From Jannaschia sp. S6380 (GTDB lineage: Bacteria; Pseudomonadota; Alphaproteobacteria; Rhodobacterales; Rhodobacteraceae), in NCBI RefSeq assembly GCF_023015695.1, contig NZ_JALKAS010000001.1, forward strand, positions 248,001 to 312,000: DNA of 64,000 bases, in the 5' to 3' direction. A program made the translations under genes and the position numbers. Below, piece by piece: positions 1 through 64,000 of the stretch (position 1 is its first letter; the number at the start of each line of letters is the position of its first letter). The notes under the pieces are model-generated. The model had not been told where the DNA came from. It made no database searches and saw only the letters and a program-made list of their open reading frames with translations.

Positions 1-56
1 ATCGCGGCGTTCCTTCGCGCCGACCGTCTTGACGGCGCGGCGGGCCGGTGACCTCG

Positions 57-356
57 TCAGGCCAGCTCGGACGCCGTAGCCGGGCGCCTGGCCACGCCGG
101 GGACGTCGGTGGCGGCCTCGCGCACGGCCGGGGCCTCCGCCTCGTCCGCCTTGCCGTGGCAAGACTTGCCCAGAACCAGGAACATCACGCCGTGCAGCGC
201 GAGGCAGATCAGCAGCGGCGCGAAGGCGGTCGCCGCGCTCGCGATCCCGGTGATCGTGCCGCCCATCAGGAAGAAGGCGGCGACGGGCGCCAGCATCACC
301 ACGCAGCACGCCATCATCCCGAGGTTCATCAGGTTCAGGCCGGTCAGTCGTTTCAT
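57..356 (-). CDS. small membrane protein of the copper cluster, function unknown
   Basis: A 99-aa protein with two hydrophobic segments (about residues 9-33 and 37-62). The first carries an ACC motif and the second ends in GKSCHG, so cysteine and histidine sit at a membrane edge. The tail is Ala/Glu-rich and probably soluble. I do not recognise a named family. The start at 356 is preceded on the same strand by an AAGGACG-type ribosome site. A CueR-like promoter-operator lies about 40-65 bases upstream, so the gene is probably copper-induced. A role in metal handling is inferred from context and from the Cys/His residues only. Nothing is recognisable in the 56 bases to its left. Confidence 0.6.
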   Translation of the reverse strand: MKRLTGLNLMNLGMMACCVVMLAPVAAFFLMGGTITGIASAATAFAPLLICLALHGVMFLVLGKSCHGKADEAEAPAVREAATDVPGVARRPATASELA

Positions 357-393
357 CGCTTCGTCCTTCTGGCGGTCGTTGATTCGCGATCTT

Positions 394-421
394 GCACCAT
401 GATCCCGCGCGGGAAGGTCAA
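394..421 (-). promoter_or_regulatory. CueR/HmrR-like promoter-operator for the 57-356 gene
   Basis: Read on the minus strand, TTGACC (421-416) serves as a -35 element and runs into TTCCCGCGCGGGA. The 12-base core at 403-414 is a perfect palindrome. MerR-family copper regulators bind a dyad inside an overlong (19-bp) spacer, and this layout fits. The -10 is weak. It is one of six similar sites in the first 10 kb. Confidence 0.55.
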
Positions 422-465
422 GCAGCTCAGGTCGGCGGAGTCACGCGGCCGTGATCGACGGGGGT

Positions 466-490
466 TTGACCTTCCAGCGCCGGAAGGCTC
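466..490 (+). promoter_or_regulatory. CueR/HmrR-like promoter-operator for the 587-3812 operon
   Basis: TTGACC at 466-471 is followed by the dyad CCTTCC-AGCGCC-GGAAGG (470-487), the classic arm pair of CueR-type operators. A position 19 bases after the -35 is G+C-rich and a poor -10, as expected for a promoter that needs the regulator to distort it. It lies about 100 bases before the first gene of the cytochrome/permease operon. Confidence 0.65.
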
Positions 491-586
491 CAGCGCCGAT
501 CCGAACGAGCCGCGCAACGCGGCCAGACGAGGCGTCCACCGGGGCAGGGGACAGGACTTGATGCACGCATTCGAGACAATTCGTCG

Positions 587-904
587 ATGACCGTCCTGCG
601 GCTCCTGGCCGTGCTGGCCCTGGTGCTGGCGGGCTTAGCAGCGGGGGACGTGCAGGCGAGCGGCGCGCATGACGCGCCTGAGGTTTCGACCGACGGGCAC
701 GGCGCCCATTCCCATGACGCGGCGACGGCGCCCGACTGTGACCCCAAGCCCGACTGCAAGCCCGTTGCCGTCTGGATCACATCGCCGCGGCCCGGAATTG
801 CGTTGGGCCGGGTGTTGCCGGTGCGGCCCGCCCGACGGGCCACCGGCCCGCTGGCGCCGGTTGGCCACGATCCGCCCGTTCCCATAGACCTGACTCGAGC
901 ATGA
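587..904 (+). CDS. small secreted His/Asp-rich protein, unknown function
   Basis: A 105-aa protein with an N-terminal signal peptide (hydrophobic residues 5-20, likely cleavage near VQAS). A following stretch is rich in His, Asp and Cys (HGAHSHDA, then two DCxPKPDC-like units around residues 50-57). The C-terminal half is Pro/Arg-rich and looks unstructured. A periplasmic metal-binding role is plausible from composition, but no family is recognised. Its stop overlaps an in-frame ATG of the next open frame (ATGA at 901-904), so it is first in an operon with the cytochromes. Confidence 0.55.
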   Translation: MTVLRLLAVLALVLAGLAAGDVQASGAHDAPEVSTDGHGAHSHDAATAPDCDPKPDCKPVAVWITSPRPGIALGRVLPVRPARRATGPLAPVGHDPPVPIDLTRA

Positions 905-951
905 CGCGGCGGGCCGCGCCCGCGAACCGAGATCAGGACAGGACGAACGAC

Positions 952-1560
952 ATGAGAACGAAGATTTCCCTTCTGGCGCTTGCCGGAAGCATGGCCGCCG
1001 CGGCGGCCCTCGCCCATACCGGCGCCACCGGCGTCGTGCTGGAGCGCATGCAGGCGATGTCGGAGATGGCCAAGGGCGTGAAGGCCGTCACGCCGATGAT
1101 GCGCGGGACGGCGCCTTACGACGCGGGCGCCGTGCGCGACTTCGCTTCGATGGTCGAGGGCCATTCGGGCGAGACGATGGTCGCGCTGTTCGAGGAGGGC
1201 ACGGGCGGCATGCCGTCCCAGGCCAAGGCCGAGGTCTGGACCGACGCGGAGGGCTTCGCCGCGCTGGCCGAGGAGATGGCGCTGCGCGCCCGGGGCCTCG
1301 CGCTGGCGGCGGAGAACGCGCCCGGCGGCGCGGCCGCGGGCGGCGGCGCCTCGATGATGGGCGGCGGCGGCATGATGGGCGGCACCGGCGGCATGATGGG
1401 CGGCACCGGCGGCATGATGGGCGGCGGGTCGATGATGGGCGGCGCGGGCGGCGCGATGACCCCCGAGGCCATCGGCGCGATGCCGGCCGACCGGGCCTTC
1501 GCCATGGTCAGCCAGACCTGCTCGGCCTGCCACACGCGCTTCCGGGCCGAGGACGACTGA
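952..1560 (+). CDS. cytochrome c' -like protein with Met-rich insert
   Basis: A 202-aa exported protein. The signal peptide occupies residues 1-21 (ends AALA-HTG). A four-helix cytochrome c' core follows, with the single haem motif CSACH near the C terminus, as is usual for class II cytochromes c. Between the third helix and the haem helix lies an insert of about 40 residues of glycine and paired methionines (MMGG units), not part of a typical cytochrome c'. Paired Met in a Gly linker suggests Cu(I) binding. An upstream ATG at 901 is in frame, but 952 is chosen because it gives a clean signal peptide and has a GGACG ribosome site. The next gene starts 2 bases after the stop. Confidence 0.8.
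   Translation: MRTKISLLALAGSMAAAAALAHTGATGVVLERMQAMSEMAKGVKAVTPMMRGTAPYDAGAVRDFASMVEGHSGETMVALFEEGTGGMPSQAKAEVWTDAEGFAALAEEMALRARGLALAAENAPGGAAAGGGASMMGGGGMMGGTGGMMGGTGGMMGGGSMMGGAGGAMTPEAIGAMPADRAFAMVSQTCSACHTRFRAEDD
1345..1450 (+). repeat. in-frame short tandem repeats encoding MMGG units
   Basis: Direct repeats of about 18 bases built on GGCATGATGGGCGGCACC recur inside the cytochrome c' gene and encode the GG-MM-GG-T pattern. Copy number probably varies by slippage without breaking the frame. Confidence 0.7.
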
Positions 1561-1561
1561 C

Positions 1562-2443
1562 ATGCGCCGCCTTTTCTGGGGCGTGGCCGCCGCCGGCACC
1601 TTGGCCGGCGGCGCGATCCTCGCCGTCATCGCGTGGCCGGTCGGTGTCGTCCCCCGCCCGATCGAGCTTGCGGGCGATCCCGACCGGGGCGCCTACCTCG
1701 CGCGCGCCGGGGGCTGCATCGCCTGCCATACGGACTTCGAGCGCGGCGGCGCGCCGCTGGCGGGCGGCGTAGCACTGACGACCGATTTCGGCACCATCCG
1801 CTCGCCCAACGTCACGCCGGGGCCCGCCGGCATCGGCGGCTGGAGCGTCGAGGACTTCGCCCGCGCCGTCCGCCAGGGCGTCTCGCCGGAGGGGGAGCCG
1901 TACTATCCGGCCTTCCCCTACCCGTTCTACGCGGGCCTGTCGGATCAGGACATCGCCGACCTCTGGGCGGCGTTCCAGACGGTGCCCCCGTCGGACGCGG
2001 CCTCCGTCCCGCCCGCCATGCGCTTCCCCTTCGACCAGCGATGGGGGCTGAAGCTCTGGCGCGCGCTCTACCAGCATCCGCCCTTCGTCGAGCCGATCGA
2101 GGGCCGGGACGCCGCCTGGAACCGTGGGCGCGAGCTGGTCGAGGGACCGGCCCACTGCGCCGCCTGCCACACACCGCGGAACGCGCTCGGCGGGCGGAAC
2201 CTGTCGGCGCGCTACGCGGGCAACGACGACCTGCCCGGTGGCGCGGACGCCCCGGCCATCGACGCGGCCAGCCTGGCGGCGAACGGCTGGGACGCGGACG
2301 CGCTGGCCTACGCGCTGCGCTCGGGCATCACGCCGGAGGGCGACGTGTTCGGCGGCGGCATGGGCGAGGTGGTGATGCACGGCACGTCGTGGCTGTCCGA
2401 CGCCGACCTGCAGGCGATGGCCGCCTACCTGACGGACCCGTAG
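1562..2443 (+). CDS. membrane-anchored diheme cytochrome c
   Basis: A 293-aa protein with an N-terminal membrane anchor or signal (residues 4-25) and two class I cytochrome c domains. Haem motifs are CIACH (about 52-56) and CAACH (about 198-202), each with a downstream Met that could be the axial ligand. It resembles the cytochrome subunit of alcohol, gluconate or sulfite-type dehydrogenases that feed electrons to the respiratory chain. With the cytochrome c' before it and the PQQ-type dehydrogenase after it, a periplasmic electron-transfer role is likely. The partner enzyme is not proven. Confidence 0.82.
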   Translation: MRRLFWGVAAAGTLAGGAILAVIAWPVGVVPRPIELAGDPDRGAYLARAGGCIACHTDFERGGAPLAGGVALTTDFGTIRSPNVTPGPAGIGGWSVEDFARAVRQGVSPEGEPYYPAFPYPFYAGLSDQDIADLWAAFQTVPPSDAASVPPAMRFPFDQRWGLKLWRALYQHPPFVEPIEGRDAAWNRGRELVEGPAHCAACHTPRNALGGRNLSARYAGNDDLPGGADAPAIDAASLAANGWDADALAYALRSGITPEGDVFGGGMGEVVMHGTSWLSDADLQAMAAYLTDP

Positions 2444-2540
2444 GCCCGGAGCGCCGCCGGGGGTGCTTCAATTCGCGCCTGCCCCCGGCGGTCGCCGCCC
2501 TGGCTCGCCCGCCCGAACCCCGCGGACGGGAGGGCGCGCG

Positions 2541-3812
2541 ATGGAAGACGGCGGCTTCATGCAGACATGGAACGAGGCGGCGGTCACCGCGCTCGGCCTG
2601 TTCTGGACGGCGTTCTGGGCCTTCGGGCTGGGCTACGTCATCTCGGCGATGATCCAGGTCTTCGTCACGCGCGACCGGATGCGGCGCGCCATGGGCGAGG
2701 CGGGGCCCAAATCCGTGGCGCTCGGCACGTTCTTCGGCTTCGTCTCCTCCTCGTGCAGCTTCGCCGCGCTGTCGGGGGCGCGCGCGCTCTTCGCCAAGGG
2801 GGCGGGGCTGGTGCCGTCGCTCGCGTTCCTGCTGGCCTCCACCAACCTCGTGGTCGAGCTGGGCATCATCATCGCGATCTTCCTCGGCTGGCAGTTCGTG
2901 GTCGGCGAGTACGTGGGCGGCGTGCTCCTGATCCTCATCACCTGGGCGCTGGTGCGCCTGACCGCGCGCTTCGCCCCGATCGACAAGGCGCGCGAGAAGG
3001 CCCGCGAAAGCCAAGGCGACAAGGACGAGGGCGACGACGACGCGGACCGCGATTGGCGCGAGCGGCTCAAGTCGCGCAACAACTGGGGCGCGGTGGCCGA
3101 GCGCTACTGCATGGAATGGGCGATGGTCTGGAAGGACGTCACCGTGGGCTTCACGGTGGCCGGCATCATCGCCGCCTTCGTGCCGCGCTCGTTCTTCGAA
3201 TGGCTGTTCATCGGCGGCTCCGACCCCGGCTTCCTGGAGCTCGTCGCGCAGTCGCTGGTCGGCTCGGTGGCCGCGTTCTTCACCTTCATCGGCTCGATGG
3301 GGAACATCCCGCTGGCGGCCGTCCTCTACGGCAACGGCGTGGCCTTCGCGGGCATCATGGCCTTCATCTTCTCGGACCTCGTGGTGATCCCAGTGCTGCG
3401 GGTCAACGCCAAGTATTATGGCTGGACGATGGCGGTCTACATCCTGGGGGTGTTCCTCGTGGCGCTCGTGGGGACGGCGCTGCTGCTGCATTACGGGTTC
3501 TCGTTCCTGGGGCTTCTGCCCTCGGCCGAGGACGTCCAGTCGGTCGTGGATCGGACTTTCTTCAAGATCGACTACACCTTCTGGCTCAACCTCGGCTTCC
3601 TTGTCGTGACGGCGGCCTTCGCGGTCTGGAAGGCCCGGCGCTCGGGCCTGAGCCTGGGCATGGGCGGCGACCTGATCGAGAAGGTGCTGTTCTGGCTCGC
3701 GCTCGCCGCCTTCGCCTGGCTCGCGGCGGGGCTCTTCGTCGGCGACGGGCTGCCCTCCTTCGGCGAGGGCGACGGGGGCGGTTCCGAGTTCGAGAGCGGC
3801 GAAAACGGCTGA
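2541..3812 (+). CDS. ArsP/COG0701-family permease
   Basis: A 423-aa membrane protein with about 8-9 transmembrane helices split by a charged cytoplasmic loop (KAREKARESQGDKDEGDDD, about residues 155-173). The motif SSSCSFAAL (about 70-78) matches the conserved Ser/Cys segment of the DUF318/ArsP permease family. ArsP exports trivalent organoarsenicals, but most COG0701 members have no assigned substrate, and its place in a CueR-like operon argues for a metal. The frame is open from 2463, but 2541 is chosen for its GGGAGGG ribosome site. It is last in the operon that starts at 587. Confidence 0.75.
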   Translation: MEDGGFMQTWNEAAVTALGLFWTAFWAFGLGYVISAMIQVFVTRDRMRRAMGEAGPKSVALGTFFGFVSSSCSFAALSGARALFAKGAGLVPSLAFLLASTNLVVELGIIIAIFLGWQFVVGEYVGGVLLILITWALVRLTARFAPIDKAREKARESQGDKDEGDDDADRDWRERLKSRNNWGAVAERYCMEWAMVWKDVTVGFTVAGIIAAFVPRSFFEWLFIGGSDPGFLELVAQSLVGSVAAFFTFIGSMGNIPLAAVLYGNGVAFAGIMAFIFSDLVVIPVLRVNAKYYGWTMAVYILGVFLVALVGTALLLHYGFSFLGLLPSAEDVQSVVDRTFFKIDYTFWLNLGFLVVTAAFAVWKARRSGLSLGMGGDLIEKVLFWLALAAFAWLAAGLFVGDGLPSFGEGDGGGSEFESGENG

Positions 3813-3817
3813 GCGGC

Positions 3818-3840
3818 GGAACCCTCCAGCGTTGGAAGAC
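3818..3840 (+). promoter_or_regulatory. degenerate CueR-like operator before the sugar dehydrogenase gene
   Basis: ACCCTCCAGCGTTGGAAGAC keeps the two arms (CCTCC / GGAAG) and the AGCG core of the other operators in this region, but its -35 (GGAACC) departs from TTGACC. It lies about 55 bases before the start at 3894. It is weaker evidence than the five sites with intact TTGACC. Confidence 0.4.
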
Positions 3841-3893
3841 GCGTTCGGTCTCGGACCGGCGCGTTCGCCGGTCGAGACAGGAGGATCATCCCG

Positions 3894-5138
3894 ATGCACC
3901 CGACCCGCCACGCCACCCTCGCCGCGCTGATCGCCGTCATGGCCGCGCCGCCCGTCATGGCCTCGCCCGGCCACGGCGAGACGGACGTCACCTTCACCCG
4001 CGGCAACCGCAACACCGACGTCGCGCCCGCCTTCGACGCCCAGTTCCGCGCCCAGCTAATCGAGGGCAGCGCCTCGACCTCGGCCGCGCTGCTGGCCGGC
4101 GGGCTGGTGCATCCCTGGGGCATCGACCAGCTGCCCGACGGCTCGTTCCTCGTGACCGAGCGGCCCGGCCGCCTGCGCCACGTCATCATGGACGGCACGG
4201 TGCACGCCCCCATCGGCGGCCTGCCCGAGATCTACAACGAGGCCCCCTCGACCGGCTGGGCCACGCAGGCGGGGCTGCTGGACGTCAAGGCCGGACCGGA
4301 CTTCGCCGAGGACCGGATGGTCTACTTCACCTATTCCAAGCCGATGGGCGACGGAATGTCCGCGACGGCGGCCGCGCGTGGCGTGCTGTCGGACGACATG
4401 ACCGAGCTGACGGGCGTAGAGGATATCTGGGTCCAGTCGCCCCCCTCGGACGCGGCGATGCATTACGGCTCGCGGCTGGTCTTCCCCGGCGACGGCACCG
4501 TGTTCATCACCACGGGCGAGCACTTCACCGAGGAATACCGCGACTACGCGCAGGACCTGAACCGCACCTACGGCAAGGTGATCCGCGTGAACCTCGACGG
4601 CTCGATCCCCGAGGACAACCCCTTCGTGGGCCGCGAGGGCGACGACGCGATCTGGTCGCTGGGCCACCGCAACATCCAGGGCGCCGACCTCGCCCCCGAC
4701 GGCAGCCTCTTCGTGCTGGAGCACGGGCCCGCTGGTGGCGACGAGATCAACAAGCCCGCGCCGGGGCTGAACTACGGCTGGCCGCTGGTGAGCTACGGCG
4801 AGCAGTATTCCGGCGATCTGGTCGGCACCGGCCAGGCGTCGATGGTGGGGATGGAGCAGCCGCTCTACTTCTGGGACCCCGTGATCGCGCCCGGCGGGGC
4901 CACCTTCGTGACCGGCGAGATGTTCCCCGAATGGGAAGGCGACCTGATGATCGGCTCGCTCTATCCCGGCGGGTTGGTGCGGATCGTCTTCGGCGAGGAC
5001 GGCTACGTCGTCGAGGAGGAGCGCCTGCTGCGCAACCAGGGCCGGGTGCGCGACGTGGACGTGCTGGCCGACGGCTCGATCGTGTTCCTGACCGACTTCG
5101 AGAACGGGTCGATCATCCACGTCACGGCGCCGGACTGA
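3894..5138 (+). CDS. PQQ-dependent sugar dehydrogenase family (GSDH/YliI-like)
   Basis: A 414-aa periplasmic protein with a signal peptide (residues 1-23, ending VMASPG) and a six-bladed beta-propeller of the glucose/sorbosone dehydrogenase family. Visible family signatures are HPWGIDQLPDG (about 64-74), a central LGHRNIQG and EHGPAGGDEIN, and GLNYGWP. These proteins oxidise aldose sugars with PQQ and pass electrons to cytochromes. The two cytochrome genes just upstream could accept them. It has its own CueR-like site, so it may be metal-induced. Physiological substrate unknown. Confidence 0.82.
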   Translation: MHPTRHATLAALIAVMAAPPVMASPGHGETDVTFTRGNRNTDVAPAFDAQFRAQLIEGSASTSAALLAGGLVHPWGIDQLPDGSFLVTERPGRLRHVIMDGTVHAPIGGLPEIYNEAPSTGWATQAGLLDVKAGPDFAEDRMVYFTYSKPMGDGMSATAAARGVLSDDMTELTGVEDIWVQSPPSDAAMHYGSRLVFPGDGTVFITTGEHFTEEYRDYAQDLNRTYGKVIRVNLDGSIPEDNPFVGREGDDAIWSLGHRNIQGADLAPDGSLFVLEHGPAGGDEINKPAPGLNYGWPLVSYGEQYSGDLVGTGQASMVGMEQPLYFWDPVIAPGGATFVTGEMFPEWEGDLMIGSLYPGGLVRIVFGEDGYVVEEERLLRNQGRVRDVDVLADGSIVFLTDFENGSIIHVTAPD

Positions 5139-5196
5139 GGCCTGTGCCCGCCGCGGGCCGCAAGGACCATCCCGTGCGGCTCGCGGCATCGGCGGC

Positions 5197-5508
5197 CTAT
5201 TGCGAGGCGCCGTCCATCCCCATCATGCCGCCGCCCATCATGGCGTGCATCTCCTCCATGGTGACCGCGCCGTCCCCGTCGGCATCGGCCATAGAGAACA
5301 TCCGGTCATGGACAGCCTGCGCCTCCTCGCGCGACAGCATGCCGTCGCCGTCGGAATCCATCATCGCCATCGTCATGCCCGGCATCATGCCGCCGCCCAT
5401 CATGCCGGGCTGGCCCATCGTGTTGTCCATACGATGCTGATCGGCCTGCACGCCGGTCGCGGCAAGCGCGAGGATCGCGGCGCATAGGCCCGTGCTCTTC
5501 TTCGTCAT
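5197..5508 (-). CDS. secreted EF-hand protein rich in methionine
   Basis: A 103-aa protein with a signal peptide (residues 1-22, ending VQA-DQ) and two canonical calcium-binding EF-hand loops, DSDGDGMLSREE and DADGDGAVTMEE. The segments flanking the loops are packed with paired methionines (PGMMGGGMMPGMT before them, MMGGGMMGM after them), echoing the insert in the cytochrome c' of this cluster. Ca2+ binding is expected from the loops; Cu(I) binding by the Met motifs is inference. The gene points left and has a CueR-like promoter about 90 bases upstream, divergent from that of the 5717 gene. Confidence 0.8.
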   Translation of the reverse strand: MTKKSTGLCAAILALAATGVQADQHRMDNTMGQPGMMGGGMMPGMTMAMMDSDGDGMLSREEAQAVHDRMFSMADADGDGAVTMEEMHAMMGGGMMGMDGASQ

Positions 5509-5599
5509 CTCGTCGTTCCTTTCCTTTTAGCCTTTCGGTGGCACAACCAACGCCGTTCGAATCGGTTTCGGTCCGCGAACACCGGCTCACATCGCCTCC

Positions 5600-5627
5600 G
5601 AACCCCGTTCCCGGACTGGAAGGTCAA
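5600..5627 (-). promoter_or_regulatory. CueR-like promoter-operator for the EF-hand gene
   Basis: On the minus strand TTGACC (5627-5622) is followed by TTCCAGTCCGGGAACGGGG, with imperfect arms TTCC / GGGAA. It lies back to back with the plus-strand site at 5664, about 37 bases apart, forming a divergent control region. Confidence 0.55.
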
Positions 5628-5663
5628 GGCCCGACGCGCGCCGCTGCCATGCGTTCCCGGCCC

Positions 5664-5688
5664 TTGACCTTCCGACGCCGGAAGCCCC
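5664..5688 (+). promoter_or_regulatory. CueR-like promoter-operator for the VTT-domain gene
   Basis: TTGACC at 5664-5669 runs into CCTTCC-GACGCC-GGAAG, the same arm pair as at 466-490. It ends about 28 bases before the ATG at 5717, so the predicted transcript has a very short leader. Confidence 0.6.
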
Positions 5689-5716
5689 ACCTCCACGGCT
5701 CTCGAAAGGCCCCGCC

Positions 5717-6391
5717 ATGTCCACCGCTTCCGTCCGCCGACCCCGCCGCCTGCTCGGGCTGGCCGTCGCCATTCTGCTGGCGGCCGTCGTCCTGCTGTGG
5801 CTGACCCCTTGGGGCGAGGCGGCGCGGGGGCTGGTGGCCGAGGGCGCGCTGACCGACCTTGTCGCGCGAGCCGGGCCGTGGGGGCCGCCGCTGCTGATCG
5901 GGCTGATGACGCTGGCCATCGTGGCGAGCCCGATCCCCTCGGCCCCGATCGCGCTGGTCGCGGGGGCGGCCTACGGCCACTGGTGGGGCACGCTGATCGT
6001 GGTCGCGGGCGCGCAAGCGGGGGCGATGATCGCCTTCGCCATCGCCCGCGTGCTGGGGGCCGAGGCGATGCGCCGGCGCTTCGGCGACCGGGTGACGCAA
6101 GGCCTGGCCGGCTCGCAATGGGCGCTGATGGGCACGGTCTTCGTCTCCCGCCTGCTGCCCTTCGTGTCCTTCGACCTGATCTCCTACGCCGCGGGGCTGA
6201 CGGTACTGCGGCCCTGGCGGTTCTTAGTGGCAACCTTGGCAGGCGTGCTGCCGGCCTCCTTCCTGCTGACGCATTTCGGCGGCGCGCTGACGGGCGGGAA
6301 CGCGACCCGCGCGGGGCTGGCCGTGCTGGGGCTAGGCCTCGTCACCGGCCTGCCGCTGATCTGGGCGGCATGGCGCAGGTATCGGGCCTGA
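5717..6391 (+). CDS. TVP38/TMEM64 (VTT-domain) membrane protein
   Basis: A 224-aa membrane protein with about five hydrophobic helices. The VTT (SNARE-associated) domain runs from about residue 60 to 185 and includes the family signature around SRLLPFVSFDLISYAAG and the following PWRFLVATLAGVLPASFLL segment. The family is related to DedA lipid scramblases/transporters. Its bacterial substrate is mostly unknown, although members are common in mercury and copper operons. It is expressed from a CueR-like site and its stop is 7 bases from the convergent 6399 gene. Confidence 0.8.
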   Translation: MSTASVRRPRRLLGLAVAILLAAVVLLWLTPWGEAARGLVAEGALTDLVARAGPWGPPLLIGLMTLAIVASPIPSAPIALVAGAAYGHWWGTLIVVAGAQAGAMIAFAIARVLGAEAMRRRFGDRVTQGLAGSQWALMGTVFVSRLLPFVSFDLISYAAGLTVLRPWRFLVATLAGVLPASFLLTHFGGALTGGNATRAGLAVLGLGLVTGLPLIWAAWRRYRA

Positions 6392-6398
6392 GCCCTCC

Positions 6399-7013
6399 TC
6401 ACAGCCGGCCCCCGTCCCGCGCCAGCCTGCGGCGCTGGCGGCGCGAGCGGACTTGCTCGGTGTGCAGGTCCACGGGCTCCAGCCGGGGGGCGTCATCGTC
6501 GGGCCGGATGCGGAAGCGGCGCCGCGCCGCCACGGGCAGGTCCTCGGCGGCGTAGAGCGCGACCACCTCGACCGTCAGGATGCCCTCGACACGCGTGAAG
6601 ACCGTCTCCGGGTCGCGCCCCTCCGGCACGACGTGCCCGAGCAGATCGCGGAAGGCCCCGGCATCCATGTAGTCGCCGGCCCTGAGCGGCCCCTGTCGGG
6701 TCCGGCGCGTCGGGTCCCGGCCCGCCTCCTCGTCGGGCACGTCGCGACGGTCGATGAAGGAGGCGTCCCAGCCCTCGTCCCCAGCCTCCACGTGGGCGAT
6801 GAGGTTGGCGACGTAGATCGCGTCCTCGCTCATGTTGCTGAGCAGGCACTGGGCGTCCAAGCCCGCCCCCGCCCCCATGCTGATGACGATCTTCGCGCGG
6901 CGCTGCCGCCGGAAGCCGCTTAGGAAGACCTGCAGATACAGCACCCAGACCAGCAGCATCGCGCCGTTGAGCGCCACGTTCAGGACCTCGCTGTTCTGCC
7001 GCAGCCAGTCCAT
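6399..7013 (-). CDS. hypothetical membrane-anchored protein
   Basis: A 204-aa protein with a single N-terminal membrane helix (about residues 12-32) followed by a basic stop-transfer (FRRQRRAK) and a cytoplasmic domain of mixed alpha/beta character. It has no motif I recognise. The C terminus is very basic (RSRRQRRRLARD). It lies between the VTT gene and copA but shows no CueR-like site of its own, so it may not belong to the metal response. Confidence 0.55.
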   Translation of the reverse strand: MDWLRQNSEVLNVALNGAMLLVWVLYLQVFLSGFRRQRRAKIVISMGAGAGLDAQCLLSNMSEDAIYVANLIAHVEAGDEGWDASFIDRRDVPDEEAGRDPTRRTRQGPLRAGDYMDAGAFRDLLGHVVPEGRDPETVFTRVEGILTVEVVALYAAEDLPVAARRRFRIRPDDDAPRLEPVDLHTEQVRSRRQRRRLARDGGRL

Positions 7014-7131
7014 TCCGTCCCCCGTATGCCCGGCCCCGCGAGGCCGCGCGGGCAGGGCTTTCCAAACTGTCCATCCGGCTTGTATGGCATCGGGACGAAG
7101 CCCTGCTCTGCCCCGCGTCCCGGTCTGGGCG

Positions 7132-9582
<2,451 letters not shown>

Positions 9583-9612
9583 CTCGGCCTCCTGTGACGG
9601 GCAGGCTGAAAG

Positions 9613-9640
9613 ATGGGGCCTCCAGCAGGGGGAAGGTCAA
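9613..9640 (-). promoter_or_regulatory. CueR/HmrR promoter-operator of copA
   Basis: On the minus strand TTGACC (9640-9635) is followed by a 19-bp spacer with TTCCCCCTGCTGGAGG, close to the published CueR/HmrR operator pattern of CopA genes, then CATCTT as a -10. It sits 30-58 bases before the copA start. This is the best of the six sites and anchors the interpretation of the others. Confidence 0.75.
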
Positions 9641-9734
9641 GGCGGGCCGTCGAACTCTCTTCGCGCTCTAGGTGATTACATAAGTATTCGAGGGCTGACA
9701 GTAAGGCGGGACAGTTCTACGTCTATGCCAGGCG

Positions 9735-10739
9735 CTACGCCGTTGCCAACGCGGCAGCCATACTGCGCCCGGCCCCGAGGATGTAGGGAGGCAGTGACAG
9801 CGAGTAGTGCCCGCAGTCGAGCCACCGGACGCGGGGGTCTTCTCCGGCCTGCCTGACGGCTCCTACCAGTTGCTCGGACAGGTTCGGCAGAACCACCGTG
9901 TCCCGTCTCGCCAGCACGAATTGCAGCGTCAGCCCACAACGGGCTAGCTTTGGCGCGTGCCGGGTAAGATCGAGAGGCGCCCACGCCCTTCGGAGTTGCG
10001 CCAGCTCGACCACGCCGTCCAGGCTGGCGCGAACGTGCCGCGTGGCGCGTCCAGTCCAAACCATGTCCGCGAGACTTCCCGCCGACAGGAAGAGGCCCGC
10101 GCACCCGACACGTTCGTCGTGGGCTGCTACGAGCCCCGCGACCCACGATCCGAGGCTCATCCCGAGGACGGAGACCCGCTCGAAACCGACGTCCCGCAGG
10201 ATGCCCACCAGCGCCCGGCCGTCGAGGACCGCCTGCCGCATGGAACGAAGCGTCCGCCCAAGGTTGGCGCTCAGGATGTCGTCCACGTTCTCGGCCCCGG
10301 GCCGCCGCCGCTCCATGTGAAAGGGCATCGCAATCTGGACGACCGTGACGCCCTTACCCGCGAAGTAGCGGGCCAGACGCGAGGACCGCTCCCGCGCGTT
10401 CCAATGGTGGAACACAATTAGCGCGTGACCCCGCCCTTCGCCCTCGACCACGGATGCGTGAACCGTGTTGTTGGTCTCCACGTCTGACGGCAAGGGAGAC
10501 GGAATGCTGATCCAGCCGTCCTGCCACCACACCTCTTCCGCCGCGATCGGAGCCGGGGTGAAGAACGCAGGATCGTCGGCCGCCGCCTCTGCGCGCTCGC
10601 ACAGCGCATCGAGGTCCGAGGATGGGGCCGCGTCGGGGAAGGGCAGGTCCACGTCGATGGCCGGCCTCATGGGCCGCTTGGCCGCGTCGCCGCGTGCCGC
10701 CCGGCGTTCGTCCCAGAGGTCGAGCACACTATGAAGCAC
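9735..10739 (-). CDS. alpha/beta hydrolase, RcgR-like
   Basis: A 334-aa alpha/beta hydrolase. The nucleophile elbow is GMSLGS (Ser195), with candidate Asp280 in ARRDT and His311 in DCGHYS completing the triad. An HHW motif at 111-113 could form the oxyanion region. The protein resembles ABHD18-type hydrolases. Its start overlaps the end of the upstream 8-helix membrane protein by 11 bases. This pair recalls RcgR (putative lactone hydrolase) and RcgA, described as affecting conjugation of rhizobial plasmids; the family match is from memory. Role in transfer control is inference. Confidence 0.7.
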   Translation of the reverse strand: MLHSVLDLWDERRAARGDAAKRPMRPAIDVDLPFPDAAPSSDLDALCERAEAAADDPAFFTPAPIAAEEVWWQDGWISIPSPLPSDVETNNTVHASVVEGEGRGHALIVFHHWNARERSSRLARYFAGKGVTVVQIAMPFHMERRRPGAENVDDILSANLGRTLRSMRQAVLDGRALVGILRDVGFERVSVLGMSLGSWVAGLVAAHDERVGCAGLFLSAGSLADMVWTGRATRHVRASLDGVVELAQLRRAWAPLDLTRHAPKLARCGLTLQFVLARRDTVVLPNLSEQLVGAVRQAGEDPRVRWLDCGHYSLSLPPYILGAGRSMAAALATA

Positions 10740-12300
10740 GTCGTCCCTCCGATGCTTCGCATGTTCGCGAAACCCCGAAGCCGGGGTCGATCAGTCCGTA
10801 GATGCCCAGCAGGACGGCCAACGCCAACAGGACCGCGAAGCCGGGGAACGCCCCGACCAAGAGATAGGCCGCGACAATCACGCCCAGAGCCGCCGCCATG
10901 CGGAATGAGACATCGTTCTGCCGGGCGGGCACCCCCACCCGAACGATGCCGTAGATCATCACCGTGCATGTCGGCAGGGCCACGATGAGACTGGTGTAGT
11001 GCATCGCGAACCCGTATTCGGCCTCGGAGGGATTCAATGGCAGGCCGCCCCAAAGGGAGGCGGTGTCCGCGAACAGCCAGGCCCAGACGTCGAGCGCGTC
11101 AGACCCCAAGAACCGGTTCTGCACGATCATGCAGATTGCCATCAACATGCCCGCGACAGAGCAGCGGAACAGGCCGTCCAAGATCTTGCGGGCCACATCG
11201 CCCGTCAAAGGCTTGCATCGAGCGGCACCCTTCGAGATCGTCCAGTAATCATCCGCGAGGGTGTAGAGCAAGATCAGACCCGCGAACATTAAGTAGAAGC
11301 ATACAGCCATGTAGAGATAGGCGACGCCGCTGAGCATGATCGCCTCCGGGATCGTCACAACGTCGGGACGGACCAGCGCGACCGACGCCCAGTCGATGTC
11401 GTCTTCATCGACCCCCGCCCGCAGCGGGAGCATCCGAGCGCCGACCCACTGCATCAGCCCCGCGAAGACGATACAGATAAGCAGGACGGCCCAGAAGGTT
11501 GCGCCGGACCTCTGGACCCTCGCGACCCATCCGTCAGCAGCACTCGACGCCTGTGCATTAGGTAGGAGTGCTGCGCGGCCCCGCGACCGCCAGAAGGCCA
11601 CGAGGTCGCCTGCGAAGATCACGAAGAGTGGCAGAAACAGCATGAACAGGAAGGTCCAGTTTGTCGCCCAGTGGAACCCGACTTGTTTCTCGATCCCGTC
11701 CGCCCGGACGTAGGTAATGCTGTGATTGCCGATGAAGAAGGCTACGAATTGAAGCGCCGTCGCGCCGGCGAAGATCGAGGCGGGGAGATTTAGAGGTCCC
11801 CCGAGACCGAAGATCCTTTCCGACCACACTGCGAGTCCGCCGCGGTGCGTCTTGCGCGGGCGATCAGCTAGTCTCCTATATTCCGTCGGGGTGGTGATAG
11901 GCTCTTCGGCCGTTTCCACACGAGTCCGCGCCTGGACTCGCGCGGCCCGCCTGTTTTCCGCAAGCAGGCTGAGGGAGGCGCGCAACTCTCGCTGCCAGTC
12001 CCCTGTCGCTTCGGGATCCCCACACCCGAAGATCCGGGCCAGCCAGCGCACGTTCTCCGGGCTGACCCCCTTCTGGTTATCCTGAAACCAGAGCTGGACG
12101 GTTCGAAGCTCGATCCCCTTCCGGTTCGCGTCGATGGCCGTGATTGCCTCTGCCAGTAGGTCGGGCGTCCACGGGCCGTGTGGCAAACCCTCCAGGTCAA
12201 CCGGCCGACCAGCTCCTACCGCTGTAAGGCGCTGGAACAGCACCTTGAATTCCTGCGTATTGCCGTCCGGTGGGACGAAATATTTCCCATTCAATATCAA
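10729..12300 (-). CDS. polytopic membrane protein with HTH-like N terminus, RcgA-like
   Basis: A 523-aa protein. Residues 1-130 are soluble and contain a segment about 45-95 (ending in ENVRWLARIFGC) that reads like a helix-turn-helix or homeodomain-type helical bundle. Residues 165-510 carry about eight transmembrane helices with a large loop around 280-315. The protein matches my recollection of the RcgA family of putative transporters found with RcgR on conjugative elements. It is the first gene of a two-gene leftward operon with the hydrolase. The substrate is unknown. Confidence 0.62.
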   Translation of the reverse strand: MILNGKYFVPPDGNTQEFKVLFQRLTAVGAGRPVDLEGLPHGPWTPDLLAEAITAIDANRKGIELRTVQLWFQDNQKGVSPENVRWLARIFGCGDPEATGDWQRELRASLSLLAENRRAARVQARTRVETAEEPITTPTEYRRLADRPRKTHRGGLAVWSERIFGLGGPLNLPASIFAGATALQFVAFFIGNHSITYVRADGIEKQVGFHWATNWTFLFMLFLPLFVIFAGDLVAFWRSRGRAALLPNAQASSAADGWVARVQRSGATFWAVLLICIVFAGLMQWVGARMLPLRAGVDEDDIDWASVALVRPDVVTIPEAIMLSGVAYLYMAVCFYLMFAGLILLYTLADDYWTISKGAARCKPLTGDVARKILDGLFRCSVAGMLMAICMIVQNRFLGSDALDVWAWLFADTASLWGGLPLNPSEAEYGFAMHYTSLIVALPTCTVMIYGIVRVGVPARQNDVSFRMAAALGVIVAAYLLVGAFPGFAVLLALAVLLGIYGLIDPGFGVSRTCEASEGRRAS

Positions 12301-12431
12301 GGGTTTGCGCGCCTACTTTTCGCGTCGTTTCGCTCTCCTTCGTAGTGTTTCGTGATCTAGCCCATCGATGATGTCCATCTTTCGCCGAGGGAGGGCCAAA
12401 TCAGCGCAGATGTCCGCCGGATCTGCATTCG

Positions 12432-13205
12432 ATGCCGTCAAGGGAGGGGAGCGACATGGGACAACGTCACCGACAACACCAGTTCGACATGCCCAAGCGG
12501 GATACGATCCGCGTTCGGAAGGGCCTCGCTGGTACGGGGGAGTTGCCGGGCGGGCTACGGGTCGAGCGGCGTGCCCGCCGCATCCATGTCCCACTGCTCG
12601 AGACGTCCGGCGCACCATCAAGGGCGATGGCGAACCAGTGGCTTGCCGTCTACACCATGGCCCTCAACGAAGAGAACGCGGCTGGCTGGCGGGTCGTGAC
12701 GGTCTCGACGACCAGCCCCGCGGGGGTCGTTCCAGCCGTCCTGCGATACGCTCAGACCTTCGTGCCAGGTTTCGAGTTCGAGGAGATGCGCGTCTATCTT
12801 CTGACGGCTGCCGCGATCGGTGCCCTGATCAAAACCAACGCGTCTATATCCGGAGCCGAGGTCGGCTGCCAAGGTGAAGTGGGCTTCGCATCGGCGATGG
12901 CTGCCGCCGGGCTTGCGGTTGTTATCGGTGCGACGCCGGATCAGGTCGAGAACGCCGCAGAGATGGCGCTCGAGCATCATCTCGGGATGACCTGCGATCC
13001 GATTGGCGTGCTGGTTCAAGTTCCCTGCATAGAGCGCAATGCGTTCGGTGCCGTGAAGGCGGTGACGGCGGCCTCGCTCGCGTTGCATGGCGTCGGTCGG
13101 CAGATCGTTTCGCTCGACGTCGCGATCGAAGCGATGCGGCGGACCGACGAGGACGTGTCGGACGAGTACAAGGAAACGAGCCGCGCCCCCTTGCTTCGCA
13201 AGTGA
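12432..13205 (+). pseudogene. remnant of L-serine dehydratase (sdaA-like), N-terminal domain missing
   Basis: From about residue 24 the 257-aa frame follows the C-terminal catalytic domain of L-serine ammonia-lyase: LPGGLRVERRARR, then NEENAAG, NASISGAEVGCQGEVG, TCDPIG and VPCIERNAFGAVKA. The three iron-sulfur cysteines (GCQG, TCDP, PCIE) survive. The N-terminal beta domain of roughly 150-200 residues is absent, and the normally invariant RVVTAPTNGAAG reads RVVTVSTTSPAG. An active enzyme is unlikely, so I call it a decayed fragment. The first 20 or so residues have no homology and the true start, if any, is uncertain. Confidence 0.65.
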
Positions 13206-13395
13206 GCGTATTTCGACCGGAGTGCTGATGGTCCGGATGAAATCAACTGAATCATCCGCTGGGAAATGGAGTACATGAGCATCCTTCTCAGTTTGCTCAG
13301 ATAGGAATGGGCCCCATTGGGAACATGGCTTGGCATCCCTCCACCAAGAGACCGAAAAAACTATTGATCGATACGCTTAGAAACGGAGTGAGTCC

Positions 13396-14298
13396 TTGGA
13401 ATTGCGCCAACTTCGCTATTTTGTGGCTGTCGCCGATGCAGGAAGCATCAGCGCGGCAGCGCGCGAATTGGGAGTATCGCAACCGACGATAAGCGATCGG
13501 ATCCGCGCGTTGGAGGACAGTGTCAAAAGCAATCTATTCGAGCGCCAGCCTCGGGGAATGCGACTGACCTTCGCCGGCAGACATTTCTTGGTGCTCGCGA
13601 GGCGGATCGTGACGGATGTCGATGAGGCTTCGAATTTCGCCGAGCGTACTGCTCGGATTCAAGTCGGCACCTTGTCGCTCGGCTTCTATACTTCGCTCGC
13701 GAACGGGCCGTTCCGGCAGACACTCAAGAATTTTCGGGATGCGTCTCCGGACGTGACACTCGAGTTGCATGAGGGCAATCCGACCGAGCTTCTTGCCGCC
13801 CTTCGAGAGCGTCACATTGAGCTTGCAATTACCGTACTCGACGTCTCCGCGACGGGGTTCGAGACCCAAACCCTTTGGGACGAAGATCTGGTCGTCGCGA
13901 TCCCGTCCGCTCACGCGCTGGCCAAGAAAGACAGCATCACTTGGGCTGATCTGGAGGGTCAGCCGATCGTCATGCGCAGTTGGGCCAGCGGAAGCGCGCC
14001 CTACGACCTACTGCCAGGCCGCATCTCTCCCGACGGATACGTCCCAACGGAGCGGCATTTCGTATCACGGGAAGCGCTGCTGGGTATCGTCGGCCTCGAT
14101 ATGGGACTTACCGTCATCGGTGGATCGGCCATAGGGCTCTCCATGCCGGGCATAGTCTTGAAGCCAATGTCGGGCCCGGACGTCACCTTGCCTGTGATGG
14201 CGGTGTGGCTGCCCGGGAACGATAATCCGGCACGCGGCCGGTTCGTCGCCATGCTTCGGGATTGGCAACCGCGTGCGGCTCAATCACCGCAGGCTTGA
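13396..14298 (+). CDS. LysR-family transcriptional regulator
   Basis: A 300-aa regulator. The N-terminal winged HTH (residues 1-60) shows the usual LRYFVAVADAGSISAAA and LGVSQPTISDRIRALED pattern. An effector-binding domain of periplasmic-binding-protein fold occupies about 90-290. It starts with TTG at 13396, supported by a CGGAG ribosome site 8 bases upstream; no better ATG exists. It converges on the DUF2274 gene, the stops overlapping by 19 bases. Its neighbours (trb operon, serine dehydratase remnant) do not reveal the effector. Confidence 0.85.
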   Translation: MELRQLRYFVAVADAGSISAAARELGVSQPTISDRIRALEDSVKSNLFERQPRGMRLTFAGRHFLVLARRIVTDVDEASNFAERTARIQVGTLSLGFYTSLANGPFRQTLKNFRDASPDVTLELHEGNPTELLAALRERHIELAITVLDVSATGFETQTLWDEDLVVAIPSAHALAKKDSITWADLEGQPIVMRSWASGSAPYDLLPGRISPDGYVPTERHFVSREALLGIVGLDMGLTVIGGSAIGLSMPGIVLKPMSGPDVTLPVMAVWLPGNDNPARGRFVAMLRDWQPRAAQSPQA

Positions 14299-14552
14299 TC
14301 CTTCGTGGACGCGGCAGGCGGGGTCCGGGATTGTCCGGCAGGCGCCCGCTTTAGTTTCGCAAATCCTCTATCTGTCGCCATGAACCGTGAGAGCATCGGC
14401 GCAACGATCTTTGCTGGTTCGACACGGTCGCCCGTCTCGCCCCCGAGCAGCTCGGCATAAGCGATCAGGTCGCGGTGCACCGCGGCTGGCAGCTCGATCG
14501 TCAGTTTCACGGGTGTCTCGTCCACGAGTGGTCCGAGCTTCAGCTTGGCCAT
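14280..14552 (-). CDS. DUF2274 protein, last gene of the trb operon
   Basis: A 90-aa protein beginning MAKLKLGPLVDETPVKLTIE, the typical opening of DUF2274 proteins that follow trbI in alphaproteobacterial conjugative elements. The pattern of a short beta strand then two helices resembles a ribbon-helix-helix fold. The start at 14552 lies 2 bases after the trbI stop. Function not established. Confidence 0.8.
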   Translation of the reverse strand: MAKLKLGPLVDETPVKLTIELPAAVHRDLIAYAELLGGETGDRVEPAKIVAPMLSRFMATDRGFAKLKRAPAGQSRTPPAASTKDQACGD

Positions 14553-14554
14553 GA

Positions 14555-15748
14555 TCACTCCCTTAGCGGTTCCAATACGAGATCGCGGGTCACGATGACG
14601 TTTACCGGCGTGCCCGGCCGGATCGTCAGCGTGGGGGGCATTTCCAGCTGGCGCTGGATGATCCGCTCGCCTGCGGTTCCGACCGTCTGCTGGGCGCTGT
14701 CGCGGATCGCATCGGCGATCGCATCTTCCCCGTCGCGCCCGGCTTCGAGCCCGACGCCGATCAGCGTGGCGAGGCCCGCGGCGCGGAACACCCGCCCCCA
14801 ATGGTCGTCGACCCGGTCTTCGACGCCTGCATAGCCTTGTCGATCCGCGCCCGGCAGGCGTTCGAGGGTGATCGAGCGGCCGGCTGGCAGGATGAGCCGC
14901 GTCCAGACGAGCAGGATTCGGGATTGCCCTGCGCCGACCTCGGCGTCGTAGGTGCCAAGCAGGCGCGCGCCCTGTGGGATGAGGAGAATGCCGCCGGTCG
15001 GGCTGTCGTAGACCGCTTGGGTGACCTGGGCGGTGACCTGCCCTGGCAGGTCGGATCGGATGCCGGTCATCAGCGCCGCCGGGATCACGGCGCCGGCCTG
15101 CAACAGGAAGGGGCTCCCGGGCGGGGCGATGCGGTCGCCGCTCACCACGCGGCGGTCGACGGGGGCGTCGAGGAAGGTTTGCCGCCTATCCGTCGCCGTC
15201 TGCTCCGCGGTGGGCTGCAGGCCCGTCAGGTCCGGGAAGGGCGCCGGTTGGGCCGCAAGCCCGGTGGATCGTGCGGGCTGTCCGGCACTGGACGATTGTG
15301 TGAAGAGCTGGCTCGTGCGCGCGGCCTCGATCTCGGCGAGGCGGCGTTGCTCCTCGGGATCGAGGGTCTGAACCGGTTGTATTGTCGGCGGTGTGATGGG
15401 CTGGCCGCGTTCCTGAGTGCGCAGGATCGGCCGTCCGAGATCGCCGGGCAGGGGTGGTCCGAGGGTCGGGACCTCGCGCGGGATGTCGGAATAGTCCCGC
15501 GGCAGGCGCGTCAGCTCGTCCGCGGTCGGCGGATTGTCGGTGCGATAGAGCTCGGCGGGCGCGCTTCGTTCGCGGCTTTGCAGCGCGACGATCAGCATTC
15601 CGCCGATGGCCAGGGCCACGAGGGCCGCACCGGCGCCGAGCACGCGTCGCGACAGGCGCACGACCCGCGGCGGGTCCGGCCGCAGCCGCATCTCGGCTGC
15701 AATCTCCTCCCGGACGGCATCCGGTCCGTCTTCCGGTCGCGCGGTCAC
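14555..15748 (-). CDS. trbI: TrbI, VirB10-like T4SS core protein
   Basis: A 397-aa component of the conjugative type IV secretion channel spanning both membranes. One inner-membrane helix (about 36-56), a long Pro-rich periplasmic linker (70-190), then the C-terminal VirB10 beta domain with APPGSPFLLQAGAVIPAAL, IPQGARLLGTYD and the late VGLEAG antenna region. The start overlaps the trbG stop by 4 bases, so translation is coupled. Confidence 0.93.
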   Translation of the reverse strand: MTARPEDGPDAVREEIAAEMRLRPDPPRVVRLSRRVLGAGAALVALAIGGMLIVALQSRERSAPAELYRTDNPPTADELTRLPRDYSDIPREVPTLGPPLPGDLGRPILRTQERGQPITPPTIQPVQTLDPEEQRRLAEIEAARTSQLFTQSSSAGQPARSTGLAAQPAPFPDLTGLQPTAEQTATDRRQTFLDAPVDRRVVSGDRIAPPGSPFLLQAGAVIPAALMTGIRSDLPGQVTAQVTQAVYDSPTGGILLIPQGARLLGTYDAEVGAGQSRILLVWTRLILPAGRSITLERLPGADRQGYAGVEDRVDDHWGRVFRAAGLATLIGVGLEAGRDGEDAIADAIRDSAQQTVGTAGERIIQRQLEMPPTLTIRPGTPVNVIVTRDLVLEPLRE

Positions 15749-16758
15749 AACTTGCCTCCGATGCGTCGGTCTTGCGTCAGTGGGGCCGGAGCTACCGCGC
15801 TTTGCTGTCGTCGGACGATCCGGACGACCTGTTGCGCCCGACCTGTTCCGAGACGCAACTCGGCCGCTGCGAAGAGCCGATCGACGATGATCACGTTGCG
15901 ATGCACCCGGCTGTTGACCAGTTCCGGTGAGCCGTCCGATCCGAGCACGAAGAGCGGCGGCATCTCGCCCTGCACGATGCCGCGGGGGAATTCGATATAG
16001 ACCCGACGACCGTCGTCGTAGACCTGTCGCGGCCGCCAGGGCGGCGCGGGCGCCTCGACCTGCAACGCGTAGCGGTGGTTGCGGTGGGACGGGGCAGGCA
16101 GGATCGGAGCTGCCGGGATACCCGCCGTCGATCCGCGACGGGTCCGCTCCGCGGGATAGTACCAGGCGACCGACGGCATGTGGGTCGCCTCATCGGAGAT
16201 CAGTTCCAAGTGATAGGTCCGGCGGTCGGTGTTGAGGATGAGGTTGGTCTCGATGTCGGGCCGAGTCGGCTTGACCAATACATGGACCCGGGCCGAGCGA
16301 CCCGCGCCGCTGACGGTGTCGCCGATGATCCAGCGCGCGGTGTCGCCGGCGGCGATCGGACCGTCGCCGACCAGCCGCTCGCCGTAGTCGAGCGCAATCT
16401 CGGTGATCTTCCCGGGGCTGGCATAGATCCGGTAGAGCGCGCCCGGGCTGTAATGATAGACCTGCACGGCGTTGAAATACCCCGCGCGCCGCGGTTCGAT
16501 CCGTGCGGCGCCGTTGGCGGCGGCGATCCGGGCGGTCGGCGTGGCCGCACCCTCGGTCCCGCCGCGTGCAGGCGTCACGACCGGTGGGCGATGCAGCGGC
16601 TCGGGGCCAGACTCGACGACGACGGCGGGCGGTGGAGGCAGCGGCGGGACGGAGGCATCGTAGTCGATCTGCGGCAGCGGCTCCGTCGCGCAGGCCGAGA
16701 GGAGTAGGGCTGCGACGATCACGGGGGCCAAGCGGGGCAGGGGCGCGCGGTCGATCAT
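15745..16758 (-). CDS. trbG: TrbG, VirB9-like outer-membrane T4SS lipoprotein
   Basis: A 337-aa protein. The signal peptide ends in a lipobox (LLLSAC, Cys21), so it is probably a lipoprotein. VirB9 domain signatures include YHYSPGALYRIYASPGKIT, then VLVKPTRPDIETNL and the C-terminal VYIEFPRGI. The frame is open further upstream, but the start at 16758 yields the signal peptide and overlaps the trbF stop by 4 bases. Confidence 0.92.
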   Translation of the reverse strand: MIDRAPLPRLAPVIVAALLLSACATEPLPQIDYDASVPPLPPPPAVVVESGPEPLHRPPVVTPARGGTEGAATPTARIAAANGAARIEPRRAGYFNAVQVYHYSPGALYRIYASPGKITEIALDYGERLVGDGPIAAGDTARWIIGDTVSGAGRSARVHVLVKPTRPDIETNLILNTDRRTYHLELISDEATHMPSVAWYYPAERTRRGSTAGIPAAPILPAPSHRNHRYALQVEAPAPPWRPRQVYDDGRRVYIEFPRGIVQGEMPPLFVLGSDGSPELVNSRVHRNVIIVDRLFAAAELRLGTGRAQQVVRIVRRQQSAVAPAPLTQDRRIGGKL

Positions 16759-17438
16759 TCGCCCATCTCCCGCGACCAGTCGAGCGCGTGGACATAGATG
16801 CCGAGCGGGTTCTTGCGCAGCCGCTCGGTATCGCGCGGTGGCTGCACCACGATGGTGAGAATGGCGGTCCAACGCTCGGTCCCGACGAGCTGGCCGTTGT
16901 CGTAGCGCCGCTCGCTCCAGGCGACACGGAACGAGTCAGGAGAGGCGCGGATGACGCTGGAGACGTCGACCGAGACCTGTTCCTCGCCGACACGTGCGAA
17001 CGGGTCCGCCTCGCGGGCATAGTCGTTGAGCGCCAGCGCGCCGCGATCCGTGGTGAAGTCGTAGGCTTCGAGCCACTGGCGCCGCAGAACGATCGGATCG
17101 GCCGGGATGCTGCGGACCTCCTCGATGAACCGCGCGAGATGCCAGGCGAACTGGGCGTCGGTCGGATCATAGGATCCGTCGGCCGGGCCGACGGCCTGGG
17201 CCTGGCCCAGCTCGTCGACCTGCACGACCCAGGGCACGACATTGCCTTGCAGGGATTGCCAGACGAGGGCCGCGGTAAGCCCGGCGACGAGGCCCAGCTG
17301 CCCGAGCGCCATCACCCGCCAGTTCTTGGCCTGCACCCGGGCCGAGCCGATCCGGTCGTCCCAGGCCTGGCCGGCGCGCTGGTAGGGCGTTTCCGGCTCC
17401 GGCGTCTTGCCGTAGGCGGTCGAGGGACGCTTGAACAT
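16755..17438 (-). CDS. trbF: TrbF, VirB8-like T4SS protein
   Basis: A 227-aa bitopic inner-membrane protein: cytoplasmic N terminus, one helix at about residues 46-66, then the periplasmic VirB8/TrbF NTF2-like domain (FIEEVRSIPADPIVL, then RWTAILTIVVQPP). It starts just after trbL and its stop overlaps trbG. Confidence 0.92.
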   Translation of the reverse strand: MFKRPSTAYGKTPEPETPYQRAGQAWDDRIGSARVQAKNWRVMALGQLGLVAGLTAALVWQSLQGNVVPWVVQVDELGQAQAVGPADGSYDPTDAQFAWHLARFIEEVRSIPADPIVLRRQWLEAYDFTTDRGALALNDYAREADPFARVGEEQVSVDVSSVIRASPDSFRVAWSERRYDNGQLVGTERWTAILTIVVQPPRDTERLRKNPLGIYVHALDWSREMGE

Positions 17439-17441
17439 GGT

Positions 17442-18752
17442 CTACTCCTTTCCCGAGAGACTGATGGAGGTGCCGGACCCGCCGCCATCGCCCGCGCGCA
17501 GGGCATGGGCGATGGTGTTCGTGCCGTGGCTGAGGGATTGCGCGCGCTTCATCCGCCGCGCCCAGTCCGGCGGCGTACCGCTGCCACCGGCACTGGCGGC
17601 CGCGCCAACAGCCGAGGTCGCAGGAGGCGGTCCCCCGGCGGCCTGCGATCCCGCCTGGCCTCCGGCGACGAAGCTCTGCTTCATCGCCCCGGCCGCTCGG
17701 CGCAGCGGCGAGGTGGCGGTGCCGGCACCCGCCTTGGCCAGACCGAGGCTGCCGTCCGCCATGGCTTTCGCAGTGCTCGATGCGCCGCTGGCCCCCGTCC
17801 GGTAGGCCCCGGCGGCCCCGCCCGCGAGGGACGCGCCGCCGCGCGCGGCCGTGCCTGCGGCACTGCCGCCCATGCGGAGCGCCGCGCCGCCCGCCATGGC
17901 AGCCCCGCCGACGGCAAGGCCGGTTCCGACAGCGGCGCCTGCGCCGAGTTGCGGGCCCCCTGAGATCAGGCCGTTGGCGATCCCGGGTCCGAAGATGCCA
18001 AGGCCGAGGAGGGCGAGGGCGGCGAGCACGATCGCCATGGCGTCCTCAATGGTGGGTGTCGCGGCGCCGAAGCCCGCGGTGAATTCGCCGAAGAGGGTCG
18101 AGCCGATGCCGATGATCACGGCAAGGACCAGCACCTTCACGCCCGAGGAGACGACATTGCCGAGGACGCGCTCGGCCAGGAAGGCGGTCTTTCCGAAGAG
18201 GCCGAACGGGATCAGCACGAAGCCCGCGAGCGTCGTCAGCTTGAACTCGATCAGCGTGACGAAGAGCTGGATGGCGAGGACGAAGAAGGACAGCAGCACC
18301 ACGCCCCAGGCGAACATCATGACGAGGATCTGCACGAAGTTCTCGAAAAATGAGATGTAGCGCAGGAGATCGGCGATGGATTCGAGGATGGGACGGCCGG
18401 CGTCTATGCCGACCTGGGCGACGCGGCCCGGCTGCAGGAACTCGGCGGCTGTGACGGAGCCGCCCGCAGCCTGCAGGCCGAGCCCGGCGAAGCTCTCGAA
18501 GACGATCTTGGCGAGCGCGTTCCAGTTGCCGATGATGTAGGCGAAGACGCCGACGAAGATCGTCTTCTTCACGAGCCGCGCGAGGATGTCGTCATCCGCC
18601 CCCCAGGCCCAGAAGAGGGCGGCGAGCGTCACGTCGATGACGATGAGCGTGGTGGCGAGGAACGCGACCTCGCCACCGAGCAGGCCGAAGCCGGAGTCGA
18701 TATAGCTGGTGAAGACCTGCAGGAAGCGATCGATGACGCCGGTGCCGCCCAT
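17442..18752 (-). CDS. trbL: TrbL, VirB6-like polytopic T4SS protein
   Basis: A 436-aa protein with 6-7 transmembrane helices in residues 20-270 and a long Gly/Ala/Ser-rich C-terminal tail (about 280-436). This is the usual TrbL architecture. It probably forms the inner-membrane pore through which DNA passes. It lies 3 bases from both the upstream trbK-like and downstream trbF genes. Confidence 0.9.
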   Translation of the reverse strand: MGGTGVIDRFLQVFTSYIDSGFGLLGGEVAFLATTLIVIDVTLAALFWAWGADDDILARLVKKTIFVGVFAYIIGNWNALAKIVFESFAGLGLQAAGGSVTAAEFLQPGRVAQVGIDAGRPILESIADLLRYISFFENFVQILVMMFAWGVVLLSFFVLAIQLFVTLIEFKLTTLAGFVLIPFGLFGKTAFLAERVLGNVVSSGVKVLVLAVIIGIGSTLFGEFTAGFGAATPTIEDAMAIVLAALALLGLGIFGPGIANGLISGGPQLGAGAAVGTGLAVGGAAMAGGAALRMGGSAAGTAARGGASLAGGAAGAYRTGASGASSTAKAMADGSLGLAKAGAGTATSPLRRAAGAMKQSFVAGGQAGSQAAGGPPPATSAVGAAASAGGSGTPPDWARRMKRAQSLSHGTNTIAHALRAGDGGGSGTSISLSGKE

Positions 18753-18755
18753 GGG

Positions 18756-19097
18756 TCAGTCCTGCCCTTGTGGCGGGCGCGTATCGTCCGGTGGACTGAT
18801 CGACGGAAGGGAGGGCGCCGGGTCGTGTTGGTCCTCTGGTTCCGCAACCCCGAGAAACCGGTCCCGCTCCTCCGACCAGAGGCGCAGGCAGGGCGGATCG
18901 TCGAGCGCGGCCGTGCCCCTGTCGCGGCAGGCGCGCAGCGCGTCGGTTCGGTCGACCGCCGGCGGCGGCGGGTCGGGTCGCGCGACAGAGGGCACCTCGG
19001 GTCCGTCGTCCGCACGATCGGCGACGATCGCCACGGCGAGGGGCGCAAGTCCCAGGACCAGCCCCAGCGAGATCAGAACCTTCGGGAGACGCCGCAT
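18756..19097 (-). CDS. TrbK-like entry-exclusion protein (TrbK-alt)
   Basis: A 113-aa protein with an N-terminal signal or anchor (residues 7-26), a short cysteine-bearing core (ALRACRDRG and DDPPCLRLWSEERDRFLG) and a Pro/Asp-rich tail. Position between trbJ and trbL, length and the paired cysteines match the alternative TrbK family thought to block entry of a second copy of the element. The exclusion role is by family analogy. Confidence 0.75.
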   Translation of the reverse strand: MRRLPKVLISLGLVLGLAPLAVAIVADRADDGPEVPSVARPDPPPPAVDRTDALRACRDRGTAALDDPPCLRLWSEERDRFLGVAEPEDQHDPAPSLPSISPPDDTRPPQGQD

Positions 19098-19103
19098 GAG
19101 GGA

Positions 19104-19883
19104 TCAGCTCCCGCCGAACATGTCGACGGGGGTTGGCGTGTAGCCGGCACCCTGTGCGATGAAGCGGCGCAGCTGTTCGCGCGCCTGTTCCTGGCTCGCC
19201 GCCTGTCGGGCCTGTTCGAGCGATTGCGCGCGGCCCTGGGCGGCCATCAGGGCGGTGAGGTCGGCCAGTTGCTGCGATTGCAGGGCGACGAGTTGATTGC
19301 CCGCCTGCGCTGCCTGCAGCGCGCCGGTGGCGTTCTGGCTTTGGGTGACCAGGTCGGACATGGTGGTCCGGGTCTGGTCGAGATTGCCGACGACGCCGGC
19401 CTGGGTCTTCAGCGCATCCTCGAACCCCGCGACGGAATTCTGCCAGCGTCCCCGCGCGCCTGCCACCAGTTCCGGATCGCTGAGTCCGGTGAACCCGGCC
19501 GCGTAGTCGGTATCGAAGGCGTCCTCGATGCTGGCGACGTCGTAGGCGATGCGCTGCGCCTCGCCGAGCAGGTCCTGGGTGCGCTGCACCGATTGCTGGA
19601 GCTGTGCCAGCGAGGAATGCGGCAGGCTCGCGAGGTTGCGGGCCTGGTTTACCAGCATGGCCGCCTCGTTCTGCAGCGACGCGATCTGGTTGTTGATCTG
19701 CTCCAGCGACCGGGCCGCGGTCAGCAGGTTCTCCGCGTGGTTGGTCGGATCGTAGACGATCCCGCCGAAGCCACCGCCGAAGAGCCCCGCTTGTGCCGGG
19801 GGCGGTGCGATAATCGTCGTCACGGGAAGGGCGAGCAGGGCACCGGCGAGAAGGGCGCTAGGAAGGTGTTTGGCGGTCATCAT
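19104..19883 (-). CDS. trbJ: TrbJ, VirB5-like T4SS protein
   Basis: A 259-aa secreted protein with a signal peptide (ending PAQA-GLF) and a mature, mostly alpha-helical, Gln-rich chain (HAENLLTAARSLEQINNQI opening). VirB5-type proteins sit at the pilus tip. Two consecutive ATGs lie at 19883 and 19880; the first has a GGAGAACG ribosome site. The gene overlaps the end of trbE by 26 bases. Confidence 0.9.
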   Translation of the reverse strand: MMTAKHLPSALLAGALLALPVTTIIAPPPAQAGLFGGGFGGIVYDPTNHAENLLTAARSLEQINNQIASLQNEAAMLVNQARNLASLPHSSLAQLQQSVQRTQDLLGEAQRIAYDVASIEDAFDTDYAAGFTGLSDPELVAGARGRWQNSVAGFEDALKTQAGVVGNLDQTRTTMSDLVTQSQNATGALQAAQAGNQLVALQSQQLADLTALMAAQGRAQSLEQARQAASQEQAREQLRRFIAQGAGYTPTPVDMFGGS

Positions 19884-22425
19884 CGTTCTCCTGTGATTGG
19901 TCCGGATCGGAAGGGGTCGGCCGAGCAGTTCCGCTTGTGAGTCCGATTGGCGCGGGGAGGGGATCAGCGCCGGAAACCTGCGTAGCGTCGCCATCCGGCT
20001 CGTTTGGCTCTTCGGGCAGCAGGTCGGCAGCCCAGCCGAGGCCGCGTTGGCGCAGCCAGGCGGTGGCGAATCCGGATCGGTCATGCTCCGCGACGAGATC
20101 GGAGATGGCGGTCTGATCGGCCTTGGACGACGCCGCGCAGAAGGCGAGCGCCACGTCCGAGAGCCCGAGCTCGAAGAGCCGGTTGCCGCGCCGCGACTGG
20201 CAGTAGTAATCCCGTTTCGGCGTTGCCTGGGCGATGATATCGATCTGCCGGGCGTTCAGGCCGAAGCGGTCGTAGATCGCGGCGATCTGCGGCTCCAGCG
20301 CGCGTTCGTTCGGCAGGAAGATCCGCGTCGGGCAGCTCTCGACGATGGCGGGCGCGATCGCGCTGCCGTCGATATCGGCGAGCGACTGGGTGGCGAAGAC
20401 GACGCTGGCGTTCTTCTTGCGCAGCGTCTTCAGCCATTCCTTCAGCTGCGCGCCGAAGGTCGGATCATCGAGCGCCAGCCAACCCTCGTCGATGAGAATC
20501 AGCGTCGGCGCGCCGGTCAGACGGCCTTCGATCCTGTGGAAGAGATAGGCCAGCACGGACGGGGCCGCGGCGGTGCCGATCAGCCCTTCGGTCTCGAAGG
20601 CCTGGATGTCCGCATCCCCGAGCGCCTCGGTCTCGGCGTCGAGCAACCGGCCCCAGGGGCCGTCGAGCGTGTAGGGCTGCAAGGCCTGTTTCAGGTCCGA
20701 CGATTGCAAGATGACGGCGAGGCCGGTCAGGGTGCGCTCTTCGACCGGGGCCGAGGCGAGGCTGGTGAGCGCCGACCAGATATGGTCGCGGGTGGCCGGA
20801 CCGATCTCGACCCCCTCGCGGCCGAGCAGCCCGGCGATCCAGGAAGCGGCCCAGACCCGCTCGGACTCCTCGTCGATCCGCGCCAGCGGCTGCAGCGAGA
20901 CGGGCAGGGCGTCCTCGCCCGAGATAGCGCCGCCGAGATCGTGCCAATCGCCGCCCATGGCCAGCGCCGCCGCACGGATCGAGCCCCCGAAATCGAAGGC
21001 GAAGACCTGGGCGCCTGGATAGCGGCGGAACTGCAACGCCATGAGCGCCAGAAGAACGCTCTTGCCCGCTCCGGTCGGCCCGACGATGAGGCCGTGGCCG
21101 ACATCGCCGACATGGGTCGAGAAGCGAAACGGCGTGGCGCCCGCGGTCTGCGCGTGGAAGAGGGGCGGTCCGTCCAGGTGATCGTTCCGGGCGGGTCCCG
21201 CCCAGACGGCCGAGAGCGGGATCATGTGGGCGAGGTTCAGTGTCGAGATCGGCGGCTGGCGCACGTTCGCATAGAGATGGCCGGGCAGGGAGCCGAGCCA
21301 GGCCTCGACGGCGTTGACGCCCTCGCGGATGATCGTGAAGTCGCGGCCCTGGACGACCTTCTCGGCGATGCGGAGCTGTTCGTCCGCCACTTGGGGGTGC
21401 GGGTCCATCACCGTGAGCGTCGCGGTGACATAGGCCCAGCCGGCGATGTCCGCGCCGAGTTCCTGCAGTGCCTCGTCGGCATCGACCGCCTTGTTGGCCG
21501 CGTCCGAATCCAGGAGCGTCGAGGCCTCGTTGGTCATGATCTCCTTGAGGATCGCGCCGATGCCCTTGCGCTTGGCGAACCATTGGCGGCGAATGCGGGT
21601 GAGGAGCCGCGTGGCGTCGGTCTTGTCGAGGAAGATCGCCCGGGTCGACCAGCGATAGGGAAAGGCGAGCCGGTTGAGGTCGTCGAGGATGCCGGGGAAG
21701 GTCGCCGACGGAAACCCGATGATCGAGAGCGTCCCGATATGGTGGGCGCCAAGGCGCGGCTCCAGCCCTCCGGTGAAGCGCGTGTCGGCCAGCAGCGCGT
21801 CGAGATGCATCGGCGTCTCCGGAACGCGGACGCTCTGCGGAACCGGCGAGACGCAGCCGTGGAGATAGGTGAGCGTCTCGGCATCCGTCAGCCATGCAGC
21901 TTCCGGGAAGACGCCTTGCAATAGGTCGAGTAGCCGGTCAGAGCGGTCGACGAAACCGGCGAGCGCTTCGGCGGTCTTCGAGCCGGCCGCGCGGTCGCGG
22001 CCCTCGTAGAGCCAGCCCTCGGCGCGGGACGCGTCCTCGGCGGGCGGCAGCCAGACGATCGTGAGGACATACCGGCTCTCGAAATGGGCCTGCTCCTCTT
22101 CGAACTGCGCCTTCCGTTCGGCCTCGACCAATGCGGACACCGGATCGGGAAATGTGCTCTCGGGATAATCCTTCGCCGGAATGCGCCGGGCTTCCGTGAA
22201 AAGCGTCCAACCGGAGCCGAGGCGTCTGAGCGCCCCATTGAGCCGGGACGATGCGGCGACCAGTTCGGCGGGCGTGGCCGAGTCCAGATCGGGACCCCGA
22301 AACCGCGCCGAACGCTGCAGCGAGCCGTCCTTGTTCAAAACGACACCCTCACCGACCAGCGCCGCCCAAGGCAGGAAATCCGCCAGCAGGCGCGGCTTGG
22401 AGCGGTACTCGGCGAGGTTCAGCAT
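19858..22425 (-). CDS. trbE: TrbE, VirB4-like T4SS ATPase
   Basis: An 855-aa ATPase powering pilus assembly and DNA transfer at the inner membrane. An N-terminal CagE/TrbE/VirB domain (about 180-400) precedes the P-loop domain with Walker A GPTGAGKS (about 435-445), Walker B ILIDEGWLAL and a downstream VFATQS sensor. The C-terminal 50 residues are acidic and divergent. It is 3 bases from trbD. Confidence 0.94.
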   Translation of the reverse strand: MLNLAEYRSKPRLLADFLPWAALVGEGVVLNKDGSLQRSARFRGPDLDSATPAELVAASSRLNGALRRLGSGWTLFTEARRIPAKDYPESTFPDPVSALVEAERKAQFEEEQAHFESRYVLTIVWLPPAEDASRAEGWLYEGRDRAAGSKTAEALAGFVDRSDRLLDLLQGVFPEAAWLTDAETLTYLHGCVSPVPQSVRVPETPMHLDALLADTRFTGGLEPRLGAHHIGTLSIIGFPSATFPGILDDLNRLAFPYRWSTRAIFLDKTDATRLLTRIRRQWFAKRKGIGAILKEIMTNEASTLLDSDAANKAVDADEALQELGADIAGWAYVTATLTVMDPHPQVADEQLRIAEKVVQGRDFTIIREGVNAVEAWLGSLPGHLYANVRQPPISTLNLAHMIPLSAVWAGPARNDHLDGPPLFHAQTAGATPFRFSTHVGDVGHGLIVGPTGAGKSVLLALMALQFRRYPGAQVFAFDFGGSIRAAALAMGGDWHDLGGAISGEDALPVSLQPLARIDEESERVWAASWIAGLLGREGVEIGPATRDHIWSALTSLASAPVEERTLTGLAVILQSSDLKQALQPYTLDGPWGRLLDAETEALGDADIQAFETEGLIGTAAAPSVLAYLFHRIEGRLTGAPTLILIDEGWLALDDPTFGAQLKEWLKTLRKKNASVVFATQSLADIDGSAIAPAIVESCPTRIFLPNERALEPQIAAIYDRFGLNARQIDIIAQATPKRDYYCQSRRGNRLFELGLSDVALAFCAASSKADQTAISDLVAEHDRSGFATAWLRQRGLGWAADLLPEEPNEPDGDATQVSGADPLPAPIGLTSGTARPTPSDPDQSQENDDDRQTPS

Positions 22426-22428
22426 GGC

Positions 22429-22713
22429 TCAGACCCGGAGATGCGCGGGATAGCGCAGATGGCGGCGCACCACGTCGACGAATTGCGCGTCGCGCTTCGC
22501 GGCCCAGACGGCGGCGAGATGCCCGGCCAGCCAGAGCAGGAGGCCGACGATCCAGAGGCGCAGGCCGAGCCCGACCGCCGCGGCGAGCGTGCCGTTGGCG
22601 ATGGCGATGGTGCGGGGGGCTCCGGCCAACAGGATCGGCTCGGTTAACGCGCGATGCACCGGCGCGAAGAAGCCGGGGATGTGGTCGGACCCCTGCCATT
22701 CGCTACCACTCAT
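22429..22713 (-). CDS. trbD: TrbD, VirB3-like T4SS protein
   Basis: A 94-aa inner-membrane protein with two closely spaced hydrophobic helices (about 38-66) and a conserved PVHRALTEPILLAGAPR opening typical of TrbD. It lies between trbC (66-base gap) and trbE (3-base gap), the standard order. Confidence 0.9.
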   Translation of the reverse strand: MSGSEWQGSDHIPGFFAPVHRALTEPILLAGAPRTIAIANGTLAAAVGLGLRLWIVGLLLWLAGHLAAVWAAKRDAQFVDVVRRHLRYPAHLRV

Positions 22714-22779
22714 GGCGTTTCTCCCTCGGAAGGCTCCACCGAAGCCTTCCGTTCAGCCGAGCTAAACCGGTCGTCACCA

Positions 22780-23100
22780 TCAGATCAGGACCCCGCCGCC
22801 GAAGGAGAAGAAGGAGAGAAAGAAGCTCGACGCCGCGAAGGCGATGGAAAGGCCGAAGACGATCTGTACGAGGCGCCGCGCGCCGCCGGAGCTGTCGCCG
22901 AAAGCGAGCGTCAGGCCGGTGATGATGATGATCATGACCGCGACGATCTTGGCGACCGGGCCCTCGATCGATTCCAGGATCGCCTGCAGCGGCGCTTCCC
23001 AGGGCATGCTCGAGCCCGCGGCGTGCGCGGGCGAGGACATCAACGCAACGGTCAGGGCGGCAGATGCTGCGGCAAGATGATGGTTCAGTAAGCGGATCAT
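22780..23100 (-). CDS. trbC: TrbC, VirB2-like pilin
   Basis: A 106-aa prepilin with a signal peptide (cleavage near AHA-AGS) and two hydrophobic segments (about 49-67 and 79-98) that remain in the mature pilin. The start at 23100 overlaps the trbB stop by 4 bases (ATGA). RP4 TrbC is processed by TraF; a TraF-type peptidase is encoded at 37178-37684. Confidence 0.9.
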   Translation of the reverse strand: MIRLLNHHLAAASAALTVALMSSPAHAAGSSMPWEAPLQAILESIEGPVAKIVAVMIIIITGLTLAFGDSSGGARRLVQIVFGLSIAFAASSFFLSFFSFGGGVLI

Positions 23101-24080
23101 GACGGATCTCCGAGAGGGGCAGGGACGAGGGGCGCGAGGGCATAGTCGCCGGTGGCCGTGAGACCGGTGACGGACGCGAGCTCGACGAGACGCCGCCTGC
23201 CGCCACGACCTTCGAGCATCGCGATGACGTCGATCGTCTCGGCGATCAGCGCCCGGGAGACCGTGACGACCGCCTCCTGGATGAGCTGTTCGAGGCGGCG
23301 CAGCGCACCAAGCGCGGAGCCCGCATGGATCGTGCCGATGCCGCCGGGATGTCCGGTGCCCCAGGCCTTCAGCAGATCGAGGGCCTCGGGACCGCGGACC
23401 TCGCCGATCGGGATTCGGTCGGGGCGCAGGCGCAGCGACGACCGCACCAGATCGGAGAGCGAACAGACGCCGTCCTTGGTGCGCAGGCTGACGAGGTTGG
23501 GCGCTGCGCATTGCAGCTCGCGCGTGTCCTCGATCAACACGACGCGGTCGGCGGTCTTGGCGACTTCGGCGAGCAAAGCATTGGTCAGGGTCGTCTTGCC
23601 GGTCGAGGTGCCGCCGGCGACGAGGATGTTCTTGCGGGACGCGACCGCCAGCCGGAGCGCCTCGGCCTGCTCGCTCGCCATGATGCCGGACCCGACGTAG
23701 TCCTCCAGCCGGAACACCGCCACGGCGGGCTTGCGGATCGCGAAGCTCGGTGCCGAGACCACGGGCGGTAGCAGGCCCTCGAAGCGCTCGCCGGTCTCCG
23801 GCAGCTCCGCTGACACCCGTGGCGCTCTCGCATGGACCTCGACGCCGACATGGTGCGCGACGAGGCGGACGATGCGCTCGCCATCCGCCGCCGACAGCGT
23901 GTCGTTCGTCGGCGACAGGCCCGATCCGAGCCGGTCGACCCAAAGCATTCCATCCGGGTTGAGCATCACCTCGACGGTCTCGGGATCGTCGAGGAAGGCG
24001 GCGACGGCGGGTCCGAGGGCCGTGCGCAGCATGCGCGCGCCCCGGCTCGCCGCCTCGGTTCGAAAAGGATGGATGCCCAT
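23097..24080 (-). CDS. trbB: TrbB, VirB11-like T4SS ATPase
   Basis: A 327-aa hexameric secretion ATPase and first gene of the operon. Walker A is GGTSTGKTT (about 156-164), Asp box LIEDTRELQ, Walker B region [14 protein letters not shown] and His box [13 protein letters not shown]. It works with TrbE and TraG at the base of the channel. No convincing sigma-70 promoter is visible immediately upstream. Confidence 0.94.
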
Positions 24081-24638
24081 GCGCGTCCCCGGAGATCAGA
24101 CCGGTCGCGTCCTGCGTCCGGCGTTCGGGGTCGAGTAGAAGGGGCACGAAATGCGCCGGATCAACAGGAGGATGGCGGGGGTAGGGCTCTGGCGTGGAAC
24201 GGCAGGGAAACGGCGGAGTTGGAGGCTTCAGTCACATGGGTTGCTGTACCGTGCGGTAGACTGGATCGCTTCTTACGTGCCCGAATTGGGCCGAAAGCGG
24301 ACATGCATGACCGGCTGCACCAAATCAGAGAGCGGACACCGCGAATGAAAACGGTGCGCAATGGAACAGTCCTGTGCAATTCCAACGGTCGCTTTCGGCG
24401 GAATGCAACGCATTTCTCATTTCTGACATATCGGTTGCAATTCGAGTTTCATGCCACAACGCCGATCTATGCTCCTATCGACCGATAAATCCGCATTTAC
24501 GAGACGATTGAGGCGCCGTATGATCTAGCGTATAATGTAAAGAAGTATGAATGACGTCGAAATATACGCTATTATATAACATTTTAGCACACGAACCGAT
24601 AAATTCCTTGAAGACATTGCTCGTTAACAACGGTGAGC
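24081..24638. other. 558-bp intergenic region between trbB and the restriction gene
   Basis: No credible gene. The trbB-proximal half (to about 24,240) is G+C-rich like the backbone. The distal half becomes AT-rich, especially 24,480-24,600, marking the left edge of the lower-GC island. A 5-bp-arm palindrome TACCG-TG-CGGTA lies at 24,247-24,258. The region must hold the trb promoter (leftward) and the end of the restriction gene transcript, but no clear -10/-35 pair or terminator is visible. Confidence 0.5.
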
Positions 24639-25823
24639 TCATCGTGCCTCTAGGGGATAGTTGATACGAAGCCACGCTAGAACAGCAGCGCGATTACCGT
24701 AGCCATGATTTTTGAGCAGCGCCACTATGTCGGCAGCCGCTATCACGACGATTGGATGTCGGTCCTCTTTGATTTCCTGATATGCCTGTCGGTCCACATA
24801 GCTAGTCGTAACCAAGATGCCGAACTGCCGGTGCCTTAGCCGCGAGATCAGTCTGGACATCGGGCGGACGCCCACGCTGCTGTTTGGCGCGTGGCATTTT
24901 GCTTCCAGCGCGAAGTCCACTAGGATTGCTGAAGGACCAGTGCCAATCCGCAGTTGTCCTATTGCGTCACGACCGCCGTCGCGTGAGGGCCTAGTCACAT
25001 CGATGCTAGCAATATCGGGCATCATCAGTCTTGCCAGTCCGGCGGCGCAGTATTCGAAGTCGTATGGGTTATTCTGAAAATACTGGTGGAGACATTCGAT
25101 CACATTGCGGCCTTCCGGGCTCGTCGGTAGCTGTTCATCCTTCGTTCTGTATTCAAGCGACCGGGTTGCCTGCAGCGGGCGGAAACTACCGCGATCCACC
25201 CAGTCCCGCCAGACCTGCGGAGCATTCGCGGAGTGGGCGTTGCCATTGATGATGTCGGTGACCCAGGCCCTGCTGATGACAGGTGCATCCAAAACAGTGA
25301 GCCGTGCCCGATAGTTCTGGAATCGCGCGCCCTCGGCGGTCTTCCAGACCGCCACCAAGTCCTCCGATGAAGTCAGGCTGGCCACGCCGGGAACAGCGAG
25401 GCCAACGAAACGGAAATCACGCCACTCGCCGGTGCTGGTGAAGATAAATATGGGAGGGACCTTCCGACGCTCCTCTGGACCGGCATGCGCCTGATCGAAG
25501 ATCTGACGCAGGAGCTCGTTTCCGTTTCGCGGTGTCTCGTGGAGCGGACGTCCAGGCCGCTTATTATCACCGTAGTAGGTGAATACGCCGGTCTCCTGGT
25601 CGAGCAGGTCTGGCCAGTCCGGGTCCTTTAGCGACGAGGTCAGAGCGACCATTTCCAACGACTTGAGGCTACCACGATACCTAAAACCACCGCTGTTGCT
25701 AACATTGATCAGGCGCGGCAGAGGTTCGTCGCCGGCATTCCCCAGCCGGCCGCTCTGGTAGATCGCATCGACATGGAGGTCGACCTGCTCCAGTTCGGAA
25801 AAGGAGATGATCTCATCAACCAC
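24639..25823 (-). CDS. restriction endonuclease, Mrr-like catalytic domain with AspBHI-type N terminus
   Basis: A 394-aa nuclease. The C-terminal third (about 245-394) is an Mrr-like PD-(D/E)xK domain: DGGRD (Asp at 282) and EAKC (Glu307, Lys309), followed by GILVTTSYV and a final helix with ADIVALL. The N-terminal two thirds resemble the SRA-like domain of AspBHI, a modification-dependent enzyme recognising 5-methylcytosine; this match is from memory. It is divergent from an operon with a C5-cytosine methyltransferase. It could be the cognate type II enzyme or a methyl-dependent nuclease for foreign modified DNA. Base composition is clearly more AT-rich than the flanking trb genes. Confidence 0.72.
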   Translation of the reverse strand: MVDEIISFSELEQVDLHVDAIYQSGRLGNAGDEPLPRLINVSNSGGFRYRGSLKSLEMVALTSSLKDPDWPDLLDQETGVFTYYGDNKRPGRPLHETPRNGNELLRQIFDQAHAGPEERRKVPPIFIFTSTGEWRDFRFVGLAVPGVASLTSSEDLVAVWKTAEGARFQNYRARLTVLDAPVISRAWVTDIINGNAHSANAPQVWRDWVDRGSFRPLQATRSLEYRTKDEQLPTSPEGRNVIECLHQYFQNNPYDFEYCAAGLARLMMPDIASIDVTRPSRDGGRDAIGQLRIGTGPSAILVDFALEAKCHAPNSSVGVRPMSRLISRLRHRQFGILVTTSYVDRQAYQEIKEDRHPIVVIAAADIVALLKNHGYGNRAAVLAWLRINYPLEAR

Positions 25824-25922
25824 GTCTTAAATTCCTAGTTTTCAAGAGTTTCCTCTCGATCGTCGGTTGGTGCTCGAAGCTGGTCCCCGCGCCACAGCTA
25901 TGCACAAAATTGCGTATCTCTG

Positions 25923-25967
25923 TTGAGTTCTGCACATGCTGTCTTATAGTACGGTACAAACGGAGGT
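25923..25967 (+). promoter_or_regulatory. promoter and ribosome site of the methyltransferase operon
   Basis: TTGAGT (25923-25928) and TATAGT (25945-25950), 16 bp apart, form a good sigma-70 promoter. GTACGGTAC (25949-25957), a symmetric element on the -10/start-site junction, is a candidate operator. GGAGGT (25962-25967) sits 8 bases before the ATG at 25976. The restriction gene starts on the other strand at 25823, so the 150-bp gap is a divergent control region. Confidence 0.6.
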
Positions 25968-25975
25968 AAGCGCAA

Positions 25976-26161
25976 ATGGGCAGCCCAGTACGAATTCAGG
26001 TACTCATGCCGAAGGAGGAAGCGGACCGTTTCGGAGCTTATTGCCGTGAGAAGGGGTTTAAGAAATCACCGCTGATTGTGCGGCTCATCCGCGAACACAT
26101 GGATCAGACTGATTACCGGACCCAACGCAGCCTGTTTGATGATAGTGGTAAGAGACGTTGA
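25976..26161 (+). CDS. small ribbon-helix-helix-like protein, possible R-M controller
   Basis: A 61-aa protein. VRIQVLMPKEEADRF reads as the beta strand and first helix of an RHH (CopG/Arc) domain and FKKSPLIVRLIREHM as the second helix. The tail is polar (RSLFDDSGKRR). It has a near-perfect ribosome site. Its stop overlaps the TTG start of the methyltransferase gene. Small DNA-binding proteins in this position often time expression of methylase and nuclease; that role is inference. Confidence 0.6.
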   Translation: MGSPVRIQVLMPKEEADRFGAYCREKGFKKSPLIVRLIREHMDQTDYRTQRSLFDDSGKRR

Positions 26162-27669
26162 CGGAGTTGGCGGACTCAGCAATTGAGCAGAAGCTGGCAA
26201 GACTGGGCATGGGGGCGGCTCCTAGGGTGCTGGATCTTTTTTCCGGATGTGGTGGGCTGTCTTTAGGTTTTCACAAGGCTGGTTTTGAAATCACTGCAGC
26301 GGTCGAGAGCAATCCGGTCGCAGCTGCCTCGCATGCACGGAATTTTCATGCAGGCGATAGTCGGCATGCTCAAGCGCTGGATATTACGCAAGTAAAACCG
26401 AGTCAGCTAGCATCCAGACTCGGTCTGGGCCGCGTCACAGACGCGGTTGATGTAATCATCGGCGGCCCCCCCTGCCAGGCATTTGCCCGGGTCGGTCGTT
26501 CGAAGCTACGGGAAATAGACGACGATCCGGAGGCCTTCCGTCACGATCCTCGCGCGAAACTGTTTGCCCCTTACCTCGACTATGTTCGCGCTTTCAGGCC
26601 GCTGGCCCTGCTGATGGAGAATGTCCCTGATGCTATGAACTTTGGGGGGAAAAACATTCCGCAAGAGGTTTGCGAGATTCTAATAAACCAGGGTTATATA
26701 TGTGCTTACACCCTGCTCAACGCCGCCTTCTATGGGGTGCCGCAGATGCGCGAGCGGATGTTCTTGATCGCCTTTCGCCGCGAGATAGCGAATGAAATCG
26801 CCTTCCCGGCGCCTGTGAGTTGGATTGACCTGCCAGCGGGCTATACTGGCTCCCGAAACGTCGCGCTGAAGTTGATCACAGCGAAACGCAGGACTGATGA
26901 AGTCTGCAATTATGTTGACCCACCTGAGGCAGATGGTCTGCTGCCGTCCGCCGTCACAGCTCATGACGCTATTGGGGATCTGCCGGAGATCCGTGCACTC
27001 GATCTGCTTGGTTGCGGTGTTCTTAAGCGAGGAGCGCGCCGCCTCGATGAGCTCTTGGCCTATGATCCAGGGCGTCCCGTATCAGCTTACGTGCGGGAGA
27101 TGAAGGAATGGTCAGGATTTGAGGCTGGGGCCGGGATTTCCGATCACGTCATTCGCTATCTGCCTCGGGACTATAAAATATTTGCTGGCATGAAGCCGGG
27201 CGATCAGTATCCGCAAGCTCGAGCCTACGCGCTTGCATTATTCGAGGATGGTGTCGCGGAGGCCAAACGGCGGGGGAGGAACATCAGGGCCGGCTCCGCC
27301 GAGTACGACGATCTTCGCCGAAAAACTGTTCCGCCATATGACCATACGAAGTTTCCCAACAAGTGGCGGAAAATGTGGCGAGACACACCGGCACGCACGA
27401 TCATGGCTCATCTGGGTAAGGACAGTTACAGCCATATACACTACGATAGTGATCAGGCGCGGACAATCTCGGTCCGTGAAGCAGCTAGGTTGCAATCCTT
27501 CCCGGACGGTTTCGTTTTTGAAGGTGCAATGAACCAAGCTTTCCAGCAGATCGGCAATGCTGTTCCGCCACTGATGGCCTTTGCCTTGGCGAAAGTAATG
27601 AAGAATACACTCAGCGACGCGCGAAGCGTTCGCCGCGCAAACGAGCTCGTGCTCGGCGCGACCGGTTGA
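26158..27669 (+). CDS. dcm: DNA (cytosine-5) methyltransferase
   Basis: A 503-aa C5-cytosine methyltransferase. Motif I is DLFSGCGGLSLGF (about 26-38), motif IV GGPPCQAFARVG with nucleophile Cys106, motif VI ENV (154-156), motif VIII QMRERMFL (196-203), and motifs IX-X are REAARLQSFP and QIGNAVPP near the C terminus. The target recognition domain is about residues 240-440 and its sequence specificity cannot be read. The TTG start at 26158 overlaps the previous stop; an ATG at 26209 (MGAAPRVLDLF) is the alternative. It methylates host DNA against the neighbouring nuclease. Confidence 0.92.
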   Translation: MTELADSAIEQKLARLGMGAAPRVLDLFSGCGGLSLGFHKAGFEITAAVESNPVAAASHARNFHAGDSRHAQALDITQVKPSQLASRLGLGRVTDAVDVIIGGPPCQAFARVGRSKLREIDDDPEAFRHDPRAKLFAPYLDYVRAFRPLALLMENVPDAMNFGGKNIPQEVCEILINQGYICAYTLLNAAFYGVPQMRERMFLIAFRREIANEIAFPAPVSWIDLPAGYTGSRNVALKLITAKRRTDEVCNYVDPPEADGLLPSAVTAHDAIGDLPEIRALDLLGCGVLKRGARRLDELLAYDPGRPVSAYVREMKEWSGFEAGAGISDHVIRYLPRDYKIFAGMKPGDQYPQARAYALALFEDGVAEAKRRGRNIRAGSAEYDDLRRKTVPPYDHTKFPNKWRKMWRDTPARTIMAHLGKDSYSHIHYDSDQARTISVREAARLQSFPDGFVFEGAMNQAFQQIGNAVPPLMAFALAKVMKNTLSDARSVRRANELVLGATG

Positions 27670-27676
27670 GGTGCGA

Positions 27677-28231
27677 ATGACAGATGTGCACACGCCAGAG
27701 CGGCGACGGCATAACATGCAAAGCGTGCGAGGACGGGACACCAAGCCCGAAATGCTGATTCGGAGCGGCCTGCATGCCAGAGGCCTGCGATATCGGCTGC
27801 ATCATAGAGGCCTGCCTGGGAAACCGGATCTAGTCTTCCCGAAACACCGAGCATTGATCTTGGTCCACGGATGCTTCTGGCATGGTCATGCCTGTCCGTT
27901 ATTCAAGTGGCCGAAGACCCGACAGGAATTTTGGCATGAGAAAATTGAAGGTAATCGAACTCGAGATCGGCGCACGATTGAAGCGCTGCATCAAGCCGGC
28001 TGGCGAATTCTTATAGTCTGGGAATGCTCGATGCGTGGCCCAAAGCGGCTTGTGTTACAGGACCTTCTGAATGAGGCCGAACATTTCGTTGCGCAGAGTG
28101 AGCGGACGTTTCGATCTCTTGCAGGAAGTGAAGCTACAGGGGGAAGTAGCGAGAAAAGCTCTCGGTTCTCAATTAATGCTAGACCAGAAAGTATCTGTAG
28201 CGAGAAAGTGAGAAAAAATGGGACGAACTGA
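27677..28231 (+). CDS. vsr: very short patch repair (Vsr) endonuclease
   Basis: A 184-aa Vsr nuclease that nicks T:G mismatches left by deamination of 5-methylcytosine. Family hallmarks are DVHTPERRRHNM, the GRDTKPE segment, GKPDLVF with the catalytic Asp, and the FWHGHACP zinc/His motif. The last 50 residues beyond the core are low-complexity. ATG at 27677 with GAGGTG before it is chosen over GTG at 27671. It follows dcm by 7 bases and overlaps the next gene by 14 bases. Confidence 0.9.
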   Translation: MTDVHTPERRRHNMQSVRGRDTKPEMLIRSGLHARGLRYRLHHRGLPGKPDLVFPKHRALILVHGCFWHGHACPLFKWPKTRQEFWHEKIEGNRTRDRRTIEALHQAGWRILIVWECSMRGPKRLVLQDLLNEAEHFVAQSERTFRSLAGSEATGGSSEKSSRFSINARPESICSEKVRKNGTN

Positions 28232-30323
28232 GACAGCTCCGTTCCGGCCACGCGCACGGTTACTTCAGTTGCTTGGCGATGAGCTAATCGGCACGCCGCG
28301 CTTGGCTGTTTTTGAACTTGTAAAGAATGCCTATGACGCTGACGCTTCGAGCGTTTCTGTAAGTATGAGATTGGACGCCTCACCAGCTCGAATCACGATA
28401 CAGGACGATGGGACGGGCATGACTTTGGAGACGATCCGCGACATTTGGCTGGTCCCCGGAAACGGTCACCGCGGGGAACAGCGGAGAAATCTTCACCGAT
28501 CGGAGCGCTACAATCGGCTCCCCCTTGGGGAGAAGGGTATTGGTAGGTTCGCGGCGCATAAACTCGGAGAGCGGATTGAATTGGTGACGCGCGCGAAAGA
28601 CGCTCTCGAATGCCGGGTCGTTATCGATTGGACCAGACTGATTCGAAAGAAATATCTCGAAGATGCTTCAGTCAAGATTGCAGAAAGGGAACCGAAGGTC
28701 TTCACAGAAAACGAGACAGGGACCCGAATCAGGATTACCGGCCTGCGTACAACGTGGCAGCGCGGTGAGATTCGTAGGCTATACAACCAGATGCTTTCGA
28801 TGACATCGCCCTTTGAAGGAGCTGGCGAGTTTCAGGCGGAGCTTGAGGTGCCTGGCTACGAAAACTGGATCGAAGATCTCTATGGACCAGATGATGTTAT
28901 CGATGTCGCACCGTGGAAGTTCATGTTCGACGTTGATCAGCTTGGCCGCGTCATTTGGAGTTATTCGTTCCGAGGCATCCCAGGAATCAAAGTTTCGCCG
29001 AGATGGACTCGATCGCGAAAGCGCATGCCCATTCCTCTGCGTGGAGGAAATGAGAAATCGCGCAAGACTGCGAATGCCGACTTTATGAAAGGTATTGGGC
29101 CTGTACACGGCGTAATTTATGCATATGATCGCGATGCAAAAATAATTTCTCAGATGTCGAACGCTAAGTCGTTTACTGATTATCTCGACGACAATGGTGG
29201 CGTTAGGGTCTATCGTGATGGAGTAAGAGTTTATAATTACGGAGAAGCTGGAGACGATTGGCTTGGTCTTGATCTGCGGCGCGTCAACGCGCCTCAACGT
29301 AAGCTCAGTCGAAACATATTAATCGGTTCGGTTTCGCTCGACCTTCAACATTCGGGCGGTCTAATTGAAAAGACTAATCGAGAAGGATTCGTAGAGAACG
29401 ACCGGACAGAGCGCCTTCGAGAAGTGGCATTAGGTGCAATTCAGATACTCGAGATTGAACGCTTCAAGGACAAGGAACTACTGCGCGAACGCACAAGCGC
29501 GAAGCCGGTGCAAGGACGGCCCGGTGTCGTCGGAACGATCGAAGCGTTGCGGGACCGTCTACGCGATGGCGGCGTACTGAAAACCTATGGCCCATACGTT
29601 GATAGCATAGAACACGAATATGAGACCATGCAGGAAGCTCTGCTTCAGGCTGGCATGGCCGGCGTGAACCTTGCCCTTATTTTCCACGAGGTGGAACGCG
29701 GAGTACGCTCCCTCGAAGCTCAGCTCGGTGGCGCAGATTCATCCGGCCCGTTTGGCGGGCAGGTACAAGAACTCGTGCACCTACTGCAGGGGTTTTCTGC
29801 ACTTCTCAGGCAGGACAAGCGAGTTAAGCATGCGGCGAAGGATTTAATTGATAATGCTCGTTTGCGCAACGCTAGCCGCTTTCATGCTCACGGCATCCAG
29901 TTAGAATGTCCCTCCATGAATTTCACCGACCCGGGCTTCCACGCTACTTTCCAATTCGGATTAGTGATGGGTGCGCTCAATAATCTGATCGATAACGCGA
30001 TCTACTGGCTTGACCTTAAGGCAGAGACCGAAGGTGCGGATTTTGTTTCGAGACTCTATATTGATTTCACGTACGATTTGCCTCAGGGCCCCGCGATCGT
30101 AGTGGCAGACAATGGTCCGGGATTTGGAGCAGATACGCCTCAGGATGTTGTCCGTCCATTCTTTTCTCGCAGGCCGGATGGGATCGGGCTTGGCCTGTAT
30201 TTTTCTCGCATGGCAATGGAAAGTATGAATGGGGAATTGGTTTTTCCGGACCCCGGTCAAGTTGATCTTCCTCCAGGCTATGATGGGGCCGTAGTTGCGA
30301 TAGTCTTCAGGAAAGCGTCATGA
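28218..30323 (+). CDS. double-GHKL ATPase: MORC/HSP90-like N terminus plus histidine-kinase-like C terminus
   Basis: A 701-aa protein with two nucleotide-binding GHKL modules. The first (about 15-200) has the N box ELVKNAYDA (33-41), G1 DDGTGM (63-68) and G2 GEKGIGRFAAHKLG (104-117), as in MutL/MORC/HSP90-type ATPases. A linker (200-460) resembles an S5-like transducer. The second (about 475-700) has FHEVERGVRSL with candidate phospho-acceptor His490, N box NNLIDNAIYW (about 588-597), G1 DNGPGFG (631-637) and G2 GIGLGLYFSRMA (655-666), as in sensor kinases. GHKL ATPases occur in R-M and conflict operons (prokaryotic MORC/paraMORC families). Its stop overlaps the next start. It probably remodels or senses DNA in the restriction response; the kinase function is inference. 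Confidence 0.8.
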   Translation: MGRTETAPFRPRARLLQLLGDELIGTPRLAVFELVKNAYDADASSVSVSMRLDASPARITIQDDGTGMTLETIRDIWLVPGNGHRGEQRRNLHRSERYNRLPLGEKGIGRFAAHKLGERIELVTRAKDALECRVVIDWTRLIRKKYLEDASVKIAEREPKVFTENETGTRIRITGLRTTWQRGEIRRLYNQMLSMTSPFEGAGEFQAELEVPGYENWIEDLYGPDDVIDVAPWKFMFDVDQLGRVIWSYSFRGIPGIKVSPRWTRSRKRMPIPLRGGNEKSRKTANADFMKGIGPVHGVIYAYDRDAKIISQMSNAKSFTDYLDDNGGVRVYRDGVRVYNYGEAGDDWLGLDLRRVNAPQRKLSRNILIGSVSLDLQHSGGLIEKTNREGFVENDRTERLREVALGAIQILEIERFKDKELLRERTSAKPVQGRPGVVGTIEALRDRLRDGGVLKTYGPYVDSIEHEYETMQEALLQAGMAGVNLALIFHEVERGVRSLEAQLGGADSSGPFGGQVQELVHLLQGFSALLRQDKRVKHAAKDLIDNARLRNASRFHAHGIQLECPSMNFTDPGFHATFQFGLVMGALNNLIDNAIYWLDLKAETEGADFVSRLYIDFTYDLPQGPAIVVADNGPGFGADTPQDVVRPFFSRRPDGIGLGLYFSRMAMESMNGELVFPDPGQVDLPPGYDGAVVAIVFRKAS

Positions 30324-31591
30324 GACTTCCGCAGCCCCGTGTGCTCGCAATCGACAATGAAGATGATCATCTCCAACCGCTCGTGAGAGCATTGACCCGG
30401 TATGGTGCCGCTTGCAGACCGATTCTGTTCGATGGCAACATTGCTTCCATGGCCCCAGCGCCCTTGGCGCGGGTCATTTTTACAGACTTGCATCTGGACA
30501 GCGCGGCTACCTCCACTCAGTCCGGTAACCATTTTTCGATGATCCAGGCAATACTCGACCAGCTCGCGCCCGACGGCCCGTACCTTCTCGTCCTATGGAC
30601 ACGATTTGAGGATGACGCCCCAGGGTTAGCGACATACCTGCGGGATCGGATGCAGCAAGGCCGCCCCCCGTTTGCGATCCTCCCGCTTGACAAGACTACG
30701 CACATGCCGTCTCCCAATCAGTTCGGGCCCTTAGATGAAATCGTAAATGCCATCGATGCACTGTTTGACAATAATCCCCAGATCGCAGCCCTTCTTGAGT
30801 GGGAAGACCGCGTCAACGCGGCCTCTGCTGGAACGATCATAGGCGTTCTGAAAGCAGCCAAGTCGGAGGATGCTCCTGATCTCGGCAGGGTTCTCCACGA
30901 TCTTGCTGAGGGTATTGCAGGTAAGGATAAAGCAGCAGGGCGGATTGGGCACTACGTGGCCGAGGCGCTGCTTCCGGTTCTTTTTGATCACCTACTCCGC
31001 GGCGATGACGCAGATGAGAAATTGTGGACAGCTGCAGTAAATGGGGCCAGAGATAGGAACAGTAGCGAGGATGCTGCGGCACACGCACATCTGAATGCGT
31101 TCAGCCATATCGATATGCAGCCATGCGAATGTTCCGCGCGCGGCGCGGTAATTTCACTTCCGGATCTCGTCCGGGAGCGTTTTTCTGATCATTTTGGGGA
31201 TTTCGACGAGGCGACATTGGCTGCACAGTTTGGCGTGAAACCGGAGGAGGCTCCACTTGAAGAATGGCTACTTGTCCAGGTCCGCCCGGCCTGCGATGAG
31301 GCGCAGCCAAGACCAGGCCCGCTCCCCTATCTTCTCGCTCGAGAGTTTACATCTAATAGCCGGGCCAACTCGTTCGGCGGACTTTGGCGCTCTCCAGGAT
31401 ACATCCGGCAAGGAGCAGACGGGATCCGTGCTCTCGCCGTCAGTCCGAGGTTTGGGCTTAGTCTGCCTCCGGATCGGCTAAGCGGGGCAGTGGCTCGGTT
31501 TCGGCTACGCAACGAATTAGTTTTCGATCTCATTCACGCGGCAGGAAGCCATGTATCTCGCCCGGGTATCATTTCATATGGGAAGCGCTGA
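30320..31591 (+). CDS. receiver-like domain protein coupled to the GHKL kinase
   Basis: A 423-aa protein. Residues 6-130 look like a divergent response-regulator receiver: acidic cluster IDNEDD (Asp12, Glu14, Asp15), VIFTDLHL with candidate phospho-acceptor Asp56, Thr94 in VLWTRFEDD and Lys125 in LPLDKTTH. It resembles the receiver family noted in conflict systems (Response_reg_2 type, from memory). The remainder (130-423) is alpha-rich, with no HTH or nuclease motif I can recognise, and is the likely output domain. Its ATG overlaps the GHKL stop (ATGA at 30320-30323), so the two are made together. It probably receives phosphate from His490 of its partner. Confidence 0.68.
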   Translation: MRLPQPRVLAIDNEDDHLQPLVRALTRYGAACRPILFDGNIASMAPAPLARVIFTDLHLDSAATSTQSGNHFSMIQAILDQLAPDGPYLLVLWTRFEDDAPGLATYLRDRMQQGRPPFAILPLDKTTHMPSPNQFGPLDEIVNAIDALFDNNPQIAALLEWEDRVNAASAGTIIGVLKAAKSEDAPDLGRVLHDLAEGIAGKDKAAGRIGHYVAEALLPVLFDHLLRGDDADEKLWTAAVNGARDRNSSEDAAAHAHLNAFSHIDMQPCECSARGAVISLPDLVRERFSDHFGDFDEATLAAQFGVKPEEAPLEEWLLVQVRPACDEAQPRPGPLPYLLAREFTSNSRANSFGGLWRSPGYIRQGADGIRALAVSPRFGLSLPPDRLSGAVARFRLRNELVFDLIHAAGSHVSRPGIISYGKR

Positions 31592-31830
31592 AGACAACGC
31601 AGTTCAATTGCCTGGGTCAGAAATGTCAGTTCTACTTTTGGCCCGGTGATGGATTTGACCCAGTGCGTTGCAGGAGGGAGCGCTTGTTTGATCCATACTT
31701 TTCGTTTGAGCCGGCAATTTTTGTGAACCCCGTCACCGCGAGTCTGCATCAATGATGGCTATCAGAATGAGTAATTGCGCATGCGTCTGTCGAGATCAGA
31801 CTGGCCGAATGTCTGCTTTTCAATGGAACA
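31592..31830. other. intergenic right edge of the defence island
   Basis: No gene seen. An inverted repeat, CTGGGTCA (31612-31619) and TGACCCAG (31656-31663), lies 21 bases after the receiver gene stop. Without a T-run it is at best a weak terminator for the convergent ends of the defence operon and copG. Composition returns to backbone values at about 31,830. Confidence 0.4.
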
Positions 31831-32259
31831 TCATCTAATTGCCTCATCCGATCGTGCGTCCAGCTCCTCCGCGACCTCATGCCGGTACACCGACCCTTTC
31901 GCCAGCCGCCGTCCAAGGGCTTCGACGAAGGCATCGTAGCGCTCGCCGCCCTTGGCCTGTGCGGCCTGCCGCTGCGGCTCCGGCAGGCTCGGCATCACGG
32001 TCAACCAATGGCGGACGAAGAGGGCGAGCGTCTCGAGGGCAATGGTCTGGTCGCGTTCCAGCCGGTCCTGGGTGCGGTTCAGCCGGTCGAGCCGTGCTGA
32101 GAGGGCCGCCTCGAGCCGTTCGCTCGCATCTGGCGTGACGAACGACGCGATGGCGGCTTCCGCGACAAGAGAGAGGGACCGGTCGCGCCGTTCGGCGTAG
32201 GCCGTCAGCGCGTCCAGGATGGCGGGCTCGAGATAGACGGAGAGGCGGGCCTTGCGCAT
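31831..32259 (-). CDS. CopG-family ribbon-helix-helix protein (TraD-like position)
   Basis: A 142-aa protein with an N-terminal RHH domain (ARLSVYLEPAILDALTAYA, then RSLSLVAEAAIASF, residues 3-42) and a helical, Arg-rich C-terminal region with a possible coiled coil (RLEAALSARLDRLNRTQDRL). It follows traG by 11 bases and is conserved in this position in trb/tra elements. It probably binds oriT or the transfer promoters. Confidence 0.82.
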   Translation of the reverse strand: MRKARLSVYLEPAILDALTAYAERRDRSLSLVAEAAIASFVTPDASERLEAALSARLDRLNRTQDRLERDQTIALETLALFVRHWLTVMPSLPEPQRQAAQAKGGERYDAFVEALGRRLAKGSVYRHEVAEELDARSDEAIR

Positions 32260-32270
32260 CGGGCGTCTCC

Positions 32271-34286
32271 CTAGAGGTCGATCCCGTCGCCGGGATCGAG
32301 TGCCGCTTGCCGGGCCACGGCGGTGAAGCGCTGGTGCTCGCGGCGCAGGGCCTTCGCCCGGATCGCATCTTCATCGGCATCGTCCCCGGACGCGGTCTCG
32401 TCGAAGTCGAACTCTTCCCGTGCGTGAACGTCCTCTGGGCTGAGCGCGATCTCGACCGGCAAGTCGGGCGCGCGCCGAACGCCGCCATCCTCTTCCTCCG
32501 TTTCGGCCGTCTCTCCATCGTCCGGTCTCGCAGGGCGGTTCCGGGCCGCCGCGATCGTCGGGCGCGCGGTCCAGTCATCGGCCGGTGGGATATCGTCGCG
32601 CTTATAGTGCGCCGGGTCGGGCGGGGCCAGAATGCGCCGCTGCAACTGCCGGTCCTCGAAATAGCGCGCCTTCTTCGCCCGGATCGGCGGTGCGCCCGAG
32701 ACGAGGATCAACTCGTCGGCCGAGGGCAGCTGCATGACCTCGCCGGGGGTCAGCAGCGGACGTGCCGTCTCCTGCCGCGAGACCATGAGATGTCCCAGCC
32801 AGGGCGAGAGCCTGTGCCCGGCGTAGTTCTTCATCGCGCGCATCTCTGTCGCGGTGCCCAGCGTGTCGGAGATGCGCTTGGCGGTGCGTTCGTCGTTGGT
32901 GGCGAAGGCCACTCGGACATGGCAATTGTCGAGGATCGAGTTGTTCGGCCCGTAGGCCTTCTCGATCTGGTTGAGGGATTGCGCGATCAGGAAGCTCTTC
33001 AGCCCGTATCCGGCCATGAAGGCCAGCGCGGTCTCGAAGAAGTCGAGCCGTCCGAGGGCCGGGAACTCGTCGAGCATCAGCAGGAGACGATGCCTGCGGG
33101 TCTTCGCCTCCAGCTCCTCCGTCAGCCGCCGCCCGACTTGGTTCAGGATCAGGCGCACCAGCGGCTTGGTGCGGGCGATGTCCGAGGGCGGGACGACGAG
33201 GTAGAGCGTCGCCGGGCGATCGCCTTCGACGAGATCGGCGATGCGCCAGCCGCAGCGCCTTGTCACCTGGGCCACCACCGGGTCGCGGTAGAGACCGAGG
33301 AACGACATGGCGGTGGACAGCACGCCCGAGCGTTCGTTGTCGGATTTGTTGAGGAGCTCTCGCGCGGCGCTGGCGACGACCGGGTGTGGCCGGTCGCCCA
33401 GATGCGGGGTCGACAGCATGCTCCGCAGGGTCGCCTCGATCGGGTGCGCCGGATCGGACAGGAACGTCGCGACGCCCGCTAGGGTCTTGTCTTCGCGCGC
33501 ATAGAGCACGTGCAGGATCGCCCCGACGAGCAGCGCGTGGCTGGTCTTTTCCCAATGGTTCCTCCGCTCGATCGAGCCTTCGGGATCGACGAGGATGTCG
33601 GCGATGTTCTGGACGTCGCGGACCTCGCTGTCGCCCTGTCGAACCTCCAGCAGCGGGTTGTATGCCGCGCTTGCCGGGTTCGTCGGGTCGAACAGAAGGA
33701 CGTGCCCGAACCGCGCGCGCCACCCGGCGGTCAGGTTCCAGTTCTCGCCCTTGATGTCGTGGACAATGGCCGAGCCCGGCCAGGTCAGCAGGGTCGGGAC
33801 GACAAGTCCGACGCCTTTGCCCGAGCGGGTTGGCGCGAAGCAGAGCACGTGTTCCGGCCCGTCGTGGCGGAGATAGTCGCGTTCCCAGCGGCCAAGGACA
33901 GCGCCGTCGGGCGTCAGCAGATCGGCGGCGCGGATATCGGCCTCCGCTGCCCAGCGGGCTGAGCCGTAGGTCGCGACATCCTTGTCCTCGCGGGCGCGCC
34001 AGACGCTCATGGTGATGGCGACGCCGACGGTGGCGAAGCCGCCGGTACCGGCGATGATCGCGCCTTCGACGAAGACGCGCGGGGCGTAGGCGTCGTACCA
34101 ATACCACCAGAGGAAGAAGGATGGCGGCGGATAGATCGGCCAGCCCCCGAGATCGAACCACGGCGCACCAAGCTGCGCTTGGAACCCAAGACGCCACGCC
34201 GTCCACTGCGTCGCGGCCCAGACGAAGAGAAGCGCGGTCAGGCAGGCCGTAAGGATCTGGCCCCAGAGAATCTTGGTCGCGTGCAT
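32271..34286 (-). CDS. traG: TraG/VirD4-type coupling protein
   Basis: A 671-aa coupling ATPase that delivers the relaxase-DNA complex to the trb channel. Two N-terminal transmembrane segments (about 6-30 and 74-97), Walker A APTRSGKGVG (about 152-161) followed by VVPTLLTWPGSAIVHDIKGEN, Walker B LLLMLDEFPALG and FLIAQSLNQI. The acidic C-terminal tail (about 590-650) probably contacts substrates. It is transcribed leftward with relaxase upstream and copG downstream. Confidence 0.94.
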   Translation of the reverse strand: MHATKILWGQILTACLTALLFVWAATQWTAWRLGFQAQLGAPWFDLGGWPIYPPPSFFLWWYWYDAYAPRVFVEGAIIAGTGGFATVGVAITMSVWRAREDKDVATYGSARWAAEADIRAADLLTPDGAVLGRWERDYLRHDGPEHVLCFAPTRSGKGVGLVVPTLLTWPGSAIVHDIKGENWNLTAGWRARFGHVLLFDPTNPASAAYNPLLEVRQGDSEVRDVQNIADILVDPEGSIERRNHWEKTSHALLVGAILHVLYAREDKTLAGVATFLSDPAHPIEATLRSMLSTPHLGDRPHPVVASAARELLNKSDNERSGVLSTAMSFLGLYRDPVVAQVTRRCGWRIADLVEGDRPATLYLVVPPSDIARTKPLVRLILNQVGRRLTEELEAKTRRHRLLLMLDEFPALGRLDFFETALAFMAGYGLKSFLIAQSLNQIEKAYGPNNSILDNCHVRVAFATNDERTAKRISDTLGTATEMRAMKNYAGHRLSPWLGHLMVSRQETARPLLTPGEVMQLPSADELILVSGAPPIRAKKARYFEDRQLQRRILAPPDPAHYKRDDIPPADDWTARPTIAAARNRPARPDDGETAETEEEDGGVRRAPDLPVEIALSPEDVHAREEFDFDETASGDDADEDAIRAKALRREHQRFTAVARQAALDPGDGIDL

Positions 34287-34400
34287 GCGCGAGAGCAGAC
34301 GCGAGCGGAGAACGGAATCAAGGAGGAAGATACAGACGTCGAAGTGCCGGGTAGCCGGGCGTAGAAAACGGATGGTACGGTAGGCCCGAATGCTGTCGGA

Positions 34401-36134
34401 TCAGACCGATGGTCCCCTCTGGCGGCCCGGGGTCCAATCGATGCCGCCGGCCGCCGTGACCGTTCCGGACACCTGCTTTCCGATCCGGCGTTTCAGCGGC
34501 TGCGCCCAGGGCACAAGCTGGAACCCCAGCCCGTTTTCGATCATCGCGAAGCGCCCGGAGGCGAGCGTCACGCGGCGCGTCAGGAGGCCGGAGATGTGCT
34601 CGCCCCCTTCCGTGGCAAGCGGCGTCATACCCGTCTCCGTCCCGATCCGTTCCCTTGCGGCGGCGAGATCTCTCTGTCGAAGCGTCGCGATCAGGTCGCG
34701 GGAGAGGCGGAGCCGGTCTCCGCTCCGCGTCGCCAGGCCCTCTCCGGCGAGATGGTCGGTACGCGCGGCAAGGGCATTCCTGACATCCCGGCCGAACCCT
34801 GCACCGGACAGCGCGGCCGGTGCCGTTCCGACCAGTTGCCGGTCGAGCCAGGTCGCCCCGTTCGCGCGCTTCTGACGCTCAATGTCAAAGTCGGACCGCA
34901 CAGCAACGACGAGTCTTGAATTGCCGCGCGTCGGTTGCGTCCAACGCGCCTCGACGATGCCGCCGATCGGCGCGTCGGAGGCCGCGTCGAGATCGGCGAG
35001 CGCGACATGGTGCGTCCGTCCGTCGACACCGTCGATCACGACGAAGGCCGAGCCGGTCAACTCGTCGTCGAGCCCACGTGCGGCCAGCCGCCCGAGGATC
35101 GATCCGTCCTTCGTCGGCCCGTCCGGCACCAACCCGGCTGTGCCGCGCGTCGCCGCCTCGGTGCCGAGCGCGTCGTGCAGCCGCGCGATGATGTCGCCGC
35201 GGCGCTGCAGCTTTCGCAGCCTCGGCTCCGCGTCCTGGGTCAGACGCCAGCGCCCGGAATCGATCGGGGCGGCGATCCCGAGGCGTTCGAGATGGCGGAC
35301 GCGGCCGATCCGCAGCCGCGCGGTCTCGTCCTGAGGCTCGCCGAACCGCGGGCGGAGATCGACGACACCGTCGACCGCATCGCGTTGGATGGACCTGTCG
35401 AGGTCGGTCCAGCGGTCTGCCTGGATCTCGCGCTCCAACGCGGATCGGATTTCCAGATCGCTGCGCGGTCCGAGCTCGAGGGTCGCGCGTTCGGACGCCC
35501 GGCCGCGCAGCCCGCTGCCGATATAGTCCCGCGCGATGACGAGATCCGCGCCGGTATCGGTCCGCCCCCGAACGAGGACGTGGACATGCGGATGCGCGGT
35601 GTTCCAGTGATCGACGGCGATCCAGTCGAGCTCGGTGCCCAGATCTGTTTCGGCCGTCTGCATCAGATCCCGCGTGAAGGTCCGCAGGTCCGAGATCTCG
35701 GCCGCGTCTTCGGGCGACACGATGAAGCGGAAATGATGGCGATCATTCTCGCAGCGGGTGGCGAAGCCCCCGCTATCGACATCTACCTCATTCGCGTCGA
35801 ATATCTTGCCGGGTTCGCCATCCCTGGTCACGCCGTCGCGCTTGAGATAGGCGAGATGTGTGGAGAGCGGCGCCGAGCGCCGATTATGGCGCACCACCCT
35901 GGCTTTCACGGCGACGCGGCGGGCATGCGGCCCGAGCCCGACGCCCGCGCGCAGGCTTGCGGCACCTCCGCGCCCGAAACTGCTTCTGAAGCCGGATCGC
36001 GCGCGTTCGCCGTGCTTGATCCCGCCCGCCTGGTTCGCCGCCTTCAGCGCCTGTGCCACGAAGGACTGCGTCCCTGCCGACCGGCCTTGGCGAATGCGGC
36101 CGGGTCGAATGCCGAACTCGTCCTCACGAGGCAT
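34401..36134 (-). CDS. DUF3363-type relaxase (VirD2/TraI-like)
   Basis: A 577-aa conjugative relaxase. The candidate catalytic Tyr95 lies in HLAYLKRDG, motif II around HFRFIVSPED, and the metal-binding three-His motif is HPHVHVLV (His181, 183, 185). The C-terminal DUF3363 region (about 290-577) is typical of the alphaproteobacterial relaxases in this backbone. It nicks oriT and stays attached to the transferred strand. The 246-bp gap upstream is the best place in the window for oriT. Confidence 0.88.
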   Translation of the reverse strand: MPREDEFGIRPGRIRQGRSAGTQSFVAQALKAANQAGGIKHGERARSGFRSSFGRGGAASLRAGVGLGPHARRVAVKARVVRHNRRSAPLSTHLAYLKRDGVTRDGEPGKIFDANEVDVDSGGFATRCENDRHHFRFIVSPEDAAEISDLRTFTRDLMQTAETDLGTELDWIAVDHWNTAHPHVHVLVRGRTDTGADLVIARDYIGSGLRGRASERATLELGPRSDLEIRSALEREIQADRWTDLDRSIQRDAVDGVVDLRPRFGEPQDETARLRIGRVRHLERLGIAAPIDSGRWRLTQDAEPRLRKLQRRGDIIARLHDALGTEAATRGTAGLVPDGPTKDGSILGRLAARGLDDELTGSAFVVIDGVDGRTHHVALADLDAASDAPIGGIVEARWTQPTRGNSRLVVAVRSDFDIERQKRANGATWLDRQLVGTAPAALSGAGFGRDVRNALAARTDHLAGEGLATRSGDRLRLSRDLIATLRQRDLAAARERIGTETGMTPLATEGGEHISGLLTRRVTLASGRFAMIENGLGFQLVPWAQPLKRRIGKQVSGTVTAAGGIDWTPGRQRGPSV

Positions 36135-36380
36135 GGGGAGATCCGTGCGATGTGCGGAAAAGATAGTATTCCGAATGCATTACGAGTGCGTGGAATGTGC
36201 AGGCGAAAATCGAACCTCGCGCAGTCTCTCGCAATATCAACGCGTCAGCGCCCGACCCATGCCCGCGCACCTCGCGGCTTTTATCTTGCCATCCATCACT
36301 CCCTTCTTCGGGTTCCCGCCCGAACGCCGAACAGCGCACGATTGCGGACGCTGGAGCACGCGCCGGGGCGAAAGCATCCC
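36135..36380. other. intergenic region upstream of the relaxase gene, candidate oriT
   Basis: A 246-bp gap in an otherwise tightly packed operon. It holds two small inverted repeats: CGGAA/TTCCG (36156-36174) close to the relaxase start, and TTCGGG-TTCCCG-CCCGAA (36307-36324) just after the transglycosylase. Position next to the relaxase and the local hairpins suggest oriT, but I do not see a recognised nick consensus. Confidence 0.3.
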
Positions 36381-37178
36381 TCATCGCTGGTTCTCCGCAT
36401 CGCGGCGGACGAAGAGACGATCTGAGGCCTCCGTTGCGCTTTCTTTTGGGTCGAACGGCGCAGGGCTTTCCGTGACGGATCGAGTGTCACGCCTGGACGA
36501 ACCTTCGTCGACGGATCGTGGACGCTCCGCGTCCGGCGGGCCCGCGCGCTGCACGAAGATCGGTGCGTCGCGGTAATCCGACGGGCGATCCGACGGTCCG
36601 TCCGTTGCAGCGCCGCTGCCGATCAATGGCAGTATGGCGGCGATATAGGCGCGGGTCTCGCGGGGCAGGGGACGACCAGTCTGCAGCAAGTCGTCAACGC
36701 GCGCCGGTCCGGCATTGTAGGCGGCGAGCATCCCCGCGACGGTGCCGTAGCGATCATACATCTCGCGCAGATAAGCGGTTCCGGCGAAGATGTTGTCCTG
36801 CGCGTCGAACGGGTCGGGGCCCAGTCGATAGCGACTTCGAAGCTCCGCCCAGGTGCCGGGCATGATCTGCATCAGACCGATCGCGCCTTTCGGCGACACG
36901 GCGCGCGGATCGCCACCGCTTTCCCGGTGCATCACGGCCCTGATCCAGGCCTCCGGAATGCCGAAGCGCTGTGACGCGTCCGTGATGTGGATGGCGCGTT
37001 CGGTAGGATCCTCCGCTGTGGGAGATGCGGTCTGGGCGATCGTTGGCCAGACCGGTAAAACCACGGCCGCGACGACGCTCAGACCCAGTATCAAAGCAAA
37101 CGCCGTCGATACGCGGCGCGGGCTCGTAGCGGGACAGGGCCTTGAGCCGCGAGAGATTGAAGAGACGAAGCGCAGCAT
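36381..37178 (-). CDS. lytic transglycosylase (VirB1-like)
   Basis: A 265-aa exported muramidase with an N-terminal membrane segment (about 23-48). The SLT domain (about 60-190) shows HRESGG with catalytic Glu86, GLMQIMPGTW (101-110) and AAYNAGP. It opens the peptidoglycan for the transfer channel. Its start overlaps the stop of the traF-type gene (TAATG). The disordered C-terminal 70 residues are Arg/Asp-rich. Confidence 0.9.
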   Translation of the reverse strand: MLRFVSSISRGSRPCPATSPRRVSTAFALILGLSVVAAVVLPVWPTIAQTASPTAEDPTERAIHITDASQRFGIPEAWIRAVMHRESGGDPRAVSPKGAIGLMQIMPGTWAELRSRYRLGPDPFDAQDNIFAGTAYLREMYDRYGTVAGMLAAYNAGPARVDDLLQTGRPLPRETRAYIAAILPLIGSGAATDGPSDRPSDYRDAPIFVQRAGPPDAERPRSVDEGSSRRDTRSVTESPAPFDPKESATEASDRLFVRRDAENQR

Positions 37179-37684
37179 TACGGTGCCCCCCAGGTCCGGA
37201 TCGGAACGGCCCTACCGCGCAGCGCCGACATCGGCAGTGGCCCAAAATACCGCCCGTCAAGCGAGTCCGGCGCGTCCACATTCAGCAGCAATATCTGATC
37301 TTGCCGAAGTCGATCGCAGCCGGACCATCTCGGCAGCGCGCGTCCCTCCCTGTCCGCGGCGCGGGCCGCAGCAACCGCCGTCCCGTCGATCCGGACGATC
37401 GCACCGGTTCGGCAGATTGTCTGGCCCGGCAGTGCGGCGACGCGCTTCAGCATCGGCACGCCGTGCGGAAGATACCCGCGCCGATCCAGAAAGCGGGCCA
37501 GCTCCTCCGGTGGTTCGACGAGGACGAGATCCCCGAGCTGCGGCGACGAGGTCGGCAGAACGGCATAGAGACCGATGGGAACGCTGGCGCTTGCGTTCCA
37601 GATGAGTCGTGGGGCGACGTCGACGGTAACAGTCGACGCAATAGCGGCGCACAGCGTGGCGGAGAGCACATCGATAGTTCTCAT
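37178..37684 (-). CDS. traF: TraF-type S26 signal peptidase
   Basis: A 168-aa serine peptidase of family S26. Catalytic Ser34 lies in ASVPIGLY and Lys80 in MLKRVAALPG; the family Gly/Tyr-rich DGRYFGPL block is near the C terminus. An N-terminal hydrophobic segment anchors it. RP4 TraF matures and cyclises the TrbC pilin, so trbC at 22780-23100 is the likely substrate. It overlaps both neighbours by a few bases. Confidence 0.88.
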   Translation of the reverse strand: MRTIDVLSATLCAAIASTVTVDVAPRLIWNASASVPIGLYAVLPTSSPQLGDLVLVEPPEELARFLDRRGYLPHGVPMLKRVAALPGQTICRTGAIVRIDGTAVAAARAADREGRALPRWSGCDRLRQDQILLLNVDAPDSLDGRYFGPLPMSALRGRAVPIRTWGAP

Positions 37685-38160
37685 GGCGTCACCGCGCGGC
37701 GCAGCAGCCAGGCGCGATGCCGATCGCGCGTGTAGGGCTCGGAAGCTCGGCCCAGGCTAAGGCGGTTGTGCACCTGCCGCCAGTGGTCCGGGCAAACACG
37801 CTCCGGCGCGATACCGAGCGCTTCGATTCCGTCGATGATCTGGAGCGCTGCCTCGACCTTCGACCAGCCGGAGAGGCGCAGAAGGGAGTGCGCGCCAAGT
37901 GTCACACCCGGGATCTCGACGCGTTCGGTGCACTCGCCGCCTGCGCGCAGGATGTCGATCCGGGAGACGACCGTGCCGTAGGCGTTGGCCTGCCACCGGA
38001 CGTAGGCGAAGACGCTTCCTCCCGTAAAGCCGACGATCCGCCGATGCCGATCGACGACCCGTTCGTGCGCTACCTGACCGAAGCGGATCCACTGCTCAAT
38101 GCGCCCTTCGTCCCAGATCAGCGCGACGTTCGTGAGTGCTGCGATCCCTGAAGCGCTCAT
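37681..38160 (-). CDS. DUF2840 protein
   Basis: A 159-aa cytoplasmic protein of the DUF2840 family, recognised by TNVALIWDEGRIEQWIRFG near the start and a C-terminal HNRLSLGRA. It is always found between repA/parA-like and traF-like genes in these elements. Function unknown. The start at 38160 overlaps the repA stop (ATGA) and is preferred to the further upstream frame. Confidence 0.8.
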   Translation of the reverse strand: MSASGIAALTNVALIWDEGRIEQWIRFGQVAHERVVDRHRRIVGFTGGSVFAYVRWQANAYGTVVSRIDILRAGGECTERVEIPGVTLGAHSLLRLSGWSKVEAALQIIDGIEALGIAPERVCPDHWRQVHNRLSLGRASEPYTRDRHRAWLLRRAVTP

Positions 38161-39230
38161 TCCTTGCGCCTCTTGCCCGTCGGTGGGAGGCCGCGATCGG
38201 GGTGCGTCTTCCACAGGGCGTCGCTAGCCTTTCGGAAGTTAGATTCTCCTTTAGACTCTTTACGGTAGTCGTTCCGCGTGTCGTCCCAAAGGCTTGGCTG
38301 TGATCCGTGCGCCTGATCTGCCGATAGGGATGCGCCCGATCTGCCGATAGGGTTTGCGCCTGATCTGCCGATACTCCGCAGCACCGCGGCGACCTTATCC
38401 ACAGGGCTTGCGGGCCAGAAGCGCAGCACCTCGGCCCCATTGGCATCGCACTCGATGGTGAGCGCGTAGCCGGGCAGGGGCTGCCGGGCGACGATCCGGC
38501 GCAGGTCGAGGGCGAAGTCGGAGGGCCGGGCCAGGCTGCCGGATTTTGCGTGGAGGTGGCGGACCTGGAACGCCCAGCCCCGAGGCTGGCGGCCCGCATG
38601 CTTGCGCGCCACGCGGTAGAGCCAGCGCTCGATCCCGCCCTTGAGCTGGAAATAGGCGGGGTCGATGGTCAGCACGAGGGAGCGGTCAAGGACCCCCCGG
38701 TAGAACCAGTCTGGCAGGACGAACTCCATGCCTTCGCAGCGCCCGGAGGCTAGCACCCGCTCTTCCCATTCGTTGATCCAGGAGAAGCGATGACGTCGCC
38801 ATTGCGGGCCGTTGCGGATCGTCGTGCTGACGGCCGTCGATTGCAGTCGCGTCAGGGCGCGCTTCAAAAGGTGGTATTGCTGCTTGCCGGTGCCGCGTCC
38901 GACGGAGGTTAGAAGCTGGTAGGGCGTGAACCGGAAGAAGCGCGAGGTCGGCACGCCGGCATTCGCGGCATCGACGATCTGGCTGCCGGCCCAGATCAGG
39001 ATATCGGCGTCCCAGATCGAGGCCATGCCGTGCTCTGGGACGGCGTGAACCTCCACCTCGACGCCCCCCGACCGGTAGAGGATCGGCGTCACCCGGCGGC
39101 TTTTCGACAGCGAGAAGAACGGCCGTTCCATTAGGTCGCGCTGGTCGCGGCGCGGTGGACCATCCTGCCGGATGGGCTCGAAGGGCAGGAGGAGCGATCG
39201 CTCACTGGACGCTTGTCGGTGCGAGGACAT
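38157..39230 (-). CDS. repA: RepA-type replication initiator
   Basis: A 357-aa initiator protein of the plasmid RepA type seen in integrative elements: LLLPFEPIRQDGPPRRDQRDLMERPFF-like opening, then a winged-helix region (FRFTPYQLLTSVGRGTGKQQYHLLKRAL) and WLYRVARKHAG. The C-terminal 80 residues are low-complexity because the gene carries iteron-like repeats there. It could support transient plasmid replication of the excised element. The start at 39230 is chosen over the longer frame. Confidence 0.84.
   Translation of the reverse strand: MSSHRQASSERSLLLPFEPIRQDGPPRRDQRDLMERPFFSLSKSRRVTPILYRSGGVEVEVHAVPEHGMASIWDADILIWAGSQIVDAANAGVPTSRFFRFTPYQLLTSVGRGTGKQQYHLLKRALTRLQSTAVSTTIRNGPQWRRHRFSWINEWEERVLASGRCEGMEFVLPDWFYRGVLDRSLVLTIDPAYFQLKGGIERWLYRVARKHAGRQPRGWAFQVRHLHAKSGSLARPSDFALDLRRIVARQPLPGYALTIECDANGAEVLRFWPASPVDKVAAVLRSIGRSGANPIGRSGASLSADQAHGSQPSLWDDTRNDYRKESKGESNFRKASDALWKTHPDRGLPPTGKRRKE
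38308..38374 (-). repeat. three iteron-like direct repeats inside repA
   Basis: Three 20-bp copies of TGCGCCTGATCTGCCGATAG (plus-strand reading) start at 38308, 38331 and 38355. The spacing of 23-24 bp is about two helical turns. Copy 2 differs by one base (CCGATC) and copy 3 ends AC instead of AG. They encode the IGRSGA-type repeats of RepA. Placement, periodicity and near identity are what RepA-binding iterons of an oriV look like. Confidence 0.7.
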
Positions 39231-39238
39231 GGTGCGGC

Positions 39239-39526
39239 TCAGCCCCGGCGCGGCGCGCCAGCATAGGCCGCAAGCCGTGCCGGATGGCGCTTCGCGGGCA
39301 GCACCTCGTCGGCGCAGACATCCGAGGTCGACCGCTTCTGGCCACGGTCGGCCCAAGTCTGCAGATCTTCGACCGAATAGACCACGCGGCCACCGATCTT
39401 GCGATAGGCCGGGCCGGTCCCGTAGGTGCGGTGCTTCTCGAGCGTCCGGCCCGACAGGCTGAGGAAGCGCGCGGCCTCGGACGTCCTGAGAAAGCGGGGC
39501 GGCAATCCGGCGAGGGGATCGGGCAT
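39239..39526 (-). CDS. AlpA/excisionase-like helix-turn-helix protein
   Basis: A 95-aa protein with a MerR/AlpA-type HTH: FLRTSEAARFLSLSGRTLEKH, then a wing GPAYRKIGGRVVYSVEDLQTW. Such proteins act as excisionases or regulators on integrative elements. It lies 8 bases before repA and overlaps nothing. The C terminus (about 65-95) is basic. Confidence 0.82.
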   Translation of the reverse strand: MPDPLAGLPPRFLRTSEAARFLSLSGRTLEKHRTYGTGPAYRKIGGRVVYSVEDLQTWADRGQKRSTSDVCADEVLPAKRHPARLAAYAGAPRRG

Positions 39527-39632
39527 GGAAGTGTCTCCTGAGGGCTCTCGGCGCCTGCGGGACATCCGCAGCGCATCGAGGCGCACCATCGGAGACGGGC
39601 GACGGCGTGCTCAGGGTCGGAGTTGAAGGAGG

Positions 39633-40494
39633 CTAAAAGCGACCGTGCCGCTTGGGCGGACGCAGGAGGTCGCGGTAGTCCCGGGCGATATAGCGCGCCG
39701 CGTCGCGCAGGAGACGGCGCAGCGCACTGCGTTCGTGGCTCGACGCCCAGTCCGGACCCGGTATTGCGCCGAGCACCCGTTCCGCGATCGCGCGCTGGCC
39801 GAGACCGGCCGCGCGGAGATCGCTGGCGTAGAGCATGGCGGCGAGCCGTGCGTGATTGCGTTGCGGCCAGGAAACGCCGGGAGGCGATCGGGCGGTGGCC
39901 GGCTTGGCTATTGCCCGCCGGAACCGGAGCGCGATCTCCGCCCGCTCCCGCGCGTAGGCATCGGGCTGGATGTAGATGCCGAAACGCGTTCCGGGCTTCG
40001 GCGGGGTCGTTCGGTTCGGCAGCCAGAGCCGAGCCTGTCGCGCGCTGCCGACGTCGACGAGGACGTGAAGGCCATCGGCTGCGAAGAAGATCTCCGTCGG
40101 GCCGAGCCAGGTCGCGAGGTTCCAAGAGATACCGGACGGGTCGCCCGCGTGCCGCCGTTCCGGCACGAGACAGATGCAGTCGATCAGAAGTTCAGGCCGC
40201 CAGAGGGGCGTGGCCTCGTCCGCGCGCAGATGCCGGTCCGGTACGAAAATAGAGCCCCCACCGCGCGACGGCGTCGGCGCGGTGGGGGCTCTCCGGCTGT
40301 TTGCGGTGGATCCGTCGTGGGGGATCGGGCGACGGATCCTGGTCGGCGCCGATCTCGCCGCGGTTCCGGGACTTCTCGGCGTCTCTTCGGAACTCCGGAT
40401 TGCGCCGCAAGAACTCCCACGCGAGATCCGCATCGTCGAGATCGAGCGCATAGCGATAGCTCGCGGGAATGCGCCAGGCTCCGGTGAGTGTCAT
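39633..40494 (-). pseudogene. DUF6499/DUF2285 regulator split by a frameshift
   Basis: The 5' frame (from 40494) encodes a DUF6499 start, ASYRYALDLDDADLAWEFLRRNPEF. The next frame continues with the DUF2285 half: FVPDRHLRADEATPLWRPEL, then RERAEIALRFRRA, RAIAERVLG and a final YRDLLRPP. In relatives this is one protein of about 260 aa. Removing one A from the AAAA run at 40246-40249 would join VARWGLY to FVPDRH in one frame. It is either a real inactivating frameshift or a sequencing error. The intact protein would be a DNA-binding regulator of the element. Confidence 0.72.
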
Positions 40495-40641
40495 CGGCTG
40501 TTCCCCACGGCTATGACCACACGTCGGGCGTGCGGTAATTGATGATCTGGAATTGAAAAGAAGTGGGGGAGAGGCGACCGCGCTATCGCCGCATAGGCAG
40601 AGGGCGATAACGCACGAAATTCGTATGTTAGTCGGCGGAAA

Positions 40642-40944
40642 TCAGCTAGATCGCGCGTTTTGTAACAGCAACTTATGGCCTGCCTCGGTCATCCACTGCG
40701 CCCGCCTAAGGTGCGTATCATAGGCGCGACGGGCGGCCTGGGGCTCGTCGACCGGGTCGATCCCAAGCACGATTTGGGCGACTTCATCCCATGGCGCGCC
40801 CTCCGCGTCGGCATCGAGCATACGGAGATAGGTGATCAAGTGCGTGCGGTCGTAGAGCGTGAGATCTGGATCCGACGGAGCCTCCGGCGCGATCTCGGGT
40901 TCCAGCTCAAGTGGACCGCTGCTGTCGTCTCGAGATTTTGAGAT
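40642..40944 (-). CDS. DUF2285 DNA-binding protein with unusual start
   Basis: A DUF2285-type protein with LITYLRMLDADAEGAPWDEVA, LGIDPVDEPQAARRAYDTHL and a terminal ARSS. The conserved part begins at a TTG (40839), but relatives have 20-35 further residues and the frame is open back to 40974 (TAA). There is no ATG, GTG or TTG in that stretch. An AUC at 40944 preceded by GAGGAG encodes ISKSRDD, looking like a mutated ATG. Start therefore uncertain. Homologues are small regulators of this element family. Confidence 0.6.
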   Translation of the reverse strand: MSKSRDDSSGPLELEPEIAPEAPSDPDLTLYDRTHLITYLRMLDADAEGAPWDEVAQIVLGIDPVDEPQAARRAYDTHLRRAQWMTEAGHKLLLQNARSS

Positions 40945-41149
40945 GGTCTTAAACTCCTCAGCTACCTGAACGTCTTCTTAGCGCTGCCGGTCGCGATACT
41001 CTGATCCTTTCGCGGACAGAGTTCGCATCGTGATCACTGAGGTTGCACCAACTCTCCGCTACCATGATCACCATGCCTCGCTGACGATATCGAGGCAATA
41101 CATACCATAGTTGATAAACTTATAATATGTAGGTTGCGACCGCTCGTGC

Positions 41150-41371
41150 ATGGATATGCGGAGACTGGTCGGCCGAAACTTTGCCCGCTTGCGGCAGGAG
41201 CGGGGCCTCACACAAGAACAGGTCGAGGAATTGTCTGGATTCAGCCAGCAATATCTCAGTGGTCTCGAGCGTGGGAGACGGAACCCCACGATCATTACAC
41301 TCTATGAATTGGCTCAGGCTTTGGGCGTCGATCACCTGGACTTGCTGAAGCCCGACGACGAAGCGCGCTGA
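41150..41371 (+). CDS. XRE-family transcriptional regulator
   Basis: A 73-aa single-domain Cro/CI-type repressor: FARLRQERGLTQEQVEELSG, then FSQQYLSGLERGRRNPTII and a final helix with LAQALGVDHLDLL. It is the only plus-strand gene in this stretch and is divergent from the DUF2285 gene. It probably governs the lysogeny-like state or transfer of the element. Confidence 0.85.
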   Translation: MDMRRLVGRNFARLRQERGLTQEQVEELSGFSQQYLSGLERGRRNPTIITLYELAQALGVDHLDLLKPDDEAR

Positions 41372-41481
41372 GATGTCGGGTCATCCTTATTTACGCGAAG
41401 CATGTGCCTCCGGCGGGTTCATCATCGGGTTGTTCGCCTGCGTGGCCCCGCCCGATTGCGCGGGCGGGGCGGGGGCGATCC

Positions 41482-41805
41482 TCAGTCGCCGTTGGTCCGG
41501 CGGGCCCGGGACCAGATGAGGGAGTAGCCGTCGCCGTCCTCGTCGTCGAAGAGGTTGGCGTAGATCGGGGCGGTGAAGCTCGGATCGTCGAGCTTCAGGC
41601 CGAGATAGGCGCGGCCCTCGGTCGAGGTCTTGGACCAGGCGGCCCCGATCTCGGCGCGGCCGACGAAGACCCGGTGGGAGGGGGCGTTGTCGGAAGTGCG
41701 GCTGTCCTCGGGGACGATGCGGACGGCCTTGGCCTGGACGCTGAGGGTGACGATTTCGCCGGTATATTCGGTGCCGGACTTCTTGAAGGTGCCGATGGTC
41801 GCCAT
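41482..41805 (-). CDS. DUF736 protein
   Basis: A 107-aa protein recognised by MATIGTFKKSGTEYTGEIVTL and the late LDDPSFTAPIYANLFDDEDG. DUF736 proteins are beta-rich, small, and found on nearly all elements with this backbone. The function is unknown; an ssDNA-binding-like fold has been suggested for the family, from memory. It has a GGAGAACAG ribosome site. Confidence 0.88.
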   Translation of the reverse strand: MATIGTFKKSGTEYTGEIVTLSVQAKAVRIVPEDSRTSDNAPSHRVFVGRAEIGAAWSKTSTEGRAYLGLKLDDPSFTAPIYANLFDDEDGDGYSLIWSRARRTNGD

Positions 41806-42394
41806 GTCTGTTCTCCTGATTGCTGTTGTTTCGAACCCGCGCCCATCGCGGCCTCGATGGTGATCGCCAGGGCCGGGACGAGCGCCGACGCAGTCTGCAA
41901 GACCCGCAGCATCGCGGAGGACGGGGCAGCCGGGGCTTTCTTGGACCCATCGGGTCTTCCGCGAGGAATTGCCGAAGGCCAGGGGAAGAAAGCTCCGGCG
42001 GAGCCGTTGCGGCCAAGGCGATCGAGGCGTCAGCCGATCCCGGCCAGATCAACACCTCGAGAGGTCCGCGTGTGGGCGGGTTCCGGGACGACACCCCGAT
42101 CGGGAGACTGGCGGCCGTCGCTGCTCCGGTTCAAGTCCGGCGACCATACCGTCGCAGAAAGAGAAGCCCGGGCGTGCAGACAGCCTGGATCGCGCTGCGG
42201 AGATTTGCCGCGCTCCGAATGCCTTCTGCCACCGGATCGACGCCAGGCGCAGCGAGATTAGTCGGCACAGCAGGACCTAGACGGAGGAGAGCCACGCCCA
42301 TCACGGCAGGACATTCCGGACCGCATTTCGCTCCATCCCGGCCCTTTTCGATCGGAAAGATGGCGACGTCCGCCGCTGGGCCCGGTCCTGCCAG
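41806..42394. other. 589-bp region with no credible gene
   Basis: All long frames here lack family features and have shadow-type codon use. Composition is backbone-like. No repeats, tRNA or terminator are convincing. It may contain promoters for DUF736 or noncoding functions of the element. Confidence 0.4.
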
Positions 42395-42847
42395 TCAACG
42401 GGGAAGGGTCGCAGCCTCGTCCCCGACGATCGGATCGGGGCCAGTGCCGAAGAGATCGCCCATGCGGACCCACGCCGTGCTGCCGATGACGAGCCCTCCG
42501 ATACCGCCGAGCATCACGCGAAAGAACTCGGTCTCGAACCCGATGCCGGACAGCCCATAGACGGCGTGGTATCCAGCGAAAGCCGCCGGGGCGGCGTAAA
42601 CCAGCGCGACGCCAGCCTGCAGCCATGGATTGCGGAGGATGGCGACGAGGAACTGCCCGAGAACGAGTGATGCAACGCCAGAGAGCAGCCCGGCCGCCAG
42701 CGACTCGGCAAGGCCCGCACCGCTGTCCTGCGCGTACATCCCGACGGTCAGGCCGACGAAGAAGGGCAGCGCATGGATTGCGAGGGTAAAGAGGAGCCAC
42801 AGCAGGATGCCGAGGCCGAGAAGACTGACGAGGCTGCTGATGAACAT
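42395..42847 (-). CDS. hypothetical polytopic membrane protein
   Basis: A 150-aa protein with about four transmembrane helices (residues 3-37, 46-72, 77-98, 107-126) and a short acidic C-terminal tail. It is Gly/Ala/Leu-rich and has no charged motif that identifies a family. The start at 42847 has a GGGAGAACG ribosome site; an upstream in-frame ATG at 42895 adds residues without membrane character. A similar protein often sits beside DUF2493 genes in these elements. Confidence 0.6.
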   Translation of the reverse strand: MFISSLVSLLGLGILLWLLFTLAIHALPFFVGLTVGMYAQDSGAGLAESLAAGLLSGVASLVLGQFLVAILRNPWLQAGVALVYAAPAAFAGYHAVYGLSGIGFETEFFRVMLGGIGGLVIGSTAWVRMGDLFGTGPDPIVGDEAATLPR

Positions 42848-43019
42848 GATGCGTTCTCCCGTTCGGGCTGTCGAACGCGCACCCTCCACCGCCAAGCGCC
42901 TTAAGGCATCCTAGCAGATCATGGGCGGTCTTCGGAGGACATTGTGCGCAATTAGGGTGTTCCATCGGCGGGACGCGTGTTCCCGCCGATGGGAGTGTCG
43001 AGGCGGATCGAGGGTGCGC

Positions 43020-43949
43020 TTATGCGTTGCCCCGGTTGCGGAAGTCGAAGAGCGGTATCCCGAGCGTGCGGGCTTTGTCAGCCAGATTGTCGGTGATGCC
43101 CGTGCCCGGAAAGACGATCAGGCCCACCGGTAGGGTGTCGAGGAGGCTGTCGTTGCGCTTGAACGGGGCGGCCTTGGCGTGTCGCGACCAGTCCGGCTTG
43201 AACGCGATCTGGGTGACGCCACGATGCTCGGCCCATTTGGCGGCGATGAGCTCGGCACCCCTCGGCGATCCGCCATGGAGCAGCACCATGTCCGGGTGCT
43301 TGGCCTGCACCTTGTCGAGCACGGCCCAGATGCGATTGTGATCCTGACACTCCATGCCACCCGCGAAGGCGATCTTCGTGCCCTCGGGGATCAGCACCTT
43401 GTTGTCGGCGCGTCGCCTGGCCGAGAGGAAGTCCCGGCTGTCGATCGTGGCCGCGGTCAGATGCCGATGGTTTACCCGGGAGCCCGAGCGCGGTGTCCAG
43501 GGCGATCCGGTGAGCCGGAGATACCGGTCCGCGGCGCTGTCGCGGAAGACCTCCATGCTGTCGCGGCGTTGCAGGAGGGTCTGGCCGATCTCGATGAGGG
43601 TCTCGAGTTGGACCGCTGCGACCTCCGAGCCGTCCTGTTCGCGCTGCCCGCGCTTTTGCGCCTGTTCGTTGTCGTCGAGCTTGCGTTCGATCCGCAGGAC
43701 GGCACGGTGGAACATATTGACGCTCGACCAAAGCAACTCGTCGAGGTCCCAGTCTAGGGCGGTCTCGGCCATCGCGGAGACGAGTACGGTCAGGATGTCG
43801 GCGGCGGCGCGGGCGGCGAGGTCGTCGTCGGGGCAGTCGCGCGGATCGGGCTCGGAGGCGGAGGGTCTATGCCCGTAGAGTTCGAGGTCGGCGAGCACCT
43901 GCGCAGTGGCGGAGGGGGCAGGATCGGCGATGTCGGGATGATCGGTCAT
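43020..43949 (-). CDS. DUF2493 (SLOG-fold, YspA-like) protein
   Basis: A 309-aa protein. The C-terminal third is a Rossmann-like SLOG domain: KIAFAGGMECQDHNRIWAVLD, then DMVLLHGGSPRGAELIAAKWAEHR and LIVFPGTGITDNLADKAR. SLOG proteins bind nucleotides or modified nucleotides. The N-terminal part (residues 1-170) is helical. The start at 43949 is chosen over the longer frame because the N terminus MTDHPDIADP resembles family starts. Confidence 0.82.
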   Translation of the reverse strand: MTDHPDIADPAPSATAQVLADLELYGHRPSASEPDPRDCPDDDLAARAAADILTVLVSAMAETALDWDLDELLWSSVNMFHRAVLRIERKLDDNEQAQKRGQREQDGSEVAAVQLETLIEIGQTLLQRRDSMEVFRDSAADRYLRLTGSPWTPRSGSRVNHRHLTAATIDSRDFLSARRRADNKVLIPEGTKIAFAGGMECQDHNRIWAVLDKVQAKHPDMVLLHGGSPRGAELIAAKWAEHRGVTQIAFKPDWSRHAKAAPFKRNDSLLDTLPVGLIVFPGTGITDNLADKARTLGIPLFDFRNRGNA

Positions 43950-44294
43950 GGGGTGGCTCCTCGTCGGGGGACCGCGCCTCGCGCGGCCTTCATGGCGACG
44001 GGAGGCGGCGGGCGGGATGGGCTTGCACCGGCGCATGCCCCCGAAGGGATGCGTTGCGGTGACCCCATTGGCGCGTCGGCCGGAGCGCAGTGGAGGATGG
44101 CGAGGGGCGGCTCTTTTGCCTCGCGATGCAAAGCGCGGCGCCTCTCGCCGCGCGGCGGAAAAGAGGGGCCCCCCGCCATTGCCGGACCGGCCCGCCTGCC
44201 GCAGACCACAGCCCCTTCGGAAGGCCGTGGGCGCGGCTCTCCAACGACCCTGGTCCCGCCACGCCAGGAACGTGCCGACATCGGCGCTTTTCGC
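43950..44294. other. 345-bp intergenic region after the toprim gene
   Basis: No credible gene. It contains a strong G+C hairpin at 44133-44153 (listed separately) and otherwise nothing recognisable. Confidence 0.4.
44130..44153 (-). terminator. hairpin downstream of the toprim gene
   Basis: A perfect 8-bp stem, GCGCGGCG / CGCCGCGC (44133-44140 and 44146-44153) with a 5-base loop, followed on the minus strand by only TTT. It could be a weak intrinsic terminator or an RNA structure about 140 bases after the toprim stop. Confidence 0.35.
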
Positions 44295-45353
44295 TCAGCC
44301 GGTCCTGTCGCGCTGGACGCCGATCGGCAGGAAGCGCGCGACATCCTCGGGCGCGAGTTGACTCTGCAGGTGGTGCCGAAGCCCGTCCGAACCGAACGCC
44401 ATCAGATCCTCGTTGAAATCCTCCCGCGATGGGATGAGCGGGATCAATTCGATGCCGAGGCTCTTGGTTCGAACGGTCAAGGCGGCCTCCGCGGCGTCGC
44501 CCGCCGGATCGACATCGCGCAGAACATAGAGGCGGCGGAGCGCGGGGGACAGGTCGATGGCGGCGAGATGCGCGGCGGAGAGCGCCGCGATGCCCGGCAG
44601 GTCTGGAAGGGCCTGTCGGACAGACAGGACGGTTTCGATGCCTTCGCCCGCGGCCAGGATATCGGTCGCGATACCGAACCGGACGCCGCCACCACGCAAG
44701 CGACCCAGGGCCCGCCGCGGCGTATCGACGGGCGCCTTGCCGAGGCTGGCGCGGCTGAACCCGTCCGGGTCGAGCCAGGTCCGATGCACGCCGGTGATTG
44801 TGCCGGTCGTATCCGTGACGGCTGCGATCAGGGCCGGCCAGGTCTCGGTCGGGCTGTGGCGATCCGGGCGATAGTAGCAGGTCGGATGGAAGCGCAGCCA
44901 ATCGGTGCCCGCAAGATCTGCGATGCCGCGCGCATCGAGATAGGTCTCGGCCAGGGTCCCCCGGATCGGACGCGCCATGGCGAACAATCGTCGCGCGGCA
45001 TCGGGTGATCCGGGCGCTACGCGCTCGGTCTTCGGTCGGCCCTCCGGCTTCGGCAGGTGCAGGAAGCGCCGCGCCTCGTCGGCCACATCCGCAAACTCGG
45101 TCAGGCGGCAGGTCTCGCGGATGAGGTCGAGCAGGTCGCCGTGCTGTCCCGTCGCGGCGTCGGTCCAGCGTCCTGCCGCGCCCGTGCCGCGGGCGGGCCC
45201 CGTCAGCCGGACGAAGAGGGATCGGCCGGGATGGTTAGCGAGATTTCCGACGAGCCAATACGACCCCTGCCGTCGGCCGTTCGACAGGTATTCCCGGCAA
45301 ACTTCGTCGGCGTGGGCCGCGAGGTCGGCGGCGAGGTCTGACGCGCTTTGCAT
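44295..45353 (-). CDS. toprim-domain protein (primase-like)
   Basis: A 352-aa protein. An N-terminal zinc-ribbon-less DUF7146-like part (residues 30-110, with GRWTDAATGQHGDLLDLI) precedes a toprim domain: AAGEGIETVLSVRQALP (the Glu motif), then LYVLRDVDPAGDAAEAAL with the paired DxD. Such proteins resemble mobile-element primases that may prime the transferred strand. The start at 45353 is chosen as the first ATG of the conserved part. Confidence 0.82.
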   Translation of the reverse strand: MQSASDLAADLAAHADEVCREYLSNGRRQGSYWLVGNLANHPGRSLFVRLTGPARGTGAAGRWTDAATGQHGDLLDLIRETCRLTEFADVADEARRFLHLPKPEGRPKTERVAPGSPDAARRLFAMARPIRGTLAETYLDARGIADLAGTDWLRFHPTCYYRPDRHSPTETWPALIAAVTDTTGTITGVHRTWLDPDGFSRASLGKAPVDTPRRALGRLRGGGVRFGIATDILAAGEGIETVLSVRQALPDLPGIAALSAAHLAAIDLSPALRRLYVLRDVDPAGDAAEAALTVRTKSLGIELIPLIPSREDFNEDLMAFGSDGLRHHLQSQLAPEDVARFLPIGVQRDRTG

Positions 45354-45372
45354 GGATCGGCCTCCTGTCCAG

Positions 45373-45404
45373 AAAAAAGAGGCCCACCGTCGGTGACGGC
45401 GGGC
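45373..45404 (-). terminator. intrinsic terminator of the ParB-like gene
   Basis: On the minus strand, 26 bases past the parB-like stop, a 10-bp stem (one G-U type mismatch) with ACC loop occupies 45404-45382 and is followed by CTC and six T residues (45378-45373). This is the best rho-independent terminator in the window. It separates the ParB-like gene from the toprim gene. Confidence 0.8.
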
Positions 45405-45429
45405 CCAAAGGGAGTGGGAGGGAGAGGCG

Positions 45430-47568
45430 TTACTCCGCCGCTTGGAGCGCATCCGTGGGCTCGTCCCCATCGTCGCCGACGTCCGCGTCGGGGTCGATGG
45501 CCAGTTCGCCGTCTTCCGCCGCCGTCTCTGCGATGTCGGGGCTGTCGGGATCGTCAGACAGTGTTTCCCGATCCTCGGACGGGATCTCGGCGTCATCGAT
45601 CGACGTGTTCAACACTACCGCCTCCACGCGTGGCGTGCGCAGCGGCTCGGGCACCCAGCCGCTCTCGGCGAGCAGCGTTTCCGCCTCGCCGGCCATCTCC
45701 GGTTTCTTGAGGTGATCGATGAGTTGCGCCTGCGCGCTGCCCTTCGCCTCCACGACCGCTTGAAGGATCCGCGCCTTCGTCACCCGACCGAGATAGGTAT
45801 CCACGGTCGGTCGCCAGCCCGCCGCCGCCATGTCGAGCCCGGTGGCCTGCGCGATCCGGTCCGCATGGGCGAGCGCGCCGGGACGGCGATGGTAGGCCTC
45901 GTCGACCGCATTCACGGTCAGCCCGACGCAATGGGCGAATAATGCGGTCCGGCTCTCCGCATCGAAACCCGCCAGCGCGTCCCAGAGATCACCGGACGCC
46001 TTCGGCAGCTGTGCCGCCCAGCTCTCATGCCGCGCGTCGATTTCCTGCGCCGACGCGCTTTCGGCGAGGCCGGGCGCCTGCGCGCCGAACCCGGCCGACT
46101 TCGCGTCGATCTCGAGGCAGGTATCCGGCGCGTAGCGGTAGAAGAGCTTCAGGCACATTGCGTGCAGCGCGGCGCGGAACGCCAGGTCCGGATCGCCCGC
46201 CAGCGCGTTGCGCAAGGCCAGCGTCCGATGGGCGGTCAGTTCGGCCACGAGCCGGTCCGGCAGCGGCTTGATGCCGTCTTCCTCGGGCGCATCGTCCGGC
46301 GCGGGCGTCTCGGCGTCGTGAGGCATCGTCGCCTCTCCGTTCGCCATCCGCGCCCCGGCATCGTCGGCACCTGCCTCCGGTTGCTCGATCGGCACCTCGT
46401 CTTCCGGCCGCACATAGCCGCGCTCGATCCGCAGAGTGCCGTCGTGGTCCAGGCTGACGAAGGCGCCCCCGCGGGCCATCTCCTCGGCATCGAAGGTCAG
46501 GGGACGGTCCCGGTAGGCCTCCATCGCGTCCTCGATCTCGCCGAGACGGGCATCGACCGCGTCGGGCAGTTCTTCGGCGCCGTCGTACTGATCCTCGAGT
46601 TGATCGTATTCCGCCTGCAGCGCCTCATAGGCGGCGGTCTCCTCGTCGGTCGGCTCCACGGGGTCGCCGATCAATCGGCGCAGGCCGAAGCTGTGGCCAT
46701 AAGCGAAGTCCGGGGCGGTCTCGACCCATTTCCAGCCCTCGGCCGCGATCTCAGTCGCGGCGTCGCTCAGCCCTTCGGCGACCATCCGGTCGAGCAGCCC
46801 CGCATCCTGCAGCCAGCCGCCATCGTCGGATTGGAACAGGTCGCGCAGGATCGCGCCACCGGCCTCCACGTAGGCCTCCAATCCGACGAACCGGGCCCGT
46901 TTGTCGGACGCGCGCACGGTCGCCTCGGTCAGCATCCGCCGGATCGTGTAGGGCTCCTTCGAATAGCCCTGCGCGATGGCGGCCCAGACCTGTTCCTGGC
47001 GTTCGTGGTCGGGATTGACAGTGAAGGCCATCAGCTGCTCGAGTGTCATGTCATCCTCGGCGTAGATATCGAGCAGGGCTGGAGCGACCGAGGCCAGCTT
47101 CAGCCGCTGCTTCACGACGCCGGTCGAGACGAAGAACGCGGCCGCAATCTCCTCCTCTCCTGTGCCGCGCTCGCGCATGGCCTGGAAGGCGCGGAACTGG
47201 TCCAGCGGGTGCAGCGGTGCGCGCTGGATGTTCTCCGCGAGACTGTCCTCCTCGGCGATACCGTCCGTGCGCAGGATGCAGGGGACGGGGGCTGTCTTGT
47301 TGAGGCGCTTCTGCTTGACGAGCAACTCCAGCGCCCGGAAGCGCCGTCCGCCCGCGGGGATCTCGTAAAGGCCGGTCTTGGCACCGCTATCGTCCAGCAG
47401 GGGCCGCACGGTGAGGCTGGCGAGCAGCGTGCGTCGAGCGATGTCTTCGGCCAGCTCTTCGATCGAGACGCCGGCCTTGATGTGCCGGACATTGGCCTGG
47501 CTGAGCCGTAGCTTGTCGAAGGGGATGTCGCGCGAGGCGCTCAGGGTGATCTTGGTCTTGGCGGTCAT
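45430..47568 (-). CDS. large ParB/RepB-like protein of the element
   Basis: A 712-aa protein. Residues 15-130 form a ParB N-terminal domain (VRHIKAGVSIEELAEDIA, IPAGGRRFRALELL, and EEDSLAENIQRAPLHPLDQFRAF). A KorB/Spo0J-type HTH region follows (EEIAAAFFVSTGVVKQRLKLA). The C-terminal 450 residues are acidic and contain coiled-coil stretches; this long form is typical of these elements, not of chromosomal ParB. It probably acts in partition or regulation. The start at 47568 lies next to a structured leader shared with the DUF932 gene. Confidence 0.85.
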   Translation of the reverse strand: MTAKTKITLSASRDIPFDKLRLSQANVRHIKAGVSIEELAEDIARRTLLASLTVRPLLDDSGAKTGLYEIPAGGRRFRALELLVKQKRLNKTAPVPCILRTDGIAEEDSLAENIQRAPLHPLDQFRAFQAMRERGTGEEEIAAAFFVSTGVVKQRLKLASVAPALLDIYAEDDMTLEQLMAFTVNPDHERQEQVWAAIAQGYSKEPYTIRRMLTEATVRASDKRARFVGLEAYVEAGGAILRDLFQSDDGGWLQDAGLLDRMVAEGLSDAATEIAAEGWKWVETAPDFAYGHSFGLRRLIGDPVEPTDEETAAYEALQAEYDQLEDQYDGAEELPDAVDARLGEIEDAMEAYRDRPLTFDAEEMARGGAFVSLDHDGTLRIERGYVRPEDEVPIEQPEAGADDAGARMANGEATMPHDAETPAPDDAPEEDGIKPLPDRLVAELTAHRTLALRNALAGDPDLAFRAALHAMCLKLFYRYAPDTCLEIDAKSAGFGAQAPGLAESASAQEIDARHESWAAQLPKASGDLWDALAGFDAESRTALFAHCVGLTVNAVDEAYHRRPGALAHADRIAQATGLDMAAAGWRPTVDTYLGRVTKARILQAVVEAKGSAQAQLIDHLKKPEMAGEAETLLAESGWVPEPLRTPRVEAVVLNTSIDDAEIPSEDRETLSDDPDSPDIAETAAEDGELAIDPDADVGDDGDEPTDALQAAE

Positions 47569-47573
47569 GGACC

Positions 47574-47628
47574 TTCTCCGTGACGGATCGGCCGGGAGCC
47601 ACCCTCCCGACCTTTCGAACCCGTCACG
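47574..47628 (-). promoter_or_regulatory. structured leader of the ParB-like gene
   Basis: Outer arms CGTGACGG (47628-47621 on the minus strand) and CCGTCACG (47586-47579) enclose an inner hairpin GGGAG-GGTGG-CTCCC. The outer 3' arm abuts the ribosome site GGAGA just before the ATG, so folding could hide it. The element recurs before the DUF932 gene. Confidence 0.55.
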
Positions 47629-47737
47629 AAAACCCCCTCCACCCTCTTTCTCTCCGGCCGGGACCCGGCCGCGAAGAATACGCCCGGGATCGGAGGGCGA
47701 AAGGCGGAGGAGGCGACGCACCGGCTGGCGTCCGGGC

Positions 47738-48934
47738 TCAGGCCGCGCGTTCGAGCAGCGCCTTCGCCCGCCCCTCCATCGCGAGCCGCGCATCCTGCTG
47801 CGTCTTCGTTCCCGCGACCGCCGTGATCCCCTGCACGAAGTCGAAGACGCTCTCCGGCGGATGGCCTTCCTCGGTCAAGACCGTCTCGACGATCTTCGAG
47901 GTCTCCGCCTTGCCGAAACCCCGCTTGCGCAGGAAATCGGTCCGGTCTTCGTCGGTGCGGGCGACGATCCGCTCGCGCGCGGCCCGGATGCCCTGGATGA
48001 AGGGCGCGGGCGAGGACTCTGCGAAGGACGCGAGGGCAGGGGCCGCCTCGCGGGCGAAGCGGTTCGCGGCGTGCTTGGAATGTCGGATCCTGATCTCCTG
48101 GAAGTCCTCGACGCCCCAGAGATTGCGGTTCTGGCACACGGCGCGGAGATAGAAACTGGCGATGCCGAGCGTCTTCGCGCCGACCTCCGAGTTCCAGCAG
48201 TAGAACCCCCGGAAGAACAGGTCCGGTGAGCCGTCCGGCAATGTCCCGGCCTCGATCGGATTGCGATCGTCGACGAGAAACAGGAACACGTCCCGATCCG
48301 AGGCATAGAGCGTCGTCGTGTCCTTGGTCACGTCGACATTCGGATTGTAGATACCCGTCGACCAGTCGAGCACGCCCGGAACCTTCCAGCGCGTATCGCT
48401 GACGCCATCGCCCGCGATCCGCTGAACGGCCGACACCAGCTCATGATCGTAGATCCGGCCGTAATCGGGACCGGTGACGGCCCGCAGTTCGGCGCGTCCG
48501 TCGGTGGTCTCGAGCATTTTGACCTGTTCAGCGTGATGCGAGGTCAGGCCGTATTGCAGGTTGATCCCCGCAAGCGCCGCCGGCAGCTGGCGCAGATAGG
48601 TCGCCGGTGCACCCACGAGGCTCGTGAGCTGGCCGAAGCTCCAATGGGTCGGGGCAATCGGCCCGTCGGCTCCGGGCACGATCAGCGCCAGCGCCTCGGG
48701 GTCGTCGCGACTGGCCTCGACGCGGATCGCTGCGCTCTCGACGATGCGCGTCCGGCTCCGCTCTGCGCGCCCCTTGACCGCCGCCTGCAGCGCCGACAGC
48801 GACAGGTAGCGCTGGTCGTCGGGGCGCGCGAACCATTCCGACGAGACGCGGCCGTCGTGGCCTCCGCGGGACACATCCACCCTGTAGCCGCTCGACGCGT
48901 TGCGAGGGCCGTCCTGAACTTCGATATCGGTCAT
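47738..48934 (-). CDS. DUF932 protein
   Basis: A 398-aa protein of the DUF932 family, recognised by FGQLTSLVGAPATYLRQLP, AVTGPDYGRIYDHELVSAV and the core DVFLFLVDDRNPIEAG with FFRGFYCWNSEVG. DUF932 proteins are common on plasmids and phages and are thought to be DNA-associated; the function is not established. It is transcribed toward the ParB-like gene with 170 bases between, and shares its leader. Confidence 0.88.
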   Translation of the reverse strand: MTDIEVQDGPRNASSGYRVDVSRGGHDGRVSSEWFARPDDQRYLSLSALQAAVKGRAERSRTRIVESAAIRVEASRDDPEALALIVPGADGPIAPTHWSFGQLTSLVGAPATYLRQLPAALAGINLQYGLTSHHAEQVKMLETTDGRAELRAVTGPDYGRIYDHELVSAVQRIAGDGVSDTRWKVPGVLDWSTGIYNPNVDVTKDTTTLYASDRDVFLFLVDDRNPIEAGTLPDGSPDLFFRGFYCWNSEVGAKTLGIASFYLRAVCQNRNLWGVEDFQEIRIRHSKHAANRFAREAAPALASFAESSPAPFIQGIRAARERIVARTDEDRTDFLRKRGFGKAETSKIVETVLTEEGHPPESVFDFVQGITAVAGTKTQQDARLAMEGRAKALLERAA

Positions 48935-48942
48935 GTCGTAAT

Positions 48943-48993
48943 CTCCGTGACGGGCGGCCGCGAGGAACTCTCCCGACCTCCAGACCCGTCACG
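48943..48993 (-). promoter_or_regulatory. structured leader of the DUF932 gene, second copy
   Basis: Arms CGTGACGGG (48993-48985, minus strand) and CCCGTCACG (48954-48946) are perfect over 9 bp and enclose GGGAG-AGTT-CCTC. The 3' arm runs into GGAGA, 9 bases before the ATG. It matches the leader at 47574-47628 in order, spacing and inner hairpin. Confidence 0.55.
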
Positions 48994-49137
48994 GCGACAG
49001 CCGCAGGCCTCTGACTCTCGGACTGAAACGCGCGCGCTACGATCAGTTTCCGTACTACGACGGGAGATGCCTTCTCGATTTAATGATCAAGCTGATCGAC
49101 AGTCTCCATCGAGGTTGTCGAAGGAGACACTCTTGAT

Positions 49138-49386
49138 ATGCTGGAGCGAAAGTCGGCGAACAGTAGCTATTGCTTGCCCCCGGAGCGGCGCGGCCTTTCC
49201 CGGCGCGAGGCTGCCGAGTACATTGGAGTGGGTGCGTCGAAATTCGACGCGTTGACGGCGGATGGCCGGATGCCGCCACCAAAGCGCATCGATGGCCGCC
49301 GGGTCTGGGATCGAAAGCAAGTCGACCGAGCCTTTGATCGTCTCGAAGGCGGAGCAGAAATGGTAGATAACCCGTGGGACAAATAG
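49138..49386 (+). CDS. small excisionase-like HTH protein
   Basis: An 82-aa protein with an AlpA/MerR-type HTH: RGLSRREAAEYIGVGASKFDAL, then a wing PPPKRIDGRRVWDRKQVDRAF. It lies 13 bases before the integrase and on the same strand, the usual place for an excisionase or directionality factor. Confidence 0.75.
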   Translation: MLERKSANSSYCLPPERRGLSRREAAEYIGVGASKFDALTADGRMPPPKRIDGRRVWDRKQVDRAFDRLEGGAEMVDNPWDK

Positions 49387-49399
49387 GCCTCTCGCTGAC

Positions 49400-50623
49400 A
49401 TGAAGATGCGCCGCATGAAATATGTGGTGGAGGACACCGATCGTCATGGCAACGTTCGCATTTATTATCGGCCGCCGGGACAGCGGAAGACCAGGTTGCG
49501 AGGTCCGGTCGGTTCGCCCGAATTTCTTTCAGATTATCAGGCAGCCGCATCGGCACAGAAACAGTCTTCCAGAAATCGTGCTGCAACGGGGGCCAAGAAG
49601 GTTCAGCCGAAGACGCTTCGTTGGCTCTGCGTCCAATACTTCAAATCGCCGATGTATCGGCAGCTTGATCCCTCGACGCGCCGAACCCGTCGTTCCATCC
49701 TCGAGAGATTTTGCGATACGAACAACGATGGCGATAAGCCTTACGCGTTTCTCCTGCCGCGACATGTGAGATCGCGCCGAGATGCGATGATGGATACGCC
49801 GTCAGCGGCGAACACGATGATCAAGACCCTGCGCCAGCTCTTTAGATTTGCCACGCGTTACGACCTTCACGACACCAATCCAGCTGGGCAGGTCGAGTAT
49901 CTTGCGACGAACGCCGATGGATATCATTCATGGACGCTCGACGAAATCGAGGCCTACGAGCTGACCCACCCGGTTGGAAGCATGGCCCGGCTGGCGTTGT
50001 CTTTAGCGCTCTACACCGGCCAGCGCCGATCCGACCTGGTTCGGTTTGGCTGGCAGGATCTCCGGCAAGGCAGCGATGGGGTCCTGTGGTTGTCGTTCAC
50101 CCAGCACAAGGGACGCAACCGGCATCCGATCACCCTCGAGATCCCGATCATCCCGGAATTGCAGTGCCATCTAGCAACTGAGGGGACTGGCGATACGACG
50201 TTCCTCGTGAACGATTATGGCCGTCCATTCACGGCGGCTGGGTTTGGCAACAGGTTCCGCAAATGGTGTGACGCGGCGAACCTGGGAAACTGCTCGGTGC
50301 ACGGTCTCCGCAAGGCCGCCGCTGCGCGTCTGGCGGAGCTCGGGTGCAGCGAGTTCGAGATCATGGCGATCACCGGCCACCAGACATCCAAGGAGGTGAC
50401 GCGCTACACGAAGGGGGCGTCCCAGAAGTTGCGCGCTGCCAGCGCGCTTCGGAAGCTCACTGGACCGACATCCGCCACGAAAAGTGTCCCACTTTTCACG
50501 GCCCAACCGACCGGTGGGACTATTTCTAGTCCTAAGCCTATGATAATAAAGGATAATTTTGAAAAGTGGCAGCCCGTAGGGGAATCGAACCCCTCTTTCC
50601 AGGTTGAAAACCTGGCGTCCTAA
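49400..50623 (+). CDS. int: tyrosine-type integrase of the element
   Basis: A 407-aa tyrosine recombinase. An N-terminal arm-binding region (about 1-60) and core-binding domain (80-175) precede the catalytic domain with TGQRRSDL (Arg), HKGRNRHP, HGLRKAAAARL (His-x-x-Arg), TGHQTSKE (His) and RYTKGA (nucleophilic Tyr). The last 20 or so residues (from about KWQPVGESNP) are encoded by the tRNA-Glu gene itself read on the opposite strand. That shows integration into that tRNA and the stop at 50623 is supplied by it. Confidence 0.92.
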   Translation: MKMRRMKYVVEDTDRHGNVRIYYRPPGQRKTRLRGPVGSPEFLSDYQAAASAQKQSSRNRAATGAKKVQPKTLRWLCVQYFKSPMYRQLDPSTRRTRRSILERFCDTNNDGDKPYAFLLPRHVRSRRDAMMDTPSAANTMIKTLRQLFRFATRYDLHDTNPAGQVEYLATNADGYHSWTLDEIEAYELTHPVGSMARLALSLALYTGQRRSDLVRFGWQDLRQGSDGVLWLSFTQHKGRNRHPITLEIPIIPELQCHLATEGTGDTTFLVNDYGRPFTAAGFGNRFRKWCDAANLGNCSVHGLRKAAAARLAELGCSEFEIMAITGHQTSKEVTRYTKGASQKLRAASALRKLTGPTSATKSVPLFTAQPTGGTISSPKPMIIKDNFEKWQPVGESNPSFQVENLAS

Positions 50624-50641
50624 CCGATAGACGAACGGGCC
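50567..50641 (-). tRNA. tRNA-Glu (UUC anticodon), attachment site of the element
   Basis: A full cloverleaf on the minus strand: acceptor arm GGCCCGT / ACGGGCT, D-arm, anticodon arm CCAGG-TTTTCAA-CCTGG (anticodon TTC), T-arm GGGG-TTCGATT-CCCC and an encoded CCA at 50569-50567. Its 3' end faces the integrase. The integrase open frame overlaps it, so the element's right attachment site is inside this gene. Confidence 0.96.
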
Positions 50642-50851
50642 ACGTTTCGGCGTGAGGGGTGTTTAGGCGAGGGGTTGGGGCGCCGCAAGGCTTTTTCTCC
50701 GGTTTTCGCGAGGAGATTCGACGCTCTGCGCGGCAGCGATCCGGTGCCGTCATCCGCGCCCTGACCGGCGGCATTTCGGCGGAGGAGAGGGTCTTCGTCC
50801 TGATTGGTTTCCGGGCCGTTGGTCCACCGCGCGAACGGGATGGACCCTGCG

Positions 50852-52603
50852 TCAGGTATCTTCGAGTTCGGACACCACGGCGACGTCCTCCAGTTTCAGC
50901 TGGATGGCTTCGCGCCCTTGCCACCGATTCATCTCCAGACGTCCCGCGACATGCAGGGGGGCGCCCGCGGCGCGATCGATGGCGTTCGACACGCCGTTTC
51001 CGCCGGCCCCGAAGGCGATCGCGTCCAATCGAGTTGGCCCGCCATCCGTGAACGTCACCTTCAGATGACCGTCACCGACCGGCCGCGCATGCGCCACACG
51101 CAGATCGGGAAACGCGAAACGCGGGGCGGGGGCGCCCTGTCCGAAGGGGCCGGCGGTCTCGAGCATATCTACCAGATCGCGCGTCGCCGCACCGGGCATC
51201 AGCGTCCCGTCGAGATGCAGGTCACGCGGGCCATCGCGGCCCGCACCTTGGCGGGCGAGCAGTTCGGCCAACCGTTCCATCGCCGGTTCGAGCTTGCCCG
51301 CCTCGACCGTTAACCCGGCCGCCATTCGGTGCCCGCCGCCCTTGAGAAGCAACCCTTCGGCAACCAGACGCTGCACCGAGGCGCCGAGGTCGACGCCCGC
51401 GACGGACCGGGCGGATCCCTGACCCTTTCCGTCCTGGCCCAGGCCGATGACGACCGCCGGACGATTCAACGCCTCCTTCAGGCGCGAGGCGACGATGCCG
51501 ACCACGCCGGGATGCCAGCCGTCGCCCACCGCCCATGCCAATGGTCCGCCGCGTGCCTCGGCCTGGGCCAGTGCGGCTTCGGTCACCTGCATCTCGATGG
51601 CGCGGCGTTCGGCGTTCAACGCGTCAAGTCGCTGCGCCAGGGCCTCGGCCTCGGCATCCGAGGTCGTCGAAAGGAGGCGCGCGCCCAGATCGGCGGCACC
51701 GATCCGTCCGCCGGCATTGATGCGCGGCCCGAGGAGATAGCCGAGGTGATATCCGGTCGGCGGCCCGTCCATACGGGCGACGTCGGCCAGCGCCCGCAGG
51801 CCCGGCCGCGCGCGGTTGCGCAGCACGCGAAGGCCTTGCTGCACCAGCGCGCGGTTCACCCCCAGCAGCGGCGCCACATCGGCCACGGTCGCCAGCGCCA
51901 CAAGATCCAGAAGCGCCATCAGGTCAGGGCAGGGAGCCCCCTGCGCGCGGCGGCGGCGGTTCGCCTCCACCAGCGTCAGGAAGACGACGGCGGCCGCGCA
52001 GAGATGGCCCAGCTCTCCGGTCTCGTCCATGCGGTTGGGGTTCACCACGGCGAGGACCGGCGGAAGCGTTTCGCCCCCGAGATGGTGGTCGAGCACGATG
52101 ACGTCGGTGCCCTTGGCCGCCGACAGCGCCGCATGCGCGAGGGTTCCGCAATCAACGCAGACGATCAGGTCATGGTCGGCCGCCAGGTGCGCGATCGCCT
52201 TGGGGTTCGGCCCATATCCCTCGTCGATCCGGTCGGGAACATAGAGCGTCGCCGCATGCCCCAGGTCGCGCAGCCACCAGACCAACAGGGCAGCGGACGC
52301 GCCCCCGTCCACGTCGTAATCCGCGAAGATGGCGATCCGATCGCGGGCGTCGACGGCGCGGCACAGGCGTTCGGAGGCGACATCCATGTCGCGCAGACCG
52401 CGCGGATCGGGCAGCAGGTCGCGCAGCTTGGGGTCCAGGAACGCGGCCGCCTCGGCCGCATCCACGCCCCGACGCGCGAGGTGGCGGGCCATGGCCAGCG
52501 GCAGGCCGGTCTGGGCGATCGCCTCGGCCGCGCGGTCGGCGGCCGCATCCGGCCCGACCCAACACCGGCCGGTCGCCGAACGCGCGACGCCCAGCCAGCC
52601 CAT
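50852..52603 (-). CDS. recJ: single-stranded-DNA-specific exonuclease RecJ
   Basis: A 583-aa 5'-3' ssDNA exonuclease of recombination and mismatch repair. DHH-family motifs are DYDVDGG (about 95-101), DCG, LDHHLGG, and the DHHA1 motif GGGHRMAAG (about 455-463), with an OB-type C terminus. It starts 1 base after the glpX stop, so the two are probably co-transcribed. Confidence 0.94.
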   Translation of the reverse strand: MGWLGVARSATGRCWVGPDAAADRAAEAIAQTGLPLAMARHLARRGVDAAEAAAFLDPKLRDLLPDPRGLRDMDVASERLCRAVDARDRIAIFADYDVDGGASAALLVWWLRDLGHAATLYVPDRIDEGYGPNPKAIAHLAADHDLIVCVDCGTLAHAALSAAKGTDVIVLDHHLGGETLPPVLAVVNPNRMDETGELGHLCAAAVVFLTLVEANRRRRAQGAPCPDLMALLDLVALATVADVAPLLGVNRALVQQGLRVLRNRARPGLRALADVARMDGPPTGYHLGYLLGPRINAGGRIGAADLGARLLSTTSDAEAEALAQRLDALNAERRAIEMQVTEAALAQAEARGGPLAWAVGDGWHPGVVGIVASRLKEALNRPAVVIGLGQDGKGQGSARSVAGVDLGASVQRLVAEGLLLKGGGHRMAAGLTVEAGKLEPAMERLAELLARQGAGRDGPRDLHLDGTLMPGAATRDLVDMLETAGPFGQGAPAPRFAFPDLRVAHARPVGDGHLKVTFTDGGPTRLDAIAFGAGGNGVSNAIDRAAGAPLHVAGRLEMNRWQGREAIQLKLEDVAVVSELEDT

Positions 52604-52604
52604 C

Positions 52605-53564
52605 TCAGACGGGGTTGCGATAGACCATCCGGCGAACGGACCCCGTCTTGGACCGCATCAGGATCGTCTCGGCGGTCAGGTACCCGACCTCGCGCTTGAT
52701 GCCGGCCAGGATCGACCCGTCGGTCACGCCCGTGGCGGCGAAGATCACGTCGTCGGTCACCATGTCGTCGCGCGTGTAGACCCGGTCCAGGTTCGTGATG
52801 CCGGCCTTCGCCGCACGGCCCCGTTCGTCGTCATCGCGGAAGGTCAGACGACCGAACATCTGTCCGCCCATGCATTTTAATGCGGCCGCGGCCAGCACGC
52901 CCTCGGGCGCACCGCCGGAACCCATGTACATGTCGATACCGGTGGTCGCGGCCTCGGCACAATGGATGATGCCGGCGACGTCGCCGTCGGTGATCAGACG
53001 GATGGCGGCGCCTGTGCCGCGGATCTCGTCGATCAGGTCCTGGTGGCGCGGCCGTTCCAGCACGCAGACGGTGATATCCTCCGTCGAGCATCCCTTCGCC
53101 GCCGCAAGCGCGTTGACACGTTCGGCCGGCGACATGTCCATGGTGACCACGCCCGTGCGATAGCCGGGACCGATGGCCAGCTTGTCCATGTAGACGTCGG
53201 GCGCATGCAGCATGGATCCGCGCGGACCCATCGCGATGACGGTCAGGGCGTTCGGCATGTCCTTGGCGGTCAGTGTCGTTCCCTCCAGCGGGTCGAGCGC
53301 GATATCCACGTCCGGGCCGTTGCCGGTTCCGACCTTCTCGCCGATGAATAGCATGGGGGCCTCGTCCCGCTCTCCCTCGCCGATGACGACGGTGCCCGAG
53401 ATGTCCAGCAGGTTGAGCTGGTCGCGCATGGCGTTCACGGCGGCCTGGTCGGCGGCCTTCTCGTCACCGCGGCCGATCAGCCGGGCCGAGGCGAGCGCGG
53501 CGGCTTCGGACACGCGGGCGAGGCCCAGTGACAGCATCCGGTCGTTGAAATCGGTCTTTGGCAT
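52605..53564 (-). CDS. glpX: class II fructose-1,6-bisphosphatase GlpX
   Basis: A 319-aa gluconeogenic phosphatase. GEGERDEAPMLFIGE (about 61-75) and DPLEGT (about 91-96) hold the metal ligands; MYMGSGGAPEGVLAAAALK is the substrate loop. It precedes recJ in a leftward operon. Confidence 0.93.
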   Translation of the reverse strand: MPKTDFNDRMLSLGLARVSEAAALASARLIGRGDEKAADQAAVNAMRDQLNLLDISGTVVIGEGERDEAPMLFIGEKVGTGNGPDVDIALDPLEGTTLTAKDMPNALTVIAMGPRGSMLHAPDVYMDKLAIGPGYRTGVVTMDMSPAERVNALAAAKGCSTEDITVCVLERPRHQDLIDEIRGTGAAIRLITDGDVAGIIHCAEAATTGIDMYMGSGGAPEGVLAAAALKCMGGQMFGRLTFRDDDERGRAAKAGITNLDRVYTRDDMVTDDVIFAATGVTDGSILAGIKREVGYLTAETILMRSKTGSVRRMVYRNPV

Positions 53565-53669
53565 CGAGGCAATCCTGGTGGGGGGCGGGTCACCGCCCTG
53601 TTAGCGGGCCGAGCAGCCCGATACAAACCCGATAGCGCAACCACGAGCCAAAGCCCCGGCTTGCAGAGT

Positions 53670-54728
53670 TCAGACGCCTTCGGAAGAGGCCGCCCAGAGG
53701 TTCACGCCCCGATCTCCGGTCAGGGCGTCGATCCGGTTCAGCTCGTCATCCGTGAACGCGAGGTTGTCCACCGCACCGGCGCAATCCACGACCTGTTCCG
53801 GCCGCGACGCGCCGATCAGCGCGCTGGTGACGCCGGCGCGCAGAACCCAGGCCAAGGCCATCTGCGCGAGCGTTTGCCCGCGCGCGACCGCGATGTCGTT
53901 CAACTCATTCAGGGCGGCGACCATTTCGGGCGTGACGCCGTCCGGATCCAGCGACTTGCCCTGCGTGGCCCGGCTGCCGGCGGGCACGCCGCCGAGGTAC
54001 TTGCCGGTCAACAGTCCCTGCGCAAGCGGCGTAAAGGCGATGGATCCGATGCCCAGGTCGCTCAATGCGTCGAGCAGGCCGTCCCGCTCCACCCAGCGGT
54101 TCAGCATGTTATAGCTGGGCTGGTGGATCAGGCAGGGCGTACCAAGGTCCTGCAGGATCGCGGCGGCGGCGCGGGTCCGTTCGGCGTTGTAGCTGCTGAT
54201 CCCGACATAAAGGGCGCGGCCCGACCGCACGATGTGATCCAGCGCCGCCATCGTCTCCTCCAATGGCGTGTTGGGGTCGAAACGATGGCTGTAGAAGATA
54301 TCGACATAATCGAGCCCGAGCCGGCGGAGCGAGGCGTCGCAGGATGCGATCAGGTACTTGCGGCTGCCCCATTCGCCATAGGGTCCGGGCCACATGTCAT
54401 AGCCGGCCTTGGACGAGATGATCATCTCGTCGCGGTAGGGCGCGAAATCCTCGCGCAGGAGGCGACCGAAGGCCAGTTCCGCACTGCCGGGCGGGGGGCC
54501 GTAATTGTTGGCCAGATCGAAATGCGTGATCCCGTGATCGAAGGCCGCGCGACAGATGTCGCGTTTGCGCGCATGGGGCGTGTCGTCGCCGAAATTGTGC
54601 CAAAGCCCGAGCGAGATCGCCGGCAGCCGAAGCCCGGAGGTCCCGCACCGCCGATAGGTCATCCGGTCATAGCGATCGGATGCGGCGCGATAGGCGGGTT
54701 CGAAGGTCTTGGGCTTGCGCGCGGTCAT
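53670..54728 (-). CDS. aldo/keto reductase, YghZ-like
   Basis: A 352-aa NADPH-dependent reductase of the TIM-barrel AKR family. FDLANNYGPPPGSAE carries Asp and the catalytic Tyr, SSKAGY the Lys, and YSHRFDPNTPLEETM the His. The sequence is closest in type to YghZ (L-glyceraldehyde 3-phosphate reductase). It lies 8 bases from hom and is probably co-transcribed. Confidence 0.88.
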   Translation of the reverse strand: MTARKPKTFEPAYRAASDRYDRMTYRRCGTSGLRLPAISLGLWHNFGDDTPHARKRDICRAAFDHGITHFDLANNYGPPPGSAELAFGRLLREDFAPYRDEMIISSKAGYDMWPGPYGEWGSRKYLIASCDASLRRLGLDYVDIFYSHRFDPNTPLEETMAALDHIVRSGRALYVGISSYNAERTRAAAAILQDLGTPCLIHQPSYNMLNRWVERDGLLDALSDLGIGSIAFTPLAQGLLTGKYLGGVPAGSRATQGKSLDPDGVTPEMVAALNELNDIAVARGQTLAQMALAWVLRAGVTSALIGASRPEQVVDCAGAVDNLAFTDDELNRIDALTGDRGVNLWAASSEGV

Positions 54729-54735
54729 CGGAACC

Positions 54736-56022
54736 TCAGGGCGTCTGGATCTGCAGGGCCACCGGGTCGCCCGCCACGACCCCGGTGGCGGCGACGTCGT
54801 CCAGCGCGCGGGCCAGGTCGCCGGGCGCGCAGGGATGCGTGACGATCAGCACGGGGGCATCCGTACCCGGGTGGTCGTACTGCCGCATCCGGTCGATGGA
54901 AATGCCGGACCGGCCCAAGGCGGTCGCCACCTGCGCCAGGGCCCCGGGTTCGTCACGCAGCGACAGGCGCAGGTAATGCGCGCATTCCGTGGTTGCGTTC
55001 GCCCGCACCGGCGCCTGAAGGGTAGCGGCCGGCTGGCCGAAGGGCGGCAATGCCATGCCGCGCGCGATATCGCAGACGTCGCCCATGACGGCGGAGGCAG
55101 TCGGCCCTTCGCCCGCCCCGGCGCCGCGAAGGACGACCTGGCCCACGGCATCCCCCTCGATCACGACCATGTTCGTTCCACCCTCGAGCTGCCCCAGCGG
55201 GCTGTCTTCGGGAACGAGGGTGGGCCGCATCGACTGTTCGATCCCGCCGGGCGTGCGCCGCGCCTCGCCCAGCAGCTTGATGCGATATCCCATGTCGCGG
55301 GCGCGGCGGATGTCGTCGATCGTCACCCGCTCGATCCCCTGAAGTTGCACGCCGTCGAAATCGACCCGCGTGCCGAAGGCAATGGCGGACAGGATGGCCA
55401 GCTTGTGCCCCGCGTCGATGCCGCCCACGTCCAGCGACGGGTCGGCCTCCAGATAACCCAGCGCGCGAGCTTCCTCGAACACGTCGGCATAGGGCAAACC
55501 GGCCGATTCCATCCGCGTCAGGATGTAGTTGCAGGTCCCGTTCATGACGCCGGACACGCGCGTGATGCGGTTGCCGGCCAGACCTTCGGTCAGGGCTTTG
55601 ACGCAAGGGATGCCGCCCGCCACCGCCGCCTCGAAGCGCAGGGGGGCGTCGTTCTCCTCGGCCAGTTCGGCCAGCGCCTGGCCATGCAGCGCCAGCATCG
55701 CCTTGTTCGCGGTGACCACGGCCTTGCCGGCGGCCAGCGCCGCCTCGGTCGCCGCCTTGGCCGGGCCGTCGGACCCGCCCATCAGTTCCACGAACACATC
55801 CACGTCGTCGCGGCGCGCCAGCGCGACGGGGTCGTCCTCCCAAACGAAACCGGACAGATCGACGCCCCGGTCCTTGTCGCGCGATCGGGCCGAGACGGCG
55901 GAGATCGTCACGTCCCGCCCGGTGCGCGCGCGCAGGATGTCGGAATTGTCCCGCACCATGCGCAGGACGCCGACGCCGACGGTGCCGAGGCCCGCGATTC
56001 CGAGGCGAAGGGGCGTGGTCAT
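54736..56022 (-). CDS. hom: homoserine dehydrogenase
   Basis: A 428-aa enzyme that reduces aspartate semialdehyde to homoserine for Met/Thr/Ile synthesis. The NAD-binding fold has GLGTVGVGVL (about 11-20), then VVTANKAMLA, GVMNGTCNYILT and GGIDAGHKLAIL of the catalytic domain. A C-terminal ACT domain (about 345-420) suggests threonine feedback. The start is followed upstream by a small lipoprotein gene. Confidence 0.94.
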   Translation of the reverse strand: MTTPLRLGIAGLGTVGVGVLRMVRDNSDILRARTGRDVTISAVSARSRDKDRGVDLSGFVWEDDPVALARRDDVDVFVELMGGSDGPAKAATEAALAAGKAVVTANKAMLALHGQALAELAEENDAPLRFEAAVAGGIPCVKALTEGLAGNRITRVSGVMNGTCNYILTRMESAGLPYADVFEEARALGYLEADPSLDVGGIDAGHKLAILSAIAFGTRVDFDGVQLQGIERVTIDDIRRARDMGYRIKLLGEARRTPGGIEQSMRPTLVPEDSPLGQLEGGTNMVVIEGDAVGQVVLRGAGAGEGPTASAVMGDVCDIARGMALPPFGQPAATLQAPVRANATTECAHYLRLSLRDEPGALAQVATALGRSGISIDRMRQYDHPGTDAPVLIVTHPCAPGDLARALDDVAATGVVAGDPVALQIQTP

Positions 56023-56090
56023 GTCGTTGGCTCCGGGGGTTGTGCGTGTGGGCTGGGGTTAGCGGCTGGCGGAGGGCGGTGCAATGCGGC

Positions 56091-56384
56091 TCAGATCTCG
56101 ACCGCCCGCAGGCGTTCGGCGCGTTCCCGCAGGCGACGCCCACGTTCGGCCAGATCGTCGGTTTCGGGTGCCGCGACGCCCGCTTGCGAAAGGGCCGCGC
56201 CGCGCGCGCGCAGGTCGCCCTCCGCCGCGGCGGCACGCGACACCCGCCGGCCTTCGGCCAGAAGCGGGTCGAGCGGCGCAAGCTCCGGCGCCGGTTGCCG
56301 TTGCGCGGCCGCCGAGATCGTCCCTTCCACCGGCGGCAATTCCGCGCAGGCCGACAGCATCAGGAAGGGAAGAAATCGGATCAT
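56091..56384 (-). CDS. small lipoprotein
   Basis: A 97-aa protein with a lipoprotein signal (FLPFLMLSAC, Cys12) and a charged, mostly helical remainder (RGRRLRERAERLRAVEI end). No family recognised. The start at 56384 is chosen over a longer frame because it gives the lipobox. Confidence 0.65.
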   Translation of the reverse strand: MIRFLPFLMLSACAELPPVEGTISAAAQRQPAPELAPLDPLLAEGRRVSRAAAAEGDLRARGAALSQAGVAAPETDDLAERGRRLRERAERLRAVEI

Positions 56385-56433
56385 GCCGCGAACCGTAGGG
56401 CCGTCGCAGCCGCCCCACAAGGCGACTGGAATT

Positions 56434-56445
56434 GAACGCCCGTTC
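56434..56445 (+). promoter_or_regulatory. palindrome before the TetR gene, likely autoregulatory operator
   Basis: GAACG-CC-CGTTC is a perfect 5-bp-arm palindrome (TTGAACGCCCGTTCGG in context) 17 bases before the TetR ATG. TetR-family operators commonly have the TNAACGNNCGTTNA form, so autoregulation is likely. Confidence 0.55.
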
Positions 56446-56461
56446 GGTTTATTCCGGGGGC

Positions 56462-57082
56462 ATGGCGAGGCCAAGTGGATCCGATGCCGGCGTGACCGGC
56501 CCGCGTGTGCGCTCCGCGGCCGAGCGGCTGTTCGCGCGCTACGGGTATGCCGCCGTGTCGATGCGCCAGATCGCCGCCGAGGTCGGGATCGGCGCGGGCG
56601 CGCTCTATCACTACACGCCCGACAAGCAGACCCTTCTGGTCGGCATGATGCGCGATCATCTGCAGGCGCTTCTGACGGCTTGGGCGAAGGCCGACCCCGG
56701 TGGGGCGGCCACCGGACGGTTGGAGGCGTTCGCCCGGTTTCACATCCGTTTCCACCTCGACCGGCCGGACGCGGTGTTCATCGCCTATATGGAATTGCGC
56801 TCGCTGGAGCCCGAAGCATTCGCGACGATCGAGGAACTGCGCCGACGCTATGAGGCGATCCCCGAGAAAATCCTGCGCGATGGCGCGCGGGACGGCACGA
56901 TGCGTGTGCCGGACGTTCGGCTGGCCGGCATGGCGCTGATCGCCATGTTGACGGGGGTGACGACGTGGTTCCGGGACGGCGGGCGCCTCGACCGTGGCGA
57001 TGTCGAGGCGATCTATGCCGATATGGCTCTGGGCATGGTCGGGGTCACGCCCGTTCGGCGTATTCCATCGTCTCGGTGTTGA
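56462..57082 (+). CDS. TetR-family transcriptional regulator
   Basis: A 206-aa repressor. The N-terminal HTH has [21 protein letters not shown] and [14 protein letters not shown]. The C-terminal ligand domain (about 70-200) has no identified effector. The ATG at 56462 is preferred to TTG at 56432, which would overlap the operator. Its 3' end overlaps the convergent efp gene by 38 bases. Confidence 0.88.
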
Positions 57083-57608
57083 CGACGATCTCCTCGTCCT
57101 GGCCGACGAAGGGGGGCACCATGACCCGGACGCCGTTGTCCAGAAGGGCGGGCTTGAAGCTGTTGGCCGCGGTCTGACCCTTCACGACCGGCTCGGTCTC
57201 GACGATCTTGCAGGTGACCTTCTGCGGAAGCGACGCGTTCAGCGCCTCGTCCTCGTAATATTCGATCTGGACCATCATCCCGTCCTGCAGGAACGGGCGC
57301 CGCTCGCCCAGGATGTCGGCGTCCAGCTCGATCTGGTCGTAGGTCGTGGTATCCATGAAGACGAGCTTGCCATCGGTCTCATAGAGGAACTGCTGGTCCT
57401 TCTGCTCCAGCCGCACGCGTTCCACCTTGTCGGCGGACCGGAAACGCTCGTTCAGCTTGGACCCGTTGCGGAGATTCTTCATCTCGACCTGCGCGAAGGC
57501 GCCGCCCTTGCCGGGCTTGACGTGGTCGACCTTGACCGCCGACCAGAGGTGGCCGTCGTGTTCGAGCACGTTTCCGGGACGAATTTCGTTGCCGTTGATC
57601 TTGGGCAT
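57045..57608 (-). CDS. efp: translation elongation factor EF-P
   Basis: A 187-aa EF-P that relieves ribosome stalling at proline runs. Three beta-barrel domains are visible; the modification loop is [16 protein letters not shown] with the target Lys34-like residue. The family signature [16 protein letters not shown] and the C-terminal [10 protein letters not shown] are present. Full length. Confidence 0.95.
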
Positions 57609-57767
57609 GTCTGGCTTCCGCTGGGCTGTTCGGGCGTGTGTCGCCCCGGGCTTTAGCCTTTGGGCCCGTTGCAGACAAGCCGGCCCCGCGTCCGTCTTGC
57701 CAAGCGCGCCGTGGTGCGGAATAGAGCAACGTCAGACGCGCCGGTGGGGCGGGGCCGGGGGGACGAC

Positions 57768-59069
57768 ATGAAGACATGCATCCTGCATATCGGTGGCCCG
57801 AAAACGGGTTCGACCGCCTTGCAGGACACGTTCCGGGAGGCGGCGCCCGAGCTGTTGCGTTCGCATGGGATCCTCTATCCGACGATCTACAAGCAGCACA
57901 CGCCGTTCTGGTTTGCGCATATGCCGCAGTTCCAGACGAACACCATCGCCAGCCGCCGCGACCTGGTCCATGTCCGTCGCGATGGCGGGTCGTTTCACGA
58001 GGCGGTGCTGCGCGACTATGCCCGCCTGCTGGACGAGACGCCGGCGTCGACGGTCGTCTTTTCGGCCGAGGCGATGATGCGGGTCCGCGATTCCGAACAG
58101 GTGACGCGTCTCGCGGCGTTCCTGCGCCCCCGCTTCGATGCGATCCGCGTCGTGGGCTATGTAAGGCCCCCCATCGAATGGGTGTCGAGCATGGCGCAGC
58201 AACTCATCAAGGCGGGCCGGACATTCGATGAGATCCGGTCGCTGATGCGGCAGCGCGATCGCGGGGCAGGGGGCATACGGATCGACTACCGCATGTGGGT
58301 CGAGGCCTATTCGGACGCGTTCGGGCCCGAGAACGTGCTGATCCGCGATGGCCGCCGGGGGCAGCTCGTGGGCGGCGACGTGGTCGAGGATTTCGTCTCC
58401 GTCGGTCTGGATGCCCGGGCCGATGCGCTGGGCCTAGAGAACCGGAACGCGAACGAGTCGCTGTCGGGCGAGGGGGCGCATTTGCTGGAACACGTGAACC
58501 GTCACCGTTCGGTCCGGCTGGGCGGACCGGCCCGTCGCAAACGCCGCGCGAACCGTCTGATCGGGCATATGCGCCGGACGGGCCGTGGAACGCGCTTCGT
58601 GCTGGATGGGATCGATCTGGCCGCCTGGGCCCGGCCGTTCGGGGAGCAGCTGGCCTGGCTGAGCGATCGGACCGACGGGCGCATCGATTTCCGACCGACG
58701 ATCACGGACGCCCCCGACGTGCCGGCGCCGCGTATCGACGACGTGGACCGGGACATGGTCCTGGCCCTGAACGATGCGTTGGCCGAAGGGGAGCGGTTGC
58801 GCGCGCAGGCCAACGAGCGTCAGGCGTGGCAGGCCTTCTTGCGCGGTGCGCAGGATGATCCGCTGCCGCTGTTGCGGGCATTGGCGCAGTTGGACGACGG
58901 GCGCGTCACGCTGGACCGCGCGCGACGGCTGATGGATCGCGGGCACCCCGAATGCGCGCTGCAAGTGCTCGACCTGATCCTGAACCCGACAGGCGACCCG
59001 GTCGGAGCGGCACTACAGCGCAAGGCACGACGATTGCGGCAGGAAGCCGAAGCTGCAGCCGACGCCTGA
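57768..59069 (+). CDS. sulfotransferase-like P-loop protein
   Basis: A 433-aa protein. LHIGGPKTGSTALQDTF (residues 4-20) is a P-loop like the PAPS-binding loop of sulfotransferases, and RVVGYVRPPIEWVSSM (about 128-143) resembles the 3'-phosphate-binding motif. The C-terminal third is helical and Arg-rich. Substrate unknown; it may act on surface polysaccharide. The frame opens at 57660 but 57768 is the start of homology and follows a GGGGGGAC ribosome site. Confidence 0.65.
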   Translation: MKTCILHIGGPKTGSTALQDTFREAAPELLRSHGILYPTIYKQHTPFWFAHMPQFQTNTIASRRDLVHVRRDGGSFHEAVLRDYARLLDETPASTVVFSAEAMMRVRDSEQVTRLAAFLRPRFDAIRVVGYVRPPIEWVSSMAQQLIKAGRTFDEIRSLMRQRDRGAGGIRIDYRMWVEAYSDAFGPENVLIRDGRRGQLVGGDVVEDFVSVGLDARADALGLENRNANESLSGEGAHLLEHVNRHRSVRLGGPARRKRRANRLIGHMRRTGRGTRFVLDGIDLAAWARPFGEQLAWLSDRTDGRIDFRPTITDAPDVPAPRIDDVDRDMVLALNDALAEGERLRAQANERQAWQAFLRGAQDDPLPLLRALAQLDDGRVTLDRARRLMDRGHPECALQVLDLILNPTGDPVGAALQRKARRLRQEAEAAADA

Positions 59070-59314
59070 ACGGGTCAGGCGCCGTCCTCGACCGTTGTCA
59101 ATACGTCAAAAAGTTGACGGAAGGTTGAAGGATTCACGACGAACCCCATATCTAGTCGGAAGTTTGCCCCGTGGCGGCCTAGACTTGGTATATGCGTGAA
59201 CGATGACATGATCCCATAGCATATGGGGTATTCCGAGAACGCATAACCGCACGGGCGAGGTCGTGTTAGTTCGGCCCATCGGGGAAGAAGCAAGAGCACT
59301 ACGGAGAGAGCGGT

Positions 59315-59644
59315 ATGACTGATTTTGTCGATGCAACGGCGTTCAATTTCGAACAGGGACAGCGGTCCCGCAAGCTGTTTGCTGCCGTGGTCCTCGCCGC
59401 TCTGGACGATGCGATCTCGGACGACAAGAAATTCGGCAACGGCCCCGAGCAGATCGCTCGCTGGGCCCGGTCCCGCGACGGCCGTGAGGTCCTGTCCTGC
59501 GCTGGCATCGACCCGAACGAGCGTGTCGTCGGCGGCTTGATGGAGTTCGTCAGCCGCGGCGTCCGCACCTCGGTCGCCCTGTCGCGCGAGGAGAGCGAGC
59601 GTCGCCAGGCCGCCGAACTGGCGGAGGCGGCCGAAGCGGCCTGA
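59315..59644 (+). CDS. DUF6280 protein
   Basis: A 109-aa conserved protein of Rhodobacterales, recognised by FNFEQGQRSRKLFAAVVLAALDDAI, then FGNGPEQIARWARSRDGREVLSCAGIDPNERVV. Highly charged and without a signal peptide. Function unknown. It has an AGAGAGCGG leader and its own terminator. Confidence 0.82.
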   Translation: MTDFVDATAFNFEQGQRSRKLFAAVVLAALDDAISDDKKFGNGPEQIARWARSRDGREVLSCAGIDPNERVVGGLMEFVSRGVRTSVALSREESERRQAAELAEAAEAA

Positions 59645-59673
59645 TCACGTTCCGATCGTTATCATCCCGAAGG

Positions 59674-59706
59674 ACCGCGTCGGTACGCCCGGCGCGGTTT
59701 TCGTTT
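59674..59706 (+). terminator. intrinsic terminator of the DUF6280 gene
   Basis: Arms ACCGCGTCGG (59674-59683) and CCGGCGCGGT (59689-59698) pair with one G-U over 10 bp, loop TACGC, followed by TTTTCGTTT. It lies 30 bases after the DUF6280 stop. Confidence 0.8.
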
Positions 59707-59748
59707 GCCTGAAGGGGCCGGTTCAGTTGCCTGAAGGGGCCGGTTCAG
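59705..59748 (+). repeat. perfect 22-bp tandem duplication
   Basis: A 22-base unit starting TTGCCTGAAGGGG occurs twice head to tail (59705-59726 and 59727-59748) without a mismatch. The second copy covers the stop codon of the PopZ-like gene. Probably a recent slippage event. Confidence 0.85.
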
Positions 59749-60437
59749 TCGAATTCGCCCGAGGCGAGCGTCTGCCGTATCTCGCGCCGAACCAGCTTAC
59801 GCACGTTCCGGGTGATCCGCTCGCCCAGGTCGCCGGCCAGTTCCTGCCTCACGATCTCGACTATCAGGCGGCGCAGGGCTTCGTCGTCCGGCGCGCGCCG
59901 CGCGATCTCCTCGAAGCCCTCGGACATGTCGATGGCTTCCTCTTGCGGCGCCTCGTCCGATGGCTCGCCGCTATCTTCGACGGTCTCGTAGTCCGTATCC
60001 TCGGCATAAGCGTCGGGGACTGCGGCCGCGGTTTCGATCTCGCTCGTCCAGGTCGTCGCGTCCTGCTCCGCCTCGCGGTCGGTTCCATCCAGCGTGGTCT
60101 GCCGCGTGTGGGCCTCGATCTCGGCGGCGGTCTCCTGCTCTGCCATGGCCTCTGTCAGATCGCGCGCGATGTCCGCGATGTCGTCGGACACGGCATCGGT
60201 GAAATGCTCGGCATCGCGCCCGTCACGCTCTTCCTGTTCCAGGGAGCGGATCATCTGGAACGGGTCCTCGGGCTCGGTCACGCGCTGCGCGGGGTCCAGC
60301 ACCAAGGTCGGGCCCTCGGAAACGGGACGGGCGGCTTGTGCCGCCTCCACCGCGCTCTGAACCTGGCCGGTGTCGTTGGCCACCAGGCGGCGGATGGAGG
60401 ACAGCACATCCTCGATATCATGATTGTTCTGCGTCAT
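59745..60437 (-). CDS. PopZ/DUF2497-like acidic protein
   Basis: A 230-aa protein. A short N-terminal helix (IEDVLSSIRRLVAND), a long acidic, low-complexity middle (about 40-175), and a C-terminal helical bundle (LRRLIVEIVRQELAGDLGERI, then VRKLVRREIRQTLA). This head-linker-tail arrangement and both end motifs resemble the polar-organising protein PopZ. PopZ homology is by architecture, so the polar role is inference. Confidence 0.6.
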   Translation of the reverse strand: MTQNNHDIEDVLSSIRRLVANDTGQVQSAVEAAQAARPVSEGPTLVLDPAQRVTEPEDPFQMIRSLEQEERDGRDAEHFTDAVSDDIADIARDLTEAMAEQETAAEIEAHTRQTTLDGTDREAEQDATTWTSEIETAAAVPDAYAEDTDYETVEDSGEPSDEAPQEEAIDMSEGFEEIARRAPDDEALRRLIVEIVRQELAGDLGERITRNVRKLVRREIRQTLASGEFD

Positions 60438-60530
60438 CGGCCCGTCCCCCGCGATCTGCCCCGTTCGTCGGGCGGTCTTCGTCGCCGCCCATGCCGCACG
60501 CTAACACGCGGTTCGCGCCACCCGAAAGGC

Positions 60531-60554
60531 GATCCCCGCTGCGGCGCGGGGATC
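60531..60554 (-). terminator. terminator of the tolC transcript
   Basis: A perfect 9-bp stem, GATCCCCGC / GCGGGGATC (60531-60539, 60546-60554) with a 6-base loop, lies 5-6 bases past the tolC stop. The following minus-strand GCCTTTC has only a short T-run, so it is moderate. Confidence 0.55.
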
Positions 60555-60559
60555 GGCTG

Positions 60560-61966
60560 TCAGTTGCGACCGAAACGACGCAGGACCCGGTCGAGCCGGC
60601 CGCCGCGTTCGGTCGGCTGGCCGACCCCCGTGACCTGCGGGGCATTGGAGGCCAGGTTGTAGTAGACCGACGGATCGTAGCGTTCGACCGACAGACCAAG
60701 ATGCTCGGTCGTCAGCAGACCGATTGCGGCCAGTACGTTGTAGACCGCCAGTTGGGCATCGCTTTCGGCCTGAAGTTGATCGGTCCGCGCGTCGAGCAGT
60801 TCCTGTTCCGCGTCCAGCACGTCGAGCGTGGTGCGCGCGCCGAGCTGCGCCTCCTCGCGGAACCCCTCGAAGGCCAACTGCGCAGAGCGGACGCCCTGGC
60901 GCGTCGCGACGATCTGTGCGCGCGCGACCTCCAGGCCGGCCCAAGCGCGCCCGACGCCATCGACGATGGTGCGGCTGGTCTGCCCCAGATCGCTGCGCGC
61001 GGCTTGCGCCACCGCGGTGGCCTGTCGTTGCAAGGCAGGCAGGCGACCGCCGGTGTAGATCGGAATCCGTCCGGTCAACTCGATGCTGGCCGAGTCGCTG
61101 CGGCGCCCGCCGATGGGAAGGTTGTTGTTGCGCGAACGGCCAAGCTGACCTTCCAAGGCGACCTGCGGCAACCGGTCGGCGGCGCGCGCATTCGCCAGCA
61201 GGCTGGCCGACACGACCTCGTGCTGTCCGGCCGAAATCAGGGGGTGGACCTGCAGGGCGAGTTGCTGCGCACGCTCGACCGTCGGCGGCAGAGCGGGCGG
61301 CTGCGGCGGGTTGGCGAGCGTCCCCGTCGGCAGCACGCCGATGGCCAGGCGGTACTGTTCGCGCGCGATATCGACCTGTCCGCGTGCCGCGGCCAGCGCG
61401 GACCGCGCGCTCGCCAGCCGGGATTGGGCGATGGCCACATCCGTCCGCGTCACCTCGCCGACCTCGAACCGGTCGTCGGCGGCGCGCAATTGCTGCGTGA
61501 TCAGCCGGACGTTGCTTTCGCGGACGTCGACGATGCGCAGCGCGAGGCGCAGGTTCAGGTAGGCCGTCACCGCGTCCAGCAGCACGCCCTGTTCCGCCTG
61601 GATGAGCGAGAAACGCGCGCCGAGAACGGCCTCCTTGGCCGCGCTGACGCGCAGGTGCCGCTGGCCCCCATCGAAGAGCGTGTAGTCGAGGACAAGGCCC
61701 AGCGACGCCGTCGTGTTGGTCGACTGGCCCGAAAAATCGTTGAATCCCGTGACCTTGCCATAGCTGGCCGCGAAATTGATCGCCGGGCGCAGGGCGGCCA
61801 CGGCAATGGCCACGTCCTCGTCCGTGGCGCGCAGCAGATAGCGCTGCTGATCCAGCAGCGGCGAACTGCGATAGGCTTGGACGAACGCGTCGCTGAGGGT
61901 CTCCGCCCGGACGGGCAGGGCGGCGATCACGGCGACCGAGATGATGGCTAGGGTCCGACGCAACAT
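60560..61966 (-). CDS. tolC: TolC-family outer-membrane channel
   Basis: A 468-aa outer-membrane efflux/secretion duct. The signal peptide ends PVRA-ETL. The two repeats of the TolC fold are visible, with LVLDYTLFDGGQRHLRV, then AYLNLRLALRIVDVRESNVRL, and later LTGRIPIYTGGRLP, and TTLDVLDAEQELLDAR. The C terminus is short and polar. It follows the pcm-like gene by 10 bases with a TAGGAGG ribosome site. Confidence 0.92.
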   Translation of the reverse strand: MLRRTLAIISVAVIAALPVRAETLSDAFVQAYRSSPLLDQQRYLLRATDEDVAIAVAALRPAINFAASYGKVTGFNDFSGQSTNTTASLGLVLDYTLFDGGQRHLRVSAAKEAVLGARFSLIQAEQGVLLDAVTAYLNLRLALRIVDVRESNVRLITQQLRAADDRFEVGEVTRTDVAIAQSRLASARSALAAARGQVDIAREQYRLAIGVLPTGTLANPPQPPALPPTVERAQQLALQVHPLISAGQHEVVSASLLANARAADRLPQVALEGQLGRSRNNNLPIGGRRSDSASIELTGRIPIYTGGRLPALQRQATAVAQAARSDLGQTSRTIVDGVGRAWAGLEVARAQIVATRQGVRSAQLAFEGFREEAQLGARTTLDVLDAEQELLDARTDQLQAESDAQLAVYNVLAAIGLLTTEHLGLSVERYDPSVYYNLASNAPQVTGVGQPTERGGRLDRVLRRFGRN

Positions 61967-61976
61967 CGTTGACCTC

Positions 61977-62630
61977 CTAAAGGGCGAAGCCGCGTGCGGC
62001 GGCGAAACCGGGCAGCACTGGGGCACCGGCGTTGAATGCGAAGCGCCAGACGACGTGGCCTTCGATGCGGCGCCCGATCCGGACCTCGCCCAGGGCGCCC
62101 TCCTGGAAGACGGCGGCTATGCGGCCGCCTTCGGCAAGTTGGTCCAGGATGGTATCGGGCACGGTCTCGACCCCGCCTTCGATCAGGATGATGTCGAACG
62201 GGCCGGCCTTAGCCGCACCGGCGACCGGATCGCCCTGCAAGACGACGGCGTTGTCGGCCTCGACCGAGGTCAGGGCGGCTTCGGCCTCGGCGGCGAGCGC
62301 GGCATCCGGCTCCACCATGACGACGGACTCGGCCATTCGGGCCAGGATCGCGGCCGAATAGCCCAGCCCGCCGGCGAGGATCAGCGCCGTATCCGTACGG
62401 CGGACGTCCAGCGCGTCCAGCATCTTCGACAGCGTACGCGCATCCGGGATCTCGCGCCCTTCGCCCAGCGGAACGGGCGCATCCATGTAGGCCACGGCCT
62501 TCGAGGCGTTTGGCACGAACACCTCGCGCGGGACATCGAGCATGGCCGAGATGATCGGAAACTTGGTGACGTCGGATGGTCGGACCTGCGTATCCACCAT
62601 CATTGTCCGGAGGTCGTGGGAGGCGGCCAT
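61977..62630 (-). CDS. protein-L-isoaspartate O-methyltransferase-like
   Basis: A 217-aa SAM-dependent methyltransferase of the PCMT family. VDTQVRPSDVTKFPI opens the domain; LILAGGLGYSAAILARMA (about 86-103) is the SAM-binding motif I with the normal Gly-rich loop changed to GGLGYSA; DIILIEGGVE is motif II. The gene precedes tolC, a frequent arrangement in Rhodobacterales. Catalytic isoaspartate repair is likely but unproven. ATG at 62630 is chosen over TTG at 62636. Confidence 0.82.
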   Translation of the reverse strand: MAASHDLRTMMVDTQVRPSDVTKFPIISAMLDVPREVFVPNASKAVAYMDAPVPLGEGREIPDARTLSKMLDALDVRRTDTALILAGGLGYSAAILARMAESVVMVEPDAALAAEAEAALTSVEADNAVVLQGDPVAGAAKAGPFDIILIEGGVETVPDTILDQLAEGGRIAAVFQEGALGEVRIGRRIEGHVVWRFAFNAGAPVLPGFAAARGFAL

Positions 62631-62762
62631 CGGCAACTGAACCTATCGGTCTATTTATGTTTCGTTCCAGAAAGCACGTCTTCCGAAACCCTGCAACGCC
62701 TAAGCCCGAAGGGGGCGCTTGCGGGCCGTCGGAACTGGCGCTAATGCAACGGTATCCCCGGC

Positions 62763-62836
62763 GGCGAGTTGGCGGAGTGGTTACGCAGCGGATTGCAAAT
62801 CCGTGTACAGGAGTTCGATTCTCCTACTCGCCTCCA
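62763..62836 (+). tRNA. tRNA-Cys (GCA anticodon)
   Basis: A complete cloverleaf with acceptor arm GGCGAGT / ACTCGCC, anticodon arm CGGAT-TGCAA-ATCCG (anticodon GCA), T-arm AGGAG-TTCGATT-CTCCT and an encoded CCA at 62834-62836. An integrase gene starts about 1.1 kb away and ends 86 bases past it, so it is the likely attachment site of the next element. Confidence 0.96.
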
Positions 62837-62922
62837 ATAAAATCAATGGGTTAAGAATATTTCTGCTCATTGGGTATCACCTCTAGTATCAGTTTCACGT
62901 TCTGTGCCTGTTCTGTTCTGGG

Positions 62923-63957
62923 TCATTTGCGTTTAGCTACCGCCTGTCGCGCTCGCATGATTTGGCGCGCTTCCCCAGCATATTTGATAATCATCGCTTT
63001 GGATGTGTGGCCGCTGTAGCTGGCGATTTCATCATCAGTACATCCAGCCCACGCCAATTCCATCACCCCGCGATACCGCAGCGCGTGCTGATCATAGGCC
63101 ATCAGGCCCAACCGTTTGCGCTCACGAACCATGACACGCGCCATCGCGTGATAGTCCATTTTAGACCCATCAGCGCGCGTCAGGATATGGCGCGATGGAT
63201 GAGGCGCGAACCCTAGATCAGCCTTCGCAACGTCCAGTGCCGCCTTGAGCGCAATCGTGCAAGGCAAAGAAAGGGCTGTGTCAGTCTTGTTTTGGCGCAG
63301 CTTGAGGGTGTCGCCGTCATAGTCGCCCCACTGGAAGTCCACCCAGTCACCGGGGCGCTGCACACTGCCCACGCCAATCTCGAAAATCAGCCGGGGCAAT
63401 GGCTCGCCCTCTTCCCGCATCTTCTCCACCGCCCAATCTGTCCACGGCAGGTGTGGCTTCTTGCGGTCCTTCGGAACCCTCAACGGCTCGATATCAATCG
63501 CGGGATTGTCGCTGCGCCAGCGCTTGCGCATCGCCATTTTGGATAACATGCTGATCGCGGTCGGGATGTAATTGGCGAACCTGACCCGATGTCGGTTCTT
63601 TTCCATGGCGTCATAAATGTCAGCTTGGGTCAGGCGTGCCACGTCAGCGCGCCCTATCTTTTCGGTCAAATACTCAAAAACTTGCTCAAGGTCGCGCCGA
63701 TAGCGAGGCGAAAAATCTTTCCATTTGTCGGTCTCACGCAGCGCGTCAATCAAAGCGCCCCATGATGTCTTGGAGACCGCTTTCTTCCCGCTGACGATCT
63801 CCCAGTACTGCTGGTCGAACTCTGCCGTGCCTTCCTCCGCCGTGATCCGCCCCAGATAGAACATCTTGCCGTTGACGCTCTTGCGCACATACCAACGGCC
63901 CGACGGATGCTGCCAAAGGTATTTCTTGCGTCGACCTACCACTGAATTTGATCCCAT
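62923..63957 (-). CDS. tyrosine-type integrase of a second element
   Basis: A 344-aa tyrosine recombinase. An N-terminal arm-binding part (WQHPSGRWYVRKSVNGKMFYLG), a core-binding domain (about 65-165) and the catalytic residues in GSVQRPGDWVDF (Arg), QNKTDTALSLP (Lys), HALRYRGVMEL (His-x-x-Arg), SGHTSKAM (His) and KYAGEARQ (Tyr). It is less G+C-rich than the chromosome. It is unrelated to the integrase at tRNA-Glu, so it belongs to a different prophage or island. Confidence 0.9.
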   Translation of the reverse strand: MGSNSVVGRRKKYLWQHPSGRWYVRKSVNGKMFYLGRITAEEGTAEFDQQYWEIVSGKKAVSKTSWGALIDALRETDKWKDFSPRYRRDLEQVFEYLTEKIGRADVARLTQADIYDAMEKNRHRVRFANYIPTAISMLSKMAMRKRWRSDNPAIDIEPLRVPKDRKKPHLPWTDWAVEKMREEGEPLPRLIFEIGVGSVQRPGDWVDFQWGDYDGDTLKLRQNKTDTALSLPCTIALKAALDVAKADLGFAPHPSRHILTRADGSKMDYHAMARVMVRERKRLGLMAYDQHALRYRGVMELAWAGCTDDEIASYSGHTSKAMIIKYAGEARQIMRARQAVAKRK

Positions 63958-64000
63958 AGCTGCGTCACGTCCCCTGCTGATATCCGTTTGAGAACCTCGG

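Follow-up and report, generated by a model that had tools for sequence, protein, structure and literature searches.

A low-GC island inside a conjugation operon

The window, by which we mean the whole 64,000-nucleotide stretch of Jannaschia sp. S6380 DNA analyzed here (positions 248,001-312,000 of contig NZ_JALKAS010000001.1), holds a 7750-bp cargo (24081..31830) between the trbB and copG genes of a conjugation operon. The cargo is delimited by GC contrast, gap size, and an empty site: in one same-genus genome, the trbB-copG site is empty and measures 144 bp. The left border is trbB (23097..24080, minus strand; PF00437, 4.5e-35) and the right border is a copG-like gene (31831..32259, minus strand), assigned from a weak RHH_1 match (0.056) and same-genus homologs. 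A first-pass annotation had described the genes as lying at lower GC within a conjugative element, and this holds: GC is 0.55 over 24639-31591 vs. 0.69 in the left flank and 0.68 in the right; third-position GC is 0.51-0.66 for island genes vs. 0.81-0.86 for trbB, copG, and traG; and conjugation genes (T2SSE/TrbB, T4SS-DNA_transf/TraG, S26 peptidase, SLT, DUF3363) lie on the flanks. Within the conjugation operon of the Trb-type element, the copG-trbB gap takes up cargo repeatedly, being either empty or filled by differing cassettes (window 24081-31830; L163, G000:C1:711500-721000; L166 in G004; L164 and L165 in G018; L167 in G011); at this site, another element of the same genome has a C5-methylase together with an NgoMIV-type endonuclease and a CARF_STK_AAA protein. 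The position of the island as cargo between copG and trbB, within the conjugation operon, is new here.

The island has one minus-strand gene (24639-25823) followed by five tightly packed plus-strand genes, with overlaps of 4 nt (RHH/methylase), 14 nt (Vsr/GHKL), and 4 nt (GHKL/receiver). All six genes are present and placed as first annotated; the receiver is identified by its predicted model. The divergent spacer (25824..25975) contains a sigma-70-like TTGAGT-16-TATAGT element, seen by eye; an operator-like inverted repeat was dropped as a candidate, since none of at least 8 nt was found in this region. The first plus-strand ORF (25976..26161; 61 aa) has the sequence pattern of an RHH-like small protein, but Pfam gives no RHH match for it, and an RHH assignment by Pfam was dropped; the label survives on the pattern. 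Next come a C5-cytosine methyltransferase (26158..27669, plus strand, TTG start; PF00145, 9.2e-58; dcm, 1.9e-51) and a Vsr mismatch endonuclease (27671..28231, plus strand, GTG start; PF03852, 1.3e-30; TIGR00632, 7.1e-47), a member of a family that repairs deaminated 5-methylcytosine (5mC). No cognate methylation-blocked type II endonuclease is found beside the methylase; the endonucleases recognized in the island are Vsr and the AspBHI-family enzyme only, and a nuclease of a family without a known model may still be present.

Could the minus-strand nuclease (24639..25823, GTG start) be the missing partner of the methylase? Its matches in Pfam (RE_AspBHI_N, 1.1e-66; Mrr_cat, 2e-12), PADLOC, and PDB (4oc8) place it in the AspBHI/MspJI family, with an SRA-like domain that contains a 5mC pocket and an Mrr_cat domain. 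Most pocket residues are retained: W70, D72, Y83, Y84, G85, D86, and K88 correspond to AspBHI W69, D71, Y82, Y83, G84, D85, and R87. AspBHI N63 is replaced by Ser64, as MspJI has Ser90 at that place, and the loop reads S42-N43-S44 instead of S41-R42-Q43; given these differences, the site context may differ from that of AspBHI. Because the pocket is largely kept, the nuclease is predicted to cut 5mC-containing DNA, and a role as the cognate partner of the operon's methylase is rejected because its family is modification-dependent.

A predicted kinase and its receiver

The fourth plus-strand gene (28218..30323) encodes a protein in which Pfam, profile comparison, and a predicted model find a paraMORC-type ATPase joined to a histidine-kinase core. 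Pfam finds HATPase_c_3 at residues 29-169 (3.6e-18) and HATPase_c at 586-679 (1.1e-14). Across 21 sequences, ATP-site residues N37, D63, G65, G67, N589, N593, G655, and G657 are invariant and D631 is retained in 20; both ATP sites look intact. His490 (codon 29685-29687), singled out in the first-pass annotation together with Asp56 of the receiver, is His in 21/21 relatives, two of which (L070, L072) carry Gln in place of the following Glu491; of 18 sequences in a second set, 17 have His in this column, and the remaining one (L099) has an SHD motif that is shifted in the alignment. A profile built from the 21 proteins matches complete histidine-kinase cores (ZraS at 457-692, 9.6e-34; HK853-type entries from residue 475) and thus covers the phosphotransfer helices, not the ATPase alone. 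The predicted model has a mean pLDDT of 79.6, falling to about 48-61 for residues 471-530; this low-confidence stretch contains the helix with His490 (479-504) and a second helix (512-530). Searched by fold, the whole model comes closest to the MORC3 ATPase (E 1.4e-10), at a TM on the query of only 0.29; TRAP1/Hsp90 and MORC2 entries and one histidine kinase are within the top 50. Both the low pLDDT at the kinase helices and the TM of 0.29 count against reading the pair as a relay.

The fifth gene (30320..31591, plus strand) encodes a 423-aa protein that models and alignments divide into a receiver (1-150), a helical linker, and an output domain (about 266-423). A Pfam scan gives no match up to E 10, and a receiver profile searched against PDB scores 0.14 at best; the predicted model opens with a (beta/alpha)5 receiver that matches solved receivers in a fold search. 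Among the putative phosphorylation-site residues, Asp12, Asp56 (codon 30485-30487), and Lys125 are conserved in 14/14 receivers, with Thr or Ser at position 94 in 14/14; Asn13, where the acidic pair usually has Asp, counts against the relay. The protein lacks a DNA-binding family, and its output domain a nuclease family, as judged by Pfam. Cys325-Asp326 in the output domain is invariant, and the model tentatively suggests a MazF-like fold; both observations are new here. Homology to MazF by sequence is rejected (PF02452, MazF/PemK: no Pfam match, hhalign 0.1%), which leaves the structural hint; a single weak PemK-like match in a viral library ranks 35th (E 0.15), and three matches of the output-domain profile to PDB sequences (E 0.36-0.59) are taken as chance.

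The pair has a precedent. Bellieny-Rabelo, Pretorius, and Moleleki (2021; PMC8011034) described HEF_HK (PF19191) and Response_reg_2 (PF19192), a two-component-like pair with a link to restriction-modification (R-M), in which HATPase_c_3 plus HATPase_c is the commonest HEF_HK architecture (174/222) and the neighbors in common with the window pair are a C5-methylase, Vsr, and type II R-M. The window pair shares the N-terminal HATPase_c_3, the conserved His-Glu/Asp (H490-E491) in a helix before the C-terminal HATPase_c, and an adjacent receiver gene with a strand-1 acidic residue, a strand-3 Asp, Thr/Ser, and Lys. It differs in the size of the receiver protein (423 vs. 600 aa for the published query), and the receiver regions are related at the profile level only (hhalign 97.5%). 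PF19191 does not match the window GHKL protein up to E 10 and scores 0.013, below cut-off, with one relative (L003); PF19192 matches neither the window receiver up to E 10 nor 14 close relatives up to E 1. Judged from these comparisons, the window pair is related to the published one but divergent from it. A separate GHKL/Response_reg_2 cluster with a C5-methylase, an HNH protein, and Vsr is present in another species of the genus (L037:882-7756, in G013); its receiver matches PF19192 (2.8e-16), pointing to two relay branches within one genus.

Iyer et al. (2008; PMC2292703) described paraMORCs encoded in R-M operons alongside cytosine methylases and VSR endonucleases; relative to what is described there, the window protein shares the MORC-like N-terminal GHKL fold and the cytosine methylase and Vsr neighbors but carries a histidine-kinase core in the same chain and has a receiver partner, in an island without a helicase. 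Because PMC8011034 and PMC2292703 describe it, the central idea of the first-pass annotation is already in print, and its suggestion of an undescribed defense type is not supported: a double-GHKL/receiver pair with a C5-methylase and Vsr is in PMC8011034. The concept of the relay is known and the window variant is new. A search of the open-licence literature found no experimental test of the pair.

Neighborhoods and co-evolution of the pair

Which of its neighbors does the pair keep? Besides the window, 21 non-viral loci were compared (L003, L035, L036/L074, L037, L053-L056, L061-L073). A receiver-like gene adjoins the GHKL gene in 17; six of these calls come from phmmer with the window protein, one from PF19192, and the rest from inspection (position, D-D or E-D start). 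The other four are L003 (none), L071 (contig end), and L066 and L073 (ambiguous). L071, cut by the contig end, is counted among the 21 and left out of alignment set A5. L004-L015 (12 of 13 loci in one search), L038, and L039 were excluded, only the N-terminal GHKL part being matched; L013, L014, and L039 also have a methylase alongside. A GHKL search without a strict E cut-off reaches 49/60 genomes, mostly through ordinary kinases or single GHKL proteins, and only three double-GHKL loci besides that of the window were taken from it.

A C5-methylase lies within the fetched stretch in 15/21 non-viral loci; in its place, an N4/N6-type methylase is present in L035 and a PAPS-reductase-like gene in L065. 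The latter (L065:6477-7277; PAPS-reductase domain, 4.4e-12), possibly DndC-like, is just upstream of the double-GHKL/receiver pair. In 10/15 other genomes, which have 0-4 methylase matches each, a C5-methylase lies no more than about 3 kb from the GHKL gene; our arithmetic puts the chance expectation at about 0.1 of 15 genomes (15 of 16 GHKL-carrying genomes were used; G389 was left out). The clustering of the methylase with the GHKL gene is beyond chance.

Viral contigs (IMG/VR) extend this picture. The best 80 of 97 relatives were kept and, with L081, L091, and L128 dropped as duplicates, give 77 unique loci. Within this best-80 set, the close tier (L076-L091, 14 unique) has an adjacent receiver in 14/14, a C5-methylase within five genes in 13/14, Vsr in 4/14, and an AspBHI-like gene in 0/14, and the far tier (63 unique) has a receiver by phmmer in 20, a C5-methylase in 24, Vsr in 9, and an AspBHI-like gene in 0, with four loci lacking a downstream gene. 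A C5-methylase is missing from 39 far loci. An upstream ORF of 200 aa or longer is present in 28 of them, and these ORFs match N6_Mtase (13), Eco57I (13), and N6_N4_Mtase (7), models whose matches may overlap. What recurs, then, is the pair next to one type of DNA methylase or another. In L099, L100, L109, L111-L119, L136, and similar far loci, a GHKL relative follows a likely N6-adenine methylase and has one or two shorter genes after it; these loci may represent an adenine-methylase counterpart of the module.

Among unlabeled neighbor ORFs of 13 close viral loci (54 of 55 scanned; one 1323-aa ORF left out), the PADLOC nuclease-type models REase_II, HNH, PD_DExK, and NucC find one member each, and one ORF is a further methylase; PHROGs matches, among the first 25 of 104 families, are integrases, terminases, portal, and tail proteins. 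The close viral relatives thus sit with a C5-methylase and mostly without a recognized restriction enzyme, an observation new here; a restriction enzyme of an unmodeled family is possible at these loci. Named phage records contain relay proteins in 1 and 2 of 50,697 cases, so that phage carriage rests on the IMG/VR contigs.

Three other arrangements occur. In a subgroup (L069:11309-12292, L094:9718-10716), a receiver of about 230 aa is followed by what looks, by eye, like a metallo-beta-lactamase-fold hydrolase. In a Thaumarchaeota MAG (L003:8337-12166), a full-length double-GHKL relative has a HerA-type ATPase (DUF87, 6.1e-26) upstream and no receiver gene beside it. On an Agrobacterium plasmid (L054:8971-20096), the relay pair, an AbiE pair, Vsr, a methylase, and MZA-type genes adjoin one another, which looks as though a single methylase served two accessory modules.

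Co-evolution was assessed on 20 loci (the window, L053-L056, L061, L062, and 13 close viral loci; L078 dropped as a duplicate). The matrix of pairwise identities for the GHKL proteins correlates with that for the receivers at r=0.91 (190 pairs), and at r=0.90 on the 18 methylase-bearing loci, a value that 0/2000 permutations reach. By contrast, the methylase correlates weakly with the GHKL protein (r=0.18, 153 pairs; 2.6% of permutations as high) and with the receiver (r=0.24, 153 pairs; 0.5% as high). Kinase and receiver thus evolve as one unit while the methylase is largely exchanged, a pattern new here; it is compatible with a relay that does not, on its own, recognize any single fixed methylated sequence. 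Since the methylase correlations exceed most permutations, some shared history remains, which counts against the relay reading.

The AspBHI-like nuclease is a different matter: it is absent from the other relay loci (0/21 non-viral, 0/77 unique viral), and the relay pair is absent from six neighborhoods of the nuclease's own relatives. Its gene fits hitchhiking at the cargo site. In relatives, a 47-50% identical methylase and an AspBHI-like nuclease sit with MZA defense genes. The homolog neighborhoods, proposed earlier as a check, therefore bear out co-occurrence for the methylase and not for the nuclease, and the six-gene set does not hold together as one unit. The proposal that phosphotransfer gates the nuclease divides likewise: the phosphotransfer chemistry is intact in silico, with its His, Asp, Thr/Ser, and Lys kept and a complete kinase core, but the nuclease as its target is not supported, being a predicted 5mC-dependent enzyme encoded on the opposite strand.

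A proposed methylase-associated relay and its alternatives

What, then, might the island do? We consider it somewhat probable that it encodes a phosphorelay that is associated with a methylase and switches an effector domain, in a mobile island with a stand-alone predicted 5mC nuclease. This reading starts from gene content, model folds, catalytic columns, methylase linkage, pair co-evolution, and the frequent absence of a recognized restriction enzyme; from there, we infer the cue, phosphotransfer itself, and the action of the output domain, and context suggests a role of the relay operon in defense. The island would be mobile cargo of a Trb-type conjugative element, holding the nuclease and a separate relay operon; other defense-like cassettes at the same recurrent site count for the relay reading. 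The MORC-like ATPase module would sense a DNA or infection cue; its ATP-driven closing around DNA, or its not encountering the host state, would alter the kinase core; the second GHKL domain would phosphorylate His490, and the phosphate would move to Asp56 of the receiver. The phosphorylated receiver would free or rearrange its C-terminal output domain, which would act as an effector, not a transcription factor, and harm the invader or stall the cell. The methylase may mark self or be a guarded bait, an idea prompted by the co-evolution of the pair while the methylase is largely exchanged, and Vsr may repair the methylase's mutagenic by-product.

Detocs is a soluble kinase-receiver relay used for phage defense, composed of a TPR-type sensor kinase, a second receiver protein, and a nucleotide-cleaving effector. 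The window relay would work alike if the preferred reading is right, but sensor and effector domains differ, a Pfam scan of the two relay proteins finds no Detocs-type domains, and the pair is not a member. VcSduA, a GHKL-plus-nuclease defense protein for which a 2025 paper (PMC12137116) reports tests, shows that GHKL ATPases can serve defense.

A bolder form of the preferred reading, which we hold unlikely as it stands, makes the methylase, paraMORC-histidine kinase, and receiver a complete phage-defense module without a restriction enzyme: the exchangeable methylase would be bait or self-mark, the ATPase would read methylase loss or foreign DNA, and phosphotransfer would release a receiver-fused MazF-like toxin domain, replacing restriction with kinase-gated growth arrest. 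Alternatively, the pair could be the restriction half of an ATP-dependent R-M machine, with the GHKL protein as a DNA-loaded clamp, the output domain as the nuclease, and phosphorylation as a safety catch. The match of the N-terminal GHKL to the BbrUII/HgiDII restriction-enzyme model (2.4e-23, below the model cut-off) and the close viral loci with a methylase and mostly no recognized restriction enzyme speak for such a machine, which we nevertheless find quite improbable, as no nuclease family is found in the output domain and the low pair-methylase correlation is unlike that expected of a site-specific R-M pair.

The first-pass reading, in which the R-M genes, the AspBHI-like nuclease among them, are expressed or active under the control of the relay, draws on co-location, operon packing, and similar speculation in PMC8011034; the location of the nuclease on the other strand, its absence from other relay loci, and the lack of a DNA-binding family in the receiver protein make it decidedly doubtful. 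It is very unlikely that the GHKL protein is a MutL-like repair partner of Vsr at deaminated 5mC sites: Vsr adjoins the GHKL gene in the window and the N-terminal GHKL matches MutL models weakly (2.1e-6), but the MutL equivalog score (26.9 bits) is far under the cut-off of 180, for which this role is rejected, Vsr is infrequent at close viral loci, and the receiver would be left unexplained. That all the genes are unrelated and merely collected at a site that takes varied cargo, as the AspBHI-like gene may have been, is scarcely credible, and hitchhiking is unlikely for the methylase plus pair, which are linked repeatedly across genomes, plasmids, and viral contigs, a linkage also found independently in PMC8011034.

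Catalogs of R-M-linked GHKL ATPases date from 2008, and the relay-like pair has been on record since 2021. A relay that is catalytically complete in silico, a swappable methylase, and often no recognized nuclease narrow the question to a three-gene unit. Should this unit prove defensive, it would amount to an immune system that is gated by a kinase, linked to DNA methylation, and built on a bacterial relative of eukaryotic MORC ATPases.
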